A DNA stretch of 64,000 bases from assembly GCF_000217995.1 (NCBI RefSeq), contig NC_015676.1:288103-352102 (forward strand), given 5' to 3'. The position numbers and the translations under genes were made by a program. Every line of letters begins with the position of its first letter. Positions within the stretch are counted from its first letter, which is position 1. The notes beneath the pieces are model-generated. The model ran no database searches, was not told the origin of the DNA, and was given only the letters and a program-made list of their open reading frames with translations. Below are positions 1 to 64,000 of the stretch, piece after piece. This DNA is from Methanosalsum zhilinae DSM 4017 (lineage in GTDB: Archaea > Halobacteriota > Methanosarcinia > Methanosarcinales > Methanosarcinaceae).

Positions 1-335
1 GCGATGTGGAGATGAAAAGTGATTCTCCCAGAAGGGACCATGTATCTGAAACTTCACCGCAGTCCTCTATACCTGATAATAAAGAGGATAGGGCTGTAAG
101 AAGTCAAGAAACCACATCTGTTCCACAACATCCACCTTCCAGATCAGGTGCTATATCACATAATAGATCCGGCACCGGGGATGAAATAGATCAGGCTGCA
201 GATCTGATTGCAGAAAAGATCCTGGATATCAGTTCTAGCCTTCAGAATGAAAATGATCCAAGAAGACTGCATGAGAGCTTTGAATTGATTGAAAAGGGAC
301 TGATTCTGTTTGAAAAAATGAAGAGGTTCAGATGA
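1..335 (+). CDS. C-terminal part of an uncharacterised protein, possibly Sssca1-like
   Basis: The reading frame is open at the left edge (codon GAT at 3-5 precedes the first GTG at 6), so the true start is probably outside the window. The visible 110 residues are a polar, Ser/Pro-rich, probably disordered stretch (about 1-60) followed by a predicted helical pair ending in KGLILFEKMKRFR. Archaeal relatives of the Sjogren/scleroderma autoantigen 1 family have an N-terminal zinc ribbon, a variable linker and a similar C-terminal helix; the zinc ribbon would lie upstream and cannot be checked, so this link is a weak inference. It converges on hef with 64 bases between the stop codons. Confidence 0.6.
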   Translation, partial: DVEMKSDSPRRDHVSETSPQSSIPDNKEDRAVRSQETTSVPQHPPSRSGAISHNRSGTGDEIDQAADLIAEKILDISSSLQNENDPRRLHESFELIEKGLILFEKMKRFR

Positions 336-399
336 AGGTGTGGCTGGTAATCTATCTACCCTTTAACACAAATTTCTCATTTTCATTTTAAGGTATGTT

Positions 400-2730
400 T
401 CAGGCCTTGTAATCACTTTCCAGAATTTCTCTGATCCTTTGAGCTGTTTTTGGGCCTATCAACTGGACTTTCATCAGTTCCTCTTTACTGGCCTGGATCA
501 CATTTTCCACAGTAGTGAAATGTAATAGGAGATTTCTGGCTGCCTTTGGACCTATATCGGGAATTGCTGAGATGATATATTCCTGTTGCTGTGAAAGGGA
601 ACGGGACGATTTTTTCCCATGCATGTTCACGTCCCGTTTCATGTCGGTCTGCTCGCGCTTTGCAAGCAGGTGGATCAGAGATGCACTGTCCTCTGGGTCA
701 CGTGTATAAAATACCGAAACCCCAAAATCCATAGATATGGAAGCAATTGTTCCATGTATTGCATTGGGATTGATCTTATGGGATGTAAATAATCCTTCAC
801 CTTCGATTATGAGTACTGGTCTTGAATATACTCTGGCAAGGTTTGAAATCTGCTCAAAAAGAGTGCGGTCGATCAGTGAACTGACAAAATCAGTTGCATC
901 CTTTCGCTCAATTGCGCACCTGTCACTTACAAGATAGTCTCCAACTTCAAGTGTTTTTATCTCAAGGGCCGTATTCAACCGGTCAAGTGATCGCAAAACA
1001 GTGCTTCTTCCCTCTCTCTGATCCGCTATTACTCGAATTTGATCGCACTCTTTGTCAAATTCACAAAGATTACACTGCCCGGTCTTATCTGCAGTATTGC
1101 TTTCAATTGTTTTATTATTATTATTCCCGTTATCGTAAGCAGATAATGAGGGATTTGTTTCAACTGCGGACTGCTGTGTATTGCCATTCATAAGTCCTGT
1201 CAGATGCTTCATATTGCTTTGCATCTTTTTTTCTTTATTGACACTGCTCCAGTAATATGCCTCATCTCTTGTACCCCGCGTGACCAGTACCACAACTCTT
1301 CCCCTGTGCTTTCTTCCAGTTCGCCCTTTTCTCTGGATGCTTCTGATCTCTGATGGCACTGGCTCATAGAACAGCACAAGATCGGTTGCAGGTATATCCA
1401 GTCCTTCTTCTGCAACAGAGGTAGCAACAAGTACATTAAAATCTCCGGATTTGAACTTTTCAATAATTTCAACCTGCTGTTTCTGGGTAAGACCTTTATC
1501 CTTGTACTTTGAACTCTGGCCTACAAATCGTACAGGTGAGATCCCTTCAACCTCTGACAGCATGCAAGTGACCATATCGGCAGTATCACGGTAATTGGTG
1601 AACACTATGACCCTGGATTCGGGATTTTTTTGTAACTGATCCTGAACAATATTCTTCACATAGTTTAGTTTTGGATGTTCAAGATCCAGTCCTTTCAACC
1701 TGTGTACAACCTGTCTCATGTAGAGATCTTCCCCCAGTCGTCTGGAAGCTTTGCTCCCGCCCTTTGAACCCGCCTCATTCTCCAACCTCTGGATATATCT
1801 GGTCAGGGATTCAATTCCCTGGGTCTCTGCAACTTCAATGGCATGATTGACCTTCATGATCTCTGCTATGAGCGATAGGCCGGTGTATACCTGCGGATCA
1901 GGATATCCGCGAAGCTGGGATTGAAGTCGTTTCTGCATTCCAAGAATCTCTGTTTTTGATGTCTTCCTGGGATTGGAAACCGGATAGCCGGCTTCTGCAA
2001 GTTTTTTGAATCTGTCATCCATTATTCTTTCCAGAAGTTCCTTTATTTTTTTCAGTTCATCAGGCAGATTCACATGTACCCATTCAATGTCCTTTTTGTG
2101 GATATATGGTACAACATCACTGTCCTGTTCAGTCTTAACAATGACAGATTCTATTCTCAGGGACTCACACACCTGGTTCACCTTTTCACTTGAACTGCCA
2201 GGACTTGCAGTAATAGCAAGAATATGGGGATTTTCACAGCTTTGAAAATATTTTTCAGAAATAAAACTGTAAGCATAATTACCCACTGCCCTGTGGGCTT
2301 CATCAAAAGTGATGTGGGATACATCTCCCAGATCTATTCTGCGGGCAATGAGATCGTTTTCTATTACCTGGGGTGTGGAAATAATTATCTGTCCCTGATT
2401 CCACAGTTCAGCACGTTTAGCAGGGGACAGGCTGCCGGTGAAGGTCAGTATGCTGCTTTCCTCTATCTCAAGTACATTTCTCAAAAAAAGGGAATGTTGC
2501 TCTACCAGTGGCTTGGTGGGAGACAATAAAAGGATTCTTCCTCCATATTTTTCAAGCCGGGCAACCATTACCATCAGTGCAACAATTGTTTTTCCAAGGC
2601 CTGTAGGAAGAACTACCAGACTGGGCTTTTTCAGAGCTTCTCCTGCCAGATTGAGCTGATAGAGCCTTTTTTCTACAGTATTCTTTTTTATCAGAGGATG
2701 CTCGATATAATCATTCATGCATTTGCACAT
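400..2730 (-). CDS. hef: Hef helicase-nuclease (FANCM/XPF-like)
   Basis: A 776-residue protein for handling stalled replication forks and branched DNA. The N-terminal half is a superfamily 2 helicase: Walker A GLGKT at 44-48, DEAH at 143-146, and a C-terminal helicase lobe with TSVAEEGLDIP and QRKGRTGR. A low-complexity, Asn-rich linker with a small Cys cluster follows. Then comes an XPF/ERCC4 nuclease domain with GDYLVSDRCAIERKDATD, which carries the catalytic GDY and ERKxxxD motifs. The protein ends in a tandem helix-hairpin-helix region (IPDIGPKAARNLL and IGPKTAQRI). This order and length match euryarchaeal Hef. An alternative start four codons downstream (MNDYIEHPL) fits the family as well; neither has a clear ribosome-binding site. 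Confidence 0.95.
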   Translation of the reverse strand: MCKCMNDYIEHPLIKKNTVEKRLYQLNLAGEALKKPSLVVLPTGLGKTIVALMVMVARLEKYGGRILLLSPTKPLVEQHSLFLRNVLEIEESSILTFTGSLSPAKRAELWNQGQIIISTPQVIENDLIARRIDLGDVSHITFDEAHRAVGNYAYSFISEKYFQSCENPHILAITASPGSSSEKVNQVCESLRIESVIVKTEQDSDVVPYIHKKDIEWVHVNLPDELKKIKELLERIMDDRFKKLAEAGYPVSNPRKTSKTEILGMQKRLQSQLRGYPDPQVYTGLSLIAEIMKVNHAIEVAETQGIESLTRYIQRLENEAGSKGGSKASRRLGEDLYMRQVVHRLKGLDLEHPKLNYVKNIVQDQLQKNPESRVIVFTNYRDTADMVTCMLSEVEGISPVRFVGQSSKYKDKGLTQKQQVEIIEKFKSGDFNVLVATSVAEEGLDIPATDLVLFYEPVPSEIRSIQRKGRTGRKHRGRVVVLVTRGTRDEAYYWSSVNKEKKMQSNMKHLTGLMNGNTQQSAVETNPSLSAYDNGNNNNKTIESNTADKTGQCNLCEFDKECDQIRVIADQREGRSTVLRSLDRLNTALEIKTLEVGDYLVSDRCAIERKDATDFVSSLIDRTLFEQISNLARVYSRPVLIIEGEGLFTSHKINPNAIHGTIASISMDFGVSVFYTRDPEDSASLIHLLAKREQTDMKRDVNMHGKKSSRSLSQQQEYIISAIPDIGPKAARNLLLHFTTVENVIQASKEELMKVQLIGPKTAQRIREILESDYKA

Positions 2731-2914
2731 TAATCCATTTGATACTCTGGTATTTTCAGTTTTTGACTTTCAGTCTTATAGGAATTGCTTCGGTATATAT
2801 TTAGACATGATGCAAGCAGGGTGAAAGTATGTGGTTCTATCGAATGAATCACATTCATGCCACATCCATTATGCAATATTTATTTAATCTGCATTTAGTA
2901 TACCAGTATTATCC

Positions 2915-4666
2915 TTATACGGTCTCACCAGCTTCTGCAAATGCCCGCTGTCCATGGATCAGACCATACAGCAGCTCTTCAAGCCCATCCATTGTAGATC
3001 TAATCTGTTTCATACTGTCACGATCACGAATTGTAACTGTTGAATCTTCAAGTGTCTGATAATCAATGGTTATTGAATAAGGAGTTCCGATCTCATCGTT
3101 CCTTCTGTAACGCCGTCCTATGGTTCCTGAATCATCATAGACAACCATCAGTCCTTTTCTTTTAAGGGAATTAACTATCTTTTTTGCAGGTGTAATCAAC
3201 TCATTTCTTGTAAGAAGCGGCAGAACAGCGATCTGTATGGGTGCGATCTCAGGCTTAAATCTGAGTACAGTTCTACTCTCTTCTGACTCATCTCTTTCTT
3301 TTACAGGAACGGTTTCTTCCTCAAAGGCATGCTCCATTGTACAGTACAGTATTCTGTCAATACCGTACGATGGCTCGATTACATGAGGTACAACAGTCTC
3401 TCCACTTATCTTAACTGTTTCTTCGGTAAAGTTAACCATATCTCTGGGAACTGATACTTCGTCTCCATCAACAACTACTTTGATGTCATCACCAGTATCT
3501 ATATCTTCCCTGTCAAGATCTTTTAGTGCTTCAGCTACCTGCTTTGCTTTACCCTTGAAAACAGGTCCTATTTTTCCCATATCAGGTTTTACCGCAAAAC
3601 GTGTGGAAATCACCGGCTCATCATATTCGATGTATACTGAAAGATCCTGCTTGCTGATCTTAGAATGAGCCTTCAGGTCATAGTCGGTCCTGTCGGCGAT
3701 CCCTACGGTTTCAATCCAGCCAAAACGGTCGGTCCTGATCTCTGCATCCCAGCAGTCAATTGCATAATGGGCCATTTCATCCTTTTTGTGCTGTCTGAAC
3801 CTGAGATCATCTGGACGAATCCCAATTCCTGTAAGGAAACTATGTGTGAGTGCAATGTGGTACCCCAAAAATTCATGAGCAATAATTCCATCTTCCACTG
3901 CCTGGCCAACTGTGATCTTTTCAGCAGTTCCCATTTCCTTGCAATCAGATGGACATATACTGATCAAAGTATCCGCAACTTTCTGGAATTCAGGATGTTT
4001 TTTATGTTTTGGGTTGATGAATATTTCAGCTTCTGCCTGTGTGAATTCACGAAGCCGGATGACACCCTGCCTGGGGGATATCTCGTTTCTGAAAGATTTA
4101 CCTATCTGCGTAGCTCCGAAAGGAAGCTTTTCTCTGTAGTACCTGGCAAGTCTCTGAAAATCGATAAATATTCCCTGTGCAGTTTCCGGACGCATATATC
4201 CTTCTCTTCCATTCCCTGGTCCAATTCCCGTTTTAAACATGAGGTTGAATTCGTATGCACATCCAAGATTTCCGCCACATTCAGGACATGTAACATCCTT
4301 ATCATGGATTACATTGTCAAGCTCTGTATTGGTCAGAGCATCTGCAAGCTCTACATGATTCTCTACCAGATGATCTGCACGAAATGCTTCTCCACATTCC
4401 AAACATTCACAAAGGGGGTCGGAAAAACCACTTATATGTCCCGAAGCCATGAACACATCTTCAATACCGATAGTGGGAGTCTCTATTTCCATGAATCCTT
4501 CATTGATAACGTAAAATTCACGCCACATATTCTCAATACGTCTCTTCAGAGTGCATCCAAGAGGTCCATAATCATAGAATCCTGCAACTCCCCCATACAG
4601 TTCAAAGGAATTCCACAAAAATCCTCGCCTTTTTGCCAGCTCAATTACCTGTTCATACCTGTCCAT
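2915..4666 (-). CDS. glyS: Glycyl-tRNA synthetase (class II, dimeric type)
   Basis: 583 residues; charges tRNA-Gly with glycine in the cytoplasm. The N-terminus RRGFLWNSFELYGGVAGFYDYGPLG (read as two overlapping motifs around residues 14-37) is typical of the archaeal/eukaryotic alpha2 enzyme. Four or five cysteines (86, 88, 91 and 127, 130) form a zinc-ribbon-like insertion. Class II motif 2 is FRNEISPRQGVIRLREF near 192-208, and motif 3 is near EPSYGIDRILY. The C-terminal anticodon-binding domain begins around APIQIAVLPL. The gene stands alone, with an AT-rich upstream region that probably holds its promoter. Confidence 0.97.
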   Translation of the reverse strand: MDRYEQVIELAKRRGFLWNSFELYGGVAGFYDYGPLGCTLKRRIENMWREFYVINEGFMEIETPTIGIEDVFMASGHISGFSDPLCECLECGEAFRADHLVENHVELADALTNTELDNVIHDKDVTCPECGGNLGCAYEFNLMFKTGIGPGNGREGYMRPETAQGIFIDFQRLARYYREKLPFGATQIGKSFRNEISPRQGVIRLREFTQAEAEIFINPKHKKHPEFQKVADTLISICPSDCKEMGTAEKITVGQAVEDGIIAHEFLGYHIALTHSFLTGIGIRPDDLRFRQHKKDEMAHYAIDCWDAEIRTDRFGWIETVGIADRTDYDLKAHSKISKQDLSVYIEYDEPVISTRFAVKPDMGKIGPVFKGKAKQVAEALKDLDREDIDTGDDIKVVVDGDEVSVPRDMVNFTEETVKISGETVVPHVIEPSYGIDRILYCTMEHAFEEETVPVKERDESEESRTVLRFKPEIAPIQIAVLPLLTRNELITPAKKIVNSLKRKGLMVVYDDSGTIGRRYRRNDEIGTPYSITIDYQTLEDSTVTIRDRDSMKQIRSTMDGLEELLYGLIHGQRAFAEAGETV

Positions 4667-4922
4667 TGATACATCCTCGCAATAGATTGCAAATATCTGT
4701 CCTGGATCAACAATATTAAATCCTGTATAATATGAATTATACTGTAATAACTGATGTAGTAATGATATATTGATAAAGTATTCATAACATCGACATTTTC
4801 ATCACATTTAACAGTATCGAGAATATAATTGAAAAATAAATAAGCAGGTGTGATTGTAGATCACAGCATTTGCCTGGATCTGGATCACGGATACTGTACT
4901 ACTAAATTACTGGGGTTTACAG

Positions 4923-5246
4923 ATGTCAAGGGATTTATCACAAAAAGATATGCAGATTATGTACCGTCTTGCACCGGAGATCAGAGAAAAGGAATCAGTA
5001 CCTTATCGTTCAATCCTTCCTCCGGTCTCAAAATTTTATGCGGCTTCAGTTGAGGATTTCAGGAAAAGGCTTGGTAATCTTTCTGATGAGGAATTGAAAT
5101 ATATAACCGAGCTTATTTTTGAGGGGCAGGAATGTCTCAGATGTCTGGAGGAGCCCTATGTCCTTGCTTTTATAGATGTGACCGGACAGAGATTGCCCCT
5201 GGAAATATCTGAAAATTTGAAGGGAATATACGGGTTGCTCAAATAA
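4923..5246 (+). CDS. Conserved hypothetical protein, 107 aa
   Basis: I do not recognise a family. The protein is soluble, charged and predicted mostly helical, with a short central segment EECLRCLEEPY-like (two cysteines) and no signal peptide or membrane segment. The ATG at 4923 is preceded by a GGGG run at spacing about 9, a leader seen at other genes here, which favours this frame over an overlapping one that starts at 4850. It converges on the aldolase-type gene with only six bases between stops, so they share a termination region. The upstream 256 bases (4667-4922) contain AT-rich promoter-like sequence shared with divergent glyS and no other gene. Confidence 0.7.
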   Translation: MSRDLSQKDMQIMYRLAPEIREKESVPYRSILPPVSKFYAASVEDFRKRLGNLSDEELKYITELIFEGQECLRCLEEPYVLAFIDVTGQRLPLEISENLKGIYGLLK

Positions 5247-5252
5247 TTTTTT

Positions 5253-6044
5253 TTATTTATCCAGTATCTCCTCAACGCTGGCTCCTTCATGTACTATTTT
5301 AGAAATATCTGACATTAACTGTGCTGGATTAACTGACTGGAACACATTTCTTCCGATAGCAACACCTTTTCCACCTGCCTGCAGTGAATCATGTATCATC
5401 TGCAGCAATTGCTGTTCGGTGTCCATCTGCGGTCCACCTGCCACAACTACCGGTACAGGACAGCCGTTTACGACCTCCTTGAATGAATCTATGTTGCCTG
5501 TATAGTTGGTTTTGATAATGTCTGCACCAAGTTCAGCTCCCACCCGTGCTGCATGCTTTACATACTCAACATCGTGTTCTGCTATGATCTTTGGTCCACG
5601 GGGATACATCATTGCCAGCAGGGGCATTCCCCATTCATCACACATCTTTGCAACATGTCCAAGATCATGAAGCATCTTTGCTTCGTCATCTGCACCTATG
5701 TTTATGTGTACTGATACCGCATCTGCACCGACCTTTATTGCTTCTTCAACTGTGGTAACAAGCACTTTGTGATTGGGATCGGGCCCAAGAGACGTGGATG
5801 CTGATAAATGTATAATTAGGCCGATATCCCTGCCATATCCACGGTGCCCGTGTTTTGGAAGACCCATATGTCCAAGTACAGCATTTGCTCCTCCTTCCGC
5901 AACAGTATTTACGGTTTCCGGGAGGTTGATCAGACCATTTATGGGTCCTGCACCCACACCATGGTCCATTGGAACAATTATTGTATTTCCCGTATTTCGA
6001 TTGAAAATACGTTCAATTCTCACAGATTTGCCAATAGTGCTCAT
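5253..6044 (-). CDS. ADH synthase / class I FBP aldolase family protein (stand-alone paralogue)
   Basis: 263 residues of the DeoC/FbaB TIM-barrel family, which covers class I fructose-1,6-bisphosphate aldolase and 2-amino-3,7-dideoxy-D-threo-hept-6-ulosonate (ADH) synthase. Key residues are visible: MDHG with Asp27, MMYPRG with Tyr147, and the Schiff-base lysine Lys178 in IIKTNYTG. It is a close paralogue of the protein at 19027-19824, which sits at the head of the aromatic operon. This copy stands alone between a convergent hypothetical gene and dut. Its role is therefore open: a second ADH synthase, or the organism's aldolase for the ADH precursor or gluconeogenesis. The family call is firm and the substrate is not. 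Confidence 0.88.
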
Positions 6045-6145
6045 GAATTGCAGTTATTGCCTGATGATACATATTCTTTACGATGAACATATGCAGGTAT
6101 TGGAGCGGTACCTGTTATTTTCCCAGTAATTGTATTTGAATTATT

Positions 6146-6655
6146 TTAGATGTTCTCGTTCTGGTATATTCCTGAATATCCATTCTCAACACTGGCATCA
6201 AGCCGATAGAACAGAAGCTGCATGATACGGGCATTTTCTCTGAGATGGAATCCTTCGGTATTGTAAACAACAAGCATACACTCACTTCTTCCTCTGTACC
6301 CTGCATCCCATACTGCGGTTTCAAGAGTTGCTCCGCATCTGATAAGGCTTGAACGAGGTTTTGCAATAGCTGCAAGATTATCCGGTATATTGACGATTTC
6401 ATTTAGGACTATCTTGTAATTTCCGGGTCTGAGGAATATCCAGCCGTCATCAAACTCGAGTTTTGTGGATGCAGGTATTTCTCTGCAGGAATTATCGTAA
6501 TCTACCTTACCGGGTCCTTCCAACCTTTCCACACTTTTGAGTGTCATTTCCACTCCATTGGGCTGGATCTGAAGACTCTCATCAATCAAACCTTCCAGAA
6601 GCGGCGGATCTTTACGAATCAGTTCTCTGAGTGTTTTTTCTGATAATAGTGACAT
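6146..6655 (-). CDS. dut: dUTPase / dCTP deaminase family protein
   Basis: 169 residues. The family hydrolyses dUTP to dUMP or deaminates dCTP, limiting uracil in DNA and supplying dTMP precursors. Motifs seen are IQPNGVEMTL, the phosphate-binding AIAKPRSSLIRCG, ETAVWDAGYRGRSE and a C-terminal YNTEGFHLRENARIMQLLF. The length and the AVWDAGYRG core match the short archaeal proteins annotated as probable dUTP nucleotidohydrolase rather than the roughly 200-residue bifunctional DCD-DUT of Methanocaldococcus. It lies upstream of and in the same direction as the ADH-synthase paralogue, separated by about 100 bases, so co-transcription is possible. The split between dUTPase and deaminase activity cannot be settled by eye. 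Confidence 0.88.
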   Translation of the reverse strand: MSLLSEKTLRELIRKDPPLLEGLIDESLQIQPNGVEMTLKSVERLEGPGKVDYDNSCREIPASTKLEFDDGWIFLRPGNYKIVLNEIVNIPDNLAAIAKPRSSLIRCGATLETAVWDAGYRGRSECMLVVYNTEGFHLRENARIMQLLFYRLDASVENGYSGIYQNENI

Positions 6656-6748
6656 ATCTTGCTGTATGTAACAGCAGTATTAAATACTATTGAATTATCA
6701 AATAAATAAAAATGATAAGATAGTGCAAGATGAGTGAAGTACTTAAAT

Positions 6749-6925
6749 TTATTCTTTAAGCCTGAGTGGTTCTCCACAGCACATAAACCCATCATCTGCA
6801 CAGCAGCCGGTATCTATTCTGCATTCCTCACTACATTCTTTAATAACCTGTAGCTCAATACCGCATTCTTCACATGTGTATACCTGTCCTTTTTTCATAT
6901 CAAAGCATGAAACTCCCTGAGTCAT
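6749..6925 (-). CDS. Cysteine-rich 58-residue metal-binding protein
   Basis: A very short gene that size filters would miss. The start ATG (6923-6925) follows a strong ribosome-binding site, AAAGGAGGT, at good spacing, and the frame ends in TAA at 6749-6751. The product has nine cysteines in 58 residues: Cys7, a CEEC pair at 18-21 in YTCEECGIELQV, Cys31 and Cys35, then two CC doublets at 41-42 and 49-50. The first pair resembles a desulforedoxin- or zinc-ribbon-type knuckle. The doublets suggest binding of zinc, iron or another soft metal, or redox disulfides. There is no signal peptide. It lies 93 bases upstream of dut in the same direction. Function is unknown. Confidence 0.8.
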   Translation of the reverse strand: MTQGVSCFDMKKGQVYTCEECGIELQVIKECSEECRIDTGCCADDGFMCCGEPLRLKE

Positions 6926-7127
6926 TTACGATACCTCCTTTTATTGTCCGGTAATAGAGATTAGGCTATTCACGATCAAGTTCTCAACCCGGATTCCCCA
7001 ATCTGGTTACTGGTACTATTGGACTGGTTTGTATAAATTGTTTTTGTTCAAAAGAACCTGATAAACAGGTTTTAATAGTTGTGATCCTGTTTATGCTCAT
7101 ATTTTGTCAACATGCTTAAGGAGGTGA

Positions 7128-7829
7128 ATGAGTGCACGTGGTGCACCTATGCTCATGTTCCACATATCCGGTATAAAAAAGGTTATTCATTACGATACAA
7201 TTCAGCGAATTTTGAAGTATTACAAATGTCCTGATAATTGCAATGCACACTGCTGCAGGAACGGCAGTATTCATTTATTTGAAGAAGAGAAGAACAATCT
7301 GGTGCGTGCATATCCTGAAAGGGAAACAATGATCAGGCCTGAAAAAAATGTAGTTCAATTATATCTGATCAACTCACCTTGTATGTTCCTGAACTGTATA
7401 GGTCGCTGTGAAATATATAATGAAAGACCAGTTGTCTGTGGACTCTATCCTTTTAAAGTCGACCGGTCAACTGTGAGCATAGGACTTCAGCCCTGCCCTG
7501 TTGGCTTTGATATCATCAGAGACTTCACTTGCTGGATTGTGGAACATATATCATGCTCTGATCACGTATCAGGAGATGATAAGCAACAGCTTATCAAAGA
7601 GTGGGAGACAGAGCTTGAATTCTATGCAGGAGAACTGGCTCTCTTTTTCAAAAAGAGTATAATAAAAGAACTGATTATCCCATTCACGGACCTGGAGATG
7701 TTTGCAATTTATGTGGACGATAAATTTATCTCTGCAGAATCTGTGAAAAGTGCAAAGATCGCAGATAATATTCCTGTAATTTCTCCAGATGAATTGGATC
7801 CTGACACTTCATTAATGCCATGTAGCTGA
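7128..7829 (+). CDS. YkgJ-family cysteine-cluster protein
   Basis: 233 residues. The N-terminal half carries a CxxxC..CC set (KCPDNCNAHCC near 30-40) and a second set in CMFLNCIGRCEIYNERPVVCGLYPF. This is the signature of the YkgJ/CxxCxxCC family (zinc- or iron-binding, function unclear). The C-terminal half is helical and without known motifs. The ATG at 7128 follows an AAGGAGGTGA site at 7118-7127, which is unusually close to the start; an in-frame ATG at 7149 is the alternative. The region between the divergent cysteine-rich gene and this one (6926-7127) holds both promoters. Confidence 0.85.
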   Translation: MSARGAPMLMFHISGIKKVIHYDTIQRILKYYKCPDNCNAHCCRNGSIHLFEEEKNNLVRAYPERETMIRPEKNVVQLYLINSPCMFLNCIGRCEIYNERPVVCGLYPFKVDRSTVSIGLQPCPVGFDIIRDFTCWIVEHISCSDHVSGDDKQQLIKEWETELEFYAGELALFFKKSIIKELIIPFTDLEMFAIYVDDKFISAESVKSAKIADNIPVISPDELDPDTSLMPCS

Positions 7830-7930
7830 ATATTTATTTATAATTTGTATCCGCTGATCAGGGAACCAATACCATTGCACAGATATCCAATTCCATAAGC
7901 CTAAAATAGATTGCTGACCTATTTATTATT

Positions 7931-9364
7931 ATGAATTCCATTGATGATCTTGTACAATCACTTAATTCCAAACAGCAGGCTTATGTAAATCTGAATCTTG
8001 AGGATCCGGAAAATGGTGAATACCTTCTTGGAGTATTCCATCTGATACCCGGTGGTAAAATGAATATACTCCAGGCAGCTTCAGAGGTTGCAGCAGAATC
8101 GTCCACAGGGACAAATTTTAAGGTAAATACTGAAACCGCCTTTTCCAGGACCATGAATGCTCTGGTCTATAAACTTGACCTGGATAAAAATCTGGTCTGG
8201 ATAGCTTACCCATGGAGACTTTTTGACAGAGGAGGGAATGTACAGAATATTCTCACATACATAGTTGGAAATATTCTGGGAATGAAGGAGATCAGTGCAC
8301 TAAAACTACTTGACGTCTGGTTCCCGCCTGCTATGCTTGAGCAGTACGATGGTCCAAGCTATACTCTCGATTATATGAGACAATATCTAGGAGTTTATGA
8401 CAGACCTATACTTGGTACCATTGTCAAGCCAAAGATGGGGCTGACATCTGCAGAATATGCAGAGGTATGCTATGATTTCTGGACAGGCGGCGGAGATTTT
8501 GTCAAGAATGATGAACCCCAGGCAAACCAGGATTTCTGCCCCTACGAAAAGATGGTCATGCATGTAAAAGAGGCCATGGATAAGGCAGTCAGGGAAACAG
8601 GACAAAAAAAGGTACATTCTTTCAATGTTTCAGCTGCTGATTTTGATATAATGATCCAGAGATGTGAGATGATCAGGAATGCAGGATTTGAACCTGGTAG
8701 TTATGCATTTCTTATTGACGGGATAACAGCAGGCTGGATGGCGGTGCAAACCCTGAGAAGGCGCTATCCTGACGTATTTATTCATTATCACAGGGCAGGA
8801 CACGGAGGATTCACACGACCCGAGAACCCTATTGGATTTTCAGTACTGGTACTATCCAAATTTGCACGTCTTGCAGGTGCATCAGGAATTCATACAGGAA
8901 CCGCAGGTGTTGGAAAGATGAAAGGGACCCCTGAAGAAGATGTTGTTGCAGCACACGGAATTCTTTACTTTAAATCCAAAGGTCATTTCTTTGAACAGAT
9001 TTGGACCAAGATTATGGAATCTGATAAAGATGCTGTAAATATTGTCAACGAGGACATGTCCCGTCATATTATACTGGAAGATGACAGCTGGAGAGGGGTA
9101 AAGAAATGCTGTCCTATAGTCTCTGGTGGTCTCAATCCTGTCAGACTCAAACCCTTTATAGATGTGATGGGAAATGTGGATTTCATAACTACAATGGGCT
9201 CAGGTGTACATTCACATCCTGAAGGAACAAAGGCTGGAGCAAAAGCACTGGTACAGGCCTGTGATGCGTATCTCAAAGGTATCGACATTGAAGAGTATGC
9301 TAAGGATCATAATGAACTGGCCCAATCCCTTGAATATTTCTCAAAGGCAAAAGAAGGGGTTTGA
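7931..9364 (+). CDS. rbcL: Form III RuBisCO large subunit with a C-terminal insertion
   Basis: 477 residues. Form III enzymes carboxylate ribulose-1,5-bisphosphate to two 3-phosphoglycerates, in archaea mostly in nucleotide salvage or a hexulose-phosphate carbon route. Active-site residues are present: TIVKPK with Lys166, the carbamylated Lys192 with Asp194 and Glu195 in GGGDFVKNDEPQ, His287 in HYHRAGHGGFTRPEN, the loop-6 Lys329 in GVGKMKG and SGG near 398-400. It is about 45-50 residues longer than the common archaeal length (about 428). The extra sequence appears to fall around 348-390, as in the Methanococcoides burtonii enzyme. No small-subunit gene, phosphoribulokinase or AMP phosphorylase is adjacent. 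No clear ribosome-binding site precedes the ATG. Confidence 0.96.
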   Translation: MNSIDDLVQSLNSKQQAYVNLNLEDPENGEYLLGVFHLIPGGKMNILQAASEVAAESSTGTNFKVNTETAFSRTMNALVYKLDLDKNLVWIAYPWRLFDRGGNVQNILTYIVGNILGMKEISALKLLDVWFPPAMLEQYDGPSYTLDYMRQYLGVYDRPILGTIVKPKMGLTSAEYAEVCYDFWTGGGDFVKNDEPQANQDFCPYEKMVMHVKEAMDKAVRETGQKKVHSFNVSAADFDIMIQRCEMIRNAGFEPGSYAFLIDGITAGWMAVQTLRRRYPDVFIHYHRAGHGGFTRPENPIGFSVLVLSKFARLAGASGIHTGTAGVGKMKGTPEEDVVAAHGILYFKSKGHFFEQIWTKIMESDKDAVNIVNEDMSRHIILEDDSWRGVKKCCPIVSGGLNPVRLKPFIDVMGNVDFITTMGSGVHSHPEGTKAGAKALVQACDAYLKGIDIEEYAKDHNELAQSLEYFSKAKEGV

Positions 9365-9431
9365 TTTTCAGTAAATATATTTGGGAAGATAAGTCCACAA
9401 ACACATAAATGATTCCAGGATAGTTTTAGTG

Positions 9432-10586
9432 TTAACTGAACTCCAGATCAAACATCTCCTTTAGTGCTCTAAAATCCCTGTCATTTAGCAGGGCTTCGAG
9501 TACTTCTTTTGGAGCAATTATCCTGATATCATATGGAATATACTGATCCCTGGAAGATGTTTTCTTTTTCATATCTATTATATCCAGTCTGTATAGCTGT
9601 GCAAGTGTTTCAGAGACGAATCTCAGTGACCTGCAGCTTTCATTCATCTGCATGCATAACCTGTAGTAAATATTGTTGATCTGTGATGTCCGTACTTCAT
9701 CATACATCTGTTCACTGTAAAATATTGAAAGTAATATCAACTTCTTGTGGAGTGAAAGATTTTCAGCAGACTTGATCGCTACATTCTGTTCAAGTAATTT
9801 CTCAGCCCTACAGACATGCTCAGGCCTGATCATTTCATCATTTTTATTCTCCGCTATCCTGGCTGAGGTAAGGAGCAGATCAATGATCTCTCCTGCATCA
9901 TCATGTTTGAGGCATAATTGAATTATTTCATTATCGTACGACCCTGGCTGGAATAATTTTTCAGCTTTTGCAGTTGCAATATCAGTCAGCTGCTTTTTAT
10001 CATAGGGTAACAATATGATTGGTTTTATATTATTAATATTCTCAAAGTATATGTTATTGATAATTCCAATTACTGTAATGTTTGAGAATGGTTCCATCAA
10101 TTTCATAAAATAGTAGATAAGATCTGATTCTTCCAGTTCATCCAGGATTAAAATGACATGTCCATGAAATTGGCTGAAAAGCTTTATCAGTCTTTTCTCA
10201 TGGCTATCAATGAACTCATCGATTTTCTCGCCAGAGATCCCCTGCTCTTTTTCGAATGTATCGATCAGTTCTTTCAGGATCTCAAGTTTGGTCCGACTGC
10301 GTTCACAGTTAATATAATATGAACTTACATTTATCTGGCAGTCTCTGGATTCCATGATCAATTGCTCTACAGCTAGCCTGGCCAGTGTTGTTTTGCCTGT
10401 ACCTGCAGGTCCATAGATAACTATATCTTCTTCTATGGTTCCCCTGTCAATAAGACCTGACAACCTGCTGTATACCTGTGTAATCTGCTGGTCAAGGTAC
10501 ATCATCTCATTAAGTGATGCCGACACAGAGGCAGTATTAGAATAATCTGGATCTTTGAATATTTTTCCTCTGCTCTTTTTGGCCAC
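9432..10586 (-). CDS. Divergent Orc1/Cdc6-type AAA+ initiator-like protein
   Basis: 384 residues with the Orc1/Cdc6 layout: a short N-terminal extension, a AAA+ domain with Walker A GPAGTGKT at 59-66 and Walker B ILILDELEESD with Asp149-Glu150, a helical lid, and a C-terminal winged helix (about 290-384). The family binds origins and loads MCM helicase. This sequence is a diverged paralogue: the sensor and lid regions are poorly conserved and the N-terminus is short. I saw no convincing origin-recognition repeats in the 270 bases upstream (10587-10856), so an active origin here is not supported. Confidence 0.85.
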   Translation of the reverse strand: MAKKSRGKIFKDPDYSNTASVSASLNEMMYLDQQITQVYSRLSGLIDRGTIEEDIVIYGPAGTGKTTLARLAVEQLIMESRDCQINVSSYYINCERSRTKLEILKELIDTFEKEQGISGEKIDEFIDSHEKRLIKLFSQFHGHVILILDELEESDLIYYFMKLMEPFSNITVIGIINNIYFENINNIKPIILLPYDKKQLTDIATAKAEKLFQPGSYDNEIIQLCLKHDDAGEIIDLLLTSARIAENKNDEMIRPEHVCRAEKLLEQNVAIKSAENLSLHKKLILLSIFYSEQMYDEVRTSQINNIYYRLCMQMNESCRSLRFVSETLAQLYRLDIIDMKKKTSSRDQYIPYDIRIIAPKEVLEALLNDRDFRALKEMFDLEFS

Positions 10587-10856
10587 ACAATCAACTCTTT
10601 ATTCTCTTATGAATAAGTGCCATAAAATTATCTAATTTTTTATAATTTCTGCAGGTTTTTGATTTTATGCATTTCAATACAATAATGTTTTCCAGAGCAA
10701 TTTCCCCGTGGCCTGGATGGATCACACTTTTTGTACAGATTATTATTAATGATCTATGATTAATAAGTCTGACGAAAAATACTACTTTGAGGCATTTATC
10801 TATTTACTTTTTTAGAGTTTAACATACTGTTGTGATAACGGATATCATCAAGATAG

Positions 10857-10930
10857 TGGGCCCGCTGGAATTCGAATCCAGGACCTCCGCCGTGTGAAGG
10901 CGACGTCATAACCAGCTAGACCACGGGCCC
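10857..10930 (-). tRNA. tRNA-Val (CAC)
   Basis: On the minus strand the 7-bp acceptor stem GGGCCCG (10930-10924) pairs with CGGGCCC (10864-10858), with discriminator A at 10857. The anticodon loop is TTCACAC, giving anticodon CAC (valine), closed by the stem TCGCC/GGCGG. The T arm is CTGGA-TTCGAAT-CCAG. The CCA end is not encoded. There is no intron. Confidence 0.95.
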
Positions 10931-11153
10931 GTTTATCTGTAATAATCTGTAAATGATATTTGTATTATTTTAGATTATCTCTTTTTACACATGGTCTGAC
11001 AGAAATTAGTCGGACAGATTATTTCACACAGACCACCCCTCACACTTTAGCTTTTTTTACCTGAAGTTAGGACTATGAGAATACTATAAAGCTTATCTTT
11101 ATAGGTCAATATCAAATATTTCTAATATCTGATGCAATGTTTATAGATATGTT

Positions 11154-12308
11154 ATGTATGATGTTATTGTTGTAGGTGCAGGTCCTGCAGGATCAACTGC
11201 TGCCAGATATACTGCTATGTCAGGTCTGCGTACAATGCTGATCGAAAAAGAAAGATTTCCGAGAATCAAACCCTGTGCAGGTGGAGTGAGCCGGTATGCA
11301 CTTGAAAATCTTGGTATTGAACTTCCTCCATCCCTGATCGAGAAAAGGATCAAAGGTGCAAGGGTATGGTACAAAAATTCATATATGGAATCAATGAATG
11401 ACGAGGAGGTTGCAGTAACTGTTCAGAGGGACAGGTTTGATAAATTCCTTGCTGACCAGGCCAGCAGGGCAGGTGCAAATTTCTTGGATAATACTCCTGT
11501 AAAAGGTATTGATATTGATAGTGACTGTGCAACAGTGCACACTGAGCAGGGATCATACTGTGCGAAAATGATCATAGGTGCCGATGGTATGAATGGCGTA
11601 TGTGCGCGAAATGTGCGTTCCCCTTACGGTAAGGAAGAAGTTGCATTTTCAATGGAAGCCGAAATTCCTGTAAATGATGACTTTCTGGACGATAATCTGT
11701 CCAGTATGGTACAGTTTCATTTTGGAGATGTTCCAAGGGGCTATGGCTGGGTGTTTCCAAAGAAAGACCGGATATGTGTCGGTATTGGTGAAATTGGCCC
11801 TGACTGGAACAGGCCTGTGGATTCTTACAGACGATTTCTCAATAAACTGGGCATGGACTATGTTAAACCCCGGGGGTACATGCTTCCGGTTGGTGGACAT
11901 ACCCGAAATACATACAATGACCGTATTCTACTGACTGGGGACTCAGCAGGACTTGTGGATGCCTTCCTTGGGGAGGGGATTGCCTATGCGATCATGTCAG
12001 GAAAACTGGCTGCAGAAACCGCAGCTTGTGCCCATAAATCTAATAACTACTCGTCTTACAGTCTATCAACTTATCACCGCAGATGCCAGAGGGAGTTTGG
12101 TTCTGATCTTAAATATTCACTCTTATTGTCCAGGATATTCTACAAAAATCCGGATATTTTTGCCTCAATGCTTATTCGGCACCCTTCTTTGCTGGACAGG
12201 TTTGTTCTGCTTGCAACTCCAGATTTCAATTATGGATCCTATTTGAAATGGCTTATTCCACGTCTTCCATTCTACGTAGCAAAAGAATTAATATCCTCAA
12301 AGGTTTAA
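11154..12308 (+). CDS. Geranylgeranyl reductase family FAD oxidoreductase
   Basis: 384 residues. This family saturates the isoprenoid chains of archaeal membrane lipids (digeranylgeranylglycerophospholipid reductase) or related prenyl groups. An N-terminal dinucleotide fold VVGAGPAGSTAA (6-17) is followed by the KPCAGGVS segment typical of the family. A second FAD motif, LTGDSAGLVDAFLGEGI, lies near 260-280. The C-terminal region probably makes the hydrophobic substrate pocket. The ATG at 11154 has no clear ribosome-binding site, so a leaderless transcript is likely. nth follows after 12 bases and probably shares the transcript. Whether this is the main lipid reductase or a paralogue acting on another prenyl substrate is not decidable. 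Confidence 0.9.
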   Translation: MYDVIVVGAGPAGSTAARYTAMSGLRTMLIEKERFPRIKPCAGGVSRYALENLGIELPPSLIEKRIKGARVWYKNSYMESMNDEEVAVTVQRDRFDKFLADQASRAGANFLDNTPVKGIDIDSDCATVHTEQGSYCAKMIIGADGMNGVCARNVRSPYGKEEVAFSMEAEIPVNDDFLDDNLSSMVQFHFGDVPRGYGWVFPKKDRICVGIGEIGPDWNRPVDSYRRFLNKLGMDYVKPRGYMLPVGGHTRNTYNDRILLTGDSAGLVDAFLGEGIAYAIMSGKLAAETAACAHKSNNYSSYSLSTYHRRCQREFGSDLKYSLLLSRIFYKNPDIFASMLIRHPSLLDRFVLLATPDFNYGSYLKWLIPRLPFYVAKELISSKV

Positions 12309-12320
12309 AACATAAAAGTT

Positions 12321-12932
12321 ATGGACGTTGAGCAGATTATCTCGGACCTGAGAACACTTTATCCACAAAATTTCTTTTACCTGAGACATGATCCCTTTTA
12401 TGTACTGATTTCCACTGTTCTCTCTCATCGAACACGTGACGAGATTACATACAGAGCATCCAGCAGACTGATGGATAAGTTCAGATCTGCACAGGAAATG
12501 GCAGAGGCAGAAGTTTCTGAAATTGAAGAGCTCATAAAGGATGTGGGCTTTTACCGGGTCAAGTCCAGGCGTGTAAAGGAAATTGCAGAGATACTTATGT
12601 ATAGATATGGTGGTGAGGTTCCGGATAACTGTGAGTTACTGCTTGAGCTGCCCGGGGTTGGAAGGAAAACCGCAAACTGTGTTCTTCTATATGCATTCTC
12701 AAAGGAGACCATAGCTGTGGATACTCATGTACACAGGATATCAAACCGGCTTGGTCTTGTAAAATCATCCACACCTGATGAAACTGAGGAGAAGCTGAAG
12801 AAAATTTTACCCCGGAGTTCGTGGAAGGATATCAATGAACTGTTTGTACAGTTTGGACAGAATATATGCAGACCTGTATCTCCAAAATGTGATATATGTG
12901 TACTGTGTAATATCTGTCCCGGATTGTTCTGA
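12321..12932 (+). CDS. nth: Endonuclease III (DNA glycosylase/AP lyase)
   Basis: 203 residues. Removes oxidised pyrimidines and nicks abasic sites in base-excision repair. The helix-hairpin-helix LPGVGRKTA carries the catalytic Lys116, followed by Asp134 in AVDTHVHR. The C-terminus has the full 4Fe-4S loop: Cys183-x6-Cys190-x2-Cys193-x5-Cys199. The usual archaeal LSQRTRD motif reads LSHRTRD here, a small variation. It lies 12 bases behind the geranylgeranyl reductase gene. Confidence 0.95.
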   Translation: MDVEQIISDLRTLYPQNFFYLRHDPFYVLISTVLSHRTRDEITYRASSRLMDKFRSAQEMAEAEVSEIEELIKDVGFYRVKSRRVKEIAEILMYRYGGEVPDNCELLLELPGVGRKTANCVLLYAFSKETIAVDTHVHRISNRLGLVKSSTPDETEEKLKKILPRSSWKDINELFVQFGQNICRPVSPKCDICVLCNICPGLF

Positions 12933-13056
12933 AAAGTTATGTTCAATATAAAATCTAATATATGATGATTATATTCTTAGGAACCAATCCATTAAATCTG
13001 GCTATTAAGTAATCAGGATAATATCGAAAATAGTTATAAAAGCAGGATGAATAAAT

Positions 13057-14235
13057 ATGTTATTGATAGGTGAAGCTTTAATTGGCGAGGGATCAGAACT
13101 CGCACACATTGACCTTATGGCAGGCGATAAAGCCGGCCCTGTGGGTCAGGCATTTGCAAACGGGATGACGCAACTATCGGCAGGACACACTCCTCTGCTA
13201 TCGGTTATCCGTCCAAATCTCCTTACAAAACCGACAACACTTATTGTTCCAAAGGTTACTGTGAAGAACATGGAACAGGCCTCGCAGATATTTGGTCCTG
13301 CCCAGGCAGCGGTCGCCAAGGCGGTTGCAGACAGTGTTGAAGAAGGTGTCATTCCAAAGGACCAGGCTGAAGATATTGTAATTGTTGCAAGTGTTTTCAT
13401 TCACCCAGACGCATCAGATTATAATCGCATTTACAGATATAACTACGGTGCAACAAAACTTGCATTGAAAAGGGCTTTTGATGCTTTCCCAGATGTTGAT
13501 ACTGTTCTGCATGAGAAGGACAGGGCAGCACATGCTGTCATGGGATTCAAGGTTTCCAGGCTGTGGGATCCTCCATACCTTCAGGTTGCACTGGATAACC
13601 CCAACATAGATGCAATTCTTGGTGTAATCAGGCAGCTTCCAAAGAGCGATCACCTTATACTGGAAGCAGGTACTCCTTTGATCAAGCGATATGGTGTTGA
13701 TGTTATATCCAGAATAAGGGAAGTGAAACCAGATTCATTTATTGTTGCTGATCTTAAAACACTGGATACAGGTAATCTGGAAGCCCGCATGGTTGCAGAC
13801 TCAACAGCTGACGCTATTGTAGTCTCTGCACTGGCTCCGGTTCCAACACTGAACAAGGCTATCAATGAAGCTCATAAGACCGGGATCTATGCAGTAATGG
13901 ATACCCTCAATCACCCGGACCCTCTCTCTGTCCTGAAACAGCTTGATGAACTACCTGATGTTGTCGAACTGCACAGAGCAATTGATGTGGAGGATACAGA
14001 ACATGCCTGGGGCAGTATTGAAGAGATCAAGAAATTGTCTCCTAGGATACTGGTTGCAGTTGCAGGCGGTATAAGAGCGCACACCATTCCTGCAGCACTG
14101 AAGGCAGGTGCTGATATTCTGGTTGTTGGAAGGGCAATTACCAATGCCAAGGATGTCCGGCAGGCTGCTGAAAATTTCATTGAAGGTCTGAATAAACCTG
14201 AAATAGATCAGTTCAGGGTAATGACAGACTTTTAA
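13057..14235 (+). CDS. fae-hps: Bifunctional formaldehyde-activating enzyme / 3-hexulose-6-phosphate synthase
   Basis: 392 residues. The N-terminal Fae domain (1 to about 165) condenses formaldehyde with tetrahydromethanopterin to methylene-H4MPT; it carries His17 in [14 protein letters not shown], the known catalytic position, and [17 protein letters not shown]. The C-terminal Hps domain (about 170-392) is an OMP-decarboxylase-type barrel with [12 protein letters not shown] and [15 protein letters not shown]. In methanogens the fusion is thought to run towards ribulose-5-phosphate and formaldehyde, making pentoses and trapping the released formaldehyde. tpiA follows after 49 bases, with a hairpin between. 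Confidence 0.97.
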
Positions 14236-14236
14236 G

Positions 14237-14261
14237 GTATGGGCTACATATAGTCCCATAC
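14237..14261 (+). terminator. Hairpin between fae-hps and tpiA
   Basis: GTATGGG (14237-14243) pairs with CCCATAC (14255-14261), and the loop itself is largely self-complementary. TTTATTTC follows. It starts two bases after the fae-hps stop codon and ends before the tpiA ribosome-binding site AAGGAGG. It may be a partial terminator or an mRNA-end stabiliser that uncouples the two genes. Confidence 0.5.
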
Positions 14262-14284
14262 TTTATTTCAAGGAGGGTCTACAA

Positions 14285-14953
14285 ATGGGTTCACCACTGA
14301 TTGTTGTAAATTTTAAAACTTATTTAGAAGGAACAGGAGAAAGGTCCGTGGATATTGCACGTGCCTGCAGAGACGTTGCAGAGGATTCTGGTGTGGATAT
14401 AGCGGTTGCGCCCCAGATGTGTGATATATACCGGGTAGCATCCATGGTTGATATTCCGGTCTATTCCCAGCATGTAGATGGTATTGGGGCAGGAAGTTTT
14501 ACAGGTCATGCTTTTGCTCCTGCTATCAAGGAAGCAGGTGCATCAGGAACACTGATTAATCATTCAGAAAATCGTCTCACTCTTGCAGACATTGAAGCTG
14601 CTATCCAGGCATCAAAGGCAGTAGGACTTAAGACGATTGTATGTACCAACAACATACCTACAAGTGCAGCCGCAGCAGCCCTGTCTCCAGATTATGTGGC
14701 AGTGGAGCCTCCTGAGCTGATAGGTAGCGGAATACCGGTATCTGAAGCTGATCCTGATGTGGTCAAGGGATCTGTGGAAGCTGTAATGAACATAGATTCT
14801 GGAGTAAGTGTACTGTGCGGTGCGGGAATCTCTAAAGGAAAGGATTTAAAGGCAGCTCTTGATCTTGGTTCCAAGGGTGTTTTACTGGCATCGGGCATTG
14901 TGAAATCAGAGGATCCCCGATCAGCCATGGAAGATCTGATAAGTCTGATCTAA
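14285..14953 (+). CDS. tpiA: Triosephosphate isomerase (archaeal short type)
   Basis: 222 residues. Interconverts glyceraldehyde-3-phosphate and dihydroxyacetone phosphate. Seen are the substrate-binding Lys11 in VVNFKTY, the catalytic His in LINHSENR, the catalytic Glu in VAVEPPELIG, and the phosphate loop CGAGISKGKD. The length of about 220 residues is normal for archaea. AAGGAGG lies at good spacing before the ATG. It is downstream of fae-hps and convergent with tyrA. Confidence 0.97.
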   Translation: MGSPLIVVNFKTYLEGTGERSVDIARACRDVAEDSGVDIAVAPQMCDIYRVASMVDIPVYSQHVDGIGAGSFTGHAFAPAIKEAGASGTLINHSENRLTLADIEAAIQASKAVGLKTIVCTNNIPTSAAAAALSPDYVAVEPPELIGSGIPVSEADPDVVKGSVEAVMNIDSGVSVLCGAGISKGKDLKAALDLGSKGVLLASGIVKSEDPRSAMEDLISLI

Positions 14954-14970
14954 AAGAGTTAACAGAGGAA

Positions 14971-16302
14971 TCAGCTTCTCAGTTTACATCCCAGACCTTC
15001 CAGAAGTTCCCTTATATTATTCTGTACTTTGCCGGGATCAAGGTCTCCCTGAATGGTAATTCTGTATGCAACGCTTAACAGATCCGTATCCTCAAGACCG
15101 GTATAAGTATCGATGATATTGGTTGCGATAATCCCTTCAATACCAGAGATCACAGTATTTATTATATCAGGATCTGCACCTGGAGGTATCAGTACTGAAA
15201 TATCCCTCCTGAAGTGCTGAAGATTTTCCTTTTTCCACTCAAGGAGTTCATTGTCTGTCAGAAGCCTGATGTTTTCTATTTTTAGCTTGATCTCTTTTTT
15301 GCCCCTTAAAAGTATAATTTCTCTTGGTGTTACTTTTTTTACAATACCCACATGTGTTATATTGGAATAGAGGTGCAAGAATCCTTTTTCTTTTCCAAGT
15401 GAGTCAATGATTTTATCAAATTCAGATATTTTTGAATTGATAAGCTTATCTGACCTTCGCATTGCAGATGAGGTATCTCCAAAATGGGTAGCTGCAGCTT
15501 TCATATTTTGAGTAAAGTCTTCCATGTCATGCCGGCGTACAATATCAGATATATGGCGACATTGTTCTATAAATGCTTCATGTACTCTCAGTACCTCTGG
15601 ATTTTCCATCTGTATCATTGCATAGAGATAAGGGTTCTGATCAAGTATTCTGCCAACAAAATCTACCATAATCTCATAAACAGGGCTCATGAACCTGCGT
15701 GATCTGGCTACATCAAAATCGATCTGCATGAAAGTTGTTCCAATTGCAATATATGCAAAATGGGTCAGTCCCTGAATAACAGATACCATCAGGTCATGCT
15801 CTCCAGCATCAACTATTTCAATATGGGCTCCATTTTCCTCAAAGACCGATCTTATAAATGGGTGCCATTTTCTGCAGCGTTTAGTGGGTGGTGTTAATAT
15901 TATTATCTGTCCGTGAAGACTGGATACTGATGGTCCAAACATGGGATGTGTTCCAATAACTTCAACACCTGGCGGAGCATGGCTTAGCATTGCTTCCAGT
16001 GGCTTTACTTTAAGAGATGTAAAATCCATAAGAAGACTGCCGCTTTTCATTTTTGGTGCCGTTTCAGCTATCATCTTTTCTGTTATATTGATCGGCACTG
16101 AAATAATCACAATATCACTTCTTGCAACAGCACTATCCAGATCCATTGCAAATCTGACTCCCATCTTTTCTGCAATGTCGACTCTTTGACTCTTACCCCA
16201 GACCGTAACATTAAATCCATTTCTATTAAAAAAAGGAGCGAACCACTGTCCCATTTCACCGGTACCTCCAATGATTAGGACTTCCAGTTCCCTGCAACTC
16301 AA
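14971..16302 (-). CDS. tyrA: Prephenate dehydrogenase with C-terminal regulatory domain
   Basis: 443 residues. Oxidises prephenate to 4-hydroxyphenylpyruvate in tyrosine synthesis. The N-terminal NAD-binding fold has IIGGTGEMGQWFAPFF, and the catalytic half contains GTHPMFGPSV and GLTHFAYIA. The last roughly 150 residues form a beta-rich domain (VAYRITIQGDLDPGKV) resembling an ACT-like regulatory module. It overlaps aroE by four bases (ATGA), so translation is probably coupled. It is the last gene of the five-gene aromatic operon. Confidence 0.93.
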   Translation of the reverse strand: MSCRELEVLIIGGTGEMGQWFAPFFNRNGFNVTVWGKSQRVDIAEKMGVRFAMDLDSAVARSDIVIISVPINITEKMIAETAPKMKSGSLLMDFTSLKVKPLEAMLSHAPPGVEVIGTHPMFGPSVSSLHGQIIILTPPTKRCRKWHPFIRSVFEENGAHIEIVDAGEHDLMVSVIQGLTHFAYIAIGTTFMQIDFDVARSRRFMSPVYEIMVDFVGRILDQNPYLYAMIQMENPEVLRVHEAFIEQCRHISDIVRRHDMEDFTQNMKAAATHFGDTSSAMRRSDKLINSKISEFDKIIDSLGKEKGFLHLYSNITHVGIVKKVTPREIILLRGKKEIKLKIENIRLLTDNELLEWKKENLQHFRRDISVLIPPGADPDIINTVISGIEGIIATNIIDTYTGLEDTDLLSVAYRITIQGDLDPGKVQNNIRELLEGLGCKLRS

Positions 16303-17117
16303 CGTCCCAGCCCCTCAAGAACTGCTTGTTTCATTATATTCACAGGTGGTCGGATATCTGTCCAGATCTCAAACGCCTCAGCTCCCTGGTACACCAGCAT
16401 CATGACACCATTAATAGCATTTGAGCCTGCTTTCTTTGCTTCTTTTAGCAGTTTTGTTTCAAGAGGGTTGTATACAATATCAAAAACTGTAAGATCAGGA
16501 TGCATCATATCTGCTGTGGCGATCGTATCATCAACTGCAGGATACATTCCTACAGTAGTTGTATTGATCAGTATGTCTGCTTCTTTGATCAGGTTTTTGA
16601 GATCCTCCAGTCCTGCACCTTTGGCTCTGCCTACTTCATTGACTTCTTCTGCAAGTTTTAGTGCACGTTCCTGTGTACGGTTTGCTATAGTGATATGTGC
16701 ACCTTCAGACGCCAGCTGGAAACTGATGGCCCTTGCAGCTCCTCCTGCCCCTACAATCAGTACACTGGCATTTCTGATATCAATACCTGAATCCAGGAGT
16801 GTTCGCAGTGCGCCAATACCATCTGTATTGTAGCCAGTAATTCCTTCCCTGAAATCAATTGTGTTGACTGCACCGATTTTTGCTGCAAGGGGATCAGGCC
16901 TGATGAATTCCAGAGCTTTTTCTTTGTGTGGTACAGTAAGATTTACTCCTCCAAACCCCATGGCCTTTGCACCATAGATCGCATCCCTTAAATCACTGGA
17001 TTTTACCTGGAAAGCATGGTATACTCCATTGAATCCAAGTTCCAGCATTGCAGCATTGTGCATCATGGGTGAGAGTGAGTGTTTAACAGGATCTCCAAAG
17101 ACTGCAAATACCTTCAT
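16299..17117 (-). CDS. aroE: Shikimate dehydrogenase
   Basis: 272 residues. Reduces 3-dehydroshikimate to shikimate with NADPH. The N-terminal substrate domain has GDPVKHSLSPMMHN and the catalytic Lys in NLTVPHKE. The YNTDGIGALRTL segment supplies the conserved Asp. The NADP fold has LIVGAGGAARAISF with IANRTQER. It overlaps both neighbours in the aromatic operon (one base with aroD, four with tyrA). Confidence 0.97.
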   Translation of the reverse strand: MKVFAVFGDPVKHSLSPMMHNAAMLELGFNGVYHAFQVKSSDLRDAIYGAKAMGFGGVNLTVPHKEKALEFIRPDPLAAKIGAVNTIDFREGITGYNTDGIGALRTLLDSGIDIRNASVLIVGAGGAARAISFQLASEGAHITIANRTQERALKLAEEVNEVGRAKGAGLEDLKNLIKEADILINTTTVGMYPAVDDTIATADMMHPDLTVFDIVYNPLETKLLKEAKKAGSNAINGVMMLVYQGAEAFEIWTDIRPPVNIMKQAVLEGLGR

Positions 17118-17839
17118 TACAGTATCAGCTCCATTGTGGATCTTAATTCATCAATGCGCATCTGACCAGGTGCTGTGGGAGTGCCCACATATCCGTATGT
17201 CATAACAGAACCATAGAATGGTGCAATTACTCTCGTATGCTTCCCGATCTTTCCCATTGATATTGTGCAGACAGGTTTCTGCGAGTTAAGGGTAACCTGA
17301 AGAAGATCAAGAACATCTCTTTTTGATACTGGAGTCACTGCGATCTTGGCAATGTCCGCACCTCTGGAAAATGCACTGTCAATAATCTCTTCTATTCTGG
17401 CTGTATCAGGAGTTGAACTGAAGTTATGATATGATATGATTGCTGTACAATTGTTATCCTTTGTCATTTCAATGGCATTGGAAAGGACTGTCTTATCAGT
17501 TGAAAGTTCAATATCGATTGCATCTACATATGGTGCCACATTCTCAAGCAGTTCAATTCTTTTATGTTCACTGCTATTCCACTTACCACCATCAATGTGT
17601 ATCCGATTGGTTGCAATACATTGCAGTCCTGTATCCAATTTGATACTGCGTATCAGCTCAATGAGATCATCAGGTATGGGATCTTCTATCAGATCAATGC
17701 GTAATTCTATAATATCAGCTCCCATATCCTTTGCTCTGATCGAATCCTCGTATGCATTATCTGAAACGGATGCAACAATTGCAGTAAAGTTTGATGAATC
17801 GGGGCCTATTATGGATATCATATCTGTCATCCTGATCAT
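17117..17839 (-). CDS. aroD: 3-Dehydroquinate dehydratase, type I
   Basis: 240 residues. Dehydrates 3-dehydroquinate through a Schiff base. The barrel motifs are visible: GADIIELRIDLIEDP near the N-terminus, the catalytic His in IISYHNF, and the Schiff-base Lys in IAKIAVTPVSKRD. The C-terminal SVMTYGYVGTPTAPGQ is typical. An in-frame start nearer a ribosome-binding site (MISIIGPD) is possible. It overlaps the DHQ synthase gene by four bases. Confidence 0.96.
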   Translation of the reverse strand: MIRMTDMISIIGPDSSNFTAIVASVSDNAYEDSIRAKDMGADIIELRIDLIEDPIPDDLIELIRSIKLDTGLQCIATNRIHIDGGKWNSSEHKRIELLENVAPYVDAIDIELSTDKTVLSNAIEMTKDNNCTAIISYHNFSSTPDTARIEEIIDSAFSRGADIAKIAVTPVSKRDVLDLLQVTLNSQKPVCTISMGKIGKHTRVIAPFYGSVMTYGYVGTPTAPGQMRIDELRSTMELIL

Positions 17840-18978
17840 TTTTCAATTATCGATTCCTCAATCTTCATTCCAAAATGCCTGCCAGAATCTTCCACGTATA
17901 CCATCACTTCATCCCCTTTCTTAAGTTCAGCAACTGAGATGGACCTTCCATCCTTACCCACAAGTTTGATCGTCTCTGCATTCTGAATTATAGTTTTTAT
18001 AACCTTTTCATCAACCTCTGCTTCTACAAGCATCAAAGGACGCTTCTCTATCTTCACCCGGCCAACAACACCTTCTCTAAGATTTCCTTCATGATCCACA
18101 ATTGTTACCTTATCTCCACCTTCAATCTCTGAAAGATATCTTGTCCTATCTCCAATTCTCACATAGGCATGTACTGCACCTGCATTTACCCTGAAAGGCC
18201 TTGAAGCTACATAGGGGCTTTCTTCAGATTCAGATTGAATAAGGAACAGTCCCTCTGACTGGGATCCGACAAGCATTCCTTCACCAGGTTTCATCAGATT
18301 GCAGGTATCCACACATACTCTGTCTCCCATTCCCACAGGTTCCACTCTTCTAATCAGTGCCGGTTTCAGGTTCAATTTGCCGGCACTTATCTTTTCTGCG
18401 ACTGATACTGTATTTTTTATCTGATCAGGGTTGTCAGTGTCCAGCAAGACCCCATCGGCACCATGCTCCATGGTCTCAAAAGCAAGCTTTGCCTCTTCCC
18501 AATCCTTAACGCCTGATATTATTGAAACATTTTTCTCATGCAGACCTGCTATCAGGTTCTCAAGGGGAATTACTTTCCAGTCAGTTCCTATGACTATTAT
18601 ATAATCACATACCTCTCCCAGTTCGGCTGCAAACATTTCATACTTCTTATCCCGAATGATCACATACCCTGCAACTTTTACTCCTTTCTCCCTGAGTCTG
18701 GCGGCATTACTTATATCAAGTGAACCGGAAAAATCCGCTGGAAGGGGTCTTGTTCCGTCGCCTTCACTGTTTTTTCCAATCACCACAATATCGCCATTCT
18801 CCTTTGTATCACTCCCAAAAGCTGCGATTCTGATATCTCCAAGTTCCCTGACCTTATCCACATCCCGTGAATCAACAAGTACACAGTCAACACCCGATTC
18901 CAGACCAGTTGTTATTCTGGACTTACGGGTCTCCCATCTGTCATCATCGGCTTTTATCCACACTTCTTTATTATTCAT
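17836..18978 (-). CDS. 3-Dehydroquinate synthase II (archaeal, AroB-prime)
   Basis: 380 residues. Oxidatively deaminates and cyclises ADH to 3-dehydroquinate with NAD, replacing bacterial AroB in organisms without the DAHP route. The N-terminus KEVWIKADDDRWETRKSRITTGLESGVDCVLVD (two adjacent family blocks) and the C-terminal core VEPVGMGDRVCVDTCNLMKPGEGMLVGSQ (again two blocks) are characteristic. It lies 48 bases downstream of the operon ADH synthase and overlaps aroD. Confidence 0.95.
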   Translation of the reverse strand: MNNKEVWIKADDDRWETRKSRITTGLESGVDCVLVDSRDVDKVRELGDIRIAAFGSDTKENGDIVVIGKNSEGDGTRPLPADFSGSLDISNAARLREKGVKVAGYVIIRDKKYEMFAAELGEVCDYIIVIGTDWKVIPLENLIAGLHEKNVSIISGVKDWEEAKLAFETMEHGADGVLLDTDNPDQIKNTVSVAEKISAGKLNLKPALIRRVEPVGMGDRVCVDTCNLMKPGEGMLVGSQSEGLFLIQSESEESPYVASRPFRVNAGAVHAYVRIGDRTRYLSEIEGGDKVTIVDHEGNLREGVVGRVKIEKRPLMLVEAEVDEKVIKTIIQNAETIKLVGKDGRSISVAELKKGDEVMVYVEDSGRHFGMKIEESIIEK

Positions 18979-19026
18979 ATGCTCACAGAACCTCTATTTT
19001 TTTAGCAAATATAGATATTTCTTGAA

Positions 19027-19824
19027 TCATATGAACATTTCCAGAGCCTCTTCAACTGAACTGTTCCTGTGAACTATCTGGCTGATAGCCTTTGCCATCT
19101 GGGTAGGATTTTGATGCTGGAATACATTTCTTCCAATGGCAACTCCTCTGGCCCCGGAATCAATGGCACCCCTGACCATTTCCAGAAATTCCCTGTCAGT
19201 ATTGGTCTTTGGTCCACCTGCAATAACTATTGGTACAGGGCATCCTTCTACAACCTGCTTGAATGAATCCGGGTCCCCTGTGTAGAGTGTTTTGATCACA
19301 TCGGATCCCAGCTCTGCACCTGCCCTTGCCACGTGTGCAACCAGTTCAGGATCATGGGGATTTACTATGTTCTTTCCACGGGGGTACATCATTGACAGAA
19401 GTGGCATTCCCCATTCATCACATTGCTGGGCTACAGCACCCAGTTTATGCAACTGATCAGCTTCGGTCTCAGAGCCGACATTGATGTGGATCGACACTGC
19501 ATCTGCCCCCATCTGGACTGCTTCTTTTACAGTACATACCTGAACTTTATTGTTTGGATCAGGCCCAAGTGATGTGGATGCACTCATATGGACTATCAGT
19601 CCTATATCATGCCCATATCCTCTATGGCCATGGGTTATCATCCCTTTTTGCATCAGAACGGCATCTGCTCCGCCATCAGCTACCTTATTGATAGACTCGG
19701 CTATGTTTATCAGGCCATTTATAGGCCCGTCTGATATACCATGATCCATTGGAATGATGAACATGTTTCTGCTGTCCCGGTGCATTATTCGCTCTATTCT
19801 GATCTTTTTTCCTATTTCTGTCAT
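19027..19824 (-). CDS. ADH synthase (AroA-prime), head of the aromatic operon
   Basis: 265 residues; DeoC/FbaB-family barrel. ADH synthase joins 6-deoxy-5-ketofructose-1-phosphate with L-aspartate semialdehyde to give 2-amino-3,7-dideoxyheptulosonate, the first step of the archaeal shikimate route. Asp27 in MDHG, Tyr147 in MMYPRG and the Schiff-base Lys178 in VIKTLYTG are present. Its place directly before DHQ synthase II supports the ADH role over fructose-bisphosphate aldolase. A close paralogue sits at 5253-6044. The upstream 138 bases hold the probable operon promoter. Confidence 0.94.
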
Positions 19825-19962
19825 GATTTATGCCCCACAAAATCGTGTTACCATGTGACATAGTAGCACGCTAAATTATTTAAAACTATCTGTTTTGAGA
19901 ATTATCGTGATCAACTGGTAAGGCACTTTCTACATAAGATTCAGGCATGAGATGTAGTTCTA

Positions 19963-21600
19963 TCACTCTTTTTCAATATCAGTCAGAACAATCTTATAGT
20001 ACTGCTCTCCTTTTTTGGATACCGGGACCACATATCCAAGTCCCTCAAGCTGTGAAAGTATAACTTCCAGTTCATCATGATCAATACCGGTGGTTTCTGA
20101 AAGCCTTTCAGCAGTTGTTTCTTTCTCTTTTATCAGCTCTCTCATAACCCTGTCTTTTTCTGAGGTAAATCCTGAAGTGTAGGGCTCATAGGCTCTGCCA
20201 TGTGCAGGTGTGGCAGAACCTGTCAAAATTCCTGTATATTCGCGGAACTGCTTTCCTATTTTCATTCCGCTGTCTGTAATAGAATATTCCCTGAGGCTCT
20301 TGTCATGTCCACTGCCACGTATCTTGAGTACCAGAAGGGCTTTTTTCATTTCAGATTCAATTTCAACGTATCTGAGAAGTATAACGACATCCATCACCAT
20401 TGAGAGAGCAATATGGGATACCTGCAGATTTCCGGTTATATTTTCAATTTCACTTGTAAAACAGGATGTGATTTTTTTATTCTTAAAATTCCTGATAAGG
20501 TTGTATATGTGTTCTTTCTTATCGATATTTCTCTCAAATGCATAATCAAAACCAGAGATATCGTCTACAAATACTCGCTGGACCCCGATCTCCTCTATCA
20601 GCTTGTTTATATGGAGGGTGTGTTTGTTTGGATATACATCAGAAGGAGGGGTAAAGAGAATCCTTACCTGGTCTTCCTTCTCCATTTTTTCAAGGTCCCA
20701 GCCAAAACTTTTGCTATACTGGTACAGTTCTTCTGGAGTCTCTTCAAAACTGATGATAAGACCTGGCTCACCATTGATTGCACCGTCCATGATAAAGTGG
20801 AGCCCAAATATGGTTTTTCCTGTACCTGCACTGCCTGCAACCAGTATGGATGATCCCTTCAAAATACCTCCTGCCAGTATAGTATCCAGTTTTTCAATAC
20901 TGGATTTGAGTCTCTCTCTTTCTGGTTTGAGAGAAATTTTTTCTGGAATGCAGATCGGGTATAGTTTTACTCCACTATCCTTGATCTCAAATGTATGTTC
21001 TCCTTCAGTAAATCCCAGACCGCTCATTTTAAGGATCTCAAGGTTTCGCATGGTTCTAAACCGGGTTGTTGTCTGTGAAAGATATAAGATGTTATCTACA
21101 ATGTCATTGATAACAGATGTATGTATTTCATCCAGAAGTAACGTACCTGTAAGATAGACTATGCAGTTCCATTCTCCAATGGCAGAACTGAGGGAGTACA
21201 TGAACCTGCGCCGCTCTGAATCAGGAAAACTGTATCCAAGAGGGGTGATGGGATCGATCATCACTCTGTCTGGACCCATGGAAGTAACCACATTACCCAG
21301 CTCCACAAGCATGGTCAGGGGGTCTCTTTCAGCCATACTGGTATCAAATACATGCACATTTACCGTATCTTCAAAAAATTTGAACCTGGATAACATTTCT
21401 TTTACGTTCTGTTTCGATTTTGGTGTAATTGCAACATAGAGCACCTTTTCATTGTTCCTTGCAGCCATGCATAAACTCTGCAGACCCAGTGTTGTTCTGC
21501 CTGTGCCAGCTGTACCTGCGATCAGGGTCGTGGACGGCCTGATCATCCCTCCTCCCAGAACCTCATCAAGATTTTCAATATATGTTGATTTTATTTCCAT
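19963..21600 (-). CDS. Two-domain KaiC/RadA-like ATPase with C-terminal winged helix
   Basis: About 545 residues: two KaiC-type ATPase domains (roughly 1-225 and 226-450) and a C-terminal winged-helix-like segment (about 465-540, RELIKEKETTAERLSETTGI). Domain I has GTAGTGRTTL, with arginine in place of the P-loop lysine, and its glutamate-pair position reads ITPKSKQ. Domain II is canonical: GSAGTGKTIF, an EE pair in ISFEETPEEL and Walker B VFVDDISGF. The start chosen (ATG at 21600) follows a GGGGAAT leader at spacing nine; in-frame TTG/ATG codons lie up to 27 bases upstream. Archaeal KaiC-like proteins often act in signalling; the role here is unknown. Confidence 0.9.
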   Translation of the reverse strand: MEIKSTYIENLDEVLGGGMIRPSTTLIAGTAGTGRTTLGLQSLCMAARNNEKVLYVAITPKSKQNVKEMLSRFKFFEDTVNVHVFDTSMAERDPLTMLVELGNVVTSMGPDRVMIDPITPLGYSFPDSERRRFMYSLSSAIGEWNCIVYLTGTLLLDEIHTSVINDIVDNILYLSQTTTRFRTMRNLEILKMSGLGFTEGEHTFEIKDSGVKLYPICIPEKISLKPERERLKSSIEKLDTILAGGILKGSSILVAGSAGTGKTIFGLHFIMDGAINGEPGLIISFEETPEELYQYSKSFGWDLEKMEKEDQVRILFTPPSDVYPNKHTLHINKLIEEIGVQRVFVDDISGFDYAFERNIDKKEHIYNLIRNFKNKKITSCFTSEIENITGNLQVSHIALSMVMDVVILLRYVEIESEMKKALLVLKIRGSGHDKSLREYSITDSGMKIGKQFREYTGILTGSATPAHGRAYEPYTSGFTSEKDRVMRELIKEKETTAERLSETTGIDHDELEVILSQLEGLGYVVPVSKKGEQYYKIVLTDIEKE

Positions 21601-21748
21601 TAACATATTCCCCATCAAAGGACTCAATATTACTTTTGGATTATATGCAGATAATGTGATTTAAATGTTAAATGTTTCCTGGATAGTATTTTTTCCATAG
21701 TATATTTGAACCTGAATAGACGCTTCTGTAAAGAGCTGCAGGATTCAC

Positions 21749-21763
21749 GAAATATATTTATAT
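21749..21763 (+). promoter_or_regulatory. Probable TATA/BRE promoter of guaAA
   Basis: The run GAAATATATTTATAT matches the archaeal BRE-TATA pattern and lies about 57-70 bases before the guaAA ATG. This would give a transcript start near 21785-21790 and a short leader. It is the clearest promoter-like block between the divergent KaiC-like gene and guaAA. Confidence 0.5.
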
Positions 21764-21819
21764 GCAAATATTATATGGATAACGGCAGCTAATTAATTTT
21801 TGTTTCAGGGATTGTATAT

Positions 21820-22389
21820 ATGAACAGACTGAAAATACTGGTTATAAACAACTATGGACAATTCTGTCATCTGATCCACAGAACGGTTCGGGATTTTGAT
21901 ATGGATACAAAGATCATATCCAATACCACTCCCATAGATCAGATACTTGAGGAAGAGCCGGATGGACTGATTCTCAGCGGTGGCCCTTCAATGGAGCGAA
22001 CAGGACTTTGCATGGAGTATCTGGAATATATTGATCGCCCGGTTCTGGGAATATGTCTTGGTCATCAATTGATCTCCAGAAAATTTGGCGGAGACTACGG
22101 TCCAGGCAAACATGGGGGATATGCGGCAATTGAGGTTGAGATTATTGAGGAAGATGATATTCTAAAGGGCATGTCCCCTTCTATTTCTGCCTGGGCCTCA
22201 CATGCAGATGAGGTGACTGACATGCCTGGTAATTTTATCCATCTTGCCCGTTCCAATATATGTGAGATCGAAGCAATGAAACATCCTTCCCGGCCGATTT
22301 ATGGAATTCAGTGGCATCCAGAAGTATCCCATACAGAAAAAGGAGATGAACTGTTCACCAACTTTTTTGATGTATGCAGTAATTACTGA
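21820..22389 (+). CDS. guaAA: GMP synthase, glutamine amidotransferase subunit
   Basis: 189 residues. In archaea GMP synthase is split; this class I amidotransferase releases ammonia from glutamine for the separate PP-ATPase subunit. The nucleophile Cys is in LGICLGHQL, and the His-Glu pair is in WHPEVSHTEKG. GLILSGGPSMER marks the oxyanion-hole region. The partner subunit gene is not in this window. It converges on srp54. Confidence 0.95.
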   Translation: MNRLKILVINNYGQFCHLIHRTVRDFDMDTKIISNTTPIDQILEEEPDGLILSGGPSMERTGLCMEYLEYIDRPVLGICLGHQLISRKFGGDYGPGKHGGYAAIEVEIIEEDDILKGMSPSISAWASHADEVTDMPGNFIHLARSNICEIEAMKHPSRPIYGIQWHPEVSHTEKGDELFTNFFDVCSNY

Positions 22390-22463
22390 AAAAAGATATA
22401 TGAAAATAAATGGCAAGTTGGGGAAATATGATTCTACAATATGGCTGAAATTCAATAAAGTTA

Positions 22464-23783
22464 TTACATTCCCATCTTTTTCATTATTTTCTGCATATTG
22501 AATTTACCGCCCCTCATTCCCTTCATTGCATTCTGCATCATCTTGTGATACTTGAGAAGTTCACGTACATCTTCTGGACTATTTCCTGATCCTCTTGATA
22601 TTCTCTTAATTCGTGAGCTGCCGATAAGGCGTGGATTGAGCATTTCCTCTTCGGTCATTGAATCCATGATTATCCTGTATCTTGTAAGTTTGTCCCCTGT
22701 GACCTGGTAGGCGTCTTCAGGAATCTTTGCTCCCAGCCCGCCAAGGGGAAGCATCTGCATTATCTGTTTCATGGGACCCATCTTATTCAGTGCTTCCATC
22801 TGCTTGTACATGTCCTTGAGGGTGAACCTTCCCTTCATCATTGCTTCCATGTCAAGTTCATCCTTGTCCAGGGATTCTTCAGCCTTTTCCAGAAGCGTTT
22901 TGATATCTCCCATTCCAAGCAGGCGAGATATGAATCTGTCAGGTTCAAACTTTTCAAGATCTTCTGGTGTCTCTCCTGTTCCTATGAATGCTATGGATGA
23001 ATTTGTCTCAGATACTGCTGAAAGTGCACCTCCACCCTTTGCTGTACCATCAAGTTTGGTTATGATAACTCCAGATATGCCGATAGATTCGTTAAAAGCA
23101 CGAGCCTGTTCACTGGCCTGCTGACCTATTGCTGCATCCAGTACCAGCAGTTTGTAGTCAGGATCGCAGATAGCATGTATGTCTTCCATCTCTTTGATAA
23201 GGTCCTTCTCCAGAGCATGGCGACCTGCAGTGTCAATAATTTTTATATCATATTTTTCAAACTCTTTTAGTCCCCTTTTAACAATACCCACTGCATCTTC
23301 ATTTCCTTCTTCCCCGTAAAATGCAACGTTAAGTCTCTCACATAATGTCTTAAGCTGCTGATAGGCGCCTGGTCTGAATGTGTCTGCGCAGATCACGGCA
23401 GGCCTGAGTCCCTTTTTCTGGAAGTAGCGGGCAAGCTTGGAAGTGGTTGTGGTCTTTCCGCTACCCTGAAGGCCTATCATCATTATCTTCTGTGGCTTTA
23501 ATGGAATATCGGTTCCTTTGCCAATTATGCTGGTAAGTTCCTGATAGACTATCCTGATTACATGTTCCCTGGGATTCATACCCTTTGGAACCTCTTCTTT
23601 CAGGGCACGCTCCTTAATGTGCTTTGACATTGTCATGACCATTTTGACATTGACATCTGACTGGAGCAGTGCTCTCTGAATGTCCTTGACCACATCGTTG
23701 ACAGTTTTTTCATCGATACGGCCGGAACTGACCAGCTTTTTTATTGCATCCTGAAGGGAACTTCCAAGTTTATCCATGACCAT
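22464..23783 (-). CDS. srp54: Signal recognition particle GTPase SRP54
   Basis: 439 residues. Binds signal sequences and 7S RNA and docks with FtsY for co-translational export. N domain (about 1-90), G domain with [27 protein letters not shown] and [10 protein letters not shown], then a methionine-rich M domain ending [29 protein letters not shown] is the RNA-binding helix. AAGGA precedes the ATG. Many secreted proteins in this window would depend on it. Confidence 0.98.
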
Positions 23784-23903
23784 GGGTATCGTCCTTTGAG
23801 TTTATGTGAACTTTAATCTAAATATAATTCATGCTCTATAAAAACATCATGCTGAATTAAGTAATTTTCGAGACAAAAAAAGTTATTTGATTTAATTATT
23901 GAA

Positions 23904-23978
23904 TAGCGGGGGATGGATTCGAACCATCGGTCTACGGGTTATGAGCCCGTCGGGATCTCCTGGCTACCCCACCCCGCT
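23904..23978 (-). tRNA. Initiator tRNA-Met (CAT)
   Basis: On the minus strand the acceptor stem AGCGGGG (from 23978) pairs with CCCCGCT (ending 23905), followed by discriminator A at 23904. The anticodon loop CTCATAA gives CAT. Initiator features are visible: an A1-U72 pair and three G-C pairs at the base of the anticodon stem (ACGGG/CCCGT). CCA is not encoded. No intron is seen. Confidence 0.93.
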
Positions 23979-24154
23979 TCAATCATCAGGTATGTGGGAT
24001 ACGAAGTCCTATAATGATATAGCTTCATATAAAGCTTGCGTATGATCTGGCATATATCTGGTTTATAATAATAAATTATATAAATTAAAGAAGGTTCAAT
24101 CTATTCAGATCGAATTTTAGAACTTAGATTTTAGAAATTACAGGAGTTTTCCAA

Positions 24155-24862
24155 TTGACATTGCCGGATGAATTCAAATGTGTCGTCACAACATGGGATT
24201 ATATATATTCACTCTGCAGGAATGTTGCAAATGATGTAAAGGAATCGGGGTATGAACCGGATATTATCATTGCTCTTGCCAGAGGAGGCTGGTTTGCCGG
24301 AAGGGTTATGTGTGATTTTCTGGGTCTGGATGACCTCTCAAGCCTTAAGGTAGAACATTATGTGGGAACTGCTGTCGCAGGAGATGAACCATACATAAGG
24401 TATCCTCTGGCAGGTTCTGTTGTAAAGGGGAAGAATGTTCTGATAGTGGATGACATTGTAGACACAGGCAAGAGTATGGTGCATGCAATGGAATATGTTT
24501 ATGGGCAGGATCCATGCAATGTTAAGACCTCTTCTCTGCAGTATCTTAAGAGTTCAAAGATAAAACCTGATTACTGTGGTGAGATCTTACAGGACTGGGC
24601 ATGGATTGTCTATCCCTGGAACTTTATTGAAGATATGACAGATATTGTTTTTGAACTGATGCTCAGGGAAAAGAGGGATGCATGGAGCATCCGGGATGTC
24701 AGAAACTGCCTGTATAGATATCATTCTATTGACCCCATCTCATTTGAGATTGCCCAGCCCGGCAGGATGAAAGAAATAATGGAAGAGCTTGAATGGACTG
24801 GCAAGGCAGTGTCATTCATGGATAACAATGCAAAATTCTGGAAACTGGCTGAATCACCTTAA
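24155..24862 (+). CDS. Purine-type phosphoribosyltransferase
   Basis: 235 residues. The PRPP-binding loop VLIVDDIVDTGKS lies near 100-112, and IIALARGGWFAGRVMCDFLG is the upstream family motif. The C-terminal third (REKRDAWSIRDVRNCLY) is a helical extension typical of archaeal homologues. The start is a TTG at 24155, with CAGGAG about ten bases upstream; no ATG fits better. The next gene is a methylthioadenosine/inosine-type phosphorylase 14 bases downstream, so the pair probably salvages purine bases released by that enzyme. The accepted base (hypoxanthine, guanine, xanthine or adenine) cannot be told by eye. Confidence 0.85.
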   Translation: MTLPDEFKCVVTTWDYIYSLCRNVANDVKESGYEPDIIIALARGGWFAGRVMCDFLGLDDLSSLKVEHYVGTAVAGDEPYIRYPLAGSVVKGKNVLIVDDIVDTGKSMVHAMEYVYGQDPCNVKTSSLQYLKSSKIKPDYCGEILQDWAWIVYPWNFIEDMTDIVFELMLREKRDAWSIRDVRNCLYRYHSIDPISFEIAQPGRMKEIMEELEWTGKAVSFMDNNAKFWKLAESP

Positions 24863-24876
24863 TGAGGTATTGAATT

Positions 24877-25740
24877 ATGAATTCACATGCAGATATTGCA
24901 ATAATTGGCGGCAGTGGAATATATGATGTAACCCTGTTTGAAGATCCACAGGAGATAAGGGTGGAAACTCCCTTTGGCCTTCCTTCAGATGATATCATGG
25001 TGGGTGAATATGACGGCACAAAAATATGTTTTCTGGCGCGTCATGGAAAAGGACACAGGATATCTCCTTCAGATCTCAATTACCGGGCAAATATCTATGC
25101 CCTGAAAAAACTGGGTGTCAGCAAGATAATCGCAGCCTCTGCAGTCGGAAGTCTGAACAGGGATATTGCACCACTGGATATAGTGATCCCTGATCAGCTG
25201 TATGATCGCACGAATTCCAGAAAAAACACTTTTTTTGAAAATGGAATTGTTGTGCACATGGGCTTTGCAGATCCTTTTTGTCCTGGCATGTCTGAGATAC
25301 TTTATGATGTAATGATGTCCAGGGGGTATACTGCCCATAAAGGTGGAACCTACGTATGCATTGAAGGACCTCAGTTTTCAACCCGGGCAGAGTCCAGAGT
25401 ATATCAGTCACTTGGATTTGATATTATCGGGATGACTGCACTGCCCGAAGCAAAGCTTGCAAGAGAAGCGGAAATGTGCTATTCAATGATATCCACGGTA
25501 ACTGATTATGATGTATGGCGAGATGAGGAAGTAAATATTGCCTCTATAATGGAAAATGTTGCAAAGAATACAGAAGCTGTAAAGGATATCATAGCTTCTT
25601 CTATAGACGGAATTCAGGATATTCAGGAATGTACCTGCCAGAGCGCGCTGGATGGAGCTATAACCACTGATAGGAGTCTGATCTCCTATGAAACCTCTCG
25701 CAGGCTTGATCTTTTGTTAGGAAAATATATGGAGGAATAA
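24877..25740 (+). CDS. mtnP: S-methyl-5'-thioadenosine/thioinosine phosphorylase family
   Basis: 287 residues. Phosphorolysis of methylthioadenosine, methylthioinosine or a nucleoside to a free base and ribose-1-phosphate. Motifs: IIGGSGIYDV at the start, LARHGKGHRISPSDLNYRANI, EGPQFSTRAES and GMTALPEAKLAREAEMCY, then VTDYDVW with the base-contacting Asp pair. It is somewhat longer than the usual 250-270 residues because of a C-terminal extension. It is very probably co-transcribed with the phosphoribosyltransferase before it, giving a complete salvage step. Confidence 0.92.
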   Translation: MNSHADIAIIGGSGIYDVTLFEDPQEIRVETPFGLPSDDIMVGEYDGTKICFLARHGKGHRISPSDLNYRANIYALKKLGVSKIIAASAVGSLNRDIAPLDIVIPDQLYDRTNSRKNTFFENGIVVHMGFADPFCPGMSEILYDVMMSRGYTAHKGGTYVCIEGPQFSTRAESRVYQSLGFDIIGMTALPEAKLAREAEMCYSMISTVTDYDVWRDEEVNIASIMENVAKNTEAVKDIIASSIDGIQDIQECTCQSALDGAITTDRSLISYETSRRLDLLLGKYMEE

Positions 25741-25802
25741 TATTTCCTCTATAGTGTCAGTTCCTTTCTGATAGATCTGGATGGATTTGATGAAATGATC
25801 GC

Positions 25803-25863
25803 TGCGCAATGTGATGAGTATAGCCGTACTACCCCTTCCCCCATAGCCAGTACACATTGCGCA
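25803..25863. repeat. Long inverted repeat in the gap after mtnP
   Basis: TGCGCAATGTG (25803-25813) is exactly complementary to CACATTGCGCA (25853-25863), with a 39-base loop. The loop contains a CCCCTTCCCCC tract and the near-repeat pair TAGCCGTAC / TAGCCAGTAC. AT-rich sequence follows. It could be the mtnP operon terminator or a small structured RNA. The rest of the 380-base gap (25741-26121) shows only AT-rich, promoter-like sequence before the HEAT-repeat gene. Confidence 0.45.
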
Positions 25864-26121
25864 AAATAAATTCTAAATTCTATGTTTAAATGGATATCTA
25901 TTATGGTTCGCGCTGTTAATTGGTTCTGGTTTGCATTTGTTATATTGGATGAATGAAAGAAGAGTTTATATTATAATTTTGTAAATATTTCAGGTATATG
26001 AAGATTTTAATGGTATGAAGAGCAAACGTTATCTTATCTTCCTGATACTTTTTTCTAATTTTTATAAGATAAATATTTAAGCCAGCAGATTATAATAAGA
26101 ATTAAGGTGGTGGGGAACCTG

Positions 26122-28998
26122 ATGAATAATGCTAGAAAAACTCGTTTAGTCATAACTTTATCTATTATTACCGGATTAATGATAATTTTATCAGCAGCAG
26201 TGGTGGCTGCAGATAATGATCTTTTGATAGAGAAATCGGTGAAACCGGGAAATGAAGATGTTTTCAATTCCATTGGAGCCGGTTCTGTTTATGATGATAG
26301 TTTTTTCAATTTTTTTAAAAATGTTTTAGATCGGAACAGAGAAGATAATTCTGAATTTGGTGTTGCTTCTCAAAACGATATGGTTAGAGACTATGACTGT
26401 GATCAGCTTGTATCCAGGGCAAAACAGGGTGATTCCCAGTCAATTGAAGTTTTGATCTCATATCTCTCACAGGATGACGAAGAAATGCGCAGATGTGCCA
26501 GCCAGGCGCTTGTTGATGTTGGCACTCCTGCAGTAAATCCTTTAATAAGGGCATTAAACGAAAGTGATGTCTATACCAGATGGTATATCGAAGAAACTCT
26601 TATACGGATAGGGTCTCCCTCGGTATTGCCACTGATATCATCTCTGGATCATGAAAACCCTTCTGTGAAATGCAGCAGTATTGAAGTACTTGGTCGCATT
26701 GGTGATCGTCGTGCAGTCTCACCTATCATTGGAACCCTTTCTGATGATGACGCTGGCGTGCGGAGATGCTCTGTTGAGGCCCTTGGTCGTATTGGCGATT
26801 CCCGTGCTGTACCTCCATTAATTGATTCTCTCTCTGATGATGATGCTGGTGTTAGGAGCAGTTCTGCCGAGGCCCTTGGTCGTATTGGCGATTCCCGTGC
26901 TGTACCCCCATTAATTGATTCTCTCTCTGATGAGGATCGTGACGTAAGGGTCAAAGCAATACATTCTCTCACAGAGTTCAGGGATTCCAGGGCTGTGGAG
27001 CCACTTATTCAAAAAATGGGGGATCGCGATGAATATGTCAGGAAAAGTGCTGTTGAGGCTTTTGGGTCCATTAGAAATGAAATGGCTGCCATTCCCCTTA
27101 TGCGTGCTTTGAAAGACGACGATGACAATGTGCGCAAAAGTGCTGTAGAGATACTGGGTAAAAATCAGGAGGCAAGAGCAGCCCGGGACATCGTTGATCT
27201 GCTTGATGACAGTAGTGGGGATGTGAGGAAAAGTGCATCCAATGCTCTTGTGGCAATCGGTGAACCCTCAGTAGAACCTCTTGTAAGGTCAATGAATAAC
27301 AGAGACGATAACTTCAGGGATGAAGCTGTTTCCATAATGATACAGATTGGCGATCCTGCAGTTGATCCGCTGATCGAGTCACTGGGCAGTGAAGATAAAA
27401 GAGTCCAGTTGGGTATAATGTATGCACTGGGAGATATTGGAAATGACAGGGCAGTTATGCCGCTTATAGAGCTTCTTGGTAAAGAGGATACAGATGTCAG
27501 GATCGCAGCTGCAGATTCACTCAGCAGGATAGGAGATCCTGCAGTTGATCCTTTAATATCTGTACTTGACTTAGGAACTGACATTGATACTAATACCAGG
27601 AAAGCCGCACAGTTTGCACTCCTTGAGATCGGTAATGAAAGTGCAAGTGATACTCTTATAAGATCATTTGATCTGATGGATGATCAGGTCCATGGCTTAA
27701 CAGATACTCCCATTGAACCTGAATTTAAAAAACCACAGATAACTTCTATCGAATGGATATTGGATCGTGAAGAAGAACAGGTTCGCAAAAGTACTGCAGC
27801 TGCACTTAATGAAATTGATGAACCTGATGCAAAAGCTCTTGCCCAGGCTCTGAATAGCGGTAGTAGAAGTTCAATTATAACGACTGCACACCGGATCGTC
27901 CAGCATTCCAACGATAAAGAGGGACTTGATAACATCAATGAAGCCCTTAGGAATGAAAAGGGTCATGTACGCATCAGTGCAATATTGATACTGGAAGAAA
28001 TTGGATACAGGGGATCTGAAGAATTGTTGATCCACGTGCTGCTGAGGGATAATGATGAGATTAGAAACACCGCTGCATTTGCTCTTGGTGAAATGGGGAC
28101 CAGTTCATCGACTGAACCTCTTCTTAGAGTGCTTATGAAGGATGACTATGATAATACAAGAAGCAGTGCAGCACTCTCACTTGGTAAAATAGATGATGAA
28201 AGGGCCACAGGCCAATTGATCCAGAGATTATCATATGAGAGTGAAGCATCTGTAAGAAGCAGTGCGGCACTCTCACTTGGTATGATCGGAAATGAACAGG
28301 CCGTTAAACCGCTTCTGTCGGCTCTGAGTGATTCTGATAGTGAGGTAAGATGGTATGCAGCCATATCTCTTGCAGAACTAAAAGATGAACGTTCCATCAC
28401 ATCTCTTGTCATAGCTCTCAATGATAATGACAAAAATGTAAGGGCCAGTTCGGCTTATGCACTTGGTGAGATCGGTGATGCAAAGGCAACTGAACCATTA
28501 ATTGAGCTATTAGGTGATAGTGACAGAGATGTGCGTACCAGTGCTGCAGCAGCCCTTGGTAAGATAGGGGACAGGAAGGCAGTATCACCTCTTATCCGTT
28601 CCCTTAATGATGCAGATCGGGATGTCCGGATCAATGCCGCAGCATCTCTTGGAATTATCGGCGATGAAAGGGCCGTCAAGCCTCTCATAGATCTGCTGCA
28701 GGATTCTGATGATCAGGTCCGAAATTCAGCTTCAAATGCCCTTATAATGATTGGTGAACCTTCGGTGCTCCCCTTGATCGAATCATTTGAATATGGAGAT
28801 GACAGAACAAGATGGATCACAATAGAAGTGCTAAGTCAGATAGGCGAGCCTGCAGTAAAACCCCTCATAGATTCACTGGAAAATGATGAAATAAAGAGGT
28901 ATTCTGCCATGGCACTGATCGAAATAGGGGATAAAAGGGCTGCTGAACCGCTGGTCCAGGCATTCAGAAACGAAAGTTTGAAAGATCCTGAAAAATGA
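26122..28998 (+). CDS. Secreted HEAT-repeat protein
   Basis: About 958 residues. A signal peptide (KTRLVITLSIITGLMIILS, then AAVVAADN) is followed by a roughly 75-residue spacer and then about 28-30 HEAT/PBS-lyase-type repeats to the C-terminus. The repeat consensus is DDDxxVRxSAAxALGxIGDxRAVxPLIxxL, about 31 residues long. There is no C-terminal membrane anchor. The chosen ATG (26122) follows a GGTGGTGGGG leader; an in-frame GTG at 26107 lies inside that leader. Such solenoids bind proteins, and the signal peptide places this one outside the membrane. Several neighbouring repeats are almost identical in DNA, for example around 26790-26930. Partner unknown. Confidence 0.88.
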   Translation: MNNARKTRLVITLSIITGLMIILSAAVVAADNDLLIEKSVKPGNEDVFNSIGAGSVYDDSFFNFFKNVLDRNREDNSEFGVASQNDMVRDYDCDQLVSRAKQGDSQSIEVLISYLSQDDEEMRRCASQALVDVGTPAVNPLIRALNESDVYTRWYIEETLIRIGSPSVLPLISSLDHENPSVKCSSIEVLGRIGDRRAVSPIIGTLSDDDAGVRRCSVEALGRIGDSRAVPPLIDSLSDDDAGVRSSSAEALGRIGDSRAVPPLIDSLSDEDRDVRVKAIHSLTEFRDSRAVEPLIQKMGDRDEYVRKSAVEAFGSIRNEMAAIPLMRALKDDDDNVRKSAVEILGKNQEARAARDIVDLLDDSSGDVRKSASNALVAIGEPSVEPLVRSMNNRDDNFRDEAVSIMIQIGDPAVDPLIESLGSEDKRVQLGIMYALGDIGNDRAVMPLIELLGKEDTDVRIAAADSLSRIGDPAVDPLISVLDLGTDIDTNTRKAAQFALLEIGNESASDTLIRSFDLMDDQVHGLTDTPIEPEFKKPQITSIEWILDREEEQVRKSTAAALNEIDEPDAKALAQALNSGSRSSIITTAHRIVQHSNDKEGLDNINEALRNEKGHVRISAILILEEIGYRGSEELLIHVLLRDNDEIRNTAAFALGEMGTSSSTEPLLRVLMKDDYDNTRSSAALSLGKIDDERATGQLIQRLSYESEASVRSSAALSLGMIGNEQAVKPLLSALSDSDSEVRWYAAISLAELKDERSITSLVIALNDNDKNVRASSAYALGEIGDAKATEPLIELLGDSDRDVRTSAAAALGKIGDRKAVSPLIRSLNDADRDVRINAAASLGIIGDERAVKPLIDLLQDSDDQVRNSASNALIMIGEPSVLPLIESFEYGDDRTRWITIEVLSQIGEPAVKPLIDSLENDEIKRYSAMALIEIGDKRAAEPLVQAFRNESLKDPEK

Positions 28999-29011
28999 GG
29001 TGAAGTAAATA

Positions 29012-29052
29012 TGGTCTGTGGCCGAATACACGGCGATCTGGATCACAGGCCA
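29012..29052 (+). terminator. Probable terminator after the HEAT-repeat gene
   Basis: TGGTCTGTG (29012-29020) pairs with CACAGGCCA (29044-29052) with one G-T pair, enclosing a smaller GCCG/CGGC hairpin. T-rich sequence follows. It is 13 bases past the stop codon. Confidence 0.5.
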
Positions 29053-29100
29053 TTTCACTTATATCTATATCTACATTTTTAATGGATAATTGTAATAGCC

Positions 29101-29631
29101 TCAGTAGGTATAGTCTATCTTTCTTGCAGCTGTTTCAATAGCTTCCATCAGACTATCCTTTGGCATGATCGTGGCAACAGGAATATGTATGATTTTTTCA
29201 ATGGTAGGGCTTACAATAGGTGCACATACCAGTGCTTTTGCACCCTCTCTTTCAGCTCTTACTGCAGCTACAATGGCATCTTCCATAGTGGAAGCAGAAT
29301 ATTCCCGGATGGTCAGGAGTTTTCCTCCAACCTTCCTTTTTGTCTCATTGATATTGTCCAGTACATGGCGGGCTGCAATTATTGCAATAAAATCTCCATG
29401 TTCTGGTTCTTCAAGACCTCTGATAGTGTTCACGATATGACGAAGTGTCTTTACATTTGGCTCCCTGGTACCGGAAACTATTTTATAGAGGGTGCTTGCT
29501 GAAATTCCTGAAATCTGGGAGAATTCTACCACTGTCATGTTCAGATCATCTTTTATAACTTCTGCGAACGTCTTCTGGAATTCCTCGTCGCTCTTGAATG
29601 CGGCATCAATTACCTTGTCGGCAGCTTTCAT
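29101..29631 (-). CDS. Archaeal HTH transcriptional regulator with C-terminal sensor-like domain
   Basis: 176 residues. An XRE-type helix-turn-helix lies around residues 28-70 (LNMTVVEFSQISGISASTLYK, two helices, then SGTREPNVKTLRHI). The C-terminal half (about 85-176) is an alpha/beta domain with REYSASTMEDAIVAAVRAERE and a conserved CAPIVSPTIEKIIHIPVATI segment, as in archaeal regulators of the same layout whose ligand is unknown. It is divergent from the ABC transporter genes, with a palindrome in between, so it is a candidate regulator of that operon and perhaps of itself. Confidence 0.87.
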   Translation of the reverse strand: MKAADKVIDAAFKSDEEFQKTFAEVIKDDLNMTVVEFSQISGISASTLYKIVSGTREPNVKTLRHIVNTIRGLEEPEHGDFIAIIAARHVLDNINETKRKVGGKLLTIREYSASTMEDAIVAAVRAEREGAKALVCAPIVSPTIEKIIHIPVATIMPKDSLMEAIETAARKIDYTY

Positions 29632-29801
29632 ATAATATCAGTTCCATAAATAATACAAATTTCATAGATCAATATAGGTGTATTTTTATCCATTCTGCTA
29701 CTATATGCCTGATATAAGCTACAATGGACATTTAAATCTATTTATTTCCCTTTTGTATACTAAATTTAATATTATTAATACTTTTAGGTAATATATTCAT
29801 T

Positions 29802-29832
29802 TTTTCCGGAAAATGATATATATTATATTTAA
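29802..29832 (+). promoter_or_regulatory. Palindromic operator candidate and TATA box before the transporter
   Basis: TTTTCCGGAAAA (29802-29813) is a perfect 12-base palindrome. It directly precedes an AT-only, TATA-like run (about 29816-29832) 36-50 bases before the transporter start. This is where a repressor or activator would contact the pre-initiation complex. The divergent HTH gene is the obvious candidate to bind it. Confidence 0.5.
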
Positions 29833-29867
29833 TAAACAATATAGTATAAATGATCGAGGTGATCTTA

Positions 29868-30869
29868 TTGAACATTATAGAAACTAAATTTAAAAAAGCC
29901 GCAATTATCTCAATTTTAGTGCTTATGGGTGCGGTCTTCCTATCCGGCTGTGCTGCTCTTGATGAAAGAACACTCACTTTTGGCTATCAGCCCAGTACAC
30001 ACCAGGTAGCCTATATGGTAGCTGAGGACAGAGGCTGGTGGCAGGAAGATCTTGCTCCCTATGGAATAGACCGAATCGATGACAGAGAATTTGCAACTGG
30101 AGCTCCGGAAATGCAGGCAATGATGGCAGGACATCTTGACGTTGCCTATGTTGGTGCAGCGCCTGTAATTTCTGCACTGGATAAAGGACTTGATGCAAAG
30201 ATCGTTGCAGGTGTGCAGACCCAGGGCTCAAGTCTTGTGCTTAGCAATGAACTTGCAGAGACCTATAATTCCCCAGAGGATCTGAAGGGTCTAAAGATCG
30301 CCACATTCCCACCTGGAACAATCCAGGATACCATAATAAAAACATGGTTAGCGGACAATGGCATTGACCCTCAAAACGACCTTGAGATAGTAGGTATGGG
30401 ACCTGGTGAAGCTATCACTGCGATATCAGCAGGCCATGTAGATGGTGTATTTCTGCCACATCCTGCTCCATCAATAATTGAGAGTGAAGGCTATGGTTTG
30501 ACCGTATTAGAATCTGGAGAAATAGCTCCCCACCATGCCTGCTGTGTCCTTGTAGTTTCGGGAGAACTGATACGTGAAGAGCCTGAACTTGTTGAACAGA
30601 TCGTCAGGACTCATATCAAAGCTACCGAATACATAAAGGATAATCCTGATGAAGCTGCAGAAGTATTCTCACAATACACCGGATGGAGCGTGGCAGATAC
30701 CAAGAAATCTCTGGAAGAATGGGATGGTGAATGGGTTTCTGATCCAAACATACTGGCAGATTCTACTGTAGCTTATGCCCAGCAGCAATATAATCTGGGA
30801 TACATAGATACACTTCTAACAGAAGATGATATCTTTGATCTTAGCTTTTATGAAGCCGCAGTGAACTGA
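29868..30869 (+). CDS. ABC transporter substrate-binding lipoprotein (SsuA/TauA/NrtA type)
   Basis: About 333 residues. A lipoprotein signal ends in the lipobox FLSGC (Cys28), so the mature protein is membrane-tethered outside the cell. The mature part starts TLTFGYQPSTHQVAYMVAEDRGWW, followed by MQAMMAGHLDVAYVGAAPVI, the pattern of aliphatic-sulfonate, taurine or nitrate binding proteins. The start chosen is TTG 29868, because GAGGTGATC sits six bases before it; an ATG at 29850 overlaps that site and is less likely. Permease and ATPase follow. The substrate is not certain: a sulfonate would make sense in a coenzyme M-dependent methanogen, but that is inference. Confidence 0.9.
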   Translation: MNIIETKFKKAAIISILVLMGAVFLSGCAALDERTLTFGYQPSTHQVAYMVAEDRGWWQEDLAPYGIDRIDDREFATGAPEMQAMMAGHLDVAYVGAAPVISALDKGLDAKIVAGVQTQGSSLVLSNELAETYNSPEDLKGLKIATFPPGTIQDTIIKTWLADNGIDPQNDLEIVGMGPGEAITAISAGHVDGVFLPHPAPSIIESEGYGLTVLESGEIAPHHACCVLVVSGELIREEPELVEQIVRTHIKATEYIKDNPDEAAEVFSQYTGWSVADTKKSLEEWDGEWVSDPNILADSTVAYAQQQYNLGYIDTLLTEDDIFDLSFYEAAVN

Positions 30870-30932
30870 TCATTCTGTGTAATAAATGATAAGATACATT
30901 AATGGTCAGAACACTATAGCTAAGTCTGCGAC

Positions 30933-30961
30933 AGAGGGTACTGGGCTTACCAGGATCCTCT
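30933..30961 (+). terminator. Intercistronic hairpin between binding protein and permease genes
   Basis: AGAGGGTACTGG (30933-30944) and CCAGGATCCTCT (30950-30961) form 11 pairs out of 12 around a five-base loop, followed by AATCTTTTAAT. It lies in the 133-base gap. It could act as a partial terminator or 3'-end stabiliser, letting the binding protein be made in excess over the membrane parts. Confidence 0.55.
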
Positions 30962-31002
30962 AATCTTTTAATCAATTTCAATGAACAACTACCGGTGACC
31001 AG

Positions 31003-31791
31003 ATGATCAGGAATATAGTATCATTTATAAGAAATAGGAATATAGAAATTGCTTCCCTTATAGGTGCAATTGTTCTCTGGCAATTTATTGCAGATGTAAT
31101 CGTTCAGAGAAAACTATTCCTTCCAAGTTTCACTGATGTGGTATCTTCTTTTTTAAGAGTTGTTGAAACCGGTGTACTGTTCACTGATATTCAGGTCAGT
31201 CTGCTACATTTTGGAATCGGTATAGGTTCTGCGTTTTTCATAGGAATTCCAGTAGGTGTTCTCATGGGCTGGTTCAATACAGGAAACCGTATAATGGACC
31301 CAATTGTTGAAATATTGCGTCCCATCCCTCCACTTGCATGGATCCCTTTTGCACTGATATGGCTCGGCCTGACTCATACCGCAGCTGGATTTGTGGTTTT
31401 TGTTGGTGCAGTTTTTCCGATTGTGATAAATACGTATACAGGCTTTAAGGGTGTTTCAAGAATCTATGTGGAAGCTGCAAAGGTACTGGGCTGTACACGT
31501 GACCGTGATCTCATAAGGCATGTAGCTTTTCCTTCAGCAATGCCTTCGATCACTGCCGGAATAAGGATCGGTATGGGTGTTGGATGGATGTGTCTGGTGG
31601 CTGCAGAACTATTTGGAGTAAGCAGGTTTGGACTGGGTTATAAAATATGGTTCCATTATTCCCTTCACCAGATGGATTTTGTACTCACCTACATGCTCCT
31701 GCTTGGAATGATCGGTCTGTTGATAGATAAAGGATTCAGACGTATAGTGGATGTCTATCTTCTCAAATGGCGCAGGGGAGTTGTAGTATAA
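31003..31791 (+). CDS. ABC transporter permease (SsuC/TauC type)
   Basis: 262 residues with about six membrane segments. The family has the EAA loop EAAKVLGCTRDRDLIRHVAFPSAMPSI near 160-190, which docks the ATPase, and an N-terminal segment LFLPSFTDVVSSF. The ATG follows CCGGTGACC, a fair ribosome-binding site. The stop codon overlaps the ATPase start (TAATG), so the two are translationally coupled. Confidence 0.94.
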   Translation: MIRNIVSFIRNRNIEIASLIGAIVLWQFIADVIVQRKLFLPSFTDVVSSFLRVVETGVLFTDIQVSLLHFGIGIGSAFFIGIPVGVLMGWFNTGNRIMDPIVEILRPIPPLAWIPFALIWLGLTHTAAGFVVFVGAVFPIVINTYTGFKGVSRIYVEAAKVLGCTRDRDLIRHVAFPSAMPSITAGIRIGMGVGWMCLVAAELFGVSRFGLGYKIWFHYSLHQMDFVLTYMLLLGMIGLLIDKGFRRIVDVYLLKWRRGVVV

Positions 31792-32555
31792 TGGGCATGC
31801 TTGAGATAAAAGTATCAAAAGTATTTGAAAAAGATAAGGATTCCACAATGGCCCTCAAGGATATCAATCTCACAGTAAAGGATGGTGAGTTTGTATGCCT
31901 TATCGGTCCATCAGGCTGTGGCAAAACAACACTCTTAAGGCTGGTTGCCGGACTTGAGCCACCTACAAGTGGTGACATCATACTGGATGGGAAAAGGATC
32001 ATGGGTCCGGATCCCAAAAAAGGTATGGTGTTCCAGGAATACTCACTTTTCCCGTGGAGAAATGTTATCCGGAACGTTTCCTTTGGACTTGAAATGCAGG
32101 GTATGGCGAAAGATGAGTCTGAAAAAATAGCAGAAAAATATATCAGGATGGTTGGTCTTGAGCAATTCAAATACAGCTATCCCCATGAACTATCCGGAGG
32201 GATGCGTCAGAGAGTTGCGATTGCCAGAGCACTTGCTAATAATCCCAAAATTCTTCTCATGGATGAGCCTTTTGGAGCTCTGGATGCCCAGACCCGAAAT
32301 GAACTTCAGATTGAACTTCTTGATGTCTGGAAGGAAGAAAATATCACAATACTGTTTGTAACACACAGTGTGGATGAGGCTGTATTTCTGGCAGACCGGA
32401 TAGCAGTGATGACCTCACGTCCAGGAGAAATTAAAGAGATAATTGATGTGGATATTTCCCGTCCCCGTGAAAGAACAAGCCCGGAAGCAAACCGAATAAG
32501 GAACAGGATTCTCAGGTTACTGGAAGAGGAAAGAAAAAGTACAAAAAATGAGTGA
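31791..32555 (+). CDS. ABC transporter ATP-binding protein (SsuB/TauB type)
   Basis: 254 residues. Walker A GPSGCGKTT, Q-loop MVFQEYSLFPW, signature LSGGMRQR, Walker B ILLMDEPFGALD and the H-loop FVTHSVDEA are all present. The C-terminus (VDISRPRERTSPE) is typical of the nitrate/sulfonate/taurine class. The ATG at 31791 overlaps the permease stop by one base; an in-frame ATG at 31767 lies inside the permease gene and is not preferred. Confidence 0.95.
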   Translation: MGMLEIKVSKVFEKDKDSTMALKDINLTVKDGEFVCLIGPSGCGKTTLLRLVAGLEPPTSGDIILDGKRIMGPDPKKGMVFQEYSLFPWRNVIRNVSFGLEMQGMAKDESEKIAEKYIRMVGLEQFKYSYPHELSGGMRQRVAIARALANNPKILLMDEPFGALDAQTRNELQIELLDVWKEENITILFVTHSVDEAVFLADRIAVMTSRPGEIKEIIDVDISRPRERTSPEANRIRNRILRLLEEERKSTKNE

Positions 32556-32559
32556 TATG

Positions 32560-32991
32560 TCATACTGATCTGACAATGACCTTTGTACCTGATTCTATCT
32601 CTTTTACATTGACCTTTCCCACAAGTTCAAGAACTTCGCTTGACCTGACAAAACCTATAGAACATCCAGGCCTTACAAACATCTTCCCTTTACTGATCGC
32701 AGCCTGATCAATGGTGCTGTTGTCAAGTATCATCAGTTCAGAATTCACTTCAATGCTGCCTTTTATATGACAACTTGATCCTATCACTGCACTTTTGGCA
32801 CTGATATCTCTGTTAACGGTACATCTCTTTCCAAGTTCAAGTTTACCAGATACCTCAAGTCCTTTCCAGAAATTAACACCGCTACCTGTCAGAAGATTTC
32901 CTTCAATTATGAGATCCTCTTCAAAATAGGCTCCTTTCTGAACTATATATGTACCGGTGGGTGAATGATATTTTATAAAGCTGTTTTCCAT
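32560..32991 (-). CDS. Bactofilin-like polymer-forming beta-solenoid protein
   Basis: 143 residues with repeating short beta-strand turns (FEEDLIIEGNLLTGSGVNF, GLEVSGKLELGKRC, SAVIGSSCHIKGSI). This is the pattern of a right-handed beta-helix of the bactofilin/polymer-forming type, with no signal peptide or membrane segment. The start ATG 32991 gives MENSFIKY; a TTG 15 bases upstream is possible. It is convergent with the transporter ATPase, four bases between stops, and is followed upstream by the gene for a repeat protein in the same direction. Function is unknown; a scaffold role is inference. Confidence 0.65.
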   Translation of the reverse strand: MENSFIKYHSPTGTYIVQKGAYFEEDLIIEGNLLTGSGVNFWKGLEVSGKLELGKRCTVNRDISAKSAVIGSSCHIKGSIEVNSELMILDNSTIDQAAISKGKMFVRPGCSIGFVRSSEVLELVGKVNVKEIESGTKVIVRSV

Positions 32992-33026
32992 TATATCACA
33001 TTTCAAATATTGTTTTCTGAGATAGA

Positions 33027-33764
33027 TTATTCAGGTTCGTTTGTATCCTTTATGCATCTGATATAGATGCCGGTAGATATCATGATCAGTGCAGCCGTTG
33101 TTGTTGACATTTTATCCTGATCGATATTACTTTTGCAAATTTGATTTTCCAGCCACTGTATTGATGATTGAAGTTCATTACAGTGTCCGGAATATATCAG
33201 TGCCTGTAAAGCAATGTTGCTGGTAGCAAGATATTTCCATCCTCCACTTTCGTTGCGCTGGCTTAATATCCATTTCGAATGATCATCTATGAACCTGCTA
33301 TATTTTTCATGTTCACCCAGTTGCGCCTGTTTTGAAAGTGCTGTAACAATCAGTGACACAGTTCCGGTATGCTTCCATTCACTGCTGAAATTATTCATAA
33401 GCCAAACACAGCCTTCCTTGTTGTACACTCCTGCATCTGCAAGGGCAATAAGTGCATATGATGTATCATAAACATCACAATTCCATGAACCTTCTGATTG
33501 TCCCTCTTCCAGACGTTTTATCAGTGAATTGTATACTATCCCTGCATCAATAAGTGCAGAACAGGCACGTGCAATATCCCTGATAGACTCATAACATCTG
33601 CTGCTATCTATAATCAGATCTAAAACATGTTTGTCTATAATCTCCTGTGGAATTATTTCTTTCCACAGACAGTAAGCTGAAACCACACGGGATAATTCTT
33701 TTATTCCGTTTGGACCTCTCTTTTCAATATAATCAATCAGTATTTTTGCAAAGTCAGTGTTCAT
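33027..33764 (-). CDS. Prenyltransferase/squalene-cyclase-like alpha-toroid repeat protein
   Basis: 245 residues, mostly helical. Two recognisable blocks resemble alpha/alpha-toroid repeats: GQSEGSWNCDVYDTSYALIA near 100-120 and SQRNESGGWKYLATSNIALQ near 168-187. These QxxxGGW-type repeats build terpene cyclases, prenyltransferases and complement-like proteins. The protein is too short for a full cyclase and lacks a DxDD motif, so catalysis is doubtful. It is directly upstream of the bactofilin-like gene, about 35 bases away, and probably in one transcript with it. Confidence 0.7.
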   Translation of the reverse strand: MNTDFAKILIDYIEKRGPNGIKELSRVVSAYCLWKEIIPQEIIDKHVLDLIIDSSRCYESIRDIARACSALIDAGIVYNSLIKRLEEGQSEGSWNCDVYDTSYALIALADAGVYNKEGCVWLMNNFSSEWKHTGTVSLIVTALSKQAQLGEHEKYSRFIDDHSKWILSQRNESGGWKYLATSNIALQALIYSGHCNELQSSIQWLENQICKSNIDQDKMSTTTAALIMISTGIYIRCIKDTNEPE

Positions 33765-33871
33765 CTATCTCCAGAATAAATCATTATATTTTATCTGCTC
33801 TTCGATTTATGCCACATTTTTGTGATATTAATATTATCTCACTGTTTTTCAATTAAAAGAATATCTCAACC

Positions 33872-35665
33872 TTAAATAATATATCTGTGTCTGTCACTGT
33901 ATTCTCTCTGCTTGCCCGGATTCCAGCGGCTGACATGTCCAAAATATCCGGTAACCCTTGAAATATAGTCCACTATCTCATTTGCACATATCATACACTT
34001 GCTGGATCTGCCTTTTGAGACATGACCCTTTATGCATATTGAATAATCCGGGGAGAAACAGAAGTATGCAAGTTTTGTTCGGGATAGCTTTTCAACCATC
34101 TCGTTTAGTCCTTCTGGATCAGGGGTACTTTCTCCCATCCATATATGTGCTATAGCTCCCCCTGTGAAAAATGGATGCATATCTGATTCCACCTGCAGCT
34201 TTTCAGATAGGGGAATACTTGAGTTGTAGGGTACATGGGTGGAATTGGTATAATAGACTGAATTTCCATCACCCTGAAATGCTGCTTTATTTCCAAACTC
34301 TGATTTGTCCAGCATTGCCAGTCGGTGTGCCGTACTCTCTGCAGGTGTCTGCTCGAATGTATAGGTTATTTCGTCCGTTTCACTGTATTTATTAATTCTC
34401 TCAGCCATATAACCAATGATCTTTTTTCCAAGTTCAGTTTGATTTACCAGAGGATCTCCAGTAAGGTTGACAAGACATTCGTTCAGGCCAACTACTCCAA
34501 AGGTGAGATGTCTGGTACTGAAATTGTAATAGTCAGGGCCTTGATCACTTTTCTGTAGCAACCAGGGAAGAATGTTCCATTCATAAAGCGATCGGCGAAT
34601 AATATCCTGTCCCTGGAGTAATGCAAGGCGTGCAGTATTCATGATTTTATCAAGACAGATAAAAAATTTATCTATATCTGCAGCTTCCAGTGCTATTCGT
34701 GGAAGGTTAACAGTTACTATCTTATTTGAACCGGTTCCCATTCCACCTGCAGTCCATATGCCGCCTGCATGTTTAACCAGGAGCCTGCAGCACATAGCCT
34801 GGATAGAATCCTCCTCTAGATAATCTGCAGCAAGATTGAGAAAATAAGGTGCACCTGTAGAAGAGGCTGCCTTCATGGTATCTATCCATAAAGGATCTTT
34901 GAAATTATGGTCTTTTGTTATAGCAGTGGTTATCAGAGGAAATGTAAATGGTGCTCCGCAGGCATCACCCCTGCCTGCAATTTCCATAACTGCTCTGTAT
35001 ATTCGTCGGGCCTCATCTTCGAAATCGGAATAGGTATCCTTTAAAAACTCTCCTGCATATATCGCTTTTTCTTCTTTTAGTGAAGGAGGACACTGAATGC
35101 GCAGCCCTATATTTGTAAAGCAACTCTGTGCTCCGGTTCTGTTGGCCTGGTTCATCTGGAATACGAATCCCTGTATGATCTGTGATAGCCGCTCATCGTC
35201 TATGCTGTCATGGTGCAGATGTGGTGCCAGCAGCCAGTTAAAATAGTCCACAGCCTGTGCTCCTGCAAAAAATTGCTGTGAGTGTATCATGAAAGACATT
35301 GTATGATATACTGCAGAGTCGAATTTTCTTGCAGGCCGGCTTTTTGTATGTGGAAATTTCAATCCGTCCATCAAAAATGTTCTGGCATCAATTCCATTGC
35401 AGTATGGTCGAAATGGTGAGTGCAGATCATGGATATGTATTCTTCCCTGCAGGTGTGCTGCTTTGATGGCAGGAGAATACAATTTTTCAAGTGCATATCT
35501 TTTATTTATCTGTGAACTTAGATGAATATCTATAAGGGATGGGCTCTGCTGAACATTTGAATTTTCTCTCAGTAACCAGTTCCTGTTATCAAGTGCATCC
35601 TCAACCAGTTCTACAGGATCGGTAAAATCCAGCCGGTCAATATTGCTCCCTGAACCCCTTTCCAT
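33872..35665 (-). CDS. nrdD: Anaerobic ribonucleoside-triphosphate reductase (class III), compact form
   Basis: 597 residues. Makes deoxynucleotides anaerobically using a glycyl radical. Seen are the HIHDL segment near 78, the MCCRL cysteine motif, NKIVTVNLPRIAL, and the glycyl-radical loop RVTGYFG with Gly573 near the C-terminus. Two features are odd. The protein begins almost directly at the catalytic barrel, so the usual N-terminal ATP-cone regulatory domain is missing. The zinc knuckle before the radical loop reads CIKGHVSKGRSSKCMIC, with only one cysteine in the first half instead of a CxxC pair. No activating enzyme gene (nrdG) is adjacent. Confidence 0.92.
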   Translation of the reverse strand: MERGSGSNIDRLDFTDPVELVEDALDNRNWLLRENSNVQQSPSLIDIHLSSQINKRYALEKLYSPAIKAAHLQGRIHIHDLHSPFRPYCNGIDARTFLMDGLKFPHTKSRPARKFDSAVYHTMSFMIHSQQFFAGAQAVDYFNWLLAPHLHHDSIDDERLSQIIQGFVFQMNQANRTGAQSCFTNIGLRIQCPPSLKEEKAIYAGEFLKDTYSDFEDEARRIYRAVMEIAGRGDACGAPFTFPLITTAITKDHNFKDPLWIDTMKAASSTGAPYFLNLAADYLEEDSIQAMCCRLLVKHAGGIWTAGGMGTGSNKIVTVNLPRIALEAADIDKFFICLDKIMNTARLALLQGQDIIRRSLYEWNILPWLLQKSDQGPDYYNFSTRHLTFGVVGLNECLVNLTGDPLVNQTELGKKIIGYMAERINKYSETDEITYTFEQTPAESTAHRLAMLDKSEFGNKAAFQGDGNSVYYTNSTHVPYNSSIPLSEKLQVESDMHPFFTGGAIAHIWMGESTPDPEGLNEMVEKLSRTKLAYFCFSPDYSICIKGHVSKGRSSKCMICANEIVDYISRVTGYFGHVSRWNPGKQREYSDRHRYII

Positions 35666-35725
35666 GTATGAAAATTGATCAGTATCATTAAATAACCTGT
35701 TGGCAGGACAATAATTTGAAGATTC

Positions 35726-36565
35726 TCATCGTGTATCAATTTCTGCGACTATGTCCACTATATTCCTGAAACACTCGGTCCATTGTGATGTTTTCTGAGC
35801 ATATGAACTCACAGAGCCTTTATCTGCATTTCTGGAAATTTCGTTTTCAAGTGGAAGCCTTGCAATAAGCGGGATATTATATTTTTTGCAGGTATCCACT
35901 ACAGCACCACTGGAAAATAGGTCAATTCTATTATGGCATATGTTACAGGTTGCACTGCTCATATTTTCAACAAGTCCCAGAACAGGTAATTTCAATGACC
36001 TGGCAAAATTGATGGATTTTATTACACTGTTAAGCGCCACTTCCTGCGGTGTTGTGACTATGATCACGCCGTCACATTCAGGCATAAATTTTGCAATGGT
36101 CAGTGCCTCATCACCTGTGCCAGGCGGCAGGTCCACAATTAAAAAATCAAGACTGCCCCACTTTACATCCTGCAGGAATTGTCTGATAACCCTTATCTTG
36201 ACCGGCCCCCTCCATATAACTGGGGTATCGTTACTGTTTACCAGCAATTCGATTGACATGATCTTTAGATTATCCGTTACCTTGAAGGGATCAAGACCTT
36301 TTCTTTTTTCACCAGTAGCTGCAGCATTGATACCATACATCTTTGGTACACTGGGCCCGTGTATATCCCCGTCAAGCAGGCCTACCTGAAATCCTCTATG
36401 TGCCAGACTGGATGCCAGGTGTGTGGCAACTGTACTTTTTCCAACTCCGCCCTTTCCACTCATGACAATTATTCGATGTTTTACATTCTTCAGGTTATCA
36501 GCTATATTTGAATTCTGTTTTCCTGAGAGAATATTTTCAGAAGTATACATCTTTTGCCGTTTCAT
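35726..36565 (-). CDS. Mrp/NBP35-type iron-sulfur carrier ATPase
   Basis: 279 residues. A P-loop ATPase that holds and transfers Fe-S clusters. The deviant Walker A is MSGKGGVGKSTVATHLA near 35-51, with DGDIHGPSVPKMYG, then DFLIVDLPPGTGDEALT. The C-terminal cysteines are in SSATCNICHN (a CxxC pair), the cluster-bridging position of the family. It lies downstream of the DUF21 pair in the same direction, with about 50 bases between. An in-frame ATG a few codons downstream is possible. Confidence 0.94.
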   Translation of the reverse strand: MKRQKMYTSENILSGKQNSNIADNLKNVKHRIIVMSGKGGVGKSTVATHLASSLAHRGFQVGLLDGDIHGPSVPKMYGINAAATGEKRKGLDPFKVTDNLKIMSIELLVNSNDTPVIWRGPVKIRVIRQFLQDVKWGSLDFLIVDLPPGTGDEALTIAKFMPECDGVIIVTTPQEVALNSVIKSINFARSLKLPVLGLVENMSSATCNICHNRIDLFSSGAVVDTCKKYNIPLIARLPLENEISRNADKGSVSSYAQKTSQWTECFRNIVDIVAEIDTR

Positions 36566-36616
36566 CCGGTTTCCTCAAAAATATATTTAGAATCAATACA
36601 AATCAATATCTTCAAT

Positions 36617-37636
36617 TCAATATACTCTCAGTACAATGCCTCTGAGCAGTCGCCCGAGAATATCAGATCCCGTTATTATCCTCCTCTGGTTCTCATCCTC
36701 TGCCCAGTATATAATCAGGTCAAGGTCGATCACATGATCTTTTTCGTGTAGCGGATAGACCTTTAATCTGCGTATTACCTGTTCCAGCCTGGTGTCAGGA
36801 GATGTTACTATAACAGGAGTGTGGCAGTAGTTGAGTGTATAGAATGGTCCTTCTTTATATATTGCATCCCTTAGGAAATCATCTGCATCGATAACCATTC
36901 TGGGATCATCATCTTCATCGGTTATTATGACCCACTTTTTCCCGGAAGACTGAATTCTCTGGAGGAAAGGATCATCAGGATCTCTTTTGATATCCGGAAA
37001 TACAGGATAATTTCCTCTAAATGGAATTGATATTATACTCCGGGGATCAATAATGGAACCTTCATTCTCAATTCTCACATCATCCATTGCAAGGAAATTA
37101 AGCGCTCCAAGACCTTCCAGCTTACCGATATCCGTCTTTGAAGATTCGATATGTTTCTCCAGCATTACCATAAGTGATCTTTCCCTGAAAAGCTGGAGTT
37201 CTTCCTTCCCAAGCCACCGGTCCAGAAGTATGGCCGATGGCTTTGCTACCGGATAGAGCAGTATCTGATAGAATTTTATCATCGGGATCATATAAGCTCC
37301 CACACGCAGTGTGTGGCGGGAGAAATATGCCTGGGGTACGATCTCACCAAAACAGGTAATGCCAATGGTAGAGAATGCAAATGCTGCAGCACCGCTCATA
37401 ACCGATTCAGTGAGCAGTGCAATCAGTACGTTAACTGCAACGTTACCCCACAGCAGTGTTGTTAGGAGAAAATTGGAATCTTCCCTGACCTCAAGGATCT
37501 TTTTAGCGTTCTTACTACCAGCCTCGGATTCAATTTCAAGCTTTAGTCGGCTGAGTCCGAATAATCCTATGGTAAGTCCTGCAAATAATCCCGACTGTAT
37601 GAGACAGAGTACAATAAATATCCATGTTAGTTCCAT
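36617..37636 (-). CDS. DUF21/CNNM-type membrane protein with CBS-like region, copy 1
   Basis: 339 residues. Three to four N-terminal membrane segments with LFAGLTIGLFGLSRLKLE and FGEIVPQAYFSR are the DUF21 hallmark (CNNM/CorC magnesium or cation exporter family). A cytoplasmic part from about residue 200 resembles a CBS pair (KWVIITDEDDDPRMVIDAD). The C-terminus has two conserved blocks, RRLKVYPLHEKDHVIDLDLI and RRIITGSDILGRLL. It lies in tandem with a close paralogue 198 bases upstream. Ion specificity is unknown. Confidence 0.9.
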   Translation of the reverse strand: MELTWIFIVLCLIQSGLFAGLTIGLFGLSRLKLEIESEAGSKNAKKILEVREDSNFLLTTLLWGNVAVNVLIALLTESVMSGAAAFAFSTIGITCFGEIVPQAYFSRHTLRVGAYMIPMIKFYQILLYPVAKPSAILLDRWLGKEELQLFRERSLMVMLEKHIESSKTDIGKLEGLGALNFLAMDDVRIENEGSIIDPRSIISIPFRGNYPVFPDIKRDPDDPFLQRIQSSGKKWVIITDEDDDPRMVIDADDFLRDAIYKEGPFYTLNYCHTPVIVTSPDTRLEQVIRRLKVYPLHEKDHVIDLDLIIYWAEDENQRRIITGSDILGRLLRGIVLRVY

Positions 37637-37833
37637 TTTTACCTGATAACCTCACATTTCTGATAGTTTTTTCCAGTATCTTTTTAATGGGTCAATATAT
37701 TTTGAGGGTATAACTATATATGATTATATACAGTTTTGAGCCGGATTTTTTTCCATATAATGCTCCGGATTGTATTTCCATGTTCCTTAAGCAAATATGG
37801 CATTTTTTTTAGCTACTGAACATACTGTTTCTG

Positions 37834-38853
37834 TCATTCTACTCTTGTAACAATTCCTTTGAGAAGTCTACCCAGGATATCCGAGCCTGTTATTATTCTT
37901 CTCTGATTTTTGTCCTCTGCCCAGTATATGATCAGGTCAAGGTCGATCACGTGATCCCTTTCATGTAGTGGATATACTTTTAATCTGCGTATTACCTGCT
38001 CCAGGCGGGTGCTGGGCGAGGTTACAATGACTGGATGATGGCAATGGGTGAGTGGATAGAATGGTCCTGGTTTGTATATCGCATCCCTGACAAAGCTGTC
38101 TGCATCAATAACCATTCTTGCCTGATCGGTTTCATCGGTTACTATTACCCATTTTTTCCCTGAGGACTGAACCTGTTTCAGGAAGGGATCATCTGGGTTT
38201 TTTTCCACATGGGGAAAGAGAGGCTTGCTATTTCTGAAAGGAAGTGTGATTATGCTTTCCGAATTAATGATGGATCCTTCTTTTTCTATTTTCACATCAT
38301 CCATTGCAAGGAAGTTGATGGCACCAAGACCCTCCAGTTTCCCTATATCTGTTTTGGTTGACTTGATATGCTTTTGCAGCATGAAAGTGAATGCTCTTTC
38401 CTTGAGAAGCTGTAATTCCTCCTTCCCAAGCCATTTATCCAGCAGTATTGCTGATGGCTTTGCTACTGGATATAACAGTATCTGATAGAACCTGATCATT
38501 GGGACAAGATATACTCCTATTCTCAGAGCATGGCGGGAGAGGTATGCCTGGGGCATGATTTCTCCAAAAACAGTGATCACCAGGGTAGAGAATGCAAATG
38601 CTGCAGCACCGCTCATAACTGATTCAGTGAGCAGTGCAATCAGTACGTTAACTGCAACGTTACCCCACAGCAGTGTTGTGAGGAGAAAATTGGAATCTTT
38701 CCTTACTTTGAGGATCTTCTGTGCATTGATGTTGTCAGAACCAGCCTCAATTTCAAGTTTCAGTCTGCTGAGTCCAAATAGTCCTATTGTAAGTCCTGAA
38801 AAAACCGCTGATTGGAGCAGACAGAGGCATATCAGTATCCATGTTACGATCAT
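37834..38853 (-). CDS. DUF21/CNNM-type membrane protein with CBS-like region, copy 2
   Basis: 339 residues, the same length and layout as its neighbour: membrane segments with FSGLTIGLFGLSRLKLE and FGEIMPQAYLSR, a CBS-like domain (KWVIVTDETDQARMVIDAD) and the same C-terminal RRIITGSDILGRLL. The two are about three-quarters identical overall, but a stretch of some 95 bases in the membrane region is almost unchanged, which suggests recent conversion between copies. This copy is upstream, preceded by 240 bases shared with divergent thiL. Confidence 0.9.
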   Translation of the reverse strand: MIVTWILICLCLLQSAVFSGLTIGLFGLSRLKLEIEAGSDNINAQKILKVRKDSNFLLTTLLWGNVAVNVLIALLTESVMSGAAAFAFSTLVITVFGEIMPQAYLSRHALRIGVYLVPMIRFYQILLYPVAKPSAILLDKWLGKEELQLLKERAFTFMLQKHIKSTKTDIGKLEGLGAINFLAMDDVKIEKEGSIINSESIITLPFRNSKPLFPHVEKNPDDPFLKQVQSSGKKWVIVTDETDQARMVIDADSFVRDAIYKPGPFYPLTHCHHPVIVTSPSTRLEQVIRRLKVYPLHERDHVIDLDLIIYWAEDKNQRRIITGSDILGRLLKGIVTRVE

Positions 38854-39095
38854 TTTAAATCTATGGCCTCTTGATACATAGTGTAAAATAATAAGGCAGG
38901 AAAGTTTGCTTCTTCATTTCTGATCTTTGAATAACCTATTGAATGCTATCTACTACCAGATATAATACCGTATTATTCAGTTATAAATATTTTGATGTTG
39001 AGCAAAAAGAGATATTATTTCGACCCTGCTCAGCGCAACAATAATTAATGACCAGCATTTAAATTAAAATCAATAAAATTGAAAAGGTGAATCTG

Positions 39096-40091
39096 ATGAA
39101 TTCATTTACTCCTGTATCCTCTGTAGGTGAGAGAGAACTTATAAGGCGTCTCTCCAGAATATTTTACCAGGACTCAAACCGGGATGTCCTGATAGGTCCC
39201 GGAAAGGATGACTGTGCTGTTCTTTCAGCCGGTGATGGTGAATGTATTGTGGTAACCACTGATATGCTTCACAGAACAACTGATTTTCCACAGCAGATGT
39301 CAGGATGGCAGATAGGCTGGATGTCTGCTGCTGTAAACCTTAGTGATATTGCTGCCATGGGTGCAAATCCCTGCGGAATTCTTGCTGCAATAGGCTTGCA
39401 ATCCGACTGTGATGTTGGATTTGTGGAGGAGATTGCCAGGGGACTGCATGCATGTGCAGCTTCCTGTGGAACTTCTGTTATAGGTGGGGATATTGATACC
39501 CATGATGAGCTGACCATCACCGGAACGGCAGTTGGAAAAGTGTCAGAGGATCGATTGCTTACAAGAAAAGGTGCAAAACCAGGTGATATGGTATGTGTTA
39601 CAGGCTATGCAGGTTCGGCAGGTGCTGCTCTTTATGCCCTTGAAAATAATATAGAAACCAGTGAATCATTGCTAAAAAAGCTGTTTGAACCCATACCAAG
39701 GGTCAGGGAATCTCTCTCCCTTGCAGACTCAGGTGCCGTCACATCAATGATGGATACCAGTGACGGGATAGCAATTTCTCTCTATGATCTTGCAGATGCT
39801 TCAGATGTAGGCTTTATTATCTATGAGGACAGACTGCCTCTTCAGGACGATTTAAAGCAACTCATACATGAACCGGAAAGACTCCTTGATTATTCTCTCT
39901 ATTCAGGCGGTGATTTTGAACTCCTGTTCACACTCAGCCCTGAAAAAGTCTCTGACGCCACAAAAACATGTGATTTTACAATAATCGGTAAGGTAGCTGA
40001 AAAGGACATGGGAATAACACTTGAACGCCCACAGGCAAATAACCTTTCTATTAGTAGAAAGGGTTATCTGCAATTAAAGGATACGGATTGA
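39096..40091 (+). CDS. thiL: Thiamine-monophosphate kinase
   Basis: 331 residues. Phosphorylates thiamine monophosphate to the active diphosphate. The AIR-synthase-like fold is seen in GPGKDDCAVL, VTTDMLHRTTDFP, NLSDIAAMGANP and DGIAISLYDLADAS with SGGDFELLFTL. The start ATG 39096 follows AAGGTGA; an in-frame GTG at 39087 lies within that site. It is 27 bases upstream of the S-layer-type gene in the same direction, although the two are unlikely to be functionally linked. Confidence 0.95.
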   Translation: MNSFTPVSSVGERELIRRLSRIFYQDSNRDVLIGPGKDDCAVLSAGDGECIVVTTDMLHRTTDFPQQMSGWQIGWMSAAVNLSDIAAMGANPCGILAAIGLQSDCDVGFVEEIARGLHACAASCGTSVIGGDIDTHDELTITGTAVGKVSEDRLLTRKGAKPGDMVCVTGYAGSAGAALYALENNIETSESLLKKLFEPIPRVRESLSLADSGAVTSMMDTSDGIAISLYDLADASDVGFIIYEDRLPLQDDLKQLIHEPERLLDYSLYSGGDFELLFTLSPEKVSDATKTCDFTIIGKVAEKDMGITLERPQANNLSISRKGYLQLKDTD

Positions 40092-40118
40092 ATATAACTT
40101 TCACAGGTAGGTAATACT

Positions 40119-43100
40119 ATGAATTTATTTAACAAACTTCTCCCAGTTAAAGAAATATCTATGAAAAAATTAAGTTTTTTAGTTTTAGCAGCGATTATTT
40201 TACTATTATTAACAGCTCCAATGGCAGCATCAGAAAATAACAGTGCTACTATTGACCCTTCAACTTCAACATTTGATAAAAAGCTCTCAGAACAAGAAAA
40301 TGTTACTACCACTATTACCTGGAATGATGCAGAAAATGTGACCCTTATTGAGGTCGATGGTTCTCCCCTTGAGAATAATACCGATTATAAAATTACGGAT
40401 GACGATGACTCTAACGCTACATTAATTATCTTAAAAGAGTATTTAAGTGAGCAGGATACGGGTAATATTGATTTTTCAATATTTTTCAATGTAGGTGATT
40501 CTTCTACTTTTACTATTACAATTGAGGATAGTACCGAATCCGCTACTATTGCCCCCTCAACTTCAACATTTGATAAAAAGCTCTCAGAACAAGAAAATGT
40601 TACTACCACTATTACCTGGAATGATGCAGAAAATGTGACCCTTATTGAGGTCGATGGTTCTCCCCTTGAGAATAATACCGATTATAAAATTACGGATGAC
40701 GATGACTCTAACGCTACATTAATTATCTTAAAAGAGTATTTAAGTGAGCAGGATACGGGTAATATTGATTTTTCAATATTTTTCAATGTAGGTGATTTCT
40801 CTACTTTTACTATTACAATTGAGGATAGTACACCAAAACCTGCAACAATTGAACCTACTAATGCAAACTTCGATAGAGATAAACCTGAAGATTTAATAAC
40901 TGTTATTACCTGGAATGATGCAGAAAATGTGACCCTTATTGAGGTCGATGGTTCTCCCCTTGAGAATAATACCGATTATAAAATTACGGATGACGATGGC
41001 TCTACTGCTACATTAACTATCTTAAAAGAGTATTTAAATAAGCAAGATACCGGTGATATTGAACTTTTAATCGACTTTGATATTGGTGAGGCTAAGTTTA
41101 CTATAACTATTCATCCAAAAGGCTACTCCACAGGTAACCGAATATGGGATGCTGACCACAATCTTTCTTTAAAATATGAGTGGAATGCCAAAAGCTTTTC
41201 AGGCTTTTACTATGACCTGGATACTGGAATGAGTTCTGAAAGCATGACTATAGAGCTTTTAGACTATAACAATCGAAGAGTAGATGATGGAAATCTAAGA
41301 TATATAACTGAACCTGTGATGACCGGATTTGAATATGGCGGTTTTGGTGATTATCAGGTGATTGGCTTTATGGCTGACAGATACTTTGCCGGATATACTG
41401 CTGCTAATACTACTTTCCTGAATCGTGATGTCAGCATGATGGCAGATGGTCAGCTTTCAAAGGTTCTGATTGATACCGATGACAGGCGTTCAGTATTCAC
41501 CGGTTCATCTCTGGTTCTTGAAGATGGGTATGTGATCAATATTGTGGAGATAGATGTAAGTGGTGACCGTGTTTTCCTGACACTGAGCCGGGATGGAAGG
41601 GAGGTTGACAGTGCCATTCTTTCATCAGGTGATATCTATGTGTATGAGAGGGATATTGGTCATACTGATGACGTACCTGTGATTGCAGCCCGCATTTCAA
41701 GTGTTTTCAGAGGAACTGAGACAAACGCTGTGTTTATTGAAGGTATTTTCCAGATATCTGATGATTACGTTTCCATTGAACAGGGTGAAAAGTTTGGCAG
41801 AATGGAGATATCGTCCATAAGTGAAACCTCAATTGAGATGAGAAATGATGGCTCCTTTAATCTTCGCCAGGGAACTACAATTGACATAATGGGTGACCTT
41901 AAATTTATTGTTGCAGATTCTGGTACAATCAGGTTTGCACCATTTGTGGATATTACAGAACCAGGTGTACATGAGATCCGGGGAACAGTTGCAGAAAACG
42001 AGGGCCTGACATGGACTCCATTGAACTTCGAAGGGTTCTATTATGATATAGATGAAGGATTGATGACAGAGTCTCTGGAACTTGACTACAGTGGTAGATC
42101 TGTAGGGGATGGAGACCTTAGATATGAAACTGTACCTGCACTTGTAAGCTTTGAACAGAGCAACTTTGGATCGTATGAAGTAATTGGATTTATGGCAGAG
42201 AAGTATTTTGCAGGTTATACCGCAGCTAATACTACTTTCCTGAATCGTGATGTCAGCATGATGGCAGATGGTCAGCTGTCAAAAGTGCTTCTTGATAATG
42301 ATAATCGCAGGACCCTGTACACTGGCTCTTCTCTGGTTCTGGAAGAAGGATATGTTCTAAGGATACAGGAGATCGACCTTGACGGTAATAATGTACTGGT
42401 ATCCCTGACAAAGGACGGCTCAGAGGTTGATTCCTATGCTATTGTGGGAGCTGGTCAGAATTATGTATATGAGAGGGACCTTGGATCAGCTGACGATGTT
42501 CCAATAATCATTGTAAAGATCGATAGCATTTTCAGGGGTACTGAGACCAATGCTATTTTCATTGGTGGTATCTTCCAGATATCCGATGATTATCAGCTGA
42601 TCGAAACTGGTGATAAATTTGGAAAGATGGAAGTTGATTCCATAACCGAAAACCGTATTGTTATGACAAACGACGGTGGATTTTCACTTAGCAGAGGCAG
42701 TACAATTGATATCATGGGAGATATCAAATTCAAAGTAGCTGATGATCATCCTGATGTAAGATACTATCCATTTGTTGAGCGAACAATTGCAGGTGATTCT
42801 CTTGATCTGGACATGCCATCAACAGCGGTTATGGATTCCACACTCACCATAACTGTAACTTCAAGAGGTGCAGGGGTTGAGGATGTTAATGTCAGATTTG
42901 GTGGAGAGAATATTGGAACCACAGACAGGGATGGTGAACTTAGATATATACCAACAGAGGCAGGTACTTTTACAGTGGAGGCCCAGAAAACTGGATATAT
43001 CTCAGCTACAGGAAATGTTGAGGTTATTTCTCCTGATGATGAAGATCGCATGATGAGCATTGAGGTGTCACCTGAGACCATATACGAGGGCAGTTCAATG

Positions 43101-43739
43101 GAGATCAGAATTGTCACTGCTATTGGTGCTGAACCCATGGAAGGTGTGGAGGTATTCTATGATGGTAATTCTATGGGACTGACCGATGAAGATGGTACTG
43201 TGGACCCCAGAACTGCCCGAGAGCCCGGAATGCATAAAATAACTGCGTACAAGGAAGGTTATCTTGAGGCAGAGAGGAATATTGAGGTCATTGCTCTGGA
43301 GGCAGATTTTGAATTCTCCAATCTTGTGATCTCTCCTGAAGAGGTCAGACAGGGCAGGGATGTTACAATTTCTGTGGATGTTGAAAATACAGGGACTGCA
43401 GAGGGTGAATACAATGTTGATCTCATGATCAATGGAAATGTAACCGATACAAAGCTGATATCCCTTGGTGTAGGTAATTCAACAACACTGGAATTTGTGC
43501 ATACAGCGGGTGAGCCAGGTAACTATACTGTAAATGTTAATGGACTGGAAGGAACTTTTGAAGTTATTGAGGGCAGGAGCATATTCTGGTATGTACTGGG
43601 AGTTCTGATCATTGCCGGTGCAGCTGGCACAGCATACATGTTCACGGCAGGAGGATGGACTGTTGAGATGCTCAGGGCCCGATTAATGGAACTTACATCA
43701 CAGATATCAGAAATGATTGATCAGATAAGATCCAGATAA
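40119..43739 (+). CDS. S-layer-type surface protein with CBM_X2-like N-terminal repeats
   Basis: 1206 residues. A signal peptide (MKKLSFLVLAAIILLLL, from residue 15) is followed by three CBM_X2-like beta domains (about 43-140, 142-240, 243-332). Two copies of the Methanosarcina S-layer domain follow (about 350-620 and 625-890), each with GFYYDLD/DIDxG, VIGFMA(D/E)(R/K)YFAGYTAANTTF and DDVPxIxxxIxSxFRGTET. Ig-like beta domains (about 895-1060) and a CARDB-like domain come next, then a C-terminal membrane helix (IFWYVLGVLIIAGAAGTAYM) with a basic end. The protein is probably part of, or attached to, the cell envelope lattice. The stalk repeats are not part of the canonical two-domain S-layer protein, so it may be a specialised paralogue. 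Confidence 0.93.
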   Translation: MNLFNKLLPVKEISMKKLSFLVLAAIILLLLTAPMAASENNSATIDPSTSTFDKKLSEQENVTTTITWNDAENVTLIEVDGSPLENNTDYKITDDDDSNATLIILKEYLSEQDTGNIDFSIFFNVGDSSTFTITIEDSTESATIAPSTSTFDKKLSEQENVTTTITWNDAENVTLIEVDGSPLENNTDYKITDDDDSNATLIILKEYLSEQDTGNIDFSIFFNVGDFSTFTITIEDSTPKPATIEPTNANFDRDKPEDLITVITWNDAENVTLIEVDGSPLENNTDYKITDDDGSTATLTILKEYLNKQDTGDIELLIDFDIGEAKFTITIHPKGYSTGNRIWDADHNLSLKYEWNAKSFSGFYYDLDTGMSSESMTIELLDYNNRRVDDGNLRYITEPVMTGFEYGGFGDYQVIGFMADRYFAGYTAANTTFLNRDVSMMADGQLSKVLIDTDDRRSVFTGSSLVLEDGYVINIVEIDVSGDRVFLTLSRDGREVDSAILSSGDIYVYERDIGHTDDVPVIAARISSVFRGTETNAVFIEGIFQISDDYVSIEQGEKFGRMEISSISETSIEMRNDGSFNLRQGTTIDIMGDLKFIVADSGTIRFAPFVDITEPGVHEIRGTVAENEGLTWTPLNFEGFYYDIDEGLMTESLELDYSGRSVGDGDLRYETVPALVSFEQSNFGSYEVIGFMAEKYFAGYTAANTTFLNRDVSMMADGQLSKVLLDNDNRRTLYTGSSLVLEEGYVLRIQEIDLDGNNVLVSLTKDGSEVDSYAIVGAGQNYVYERDLGSADDVPIIIVKIDSIFRGTETNAIFIGGIFQISDDYQLIETGDKFGKMEVDSITENRIVMTNDGGFSLSRGSTIDIMGDIKFKVADDHPDVRYYPFVERTIAGDSLDLDMPSTAVMDSTLTITVTSRGAGVEDVNVRFGGENIGTTDRDGELRYIPTEAGTFTVEAQKTGYISATGNVEVISPDDEDRMMSIEVSPETIYEGSSMEIRIVTAIGAEPMEGVEVFYDGNSMGLTDEDGTVDPRTAREPGMHKITAYKEGYLEAERNIEVIALEADFEFSNLVISPEEVRQGRDVTISVDVENTGTAEGEYNVDLMINGNVTDTKLISLGVGNSTTLEFVHTAGEPGNYTVNVNGLEGTFEVIEGRSIFWYVLGVLIIAGAAGTAYMFTAGGWTVEMLRARLMELTSQISEMIDQIRSR
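40245..41115 (+). repeat. Three tandem CBM_X2-like coding repeats
   Basis: Units start at 40245, 40542 and 40842 (periods 297 and 300 bases). Units one and two are nearly identical in DNA across their whole length. Unit three keeps about 120 identical bases in its core but has different edges. Sequence this uniform points to recent duplication or conversion. Confidence 0.9.
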
Positions 43740-43768
43740 CCAGGACGGCATTTACGATATGGAATGGC

Positions 43769-43794
43769 AGGGAACAAAATAGGTTTTGCTCCCT
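43769..43794 (+). terminator. Terminator hairpin after the S-layer-type gene
   Basis: AGGGAACAAAA (43769-43779) pairs with TTTTGCTCCCT (43784-43794), 10 of 11, and is followed by pyrimidine- and T-rich tracts. The rest of the 300-base gap up to the metallopeptidase shows only AT-rich promoter-like sequence. Confidence 0.65.
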
Positions 43795-44039
43795 ACCCCA
43801 CTTTCCTTTTCCTGCACTTTTTTTACCTCTTTTTTTAAGTTATTTTTTTAAAGAACAATACCCTGGAGACTAACATAATCGTTTTTTTCAAAAAACCTGC
43901 CCGGGTCTATCGGATCATCATCTGCATTTTTACTGGTTTTCTACATTAGTTCCTAAACTAAGTTTCTGAACTAAAATCGCAAACTTAATGTTCTTCAGGG
44001 GAATCTCTTCATTAACTGCATGTAAAAAGGAGCAGGTTG

Positions 44040-45269
44040 ATGGATCGTCTGAGAATATGTGGTATTTATGCTGGCATTATATTTTTTGTGGCTGCTATTG
44101 CTTTGATTTTTTCATTTTCAGCTGCAGCTGACCAGAATGTTCCTGCTATAACAATTGATTCTGATTACGAGGTATATCCTGACAGAATGCAGGTACACGT
44201 TTCCAAGGAAGTTGTATTCAAAAATACAGATGCTTCTACGAGCTACAGGAGAGGCTATTATGATCGTATGTATTCTCATATCCCGGATGGTGCTGAGAAT
44301 ATACAGATATATGGTGCAAAGGGTGATCTGGTTTACCATGGTCCAGGCCATGATGAGCCATTCTATACAATTGAGTTCCCGGAACGTGTATGGTATGGTA
44401 ACCATTATTCATTCAATATTGAATATGACCTTGTGATTGAGAGTCTCATTTCTGATAGTATCATGGCCTTCAACGTTGATGAAAGAGGGGATGACGTGGA
44501 GGTTTGTATCAAAGTTCCTGATGCATTTGACGTTTATTTTGATCCCGGAATATATGAAATGGATGAAGTGGATGGATATTATATCTTCAATTCCAGGCCC
44601 GAAAATGAGTGGACCAGGGCACATGCATTTGAAATATATGGTAACAGCTCAAGGGAATCTATCAGCAGGAATGTAAAACTTTCTCAGGGGGATCTGCAGG
44701 TAACAGTGAACCATTACAGTGGTGAGGAGCAGTGGGCTCTTGGAATGCTTAGAATAGCTGAAATGACTCTTCCCATACTGGAAAATATTACAGGCATTCC
44801 ATATCCTGCAGACTATGATATTACAATCACACAGGCAAGCAAAGCTGATACCTCAGGATATGGTGGAATGAATCGTGGGGCAGATGGGATATGTCTTCTG
44901 CACAGTGAAGGATACGATATACTCATTCATGAACTGGCGCATTACTGGACACGAGACCACGGGTTTGAGCATGTCTGGCTTGATGAGGGATATGCTGATC
45001 TGTATACCTATCTGGTGCTTGAGAGAATAGATCCGGAATATGCGGAAAAAAGAAAAGAGAGATTTTTCAGCCAGTATGAAAACCTTAAATGCTGCTATGA
45101 TTTTCCACTGGCCGACTGGGATGTTCCAGACAATCTGGATCAGAGAAATTACACAGAAACGGAATTCGGCTACAAGAAAGCCTTTGTAACTGTGTATAAT
45201 TTATATAATGACTATGGTCTGGAACATATGATGAACTTACATTCTGGGCTTTTGATCCCAGTAAGTTAA
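44040..45269 (+). CDS. Secreted gluzincin-type metallopeptidase, C-terminally truncated
   Basis: 409 residues. A signal sequence or membrane anchor (ICGIYAGIIFFVAAIALIF) is followed by a beta-rich region and then a gluzincin zinc site, HELAHYWTRDHGFEHVW, with the second-helix Glu in LDEGYADLYTY, as in M1-like aminopeptidases. The frame ends abruptly after YNLYNDYGLEHMM; the final residues, NLHSGLLIPVS, are antisense to the 3' end of the winged-helix relict. Family members carry further helices here, so the gene looks truncated by a rearrangement near 45230. The catalytic core is intact, but activity is doubtful. AAGGAG precedes the ATG at good spacing. Confidence 0.8.
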   Translation: MDRLRICGIYAGIIFFVAAIALIFSFSAAADQNVPAITIDSDYEVYPDRMQVHVSKEVVFKNTDASTSYRRGYYDRMYSHIPDGAENIQIYGAKGDLVYHGPGHDEPFYTIEFPERVWYGNHYSFNIEYDLVIESLISDSIMAFNVDERGDDVEVCIKVPDAFDVYFDPGIYEMDEVDGYYIFNSRPENEWTRAHAFEIYGNSSRESISRNVKLSQGDLQVTVNHYSGEEQWALGMLRIAEMTLPILENITGIPYPADYDITITQASKADTSGYGGMNRGADGICLLHSEGYDILIHELAHYWTRDHGFEHVWLDEGYADLYTYLVLERIDPEYAEKRKERFFSQYENLKCCYDFPLADWDVPDNLDQRNYTETEFGYKKAFVTVYNLYNDYGLEHMMNLHSGLLIPVS

Positions 45270-45500
45270 AAGTTCTTTTGTTAAATCTCTGTATTCTTTA
45301 CCCTTCTCAGTCATAACAAAGATGTTGCTTCTCTGTTCGATCAACCCTTTATCTTTCAGATCATTTATGTACTTCTTTGCAATGCTTGAGTTAAGGTTTG
45401 CTCCGTATACGATCTTTGTCTTTGTAGCTCCGTTTGAAGCTATGTTCAATATATCCAGTACTATATCTGTTCTGCTTCTGCGAATTTTAATACCCCCGTT
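45237..45500 (-). pseudogene. Decayed winged-helix regulator
   Basis: The readable frame matches the regulator at 52005-52304: RSRTDIVLDILNIASNGA, then TKTKIVYGANLNSSIAKKYI and MTEKGKEYRDLTKELL, a winged helix of about 80 residues. Where the intact gene starts with GTG-GTG-GCT-ATT-AAA, this copy reads AAC-GGG-GGT-ATT-AAA, so the start codon is gone; the first usable codon is an internal TTG at 45449. A TATA-like run lies near 45525-45537, so transcription is possible. Its 3' end overlaps the truncated metallopeptidase. Most likely a relict; a shortened but functional 70-residue protein is the alternative. Confidence 0.55.
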
Positions 45501-46032
45501 CCCAAAGTTTATATTCCTATAACGGTATTATATATCTCTGTTTTTCACGTTGCGAATGTGTTTTTACTGTAAGCCACTGTAACTCCATTAAGAACCATTC
45601 TTCCCCAGTATAAGTAAGAAACAATAATATATAACTGTTTTCCGGTTTATTATATTTAATATGTAATTTATATGATAGGTATTTCATTTAATGCTGAAAA
45701 AATATTTGGTAAATGACTGATATTGCCAGATAATGCCTTTACAGTATTTATTTCAGGATATCCGGAATGTGCAGAATTTATCTATTCCGAATGGATTTAT
45801 GTTAAAATCCAGGAGACTTTTGTATTACTGTAGACTGTTGACATTAAATGATCATTTCAGAAGACTATCATTTGATTTTACCATTGTTTAGTCTCTAAAA
45901 AGAATAACTGATCATACGTACTATTGTCAGAAACAATATTTCGAAGTATTAATTCTTAACTATGTTTCATATTCTTATTTAAGCTGAAAAAAGATAAGGA
46001 TTATTGTGGTTGTTGTGGGAATAGTGGGGGAC

Positions 46033-46114
46033 CTGATAACTTCACGGTTACAAAGGATGAGACCAATCATCCCTCCTAATTTGACATATCTCTCTAAATC
46101 CGTGAAGTTATCAG
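46033..46114 (+). mobile_element. MITE-like palindromic element, copy A
   Basis: 82 bases. Terminal inverted repeats CTGATAACTTCACGG / CCGTGAAGTTATCAG are perfect over 15 bases (16 with the next pair). An inner hairpin GGATGA-TCATCC lies at the centre. It is about 90% identical to the inverted copy at 56824-56904. Too small to code for a protein. Confidence 0.75.
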
Positions 46115-46426
46115 GACACCGATTTTAGTTTTTTAAATATCAGATCCGTGAACTTGTGTTTTCAATTGATGCTTTTTATATCTGATAACCTGGATATAAG
46201 ATTTTTGTTTTAACTTTTCTGTGCTGGATCAGGTACCTGATTTAACTGATCTGAAGAATTACTAAATAGTACTGAAAATCCACCATTCCAGAGGTTATTA
46301 TCTATTGAAGTGATGTGGCAGAATGGATTCCAATTCTGTACAAATGTTACTAATTATTGTTTCAGAACCGTCTTCTGCATCTGGTTTTCTAACTTTTACT
46401 TCTTATTGGTATTTAATACTTCTCTC

Positions 46427-46475
46427 TTATAGAAAGTAATGTAGCAGTTATGGGATGGAGTGGGGTCCAGATGCC
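46427..46475 (+). repeat. Geneless promoter/leader repeat (L2)
   Basis: The block TATAGAAAGTAATGTAGCAG followed by TTATGGGATGGAGTGGGG matches the sequence before element B on the opposite strand (CATAGAAAGTATTGTAAGTG, then TTGTGGGAACGGGGG). A G-rich, ribosome-binding-like run follows a TATA-rich stretch, but no open frame begins after it. Confidence 0.5.
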
Positions 46476-46634
46476 TTCACATTTGAGTGGATGTTTTCAG
46501 AACTAGGTGGAAGCGTCCTGTAGCGTCAATAGGTGGCGTTTGTGAGCATCTGTGAATGCCGGTTATCCTGAATAGCTCATAGCTGTGCAGGTTTAGAAAT
46601 AAATTGGAATTTCATAAGATGGAGGTAAATAGAT

Positions 46635-48950
46635 ATGCGATGGAAATTGAGTGTAATTTTACTCGCAGCAATGGTATGCCTTGCGTTAACAGGCGTATCC
46701 GCAGCACAGGATAACAACTGTGATGTAAAATTCTGCTGGGAAAAACCATGCGGTACAAAAGTGATTGACTGCGACACTGAAGTAACTCATGTATTGAATG
46801 ATTTTAAAACAACACCCGCAATTAAGGAAAGTGTAAATGGGGTAGTTTATCTCATAATAGATGAAGAGAGAAATAAAGTAAGACCAGGTGATATAAGACT
46901 CACATGGTATCATACAAACTATCCACCAAACACCAAAGTGAAAGCTGGCGATTTTGATGTAGACAATAATGTGTCTGATCTACCAAACGCTACAATATCA
47001 TACTATGATATAAACCACAATGGAATATATGACCTTTATGACCCTGTATACATAGACAAACATGGAACAGGAGAAGTCTCCATAAATGACATCAGGGTGA
47101 CTGATATTCCACCAGTGGATGTTAAATCATTAAATCCTGAAAATGCCGGGGAGGTAATCTACACCCAGGCACAGTTTGCCCAGAGATGGACAAAAGTTCT
47201 CTCCTCAACAGCTCCTGACTTCAAGTGGGAACTGAACCCAATTGGCAGCGGAAATGTCGAGGATCTTGTAAAGTATGTTGATGTTGACTGCAGTGGTGAC
47301 TGGAGCTGCGCAGACAGAATCTATCTGATTCAGCCATCTTCAGTTGAATACTATATGAATGGAAAATGGATTTCATATGATGACTTTGTCACAATTGGTG
47401 ATGTAAGATTCTTTGTAGATCCTGCAGATGAGAAATTTGAGTGTGGTACAAAGGTTCAGCAGTGTGACAAGGATGCCACTTACATGCTGATAAGACCTGG
47501 TATGGTCGAACATTTGCCAACACCAATACTTTCAAAACAGGTTCTTGAACCCACAGCAATCTATCTTGACATGGATGCCAGCGGCACAGTTTCAATCGGT
47601 GATATAAGACTGTCTCATGTATCCACAACATATGAACCAAACACCAAGGTAAAATGGTGTGATGAGATGGACCTTGGTAAAGAGCTTGTAGCCATTGACC
47701 AGTACGCAATAAAGTATGCTGATATCGATGGACTTGATGGATATACACTGGGAGATCCACTCTACATAGACCTTGATGGTAATAACAAGGTATCTGCTGG
47801 TGACATAAGGCTGACCAATGTTCCTGTGTTTTGTATGGATGATTTAGAGGCCGGTGAAATAGGTCCAATGTGGTCTGTTGTAAAAGGCGGACTGAACCCT
47901 GACGCCGATGTTGGATGGGATCTTGAAACCATTGGACACATCAGTGAAATAACTGGGTACATTGATTCTGACTGTACAGGTGACTGGACATGTCCTGATA
48001 AACTGTACTTCCAGCAGCTTACAGGTGGTCTTCATGACTACTTTGTGACAATTGGTGACCACAGAACCTATGTGCCACCCGAAGCCATTGAAGAGGAAGA
48101 CTGGTTTGAATGTGGAACCAAAGTAGTTCAGTGTAACAAAGACCTTGTGTATGTTCTAATGGAGCCCGATGTCACAGTAAAAGTTGGCCTGACCCATCAG
48201 GGATACTACCTTGATATGGACAGGAGCGGAACAGTTACTGTGGGCGATATCAGACTGAGTGAAATAACCACCAAGTTTGATGTCTATGATCCAAACACCA
48301 AGGTTGTACAGCACGACACCGATATCGGTCATCAGATGCAGTACAAGAATGATGACGGCTACTACTTCTATCTGGCATACACAGGATCAGGTGGATACAA
48401 TGTGAATTCTCCACTGTACCTTAGAACCCAGGCAACAGCTGATACTCTTGACAGATACTACCTGTCACCAGGTGATCTGAGACTATCCGATGTCCCAGTT
48501 GGTGTTGGAAGTATTGGTGAGAGCTACACCTTCATTGAAGAGGGTGATGCTGATGACGGTGTAAGGTTCTACAGACTGGGTGATTCAACCATAAGTAAAG
48601 CAATGGTGCACAACTACCTGATGATCTTTGATGCAGACTGCAGTGGAGACTGGACATGTCCAGATAAACTGTACCTACAGCAGAAGCCTACACGCCATCA
48701 GAACTGGCTCAATGACTACTTTGTAACAATTGGAGACTTCAGAATCTACATGCCACCAATGGAAGACGTTGACAATGGCAACGACACTGGCAATGGTGAC
48801 ACTGGCAATGGTGACACTGGCAACAATGATGAAGTGACACTAGATGATGTTATCGCAGCAATTATGGATTACTTTGCATCTCAAGGAACAAATCCAACTA
48901 TTGAAGAGGTAGTGTCATTGATCCAGACATACATGACTCAGAATCAATAA
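46635..48950 (+). CDS. Secreted three-repeat protein with calcium-loop (dockerin/EF-hand-like) motifs
   Basis: 771 residues. The signal peptide is LSVILLAAMVCLALTGVSA, cut before AQDNN. Three units of about 220-230 residues follow (about 36-268, 269-490, 491-712). Each unit begins CGTKVxxCDxxxxY, contains one or two loops of the type DMDASGTVSIGDIRLS, and ends DxDCSGDWTCPDKLYxQQ..DYFVTIGDxRxYVPP. The DxDxSGxVxxxD loops resemble calcium-binding dockerin/EF-hand loops, and the paired cysteines suggest disulfides. A GNGDTGN-rich linker leads to a short helical C-terminal domain; there is no membrane anchor. The unit matches no family that I recognise. It is probably a calcium-stabilised surface or matrix protein. 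Confidence 0.88.
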   Translation: MRWKLSVILLAAMVCLALTGVSAAQDNNCDVKFCWEKPCGTKVIDCDTEVTHVLNDFKTTPAIKESVNGVVYLIIDEERNKVRPGDIRLTWYHTNYPPNTKVKAGDFDVDNNVSDLPNATISYYDINHNGIYDLYDPVYIDKHGTGEVSINDIRVTDIPPVDVKSLNPENAGEVIYTQAQFAQRWTKVLSSTAPDFKWELNPIGSGNVEDLVKYVDVDCSGDWSCADRIYLIQPSSVEYYMNGKWISYDDFVTIGDVRFFVDPADEKFECGTKVQQCDKDATYMLIRPGMVEHLPTPILSKQVLEPTAIYLDMDASGTVSIGDIRLSHVSTTYEPNTKVKWCDEMDLGKELVAIDQYAIKYADIDGLDGYTLGDPLYIDLDGNNKVSAGDIRLTNVPVFCMDDLEAGEIGPMWSVVKGGLNPDADVGWDLETIGHISEITGYIDSDCTGDWTCPDKLYFQQLTGGLHDYFVTIGDHRTYVPPEAIEEEDWFECGTKVVQCNKDLVYVLMEPDVTVKVGLTHQGYYLDMDRSGTVTVGDIRLSEITTKFDVYDPNTKVVQHDTDIGHQMQYKNDDGYYFYLAYTGSGGYNVNSPLYLRTQATADTLDRYYLSPGDLRLSDVPVGVGSIGESYTFIEEGDADDGVRFYRLGDSTISKAMVHNYLMIFDADCSGDWTCPDKLYLQQKPTRHQNWLNDYFVTIGDFRIYMPPMEDVDNGNDTGNGDTGNGDTGNNDEVTLDDVIAAIMDYFASQGTNPTIEEVVSLIQTYMTQNQ

Positions 48951-48952
48951 GG

Positions 48953-48977
48953 AGTGAGTAAACAATGTTTACTCACT
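48953..48977 (+). terminator. Perfect hairpin between two surface-protein genes
   Basis: AGTGAGTAAAC (48953-48963) and GTTTACTCACT (48967-48977) pair perfectly over 11 bases with a three-base loop, followed by TCAATTTTTT. It starts three bases after the stop codon. Confidence 0.75.
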
Positions 48978-48999
48978 TCAATTTTTTGGGGGTTAATCA

Positions 49000-50601
49000 A
49001 TGATTGAAAAAAGGACAATATTATTGCTGGTAGCAATGATGGCAGCAGTATTACTCATATTACCGGCTACAGCCGCGGCAGATGCTTCAGCGGATCGAAG
49101 CATGCCAGCTTCGGTTGGACCTGGTGAAGAGTTTACTGTAACCATCACTGCTTCCAATTATGGGATGTTTGCTCAGGTAACTGAGACTCTTCCAGCAGGC
49201 TTTAGCTATGTGAGTTCCAGTCTGAACCCTGCACAGGTATCTGTGGATGGAAATGATGTGACCTTCACACTTATCGGCGGGGGAAGCTTCACATACACTG
49301 TAGCAGCCTCCGGAACTGCAGGTGATTATCCGTTCAGTGGTACCCTTCAGGATATGGATCTGAATGTAATTGCAGTTACCGGTGATACATCTATCAGTGT
49401 AACTGATACTCCTGTTGACAATGGAGCATCTGCTGTTAGGAGCATGCCAGCTTCGGTTGGACCTGGTGAAGAGTTTACTGTAACCATCACTGCTTCCAAC
49501 TATGGTATGTTTGCTCAGGTAACTGAGACTCTTCCAGCAGGCTTTAGCTATGTGAGTTCCAGTCTGAACCCTGCACAGGTATCTGTGAATGGAAATGACG
49601 TGACCTTCACACTTATCGGCGAGGGAAGCTTCACATACACTGTGGCAGCCTCCGGAACTGCAGGTGATTATCCGTTCAGTGGTACCCTTCAGGATATGGA
49701 ACTGAATGTAGTTGCAGTAACTGGTGACAGTGAAATCAAGGTAGCAGATCCATGCCCATTCTCTGCAACCAGGACTCTCCCAGCTGAAGTTCAGATGGGT
49801 AAGGAGTTCAATGTTTCAGTGACTGTAGAGGATGACGGACAGAATGTAAGTGTAATCGAAACACTTCCTGCAGGTTTCTCATATGTCAGCTCCACTCTGG
49901 ATGATCCATATGTGATAGTTAATGGAAATGAGATTACATTCAATCTGGCCGGTGTAACCAGCTTTGAGTACACTGTCAAGGCATCACATGTTGAAGGTGA
50001 ACACACCTTTAGTGGTGTAATTGAGAGTGAAGATGGAGAGGATCAGTGTCCTGTCAACGGGGACAACACAATATATGTTGTACCAATTGAGGGAATGGAT
50101 CTCAAGGAAGGATGGAATTTCTTCTCTGTACCACACGTACTTGAAAATTCCAGTGTTGACTATGTCCTTGCAGACATAGAATATGATGCACTGCTATACT
50201 ACAATGCAGGTACAGATGCATGGGAGATCCCAGATGACCTTGAACCACTCAAAGGATACTGGATAAAGTCCAACGAGATGCAGATTGTGGAAGAGGATCT
50301 GCTTGAAGCCGGAGGAGCTGCAGTTCCACCAGTTATGAATGTATATACTGGATGGAATGCCATTGGGCATACTTCAATGGATCAGCTTCCTGCAGAAGTG
50401 GCACTAGGCTCAATCGATGACTCATATACAACTATAAAAGGTCCATGGAATCCGGATACCAAATCCTATGAGAAAACTGGACTTAATGGTCAGTTTGGAG
50501 TCATCGGCGGCAACACTGTTGGTACCGACATATTCGAAATGAGTCCATTTGAAGGATACTGGGTATATGTTACTCAGGATGATGTACTGGTCTCATTGTG
50601 A
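49000..50601 (+). CDS. Secreted DUF11-like repeat protein with GWN-type C-terminal domain
   Basis: 533 residues. The signal peptide is ILLLVAMMAAVLLILPATA. Three beta-sandwich repeats of about 114 residues follow (PASVGPGEEFTVTITAS and ETLPAGFSYVSSS in each), resembling DUF11/CARDB-type adhesive domains. The first two are nearly identical; the third is diverged. The C-terminal 170 residues (from about 365) contain LKEGWNFFSVPHVL and FEGYWVYV, a module common at the end of archaeal surface and PKD proteins. There is no obvious membrane anchor. Probably an envelope-attached protein. The leader is GGGGGTTAATCA before the ATG. Confidence 0.88.
   Translation: MIEKRTILLLVAMMAAVLLILPATAAADASADRSMPASVGPGEEFTVTITASNYGMFAQVTETLPAGFSYVSSSLNPAQVSVDGNDVTFTLIGGGSFTYTVAASGTAGDYPFSGTLQDMDLNVIAVTGDTSISVTDTPVDNGASAVRSMPASVGPGEEFTVTITASNYGMFAQVTETLPAGFSYVSSSLNPAQVSVNGNDVTFTLIGEGSFTYTVAASGTAGDYPFSGTLQDMELNVVAVTGDSEIKVADPCPFSATRTLPAEVQMGKEFNVSVTVEDDGQNVSVIETLPAGFSYVSSTLDDPYVIVNGNEITFNLAGVTSFEYTVKASHVEGEHTFSGVIESEDGEDQCPVNGDNTIYVVPIEGMDLKEGWNFFSVPHVLENSSVDYVLADIEYDALLYYNAGTDAWEIPDDLEPLKGYWIKSNEMQIVEEDLLEAGGAAVPPVMNVYTGWNAIGHTSMDQLPAEVALGSIDDSYTTIKGPWNPDTKSYEKTGLNGQFGVIGGNTVGTDIFEMSPFEGYWVYVTQDDVLVSL
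49099..50083 (+). repeat. Tandem coding repeats in the DUF11-like protein
   Basis: Repeats one and two start at 49099 and 49441, a 342-base (114-codon) period, and are almost identical in DNA. A third, diverged unit runs from about 49771 to 50083. The identity gradient suggests recent duplication of the first unit. Confidence 0.85.
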
Positions 50602-50624
50602 ATAAAATAAAATAGCAAAGATTT

Positions 50625-50646
50625 GGTGAGATTAACAAATCTCACC
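50625..50646 (+). terminator. Hairpin between surface-protein genes
   Basis: GGTGAGATT (50625-50633) and AATCTCACC (50638-50646) pair perfectly, followed by TACATTTTATCC. It is similar in design and position to the hairpin at 48953-48977, although the stem sequence differs. Confidence 0.65.
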
Positions 50647-50672
50647 TACATTTTATCCAAGTGGGGGATTAA

Positions 50673-51344
50673 ATGAAAAAATTAAACGCATCTATAATTA
50701 AATTTGCAGTGGTATTACAGTTATTCATATTACTATTTGCGGCTGTTTCAGTATCTGCAGCATCACCCCAGCTTCCAATTATTGCAGGAGGAGAGGTAGA
50801 ATTAGATGAAAAGTCTGCAGAAGCAGGCACAACAATTACTGTCATGCTGGATGGTAAGGTTGTAAGTAAAACCACAGTATCAAATGATGGGATCTATGGA
50901 GATAAACCTTCAAACAGGCTTCTAATAACCGAGTCTGATTATACGAAATACAAATTTTATGTCAATGGCATAGAATCTGAACTTGCAAATCCTGATGCCA
51001 TTAAGAATGCAAAATCGGGAGACTTGATTGAACTGAATCTGAAAGCCACTACACCAACTGAAAGCTCAGGTGATGATGTCGTTTCTACATCAATGGGCGG
51101 CGGTGGAGGAATGGCAGCACCATCTGCACCATCAGATGATGGCAGTGGAGCAGTTGATGAGAGTCCATCCGTACCATCAGATGAAACCGTTCTTCCAAGT
51201 CCTGGAAGTGAAATTGATACCGGATCAGATGAATCAATGCCTGTTCCAACTCCGGAGAGTCAGTCTACACTTGTATTCGGGCTAGTTCTTTTGCTCTTCG
51301 TCGTACTGGTAGGTATCGGGGCTCTGAAGTATAAAAAGAAATGA
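50673..51344 (+). CDS. Small membrane-anchored surface protein, paralogue 1
   Basis: 223 residues. The signal peptide is FAVVLQLFILLFAAVSVSA. One beta domain follows (about 35-130), with TTITVMLDGKVV, the motif YGDKPSNRLL and FYVNGIESEL. Next come a Gly-rich turn, a Pro/Ser/Asp-rich stalk (about 140-195), a membrane helix (TLVFGLVLLLFVVLVGIGAL) and KKK. The domain resembles archaeal Ig/transthyretin-like surface modules. It shares the whole domain with the next gene. Its leader is GTGGGGGATTAA before the ATG. Function unknown. Confidence 0.82.
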   Translation: MKKLNASIIKFAVVLQLFILLFAAVSVSAASPQLPIIAGGEVELDEKSAEAGTTITVMLDGKVVSKTTVSNDGIYGDKPSNRLLITESDYTKYKFYVNGIESELANPDAIKNAKSGDLIELNLKATTPTESSGDDVVSTSMGGGGGMAAPSAPSDDGSGAVDESPSVPSDETVLPSPGSEIDTGSDESMPVPTPESQSTLVFGLVLLLFVVLVGIGALKYKKK

Positions 51345-51393
51345 AAATGAGTAGTTAAGCGACTGTATATTGATGTGCAGGAGTGAAAAAAAC

Positions 51394-51888
51394 ATGATTG
51401 AAAAAAACAGAACAATTAAAATTGCAGTGATATTGCAGCTATGCATTCTGCTTTTAGCAGCAGGATCCTTTGCAGTCTCAGCTGCAGAGGATGAAGCATC
51501 ACTGCCTTCATTTCCCTTGATCATGCAGGGAAGTATACAAATAAACGGAGAGCCTGCTCCACAGGGTACTGAAATTACTGTAATGCTGAATGGAAATGTT
51601 GTTGGTAGTACCACAGTTGAGCAGGAAGGGGTTTATGGGGACAAGCCTTCAAACAGGCTTTTAGTTTCAGCAGATCCTCAGAATTATGGAGATCTGGAAT
51701 TTTATGTTAATGGAATTGAATCTGAACTGGTTAATGTAGATGAAGTCAGGAATGCAGATCCCGGAGATACAATCAGATCTGCAGATATTGTTGCATACCA
51801 GAATAACTTGCCTGCATTATCAGCGCTAATGGGGATTATAGTTGTGTTGAGTATAGCTGTAGCCATAAAATACAGGTCAAGAGAATAA
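51394..51888 (+). CDS. Small membrane-anchored surface protein, paralogue 2
   Basis: 164 residues. The layout is as in the preceding gene but without the stalk: signal peptide (IAVILQLCILLLAAGSFAVSA), one domain with TEITVMLNGNVV, YGDKPSNRLL and FYVNGIESEL, then a membrane helix (LSALMGIIVVLSIAVAI) and a short basic tail. CAGGAGTGA lies nine bases before the ATG at 51394. It lies 49 bases after paralogue 1, so co-transcription is likely. Confidence 0.82.
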   Translation: MIEKNRTIKIAVILQLCILLLAAGSFAVSAAEDEASLPSFPLIMQGSIQINGEPAPQGTEITVMLNGNVVGSTTVEQEGVYGDKPSNRLLVSADPQNYGDLEFYVNGIESELVNVDEVRNADPGDTIRSADIVAYQNNLPALSALMGIIVVLSIAVAIKYRSRE

Positions 51889-52004
51889 TTCAGTGTGCCA
51901 TGAAATAGGTTTTGTGGTATACTTTTATTTTCTTTAAAAAAGGCACAGGAGCAATATTTGCTGATTATGATTTGCTGGTATCTGCTGGACATAAATTATA
52001 GGAA

Positions 52005-52304
52005 GTGGTGGCTATTAAACGAAGGAGCAGAATAGATATAACGGCAGAAATACTGGATACCGCAATGAATGGAGCAAATAAGACACAGATCGTGTATAAT
52101 GCAAACCTGAACTTTATTACTGCCAATAAGTATCTTGATATGTTAATGAAAAAGAATCTGATAAAAAAGAAAGGTGATCTGTATTTCACAACTGAAAAAG
52201 GAAAAACATTCCAGGAACTTGCTAATGTATTAAAGTCTGAGGATAATAACAGGGATATTGAAGGCAGGAGCCTGAAGGCAAGAAAGGAGGGAGGAAATAC
52301 ATGA
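52005..52304 (+). CDS. Winged-helix transcriptional regulator
   Basis: 99 residues. The start KRRSRIDITAEILDTAMNGANKT (helix 1 and 2 region) is followed by TQIVYNANLNFITANKYLDM as recognition helix and LYFTTEKGKTFQEL as wing and last helix. This short archaeal wHTH type is common in Methanosarcinales. It starts GTG-GTG-GCT; either GTG may be used. It lies between surface-protein genes and is closely related to the decayed gene at 45237-45500, so it may control surface-gene expression; that is inference from position only. Confidence 0.85.
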   Translation: MVAIKRRSRIDITAEILDTAMNGANKTQIVYNANLNFITANKYLDMLMKKNLIKKKGDLYFTTEKGKTFQELANVLKSEDNNRDIEGRSLKARKEGGNT

Positions 52305-52443
52305 ACATTAACTCCCTGAATTTATCGGTTATACAATTATCAGTTATACAATATCCTTATATTCCTTCATTATATGATTCTTCGGCTCTACTATAATAAA
52401 TATTTTTACGGGGATGGTATTTTTTGCAGGTGGGGAATAGTAA

Positions 52444-53112
52444 ATGAAGATATGGGATTTGATATATGCTCTAATGCCACATTCACTTAACAAGTCGTTC
52501 GTTAAATGGAAATGTGGCCTATGTCGCCAGGATGAACTACTTCAAAAAAGTCGGATTGCCATATATCCCCATACACTTGATGTTAATGAACTGATCACAA
52601 ATGATCTTGACAGGGCAGTTTCATTTCTTCCCTACTGTGCAAAACCAAAAGGTGATTTTGAGTGTCCTTTATGTGATCCTGTCTATGGAAGAAAGGATAG
52701 CAAATGTCTGAAACTGATGAACCATCAATGTAATGTTCCGTGTTCACTTGGCAGCATGGTTGATGTTTTAAAGGGCCATGGTTTTACTCATGACCGGATT
52801 TTCATTATTGATAATGATTCCAACCTGTTTTCATGGCTTGAACAGAAAAAGAACGAAGGCTATAATTATCTGCTGCCAGGTGTCAGCTGCTACTATGGCG
52901 TTGGGTATGCACTGGATTATATCGGAAAAAAGCTTGGTTACAGTGGATGTATTGTTTTTCTTGACGACTACGATTCATGTGATCCGGGAAATGGGATGTG
53001 CAGGGGGCTGGGTGATTATCTGAGCATGGAAAAGTTCGATAAAGGCAAACGCACAAAAATAAATGAGCGATCTATCCAGACCATGGACATGCTTCTTGAT
53101 GGGAAATATTGA
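52444..53112 (+). CDS. DUF116-like cysteine protein, copy 1
   Basis: 222 residues, soluble. The N-terminal part has KCGLCRQDELL; the core has CPLCDPVYGRKDSKCL and CNVPCSLGSMVDVLK, then an alpha/beta region RIFIIDNDSNLFSWLEQKK with LLPGVSCYYGVGYALDYIGKK. The pattern of cysteine pairs followed by a nucleotide-fold-like half resembles the DUF116 family, whose function is unknown. The leader GGTGGGGAATAGTAA precedes the ATG. About 70% identical to the next gene. Confidence 0.75.
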   Translation: MKIWDLIYALMPHSLNKSFVKWKCGLCRQDELLQKSRIAIYPHTLDVNELITNDLDRAVSFLPYCAKPKGDFECPLCDPVYGRKDSKCLKLMNHQCNVPCSLGSMVDVLKGHGFTHDRIFIIDNDSNLFSWLEQKKNEGYNYLLPGVSCYYGVGYALDYIGKKLGYSGCIVFLDDYDSCDPGNGMCRGLGDYLSMEKFDKGKRTKINERSIQTMDMLLDGKY

Positions 53113-53354
53113 TTACTATCTCGATTTGTTTGTTGATATTACCTGAATATGTGTATACACATGACCTCAAAATTCAGTATTAATCTCAGTATGATTGCCA
53201 CAAGAGTTATACAGATGAACATCAATTGGTTTTAGAAATACATAAACTAAGTAAATACGTACATCTGTATAATAATTCAGTGGAAGATATATAAATGGTT
53301 TTATATAAAATGGATATATGCTGTGAATGCATAATAACTGAGAGGTGAACCTGC

Positions 53355-54116
53355 ATGCTCAAAGAACTATTATATGGGCTCTTACCATATTCTCTAAACA
53401 AATCACTGGTTAACAGAAGATGTGGATTCCACAAACAGGACAAGGTGCTGCAGGAAAGCCGGATAGTCCTGTCGCCCCCGGATTTTGATTTTGGTAGAGT
53501 AGTTTCAAGTGAACTTGACAAATCGGTTTCGTTTCTTCCATACTGTGCAAAGCCCCGGGGTGAGAATGGGTGTCCACTATGTGATCCTGTCCATGGAAGA
53601 AAGGACAGTAAATGCCTGAAGCTCATGGATATGGATTGTCATGTACCCTGTACGCTTGGATCAATGGTTGATATATTGAAGAAACATGGGTTCACCCGAG
53701 ATCGGATATTCATTATAGATAGTGATCCTAATCTCTTTTCATGGTTAAAGGATAAAAAAGAGGAAGGATATAAATACATCATGCCGGGTGTGGCCTGCCA
53801 TTACGGTGTTGGATATGCTCTCAACCATATTTCCAAAAAACTTGGATACAGTGGATGCATTGTTTTTCTTGATGACCATGATCCCAAAGATTCAAAAAAT
53901 GGTGTATGCAGGGGAATATCCGATTATCTAAGCATGGAAAAATATGATAAAGGTAAACTTACCCGAATAACTGAATCATCGATTTCAACCATTGATATGA
54001 TGCTGGCAGGAAACTATAAGTCAGTCAATAATAAAAACAAATCGTATGAGGTATTGAATTATCCTAATTTTGCTCATGATCCATCAGAAAAAACAAAAAA
54101 ACCTGCAGAAAACTGA
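53355..54116 (+). CDS. DUF116-like cysteine protein, copy 2
   Basis: 253 residues, with the same core as copy 1: RRCGFHKQDKVLQ, CPLCDPVHGRKDSKCL, CHVPCTLGSMVDILK and IMPGVACHYGVGYALNHISKK. It differs by a charged C-terminal tail of about 30 residues. The first cysteine pair seen in copy 1 (CGLC) is CGFH here. It has its own promoter region: 241 bases with a TATA-like run and a perfect palindrome, ATGTGTATACACAT, at 53149-53162. AGAGGTGA lies before the ATG. Confidence 0.75.
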   Translation: MLKELLYGLLPYSLNKSLVNRRCGFHKQDKVLQESRIVLSPPDFDFGRVVSSELDKSVSFLPYCAKPRGENGCPLCDPVHGRKDSKCLKLMDMDCHVPCTLGSMVDILKKHGFTRDRIFIIDSDPNLFSWLKDKKEEGYKYIMPGVACHYGVGYALNHISKKLGYSGCIVFLDDHDPKDSKNGVCRGISDYLSMEKYDKGKLTRITESSISTIDMMLAGNYKSVNNKNKSYEVLNYPNFAHDPSEKTKKPAEN

Positions 54117-54468
54117 TTATCTCGAAAATATTGCTGATCTACTAATTTTTCATCTCATTATCGCTATGTTATTTTTAATAATTTTCTATGGATAGCTAAA
54201 CTGCTTGATGTTTAAATAAATTGTACAGCCTTAATTTTGGTCATTTTAACAGAGGCAGTTTAATCAACCCCATGTAAAAAAAGATTTGATTTATATATTC
54301 CAGATTCTGGATATAATGCCTGTATGTTTTGATTGTACTTATATTGATTCTGATTTTTACTTCTTATTACTGTTTCGTCTTTAATTATATGATTTACAGT
54401 CATAAATAACCATGTCTAATGAACAGATGGGGGTTCATAGTTATAAATAAATTAGCGGAGATGAGAAT
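54117..54468. other. Intergenic region before the first VPxxxP protein gene
   Basis: 352 AT-rich bases without a gene. TTTTTACTTCTTATT (about 54353-54367) recurs in the gap at 46397-46410, suggesting a shared upstream element. A G-rich run GATGGGGG (about 54426-54433) lies about 35 bases before the ATG, and the immediate ribosome-binding site is GCGGAGATGAG. Confidence 0.5.
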
Positions 54469-55734
54469 ATGAAAATATGGATAGTTATACTGACATTAAT
54501 GGTAGCATTAATGACAGCTTCATCAGCTGCTGCTATTACAGTTGATGGATATAAATCACCGGGAGAATGGGATGATAACTGGGCTTTTGGTCAGGAAAAT
54601 GCAACTACATATGATCCAAACGGTCCATTTGGTGATCGAATGGTAATACGTCAGGGTGGACTTGATACAGCAGTAACGGATAACTGGTTTGATGTATATC
54701 CCAATGACACAGCTGGACCAACCTTTGATCAGTCCATGGCCACACAGGGTGATTACAGTGGATCTGACATAATGAAAGTTTATGCCAGATATGATCCTGT
54801 AAATGATGTAATGTATGGTATGACCGAGGTTTATGGGATGCCTGGTGACTTGGATGGTAATGAAGATGTTACTGGAGTAGCTCCGGCTGACCAGGCTGGA
54901 GATCCCGGGCCAGCTGCTGGAACACCAGGACATCCATATGGGCTTGGTCCTACAGAGTTCTGGCATATAAATATACAACAGGGTGCAAACTGGGCTTTTG
55001 TTTCAGTAGTAAATAATGACTGGTCCGTTTCTTCAAACGTTGGAATGGATTATGATGATGCTGATGCAAGATTTACTTTTGATCAGTACCGTCTTCCCGG
55101 AGATGAAACGCTTCCAAAATCAGTTTATGAAGTAAGCATGAGTAATTTCAGCACGTTCTTTGATATGAGTCCAGGTGCGACATTTGCAGCTGAAATTATG
55201 GCAGGTTCATCTGCTGATATTGTAGGTGAGGAAATTGTATCGGTATTCTTTGAGGTCCCCGAACCAGACATTGAACTTATAAAATATGTAAGTGGGGATA
55301 ATGTTACATGGCACGATGCAAATACACCTGCAGCAGGTCCTCTTCTGGATACAGGTCAGGATGTCTACTGGAAGTATGTAATCACCAACACAGGCAATGA
55401 ACCACTGGTTAACGTTATGTTAACTGATGATCAGCTTGGCAACATAACATGTCCACAGGATACTCTTGCAATAGGTGAGAGCATGGAATGCTTTGCACAG
55501 GGAACAGTGCCTGAGGTGTGCCAGCCACCCTATTATTACAAGAATGTAGGAACGGTTGATGCTATAGGAATGGCATCCGGTATACCCGTAACAGACAATG
55601 ATCCTGCACACTACAGATGTAAAGACATACCACACAATGGTAACGATGTGCCTGTTATGACTCCTGCAGGACTTGTTGGACTTGTGGCAATGCTTGGAAT
55701 AATTGGAATTGTTTCCATGAGAAGGAAAGATTAA
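54469..55734 (+). CDS. Secreted protein with VPxxxP-CTERM sorting tail, short form
   Basis: 421 residues. The signal peptide is VILTLMVALMTASSAAA. A novel-looking N-terminal domain of about 250 residues opens VDGYKSPGEWDDNW (the ExW theme recalls CBM9/DOMON-like sugar-binding domains, weakly) and ends SADIVGEEIVSVFFEVP. One DUF11-like domain follows (about 265-385). The C-terminus is VPVMTP (394-399), a hydrophobic helix and RRKD: exactly the VPxxxP tripartite tail recognised by archaeosortase B. The sortase gene starts 69 bases downstream. Its N-terminal domain is nearly identical to that of the protein at 58438-61599. Confidence 0.9.
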   Translation: MKIWIVILTLMVALMTASSAAAITVDGYKSPGEWDDNWAFGQENATTYDPNGPFGDRMVIRQGGLDTAVTDNWFDVYPNDTAGPTFDQSMATQGDYSGSDIMKVYARYDPVNDVMYGMTEVYGMPGDLDGNEDVTGVAPADQAGDPGPAAGTPGHPYGLGPTEFWHINIQQGANWAFVSVVNNDWSVSSNVGMDYDDADARFTFDQYRLPGDETLPKSVYEVSMSNFSTFFDMSPGATFAAEIMAGSSADIVGEEIVSVFFEVPEPDIELIKYVSGDNVTWHDANTPAAGPLLDTGQDVYWKYVITNTGNEPLVNVMLTDDQLGNITCPQDTLAIGESMECFAQGTVPEVCQPPYYYKNVGTVDAIGMASGIPVTDNDPAHYRCKDIPHNGNDVPVMTPAGLVGLVAMLGIIGIVSMRRKD

Positions 55735-55802
55735 TTCTAATTTTTCCTACTTTTTTATATAGGCGAAGGTGAATATTTAAAGTGGGTATTTGGTGATTAT
55801 TA

Positions 55803-56363
55803 ATGGGGAAAAAACGTACAAAAAAACAAGCATCTAAAAAAAATACTGAACTAACTCTTAAAGACAAATTAGTGAATGTATTTGAGGATAATAAAGGTAT
55901 AATTCGCTTTGCAGGATTGTATCTTCTGTATATTGCTATTTTAACTCTTGTTTATATCACAGTAAAAGACGATCTTCAGTTTATGAGGGACTGGACTGCA
56001 AATGGCCTTGCAGTTATTCTGAATCTGCTTGGAGTTGAGAACTCTCATATGGGCTCCTACGTGTATCTGGAGAACCTTTCTCTGAGAGTCATTGATGAAT
56101 GCACGGGTATCTATGAGATCCTTGTATATTCAAGCTGTGTTCTTGCATATTCCACCACTTACGCCAAAAAAGCTATCGGTATTGCATTTGGAATACCTGC
56201 AATCCTTGGAATAAATATGATCCGGCTGGTTTCACTGTCATTAGTGGGGATCTGGAGTCCGGAATTGTTTGATTATGTTCATTACTATCTCTGGCAGATA
56301 ACACTTCTGATTATCATTGCAATTGTAGTGATTGTATGGATTGAAAAGGTGGTTAAGAAATGA
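55803..56363 (+). CDS. artB: Archaeosortase, ArtB type (VPxxxP-CTERM specific)
   Basis: 186 residues, integral membrane protein with a basic N-terminus and about five membrane helices. The exosortase/archaeosortase catalytic residues are in place: Cys100 in IDECTGIYEILVY, Arg141 in GINMIRLVSLS, and His160 in FDYVHYYLWQ. The family cuts a C-terminal sorting tail and joins the target to a lipid or other anchor. Both flanking secreted proteins carry the VPxxxP tail that defines ArtB targets, which makes the subtype assignment strong. It overlaps the next gene by four bases (ATGA). Confidence 0.93.
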   Translation: MGKKRTKKQASKKNTELTLKDKLVNVFEDNKGIIRFAGLYLLYIAILTLVYITVKDDLQFMRDWTANGLAVILNLLGVENSHMGSYVYLENLSLRVIDECTGIYEILVYSSCVLAYSTTYAKKAIGIAFGIPAILGINMIRLVSLSLVGIWSPELFDYVHYYLWQITLLIIIAIVVIVWIEKVVKK

Positions 56364-56743
56364 GAATCTCTGTATTTTTTGGTAAATTCTTATTATATCT
56401 GACAGTCCTGTTCATAATTGCATTGCCAGGAGTGATAAATCACTTTGAATCGGGGGACACATCACTTTCAGCTTTTAGCTTTCTGACATTCTATCTTCCA
56501 ATGAATCTTGTTCCTTTTATTGCACTGGTGCTTGCTACACCTGTTGAAAATAACCTCCGGCTGAAATATATTATTGGAGGTTCTGCAATAATTTGTGTGT
56601 TCACTCTACTGATAATAGGCTTCCAGTTTACTTTTGTTTCTGTTGCAGGTGAACTATTCTACTTCTATGCAATTGGAAGGGTGGCTTTTCCATTTGTTCT
56701 GTGGTTTGTGCTGATGAATCGCCATATGAATTTTAACTTTTAA
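56360..56743 (+). CDS. Archaeosortase-associated membrane protein
   Basis: 127 residues with four predicted membrane helices (LLYLTVLFIIALPGVI, FLTFYLPMNLVPFIALVLA, YIIGGSAIICVFTLLIIGF and a last one ending FVLWFVLM). No catalytic motif is seen. The four-base overlap with artB means coupled translation and points to a subunit or accessory role in sorting. I do not recognise a named family. Confidence 0.8.
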   Translation: MRISVFFGKFLLYLTVLFIIALPGVINHFESGDTSLSAFSFLTFYLPMNLVPFIALVLATPVENNLRLKYIIGGSAIICVFTLLIIGFQFTFVSVAGELFYFYAIGRVAFPFVLWFVLMNRHMNFNF

Positions 56744-56823
56744 GGTAAAAGCTTCGTCTTTATGGAATATATTTATAGAGTACTATCTTTTATATTTATC
56801 TAAATATATAAAAAAAGTATATT

Positions 56824-56904
56824 CTGATAACTTCACAGATTAGAGAGATATGTCATAATTGAGGGGATGAATGGTCTCATCCTTTGTAATCGTGAAGTTA
56901 TCAG
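56824..56904 (-). mobile_element. MITE-like palindromic element, copy B (inverted)
   Basis: 81 bases with 13-base perfect terminal repeats CTGATAACTTCAC / GTGAAGTTATCAG and the inner hairpin GGATGA/TCATCC. In reverse complement it aligns with copy A end to end, differing by a few substitutions and one-to-two-base gaps. Confidence 0.75.
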
Positions 56905-57212
56905 TATTCCCCCGTTCCCACAACACTTACAATACTTTCTATGAGATTGATTTTTTAAATAATAATATGAATGAGAGTTTCATAACATTCATTCGAAAAA
57001 CAGATAAGTAATTTAGTTACATACTGTAATAATTTTTTAATATTTCGTTTAATTATTTGTTTAGACCTGCTTATAGTTAGTATCTTCTTACATGCTGCGT
57101 GATGAAGATTATCCAGTTAATAGGATTTTTCCTGGCGTATAAATCAAAGGAAAATAGTTCATATGAAAATGTTAGATCGAAAATAGGTAAATTTAAAAGG
57201 GGTTGTAATTAT

Positions 57213-57304
57213 TGGATACTTCACAGAACAATTAGATATGAAAATATTGCATGATAGATCTAAAATGCAATTTGTTACCCCTTTAAATTTCTGTGAAGTA
57301 TCCA
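57213..57304 (-). repeat. Related inverted-repeat element C
   Basis: 92 bases bounded by TGGATACTTCACAGAA / TTCTGTGAAGTATCCA (16 perfect bases). The ends share ACTTCAC with elements A and B. A second inverted repeat extends outward: AAATTTAAAAGGGG (about 57189-57202) matches CCCCTTTAAATTT inside the right end (about 57278-57290). Confidence 0.6.
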
Positions 57305-57470
57305 GATCAGGTCCCACTCCCCAACCCTTTACAATTATAATTACATTATAAATGCTTAAATAGAGATAAGAAACAATTTTCTGGACAAAAGTTTCCCTGC
57401 AATTGTACTTAAAAACAATTAGTATGGCTTTTTATCAACTATCTGGAATTCACTGGTAGAGTTAATTATT

Positions 57471-57845
57471 TTACAGGATATTGTCAAAAAACAGAACTCC
57501 AAGGCTGTAAAAATCTGGAAGTCCTATTATTACGAACATATTGTTGCATATTATAACAATTCCCATGACTGCTATTATGTTCCTGGTTGCACTCCATAGG
57601 CTTTCCAGCCTTTTATTTTTACACTCAATATATACCCTGTATAAAAGTATCAAAAATAGCAGCTTTACCATAAGCAGTGAAATAAATCCTGCTGACTCTA
57701 GCAAATGGGCCATAACAGGATTTCCTTCATAACCAAGCCCTGCACTGATAGCTACATATGTAGTCAGAAAGTCCAGAACTATAAAAAATATAATGACGTA
57801 TCTGGAATCATACAAAAATGTCCTGACATCTCTCCATTTAACCAT
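57471..57845 (-). CDS. DUF5658-like small membrane protein
   Basis: 124 residues with three to four membrane helices: YVIIFFIVLDFLTTYVAIS, then LGYEGNPVMAHLLESAG with the conserved Asn-Pro, LLMVKLLFLILLYRVYI and a last helix IIAVMGIVIICNNMFVI. This layout fits DUF5658, which has no known function. The ATG follows GCGGGGTTGGGGAA, the same G-rich leader found in geneless copies nearby, and here it clearly drives a gene. Confidence 0.75.
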   Translation of the reverse strand: MVKWRDVRTFLYDSRYVIIFFIVLDFLTTYVAISAGLGYEGNPVMAHLLESAGFISLLMVKLLFLILLYRVYIECKNKRLESLWSATRNIIAVMGIVIICNNMFVIIGLPDFYSLGVLFFDNIL

Positions 57846-58437
57846 TTCCCCAACCCCGCACTATTTTAATACCACATTCAGAAAACATTTAACTGATAGG
57901 AATCACACTGCACTCATCATGTAGTCGATACTCGATATGTTTTCATGATTGTGATATTCGGGTCAGGCCCACTCCCCAACCCGCTATAATTGTATTTACT
58001 TTACAAAAGGCTAAATAAAGATATGAAAAAAAAATCTGAAATTAAGTTCCAGAACTTAGATGCATAATTTATTTATTTGCAAAACCTCAACTGATTTTGA
58101 AAATAAAAAATTCCTGATAAAGTTCTGATTTCATGCAGATTCGATGCTTAACTGGTTTAAATAATATAATTAGAAACAGCCATTCGAACTTCTTTTTCCA
58201 GACTGTTTTATGCTTCTGAATCTTAGTTATAGATAGCAAATAAATTCCCATGATATGGTACAGGAAGGGGGTAACAGACGTTATATCTGCTTGGGCCTGA
58301 TTTTCATGTGAGATGCTATAATTATAAAATAGCTGGTGGAATCAGGTAATCTTCATTTGTACATATAGTTTCAGATTTTTCAATCGGAGTCTGAAATGAA
58401 TTTATGGGGAACATTGATACATGGGGGATGTAAGATA
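57846..58437. other. Intergenic region before the long VPxxxP protein gene
   Basis: 592 AT-rich bases. The left end holds the promoter and leader of the minus-strand membrane protein. A geneless leader copy lies on the minus strand at about 57955-58040 (TATA-rich, then GGGTTGGGGAGTGGGCCTGA). The right end carries GTACAGGAAGGGGGTAACAG (about 58260-58278) and the ribosome-binding run GGGGGATGTAAG before the ATG at 58438. No gene was found. Confidence 0.6.
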
Positions 58438-61400
58438 ATGAATCGAATAAAATCATTAGTATTATTGCTAATTGTAGCAACTCTATTTTCTGCTACTGCA
58501 TGTGCAGCAGGAGCAATAGAAGTTGATGGATATAAATCACCTGGGGAGTGGGATGAGAACTGGGCTTTTGGTCAGGAAAATGCTACTACCTATGATCCAA
58601 ACGGACCATTTGGTGATCGTTTGGTGATGCGTCAGGGAGGACTTCATACAGCAGTGACAGATAACTGGTTTGATGTATATCCCAATGACACAGCCGGACC
58701 AACCTTTGACCAGTCCATGGCTACACTGGGTGACTACAGTGGATCTGACATAATGAGAATTTATGCCAGATATGATCCTGTAAATGATGTAATGTATGGT
58801 ATGTGTGAAGTTTATGGAATTCCCGGTGATGTAGATGGTGATGGTGATGTTACTGGAGTAGCTCCGGCTGACCAGGCTGGAAATCCCGGGCCAGCTGCTG
58901 GAACACCAGGACATCCATATGGACTTGGTCCGACAGAGTTCTGGAGTATTTATTTAGAAAAGAATGATAAATACGCAACAATTTCAATTGTGAATAACGA
59001 TTGGTCAGTTTCTTCTAATACTGCTCTTGATGGGCAGTACGATGAGGTTAGTGCTAGGTTTACTTTTGATGAATATCGTCCGCCGGGGGATACAGAGCTT
59101 CCAAAATCGGTCTATGAGGTAAGCATAAACAACTTCAGCACGTATTTCAATATGACTCCAGGTGACACTTTTGCTGCGCAGATTATGGCAGGCTCATCAG
59201 CTGACGTGGTAGGTGAGGATATTGTATCTGTATTTATTACTCCACCAAATCCTGCTATAGATATTGAAAAATATACCAATGGTATTGATGCCGATGAACC
59301 AACCGGTCCTTTCATTCATGTTGGCGAAAATGTAACCTGGACATATGAGATTACCAATATTGGTGATGTTCCGCTGGATAATGTTGTTGTAATGGATAAT
59401 GTAACAGGGCTTGTTGCAGATATAGATCCTGCAGATGTTCTGTTTCCTGGTGAAACATGGATATTCAATGTAACCGGTGTCGCTGAAGAAGGCCAGTATG
59501 CCAATATGGGTAACGTGACTGCTCTGTATGAAGGATTCCCGGTGTTTGACGAAGATCCCAGTCATTACTTTGGTGCTGCTCCTTCCATTGACATTGAAAA
59601 GTATACCAATGGTATTGATGCCGATGAACCAACCGGTCCTTTCATACCCGTTGGTGAAACTGTTACCTGGACTTACAATGTAACCAATACGGGTAATGTT
59701 GATCTTACCAACGTTACTGTTACTGACAATGTAACTGGTGCTATATTCGATATAGGTGATCTTGCAGCAGGTGAGAGTACTGAAGTTGAAGATACCGGTA
59801 CTGCTCTTGAAGGTCAGTACGCCAATATTGGTAATGTAACTGGAGAATTCGAAGGTATTATTGTTACTGACGAGGATCCCAGTCATTACTTTGGAGCTGC
59901 TCCTTCCATTGACATTGAAAAGTATACCAATGGAGAAGATGCTGATACTCCAACCGGTCCCTTCATACCCGTTGGTGATGAAGTTACCTGGACTTACAAT
60001 GTAACCAATACGGGTAATGTTGATCTTACCAACGTTACTGTTACTGACAATGTAACTGGTGCTATATTCGATATAGGTGATCTTGCAGCAGGTGAGAGTA
60101 CTGAAGTTGAAGATACCGGTACTGCTCTTGAAGGTCAGTACGCCAATATGGGTAATGTAACTGGAGAATTCGAAGGTATTATTGTCACTGACGAGGATCC
60201 CAGTCACTACTTTGGAGCTGCTCCTTCCATTGACATTGAAAAGTATACCAATGGAGAAGATGCTGATACTCCAACCGGTCCCTTCATACCCGTTGGTGAT
60301 GAAGTTACCTGGACTTACAATGTAACCAATACGGGTAATGTTGATCTTACCAACGTTACTGTTACTGACAATGTAACTGGTGCTATATTCGATATAGGTG
60401 ATCTTGCAGCAGGTGAGAGTACTGAAGTTGAAGATACCGGTACTGCTCTTGAAGGTCAGTACGCCAATATTGGTAATGTAACTGGAGAATTTGAAGGTAT
60501 TATTGTTACTGACGAAGATCCCAGTCATTACTTTGGTGCTGCTCCTTCCATTGACATTGAAAAGTATACCAATGGTATTGATGCCGATGAACCAACCGGT
60601 CCTTTCATACCCGTTGGTGATGAAGTTACCTGGACTTACAATGTAACCAATACGGGTAATGTTGATCTTACCAACGTTACTGTTACTGACAATGTAACTG
60701 GTGCTACATTCAATATAGGTGATCTTGCAGCAGGTGAGAGTACTGAAGTTGAAGATACCGGTACTGCTCTTGAAGGTCAGTACGCCAATATTGGTAATGT
60801 AACTGGAGAATTTGAAGGTATTATTGTTACTGACGAGGATCCCAGCCATTACTTTGGAGCTGCTCCTTCCATTGACATTGAAAAGTATACCAATGGTATT
60901 GATGCCGATGAACCAACCGGTCCTTTCATACCCGTTGGTGAAACTGTTACCTGGACTTACAATGTAACCAATACCGGAACTGTTCCATTGAGCAATGTTG
61001 TGGTTACTGACAATGTCACAGGACAGGTGTTCAATATTGGTAACCTTGGAGTGGGTGAGAGTACTGAAGTTGAAGATACCGGTATAGCTGTTGGAGGTCA
61101 GTATGCCAACATGGGTAATGTAACCGGAGAATTCGAAGGTATTATCGTTACTGACGAAGATCCCAGTCACTACTTTGGTGCCGCTCCCTCCATTGATATT
61201 GAGAAACATACCAATGGTGTGGATGCTGATTCACCCCCAGGACCAAGTATTAATGTTGGTGATCCAGTTACCTGGACCTACATTGTGACCAATACCGGAA
61301 CTGTTCCATTGAGCAATGTTGTGGTTACTGACAATGTCACAGGAAAGGTGTTCAATATTGGTAACCTTGGCGTGGGTGAGAGTACCGTAGTTGAAGATAC

Positions 61401-61599
61401 TGGCGTAGCTATTGAAGGTCAGTATGTCAATATGGGTAATGTAACTGGAGAGTACAATGGTATCATTGTCACTGATCAGGATCCAAGTCATTACGTTGGT
61501 ATACCTGAAAAAGATGTACCATCTGCAACACCATTGCTACTTGTGACAGGTGTAGGAATGCTGGTGATGCTGTTTGTAAGAAGGGAGATTGAAAAATAA
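58438..61599 (+). CDS. Secreted seven-repeat protein with VPxxxP-CTERM sorting tail, long form
   Basis: 1053 residues. The signal peptide is IKSLVLLLIVATLFSATACA. The N-terminal domain of about 250 residues (VDGYKSPGEWDENW to SADVVGEDIVSVFI) is nearly the same as in the short protein at 54469-55734. Seven DUF11-like domains of 107-110 residues follow, each opening IDIEKYTNGxDAD and closing EDPSHYFGAAPS. The C-terminus is VPSATP (1027-1032), a hydrophobic helix and RREIEK, an ArtB sorting tail. The domain string would hold the N-terminal head far from the membrane. Many NxT/S sites (NVTNTGNV, NVTVTDNVTG) allow N-glycosylation. The start ATG 58438 follows GGGGGATGTAAG; an ATG at 58396 lacks such a site. 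Confidence 0.92.
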   Translation: MNRIKSLVLLLIVATLFSATACAAGAIEVDGYKSPGEWDENWAFGQENATTYDPNGPFGDRLVMRQGGLHTAVTDNWFDVYPNDTAGPTFDQSMATLGDYSGSDIMRIYARYDPVNDVMYGMCEVYGIPGDVDGDGDVTGVAPADQAGNPGPAAGTPGHPYGLGPTEFWSIYLEKNDKYATISIVNNDWSVSSNTALDGQYDEVSARFTFDEYRPPGDTELPKSVYEVSINNFSTYFNMTPGDTFAAQIMAGSSADVVGEDIVSVFITPPNPAIDIEKYTNGIDADEPTGPFIHVGENVTWTYEITNIGDVPLDNVVVMDNVTGLVADIDPADVLFPGETWIFNVTGVAEEGQYANMGNVTALYEGFPVFDEDPSHYFGAAPSIDIEKYTNGIDADEPTGPFIPVGETVTWTYNVTNTGNVDLTNVTVTDNVTGAIFDIGDLAAGESTEVEDTGTALEGQYANIGNVTGEFEGIIVTDEDPSHYFGAAPSIDIEKYTNGEDADTPTGPFIPVGDEVTWTYNVTNTGNVDLTNVTVTDNVTGAIFDIGDLAAGESTEVEDTGTALEGQYANMGNVTGEFEGIIVTDEDPSHYFGAAPSIDIEKYTNGEDADTPTGPFIPVGDEVTWTYNVTNTGNVDLTNVTVTDNVTGAIFDIGDLAAGESTEVEDTGTALEGQYANIGNVTGEFEGIIVTDEDPSHYFGAAPSIDIEKYTNGIDADEPTGPFIPVGDEVTWTYNVTNTGNVDLTNVTVTDNVTGATFNIGDLAAGESTEVEDTGTALEGQYANIGNVTGEFEGIIVTDEDPSHYFGAAPSIDIEKYTNGIDADEPTGPFIPVGETVTWTYNVTNTGTVPLSNVVVTDNVTGQVFNIGNLGVGESTEVEDTGIAVGGQYANMGNVTGEFEGIIVTDEDPSHYFGAAPSIDIEKHTNGVDADSPPGPSINVGDPVTWTYIVTNTGTVPLSNVVVTDNVTGKVFNIGNLGVGESTVVEDTGVAIEGQYVNMGNVTGEYNGIIVTDQDPSHYVGIPEKDVPSATPLLLVTGVGMLVMLFVRREIEK
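59257..61512 (+). repeat. Seven tandem 321-base coding repeats
   Basis: Unit starts are at 59257, 59587, 59908, 60229, 60550, 60871 and 61192; the first unit is 330 bases and the rest are exactly 321. Units two to five are nearly identical in DNA over most of their length. The first and last are diverged, the usual sign of expansion from the middle. Because of this uniformity the minus strand also stays open for about 670 codons; that frame is an artefact of the repeat. Confidence 0.95.
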
Positions 61600-61626
61600 G
61601 ATGAGGACAAGCTGTGATGTATAAAA

Positions 61627-61646
61627 AGGGCAACTGATGTTGCCCT
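61627..61646 (+). terminator. Strong terminator after the long VPxxxP protein
   Basis: AGGGCAAC (61627-61634) and GTTGCCCT (61639-61646) pair perfectly with a TGAT loop, followed by CCTGATTTTTTTAACTTTTTT. The remaining gap up to 61858 holds only AT-rich promoter-like sequence. Confidence 0.85.
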
Positions 61647-61858
61647 CCTGATTTTTTTAACTTTTTTAAACCCGGGATAAATATTGTAACTTTTTTGAAT
61701 ATTTCTTTTTACGTTAACTATATTATCGGGTAAACCTTATATAAATCTGAGGAGTAAGTGAAAATTAATTGCCAGCTTTTAATGTGGTAATACAAATACT
61801 ATAACATATCATTGTTCTGTATAAGGAACATCTTATAATACTGGAATTCGGTGACTTC

Positions 61859-62281
61859 ATGCCTCATAAATGTACCAGATGTGAGCAGATATTTGATGAC
61901 GGGGCTGCCGCGATATTGAATGGCTGCCCGAACTGTGGATGGAATAAATTTCTCTATGTTCAGAAAGAGACTCAAAAAGAGAGTTCAGAGAATCTGCCGG
62001 AGAAAATTGATACTGAAGGTAATCAGGAAACAACACCAGCTGAAAGATTTATCAATGAAGTGGATCAGATACTGGGAGTTGATGTTACAAAAAGAAACAT
62101 TTCTTCTGAAATGGAAGGGGAAAAGGTTGAATCTGTAAAAATTCTGGGCCCAGGATCCTATGAATTAAACCTGGATTCTCTTCTAAACAGAAAAGAGATA
62201 ATCATGGCCATAAAGGAAGATGGCAGTTATGCACTTCATTTACCGTCTGTGTTCGATGAGAAAAAAAAGAAACAGAAATAA
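61859..62281 (+). CDS. Archaeal zinc-ribbon protein (OapC/COG3364-like)
   Basis: 140 residues. The N-terminal zinc ribbon is CTRCEQIFDDG ... GCPNCGWNKFLYV (CxxC near 5-8 and 23-26). A charged, disordered linker (about 37-70) leads to a C-terminal beta-rich part with SVKILGPGSYELNLDSLL and a lysine-rich end. This fits the archaeal Zn-ribbon family of unknown function found in most Euryarchaeota. The ATG has no strong ribosome-binding site. Confidence 0.85.
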   Translation: MPHKCTRCEQIFDDGAAAILNGCPNCGWNKFLYVQKETQKESSENLPEKIDTEGNQETTPAERFINEVDQILGVDVTKRNISSEMEGEKVESVKILGPGSYELNLDSLLNRKEIIMAIKEDGSYALHLPSVFDEKKKKQK

Positions 62282-62428
62282 GTATCAATTGACTATTTTT
62301 TGACTTTCAGCATGTTATCAGTTATTTTCAGGAATATAAAATTAGGTATTAAAAATTTGAATTTGATTGATGCTATTTATTTTTGAATTATCGCTGTTCT
62401 TTGTATAACTCTGGTATGGGCTTTAGTA

Positions 62429-63193
62429 ATGGTTTCTTCTCTGGATAAAAGATTCTGGGAAATTGATTTTTTAAGGGGATTTGCAGTTTTGATGATGATA
62501 CTGTTTCATCTTCTGTATGACCTGAACCATTTTGGAAACTATGATCTCAATCTAAGATCCGGCTTCTGGATGTATTTTGGACGTCTTACAGCAATGATAT
62601 TTATATTCCTTGCAGGGGTATCCCTGACACTTAGTTTTTCAAGATCAATTGCAAAAAATAGATCCCAGAGTGAAATCATATTGAGAAATATTAAAAGGGG
62701 CCTTAAGATTTTTTCATGGGGAGTGATCATCACTATAATAACTTATATACTTCTCCCTGAAGGTGTGATCTATTTTGGTATCCTGCATTTTATCGGATTT
62801 TCAATTATTCTTTCATATCCCTTTTTGAGGCTGGGTTACGCAAACATATTTGCCGGATTTGTCTGTGCTCTGGCAGCTATTCATATAAATGCCATTAACG
62901 TGGATAATCTCTGGCTACTATGGCTCGGGATGGCACCACAGGGATTATACTCATTCGATTATTTTCCTCTGCTTCCATGGTTTGGGATTGTCCTATTTGG
63001 GATATTTGCAGGTAACATGCTATACCATGATTATTCCAGAATCGCTGATGTGCCGGATCTTACAGGAAATGGTGCAGTGAGAATGTTCTGTATGATCGGA
63101 CAGCATTCACTTTTAATTTATTTAATACATCAACCTATTCTGATCATATTGCTTTACGTTACCGGGATTGCAGACCCTTCAATTCTTCAATAA
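62429..63193 (+). CDS. DUF1624 / heparan-alpha-glucosaminide acetyltransferase-like membrane protein
   Basis: 254 residues with about seven membrane helices. The N-terminus RFWEIDFLRGFAVLMMILFH and LLYDLNHFG carry the family's Arg-Gly and His motifs, followed by FLAGVSLTLSFSRS. The C-terminus ends IGQHSLLIYLIHQPILI, typical of this and related acyltransferase folds. The family is thought to move acetyl or acyl groups across the membrane onto sugars; the substrate here is unknown. An alternative start a few codons downstream (LDKRFWE region) is possible. Confidence 0.88.
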   Translation: MVSSLDKRFWEIDFLRGFAVLMMILFHLLYDLNHFGNYDLNLRSGFWMYFGRLTAMIFIFLAGVSLTLSFSRSIAKNRSQSEIILRNIKRGLKIFSWGVIITIITYILLPEGVIYFGILHFIGFSIILSYPFLRLGYANIFAGFVCALAAIHINAINVDNLWLLWLGMAPQGLYSFDYFPLLPWFGIVLFGIFAGNMLYHDYSRIADVPDLTGNGAVRMFCMIGQHSLLIYLIHQPILIILLYVTGIADPSILQ

Positions 63194-63200
63194 AATATTA

Positions 63201-64000
63201 TCATGCAAAATCAGTTATGAGAGTCTGCTTTTTATCAATCTTCTCCAGTTTGGATATGCCTATTCCCACTAGTCGAAACTTCTCCTGACCTATGAACTCC
63301 TTGATGAGATTTTTTGAATGCTGTTTAATTATATCCATTTCTTCTGCGGGACATTTCAGTGTACTTGATCTTGTATATGTTCTAAAATCACTGAACCGAA
63401 CTTTCAGGGTAATGGTCCTGAATCTAAAATTGTTAATCTTCATTGCTCTGTGAACTTCCTCACAAAGTGACATCAATACAGATTCTACGATTCTGTAGTC
63501 AGCAGTATCTTCTTCAAAGGTATCTTCCTTACTGATAGATTTTGATTCTCTATATTGTTTAATTTCTCCATGATCTACACCATTTGCTATCTGTTTCATG
63601 AAGATTCCACTCTTTCCAAACCTGCTAATCAATGCCTGTACATCATATTCTGCAAGTTGACCTACTCTATAGATATTCATTTCCCGAAGCATTTGCTCGG
63701 TTTTCTTTCCAATTCCTGGAATTTTTGAAACTGGCATAGGAGCAAGAAATTCTTTTACTTTAGCCGGTGGGACGACGGTCAGACCATCGGGCTTATTATA
63801 ATCAGACGCGATTTTTGCAACTTTTTTTCCAGGAGCAATTCCTATAGAACAGGTAAGTCCCTCTGCTCTGAAAATCTCTTTCTTGATCTGTTCTGCAATC
63901 ATGCAAGCATGGTCGTAATCTGTTACCTTTTTTCCCATGTCAAGGTAGGCTTCATCTACGCTGACCTGCTCAAATCTTTCTGCAAATCTCTGAAGTATGA
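63201..64000 (-). CDS. dinB: DNA polymerase IV, Y family (N-terminus outside window)
   Basis: About 266 residues are visible; the frame continues past the right edge, so the gene is cut by the window and not truncated in nature. The edge-proximal part reads RFAERFEQVSVDEAYLDM, the palm motif with catalytic Asp-Glu. CSIGIAPGKKVAKIASDYNKPDGL, in two blocks, and the thumb helix-hairpin-helix IPGIGKKTEQML follow. The little-finger domain is at the end; the last residues are KKQTLITDFA. It lacks the C-terminal PCNA-binding peptide usually written QxxLxxFF, although QTLITDFA may be a weak form. It is convergent with the DUF1624 gene, seven bases apart. Confidence 0.94.
   Translation of the reverse strand, partial: ILQRFAERFEQVSVDEAYLDMGKKVTDYDHACMIAEQIKKEIFRAEGLTCSIGIAPGKKVAKIASDYNKPDGLTVVPPAKVKEFLAPMPVSKIPGIGKKTEQMLREMNIYRVGQLAEYDVQALISRFGKSGIFMKQIANGVDHGEIKQYRESKSISKEDTFEEDTADYRIVESVLMSLCEEVHRAMKINNFRFRTITLKVRFSDFRTYTRSSTLKCPAEEMDIIKQHSKNLIKEFIGQEKFRLVGIGISKLEKIDKKQTLITDFA

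Follow-up and report, generated by a model that had tools for sequence, protein, structure and literature searches.

Archaeosortases and exosortases are usually regarded as single enzymes, each defined by its tail, and for ArtA, the enzyme of the PGF-CTERM system of Haloferax volcanii, we know of no small partner. Activity of the Haloferax ArtA requires Cys173, Arg214 and Arg253 (PMC9263693), and substrate cleavage needs PssA and PssD, the loss of PssA abolishing lipid attachment (PMC7157517). ArtB and the VPxxxP tail are already known as families (archaeosortase B, TIGR04144; VPXXXP-CTERM, TIGR04143) and are named in the literature, although the enzyme itself was not the subject of any study found, and experimental work on any ArtB, or on the branch that it forms with exosortase H, did not appear in a literature search from which most subscription journals were absent. 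In bacteria, exosortase H (XrtH, TIGR04177) is described together with IPTL-CTERM (TIGR04174) and the XrtH-associated membrane protein, XrtH_assoc (NF041730). The locus presented here lies in a window of 64,000 nucleotides, the whole stretch of DNA analysed, from Methanosalsum zhilinae DSM 4017 (genome positions 288103-352102), and combines an ArtB with a small membrane protein (hereafter, the partner) and two secreted, tailed proteins. From sequence comparison, it is estimated with a probability of roughly seven in ten that ArtB would act as the catalytic half, and the partner, a probable sortase paralogue, as the non-catalytic half of a two-subunit transpeptidase anchoring VPx[LM]TP proteins to a membrane acceptor.

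The archaeosortase B locus of Methanosalsum zhilinae

The artB gene (55803..56363, plus strand, as are the partner and both substrates) encodes 186 residues which match the archaeosortase B model TIGR04144 with 231.3 bits (cut-off 150). Its Cys100, Arg141 and His160, the equivalents of Cys173, Arg214 and Arg253 in ArtA, do not vary in an alignment of 14 homologues, and the identification of ArtB by this triad, made in an earlier sequence-only reading of the window, is thereby borne out. The source genome, a single contig of 2.14 Mb, contains two sortase-family genes, artB and artA, the second at genome position 1801720 (L109:1759-3902) and followed by the genes for archaetidylserine decarboxylase and archaetidylserine synthase, an order which is that reported for Methanosarcina. 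No match to ArtB was found in plasmid sequences, and sequence searches for solved structures related to ArtB or to the partner returned none.

The partner gene (56360..56743) overlaps artB by 4 bases and encodes 127 residues predicted to fold into four helices (pLDDT 84, pTM 0.79), in agreement with the description, in the same reading, of a four-helix membrane protein coupled to ArtB by a four-base overlap. Membership of a known Pfam or NCBIfam family was considered and discarded, no match exceeding a cut-off; the overlap, together with the co-occurrence, fusions and profile homology presented below, points to a relative of XrtH_assoc and a candidate pseudo-sortase subunit.

Secreted proteins with VPVMTP and VPSATP tails had been noted on either side of the enzyme and its partner, and both reading frames and both tails are present. 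The short protein (54469..55734, 421 residues), directly upstream of artB, is composed of a signal peptide, a head domain of about 245 residues (54535..55272, aligned with that of the long protein and with 11 relatives), a single DUF11-like unit (DUF7507, 31.5 bits) and a sorting tail (55648..55731), matched by TIGR04143 over residues 394-421 with 29.9-30.8 bits and reading DVPVMTP-AGLVGLVAMLGIIGIV-SMRRKD. The long protein (58438..61599, about 1053 residues) lies about 1.7 kb downstream, past a DUF5658 gene on the other strand, and joins a signal peptide and the same head (58516..59260) to seven DUF11-like units and a tail (61516..61596) reading DVPSATP-LLLVTGVGMLVMLF-VRREIEK, which TIGR04143 matches with 29.5-30 bits over residues 1041-1064 of the frame opening at 58396; the start at 58438 is favoured by the signal peptide and by alignment with a relative (L110). 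As had been noticed from the sequence, the two proteins share the head and differ mainly in stalk length, the short one having a single DUF7507/DUF11-like unit and the long one seven. Where the heads align they are 77% identical (83.6% in DNA over 714 bp), and the long stalk forms an array of 321-bp tandem units (59547..61499; 6.1 copies, 91% matches, Tandem Repeats Finder). Both tails sit at the TIGR04143 cut-off of 30 bits, the short protein scoring 30.8 and the long one 30.0 in a frame-based search, and 26 and 23.8 bits, respectively, when searched as whole proteins. In both cases the motif, a hydrophobic helix and a basic end (RRKD or RREIEK) close a protein with a signal peptide, which is the VPXXXP-CTERM architecture.

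The DUF5658 membrane protein gene between the partner and the long substrate (57471-57845, minus strand) is kept in a Methanosalsum relative (L110:1879-2301). Upstream of the cassette, two tandem related genes (52444-53112 and 53355-54116) encode proteins that contain Cys and that neither Pfam nor NCBIfam matches with confidence; in Methanosalsum natronophilum a relative of these (L111:4997-5776) immediately precedes artB.

Tails, head domains and partners across genomes

Co-occurrence was followed in 238 genomes of the source organism's class, 31 with a full ArtB and 207 without. In a profile search, VPxxxP tails above the cut-off were found in 15 of the 31 and in 3 of the 207, so that such tails are not common without ArtB and their attribution to the ArtB type stands. 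The three genomes with tails but no ArtB (G106, G130 and G185), all of them drafts, do not refute this association, since in G106 and G130 a head gene is cut off by the contig end, at the place where artB would be expected, and the completeness of G185 is 73%; none was retained as an exception. The Methanolobus tails (VPLLTPVG, VPLLSPVG) fall mostly just below the cut-off, yet on the same proteins, and the curated tail model is therefore narrow. On the other hand, the description of the cassette as self-contained does not hold. A third VPxxxP protein, a beta-helix protein of 489 residues with the tail VPTMSP and an equally good TIGR04143 match, is encoded elsewhere in the source genome, and up to 12 such tails per genome were counted in relatives, which implies that one enzyme serves many substrates. 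In addition, a VPTASS-tailed frame by a transposase-like gene (L107:2668-3231) is probably an interrupted VPxxxP protein, and a remnant in the source genome (L108:1501-2000) has a tail closely like that of the long substrate, which suggests that both are decaying ArtB substrates.

The head domain was strongly matched in 22 genomes, 20 of the 31 with ArtB and 2 of the 207 without it, these two being drafts in which the head is a fragment at a contig end. It appears to represent a new surface-protein family, almost confined to archaea with the ArtB system. A Pfam search with the head matched no family and a PDB sequence search gave weak hits alone; the predicted structure is beta-rich and of low confidence (pLDDT 65), and a fold search with this model returned no credible match. 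In the complete loci of Methanohalophilus, Methanolobus, g9 and g14, a head protein about 400-560 residues long, with VPx[LM]TP at its end, is found directly upstream of artB, and in most of them a longer relative, of up to 2241 residues, adjoins the short one. In Methanosalsum natronophilum, artB has different neighbours and the head genes sit on a separate contig, and the ArtB loci of ANME-2 and GoM-Arc1 carry other VPxLTP proteins instead of the head. The domain is not strictly bound to ArtB either, because one Methanohalophilus copy ends in PEF-CTERM, the signal for archaeosortase C, and those of two other genomes lack any recognisable sorting tail. It is proposed that the short head protein beside artB would be a conserved, dedicated substrate and the long-stalked protein a second one.

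With the partner profile, 32 genomes were strongly matched, and ArtB is present in 29 of these. Over the whole sample, 29 genomes have both proteins, 2 ArtB only, 3 the partner only and 204 neither (Fisher 1.4e-31, uncorrected for relatedness), and within Methanolobus alone 9 have both, 1 and 1 are discordant and 16 have neither (p 2e-5, uncorrected for shared ancestry); the profile search that the sequence-only reading had put forward as a check on co-occurrence with artB therefore came out in favour of the association, with 5 discordant genomes. Four of these are drafts whose contigs stop where the missing gene is expected, as judged from contig coordinates and locus lengths, and the fifth, a Methanohalophilus genome (G107), lacks artB and has a partner that is truncated and contains a stop. 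The gene lies directly downstream of artB, usually overlapping it, in Methanohalophilus, Methanosalsum, g9, GoM-Arc1 and ANME-2. Such an operon-like layout, and the fact that neighbours often co-occur in related genomes, would also fit a protein that is merely encoded next door, such as a regulator or one with an unrelated envelope function. However, the partner stays with ArtB in Methanolobus and in one g14 genome, where the two are about 11-16 kb apart, one ANME-2 genome joins it to the enzyme in single proteins and its bacterial counterpart adjoins XrtH, all of which makes a neighbour without a role in sorting highly improbable.

The fusions are of two kinds. One ANME-2 genome encodes three sortase-partner fusion proteins of 389-396 residues (L100, L101 and L102), and in two gammaproteobacteria, Thalassotalea and Motiliproteus, an XrtH-like sortase is fused to a partner-like half, the latter assigned by eye. 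The ANME-2 fusions also bear a C-terminal, zinc-finger-like segment, CPICGEEKVGIVEHxRxxHG, expected on the cytoplasmic side. Sortase-partner pairs were further seen in metagenome-assembled genomes labelled Caldiserica (L134) and Cloacimonadota (L123), the second of which looks archaeal and may be mis-binned. The earlier suggestion that the partner may be an unrecognised sorting subunit can thus be kept in part: co-occurrence, overlap and fusions argue for a subunit, but its bacterial relative is already catalogued, as NF041730.

The bacterial counterpart and the origin of the partner

The window's partner scores 13.9 bits against NF041730, below its cut-off of 35 bits, and agrees with that family in profile-level homology and in its place directly downstream of a sortase gene. 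The XrtH_assoc model was matched weakly by 7 of 10 partners (best E 7.5e-4), and alignment of the partner profile with XrtH_assoc (hhalign) gave E 1.6e-6 and Prob 90 over 125 columns, with a score of 44.4, the best of 30 column shuffles reaching 16.5. The enzymes are clearly related as well, the ArtB and XrtH profiles aligning with E 7e-22 (hhalign). Among 274 gammaproteobacterial genomes, all 7 with XrtH_assoc have an XrtH above the cut-off and 7 of the 8 with XrtH have XrtH_assoc. In 6 of 7 loci XrtH_assoc immediately follows XrtH, and in one case it adjoins an IPTL-CTERM protein. Profile homology and identical gene order therefore make the archaeal and bacterial systems part-for-part counterparts. 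XrtH-like genes below the family cut-off (L246, L247 and L249) are also overlapped downstream by genes for membrane proteins of about 210 residues in which an 'LLHP-LLFSFLLAW'-like motif occurs; pairing of the two genes may therefore extend beyond XrtH.

As regards its origin, the partner is likely a degenerate sortase paralogue, judging from comparisons at the level of families. In profile alignments its helices correspond to the main membrane helices of ArtB, the short form found in Methanosarcinaceae being without the stretch that bears the catalytic Cys in ArtB, and the alignment of the partner family shows no invariant Cys, Arg or His, and hence no catalytic triad. The superfamily signature TIGR04178 was not among the matches listed for the partner, which consequently falls outside the superfamily as delimited by signature and catalytic residues. 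Direct alignment of the ArtB and partner profiles gave E 8.6e-4, and that of merged (archaeal and bacterial) enzyme and partner profiles E 4.4e-6 with a score of 42.2; column shuffles did not exceed 15 and none of 150 block permutations attained 42.2 (best 34.3), although permutations which keep the membrane segments still reach 34, a share of the score being thus attributable to membrane composition. Longer partners together with XrtH_assoc align end to end with the sortase profile (E 4.7e-6), and the pacearchaeosortase model (NF033505) was matched by 3 of 10 partners (best E 2.1e-4), in two cases over almost the full length. Against the sortase profile, the best single partners score above every one of 77 multi-helix proteins taken as a sample from the same genome. 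It is the longer ANME-2 forms alone that rise above the background in this way, the window's own partner scoring 16.1 against a background mean of 14.3, and the pseudo-sortase origin therefore rests on the family profiles. Comparison of the partner fold with the PDB and with BFVD viral models gave weak matches, none of which confirmed the fold.

These data also bear on whether the partner could be a sorting subunit of independent descent, a four-helix protein whose role is to stabilise ArtB or to present the lipid acceptor. Co-occurrence and fusions require no common origin, and the window's partner taken alone is at background against the sortase profile; nevertheless, the merged profiles are co-linear over nearly their whole length (E about 5e-6) and the pacearchaeosortase model picks up three of the partners, and independent descent is accordingly considered unlikely.

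Proposed mechanism and comparison with known systems

From gene identities, catalytic residues, co-occurrence, fusions and profile homologies, which the sequences show directly, we infer a scheme of complex formation, cleavage and lipid attachment. In it, ArtB and the partner would make up a membrane transpeptidase of two subunits, with catalysis falling to ArtB, while the partner, probably a former sortase paralogue deprived of the catalytic Cys, Arg and His, would be non-catalytic. At the membrane, both would jointly recognise secreted proteins by their VPx[LM]TP-helix-basic tail; Cys100 would cut near the motif and the new C-terminus would be passed to a membrane acceptor which, by analogy with ArtA, may be a lipid, archaetidylethanolamine for instance. 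Completion of the enzyme would be the partner's task, which it may achieve by binding either the acceptor or the helix of the tail, and substrates encoded elsewhere in the genome would be served by the same ArtB. Trimming or cleavage by ArtB without lipid attachment, or attachment to a non-lipid, would also be compatible with an artB that has no adjoining lipid-synthesis gene, whereas artA stands beside the archaetidylserine decarboxylase and synthase genes. However, ArtA depends on PssA and PssD for cleavage and on PssA for lipid attachment (PMC7157517), and this genome has both enzymes, so this outcome is rated somewhat unlikely, and a lipid acceptor is preferred. In a wider sense, the chances are about even that ArtB, XrtH and their near relatives function only as heterodimers, an active sortase being paired with a dead paralogue which is kept in archaea and bacteria alike and is fused to the enzyme in separate lineages. 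Should ArtB and XrtH need a dead-sortase subunit, reconstitution of the enzyme alone would fail, and the partner would be the obvious missing piece. Moreover, the system offers a clean experimental unit, made up of one enzyme, one partner and a single dedicated substrate that is short (about 400-560 residues).

A conserved second subunit common to ArtB and XrtH, the enzyme fusions, a likely sortase origin of that subunit and the head family as dedicated substrate appear to be new, no report of them having been found in the literature searched, with most subscription journals outside the search. The closest described system, archaeosortase B / VPXXXP-CTERM, has the same enzyme family, catalytic residues and tail type, and its two models include neither the partner subunit nor the dedicated head-domain substrate. 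The ArtA / PGF-CTERM system belongs to the same superfamily and provides the model for cleavage and lipid attachment, but it differs in its tail and in the lipid enzymes that it needs, and the source genome has it too, with artA beside pssD and pssA. Pacearchaeosortase (NF033505) is a curated sortase-family model matched by some of the partners, which differ in being without conserved catalytic residues. The exosortase H / IPTL-CTERM system with XrtH_assoc presents the same gene order, a related enzyme and a distantly related partner, with IPTL tails resembling VPxLTP; it differs in being bacterial, and the archaeal partner, below the cut-off of the XrtH_assoc model, is shorter in Methanosarcinaceae.
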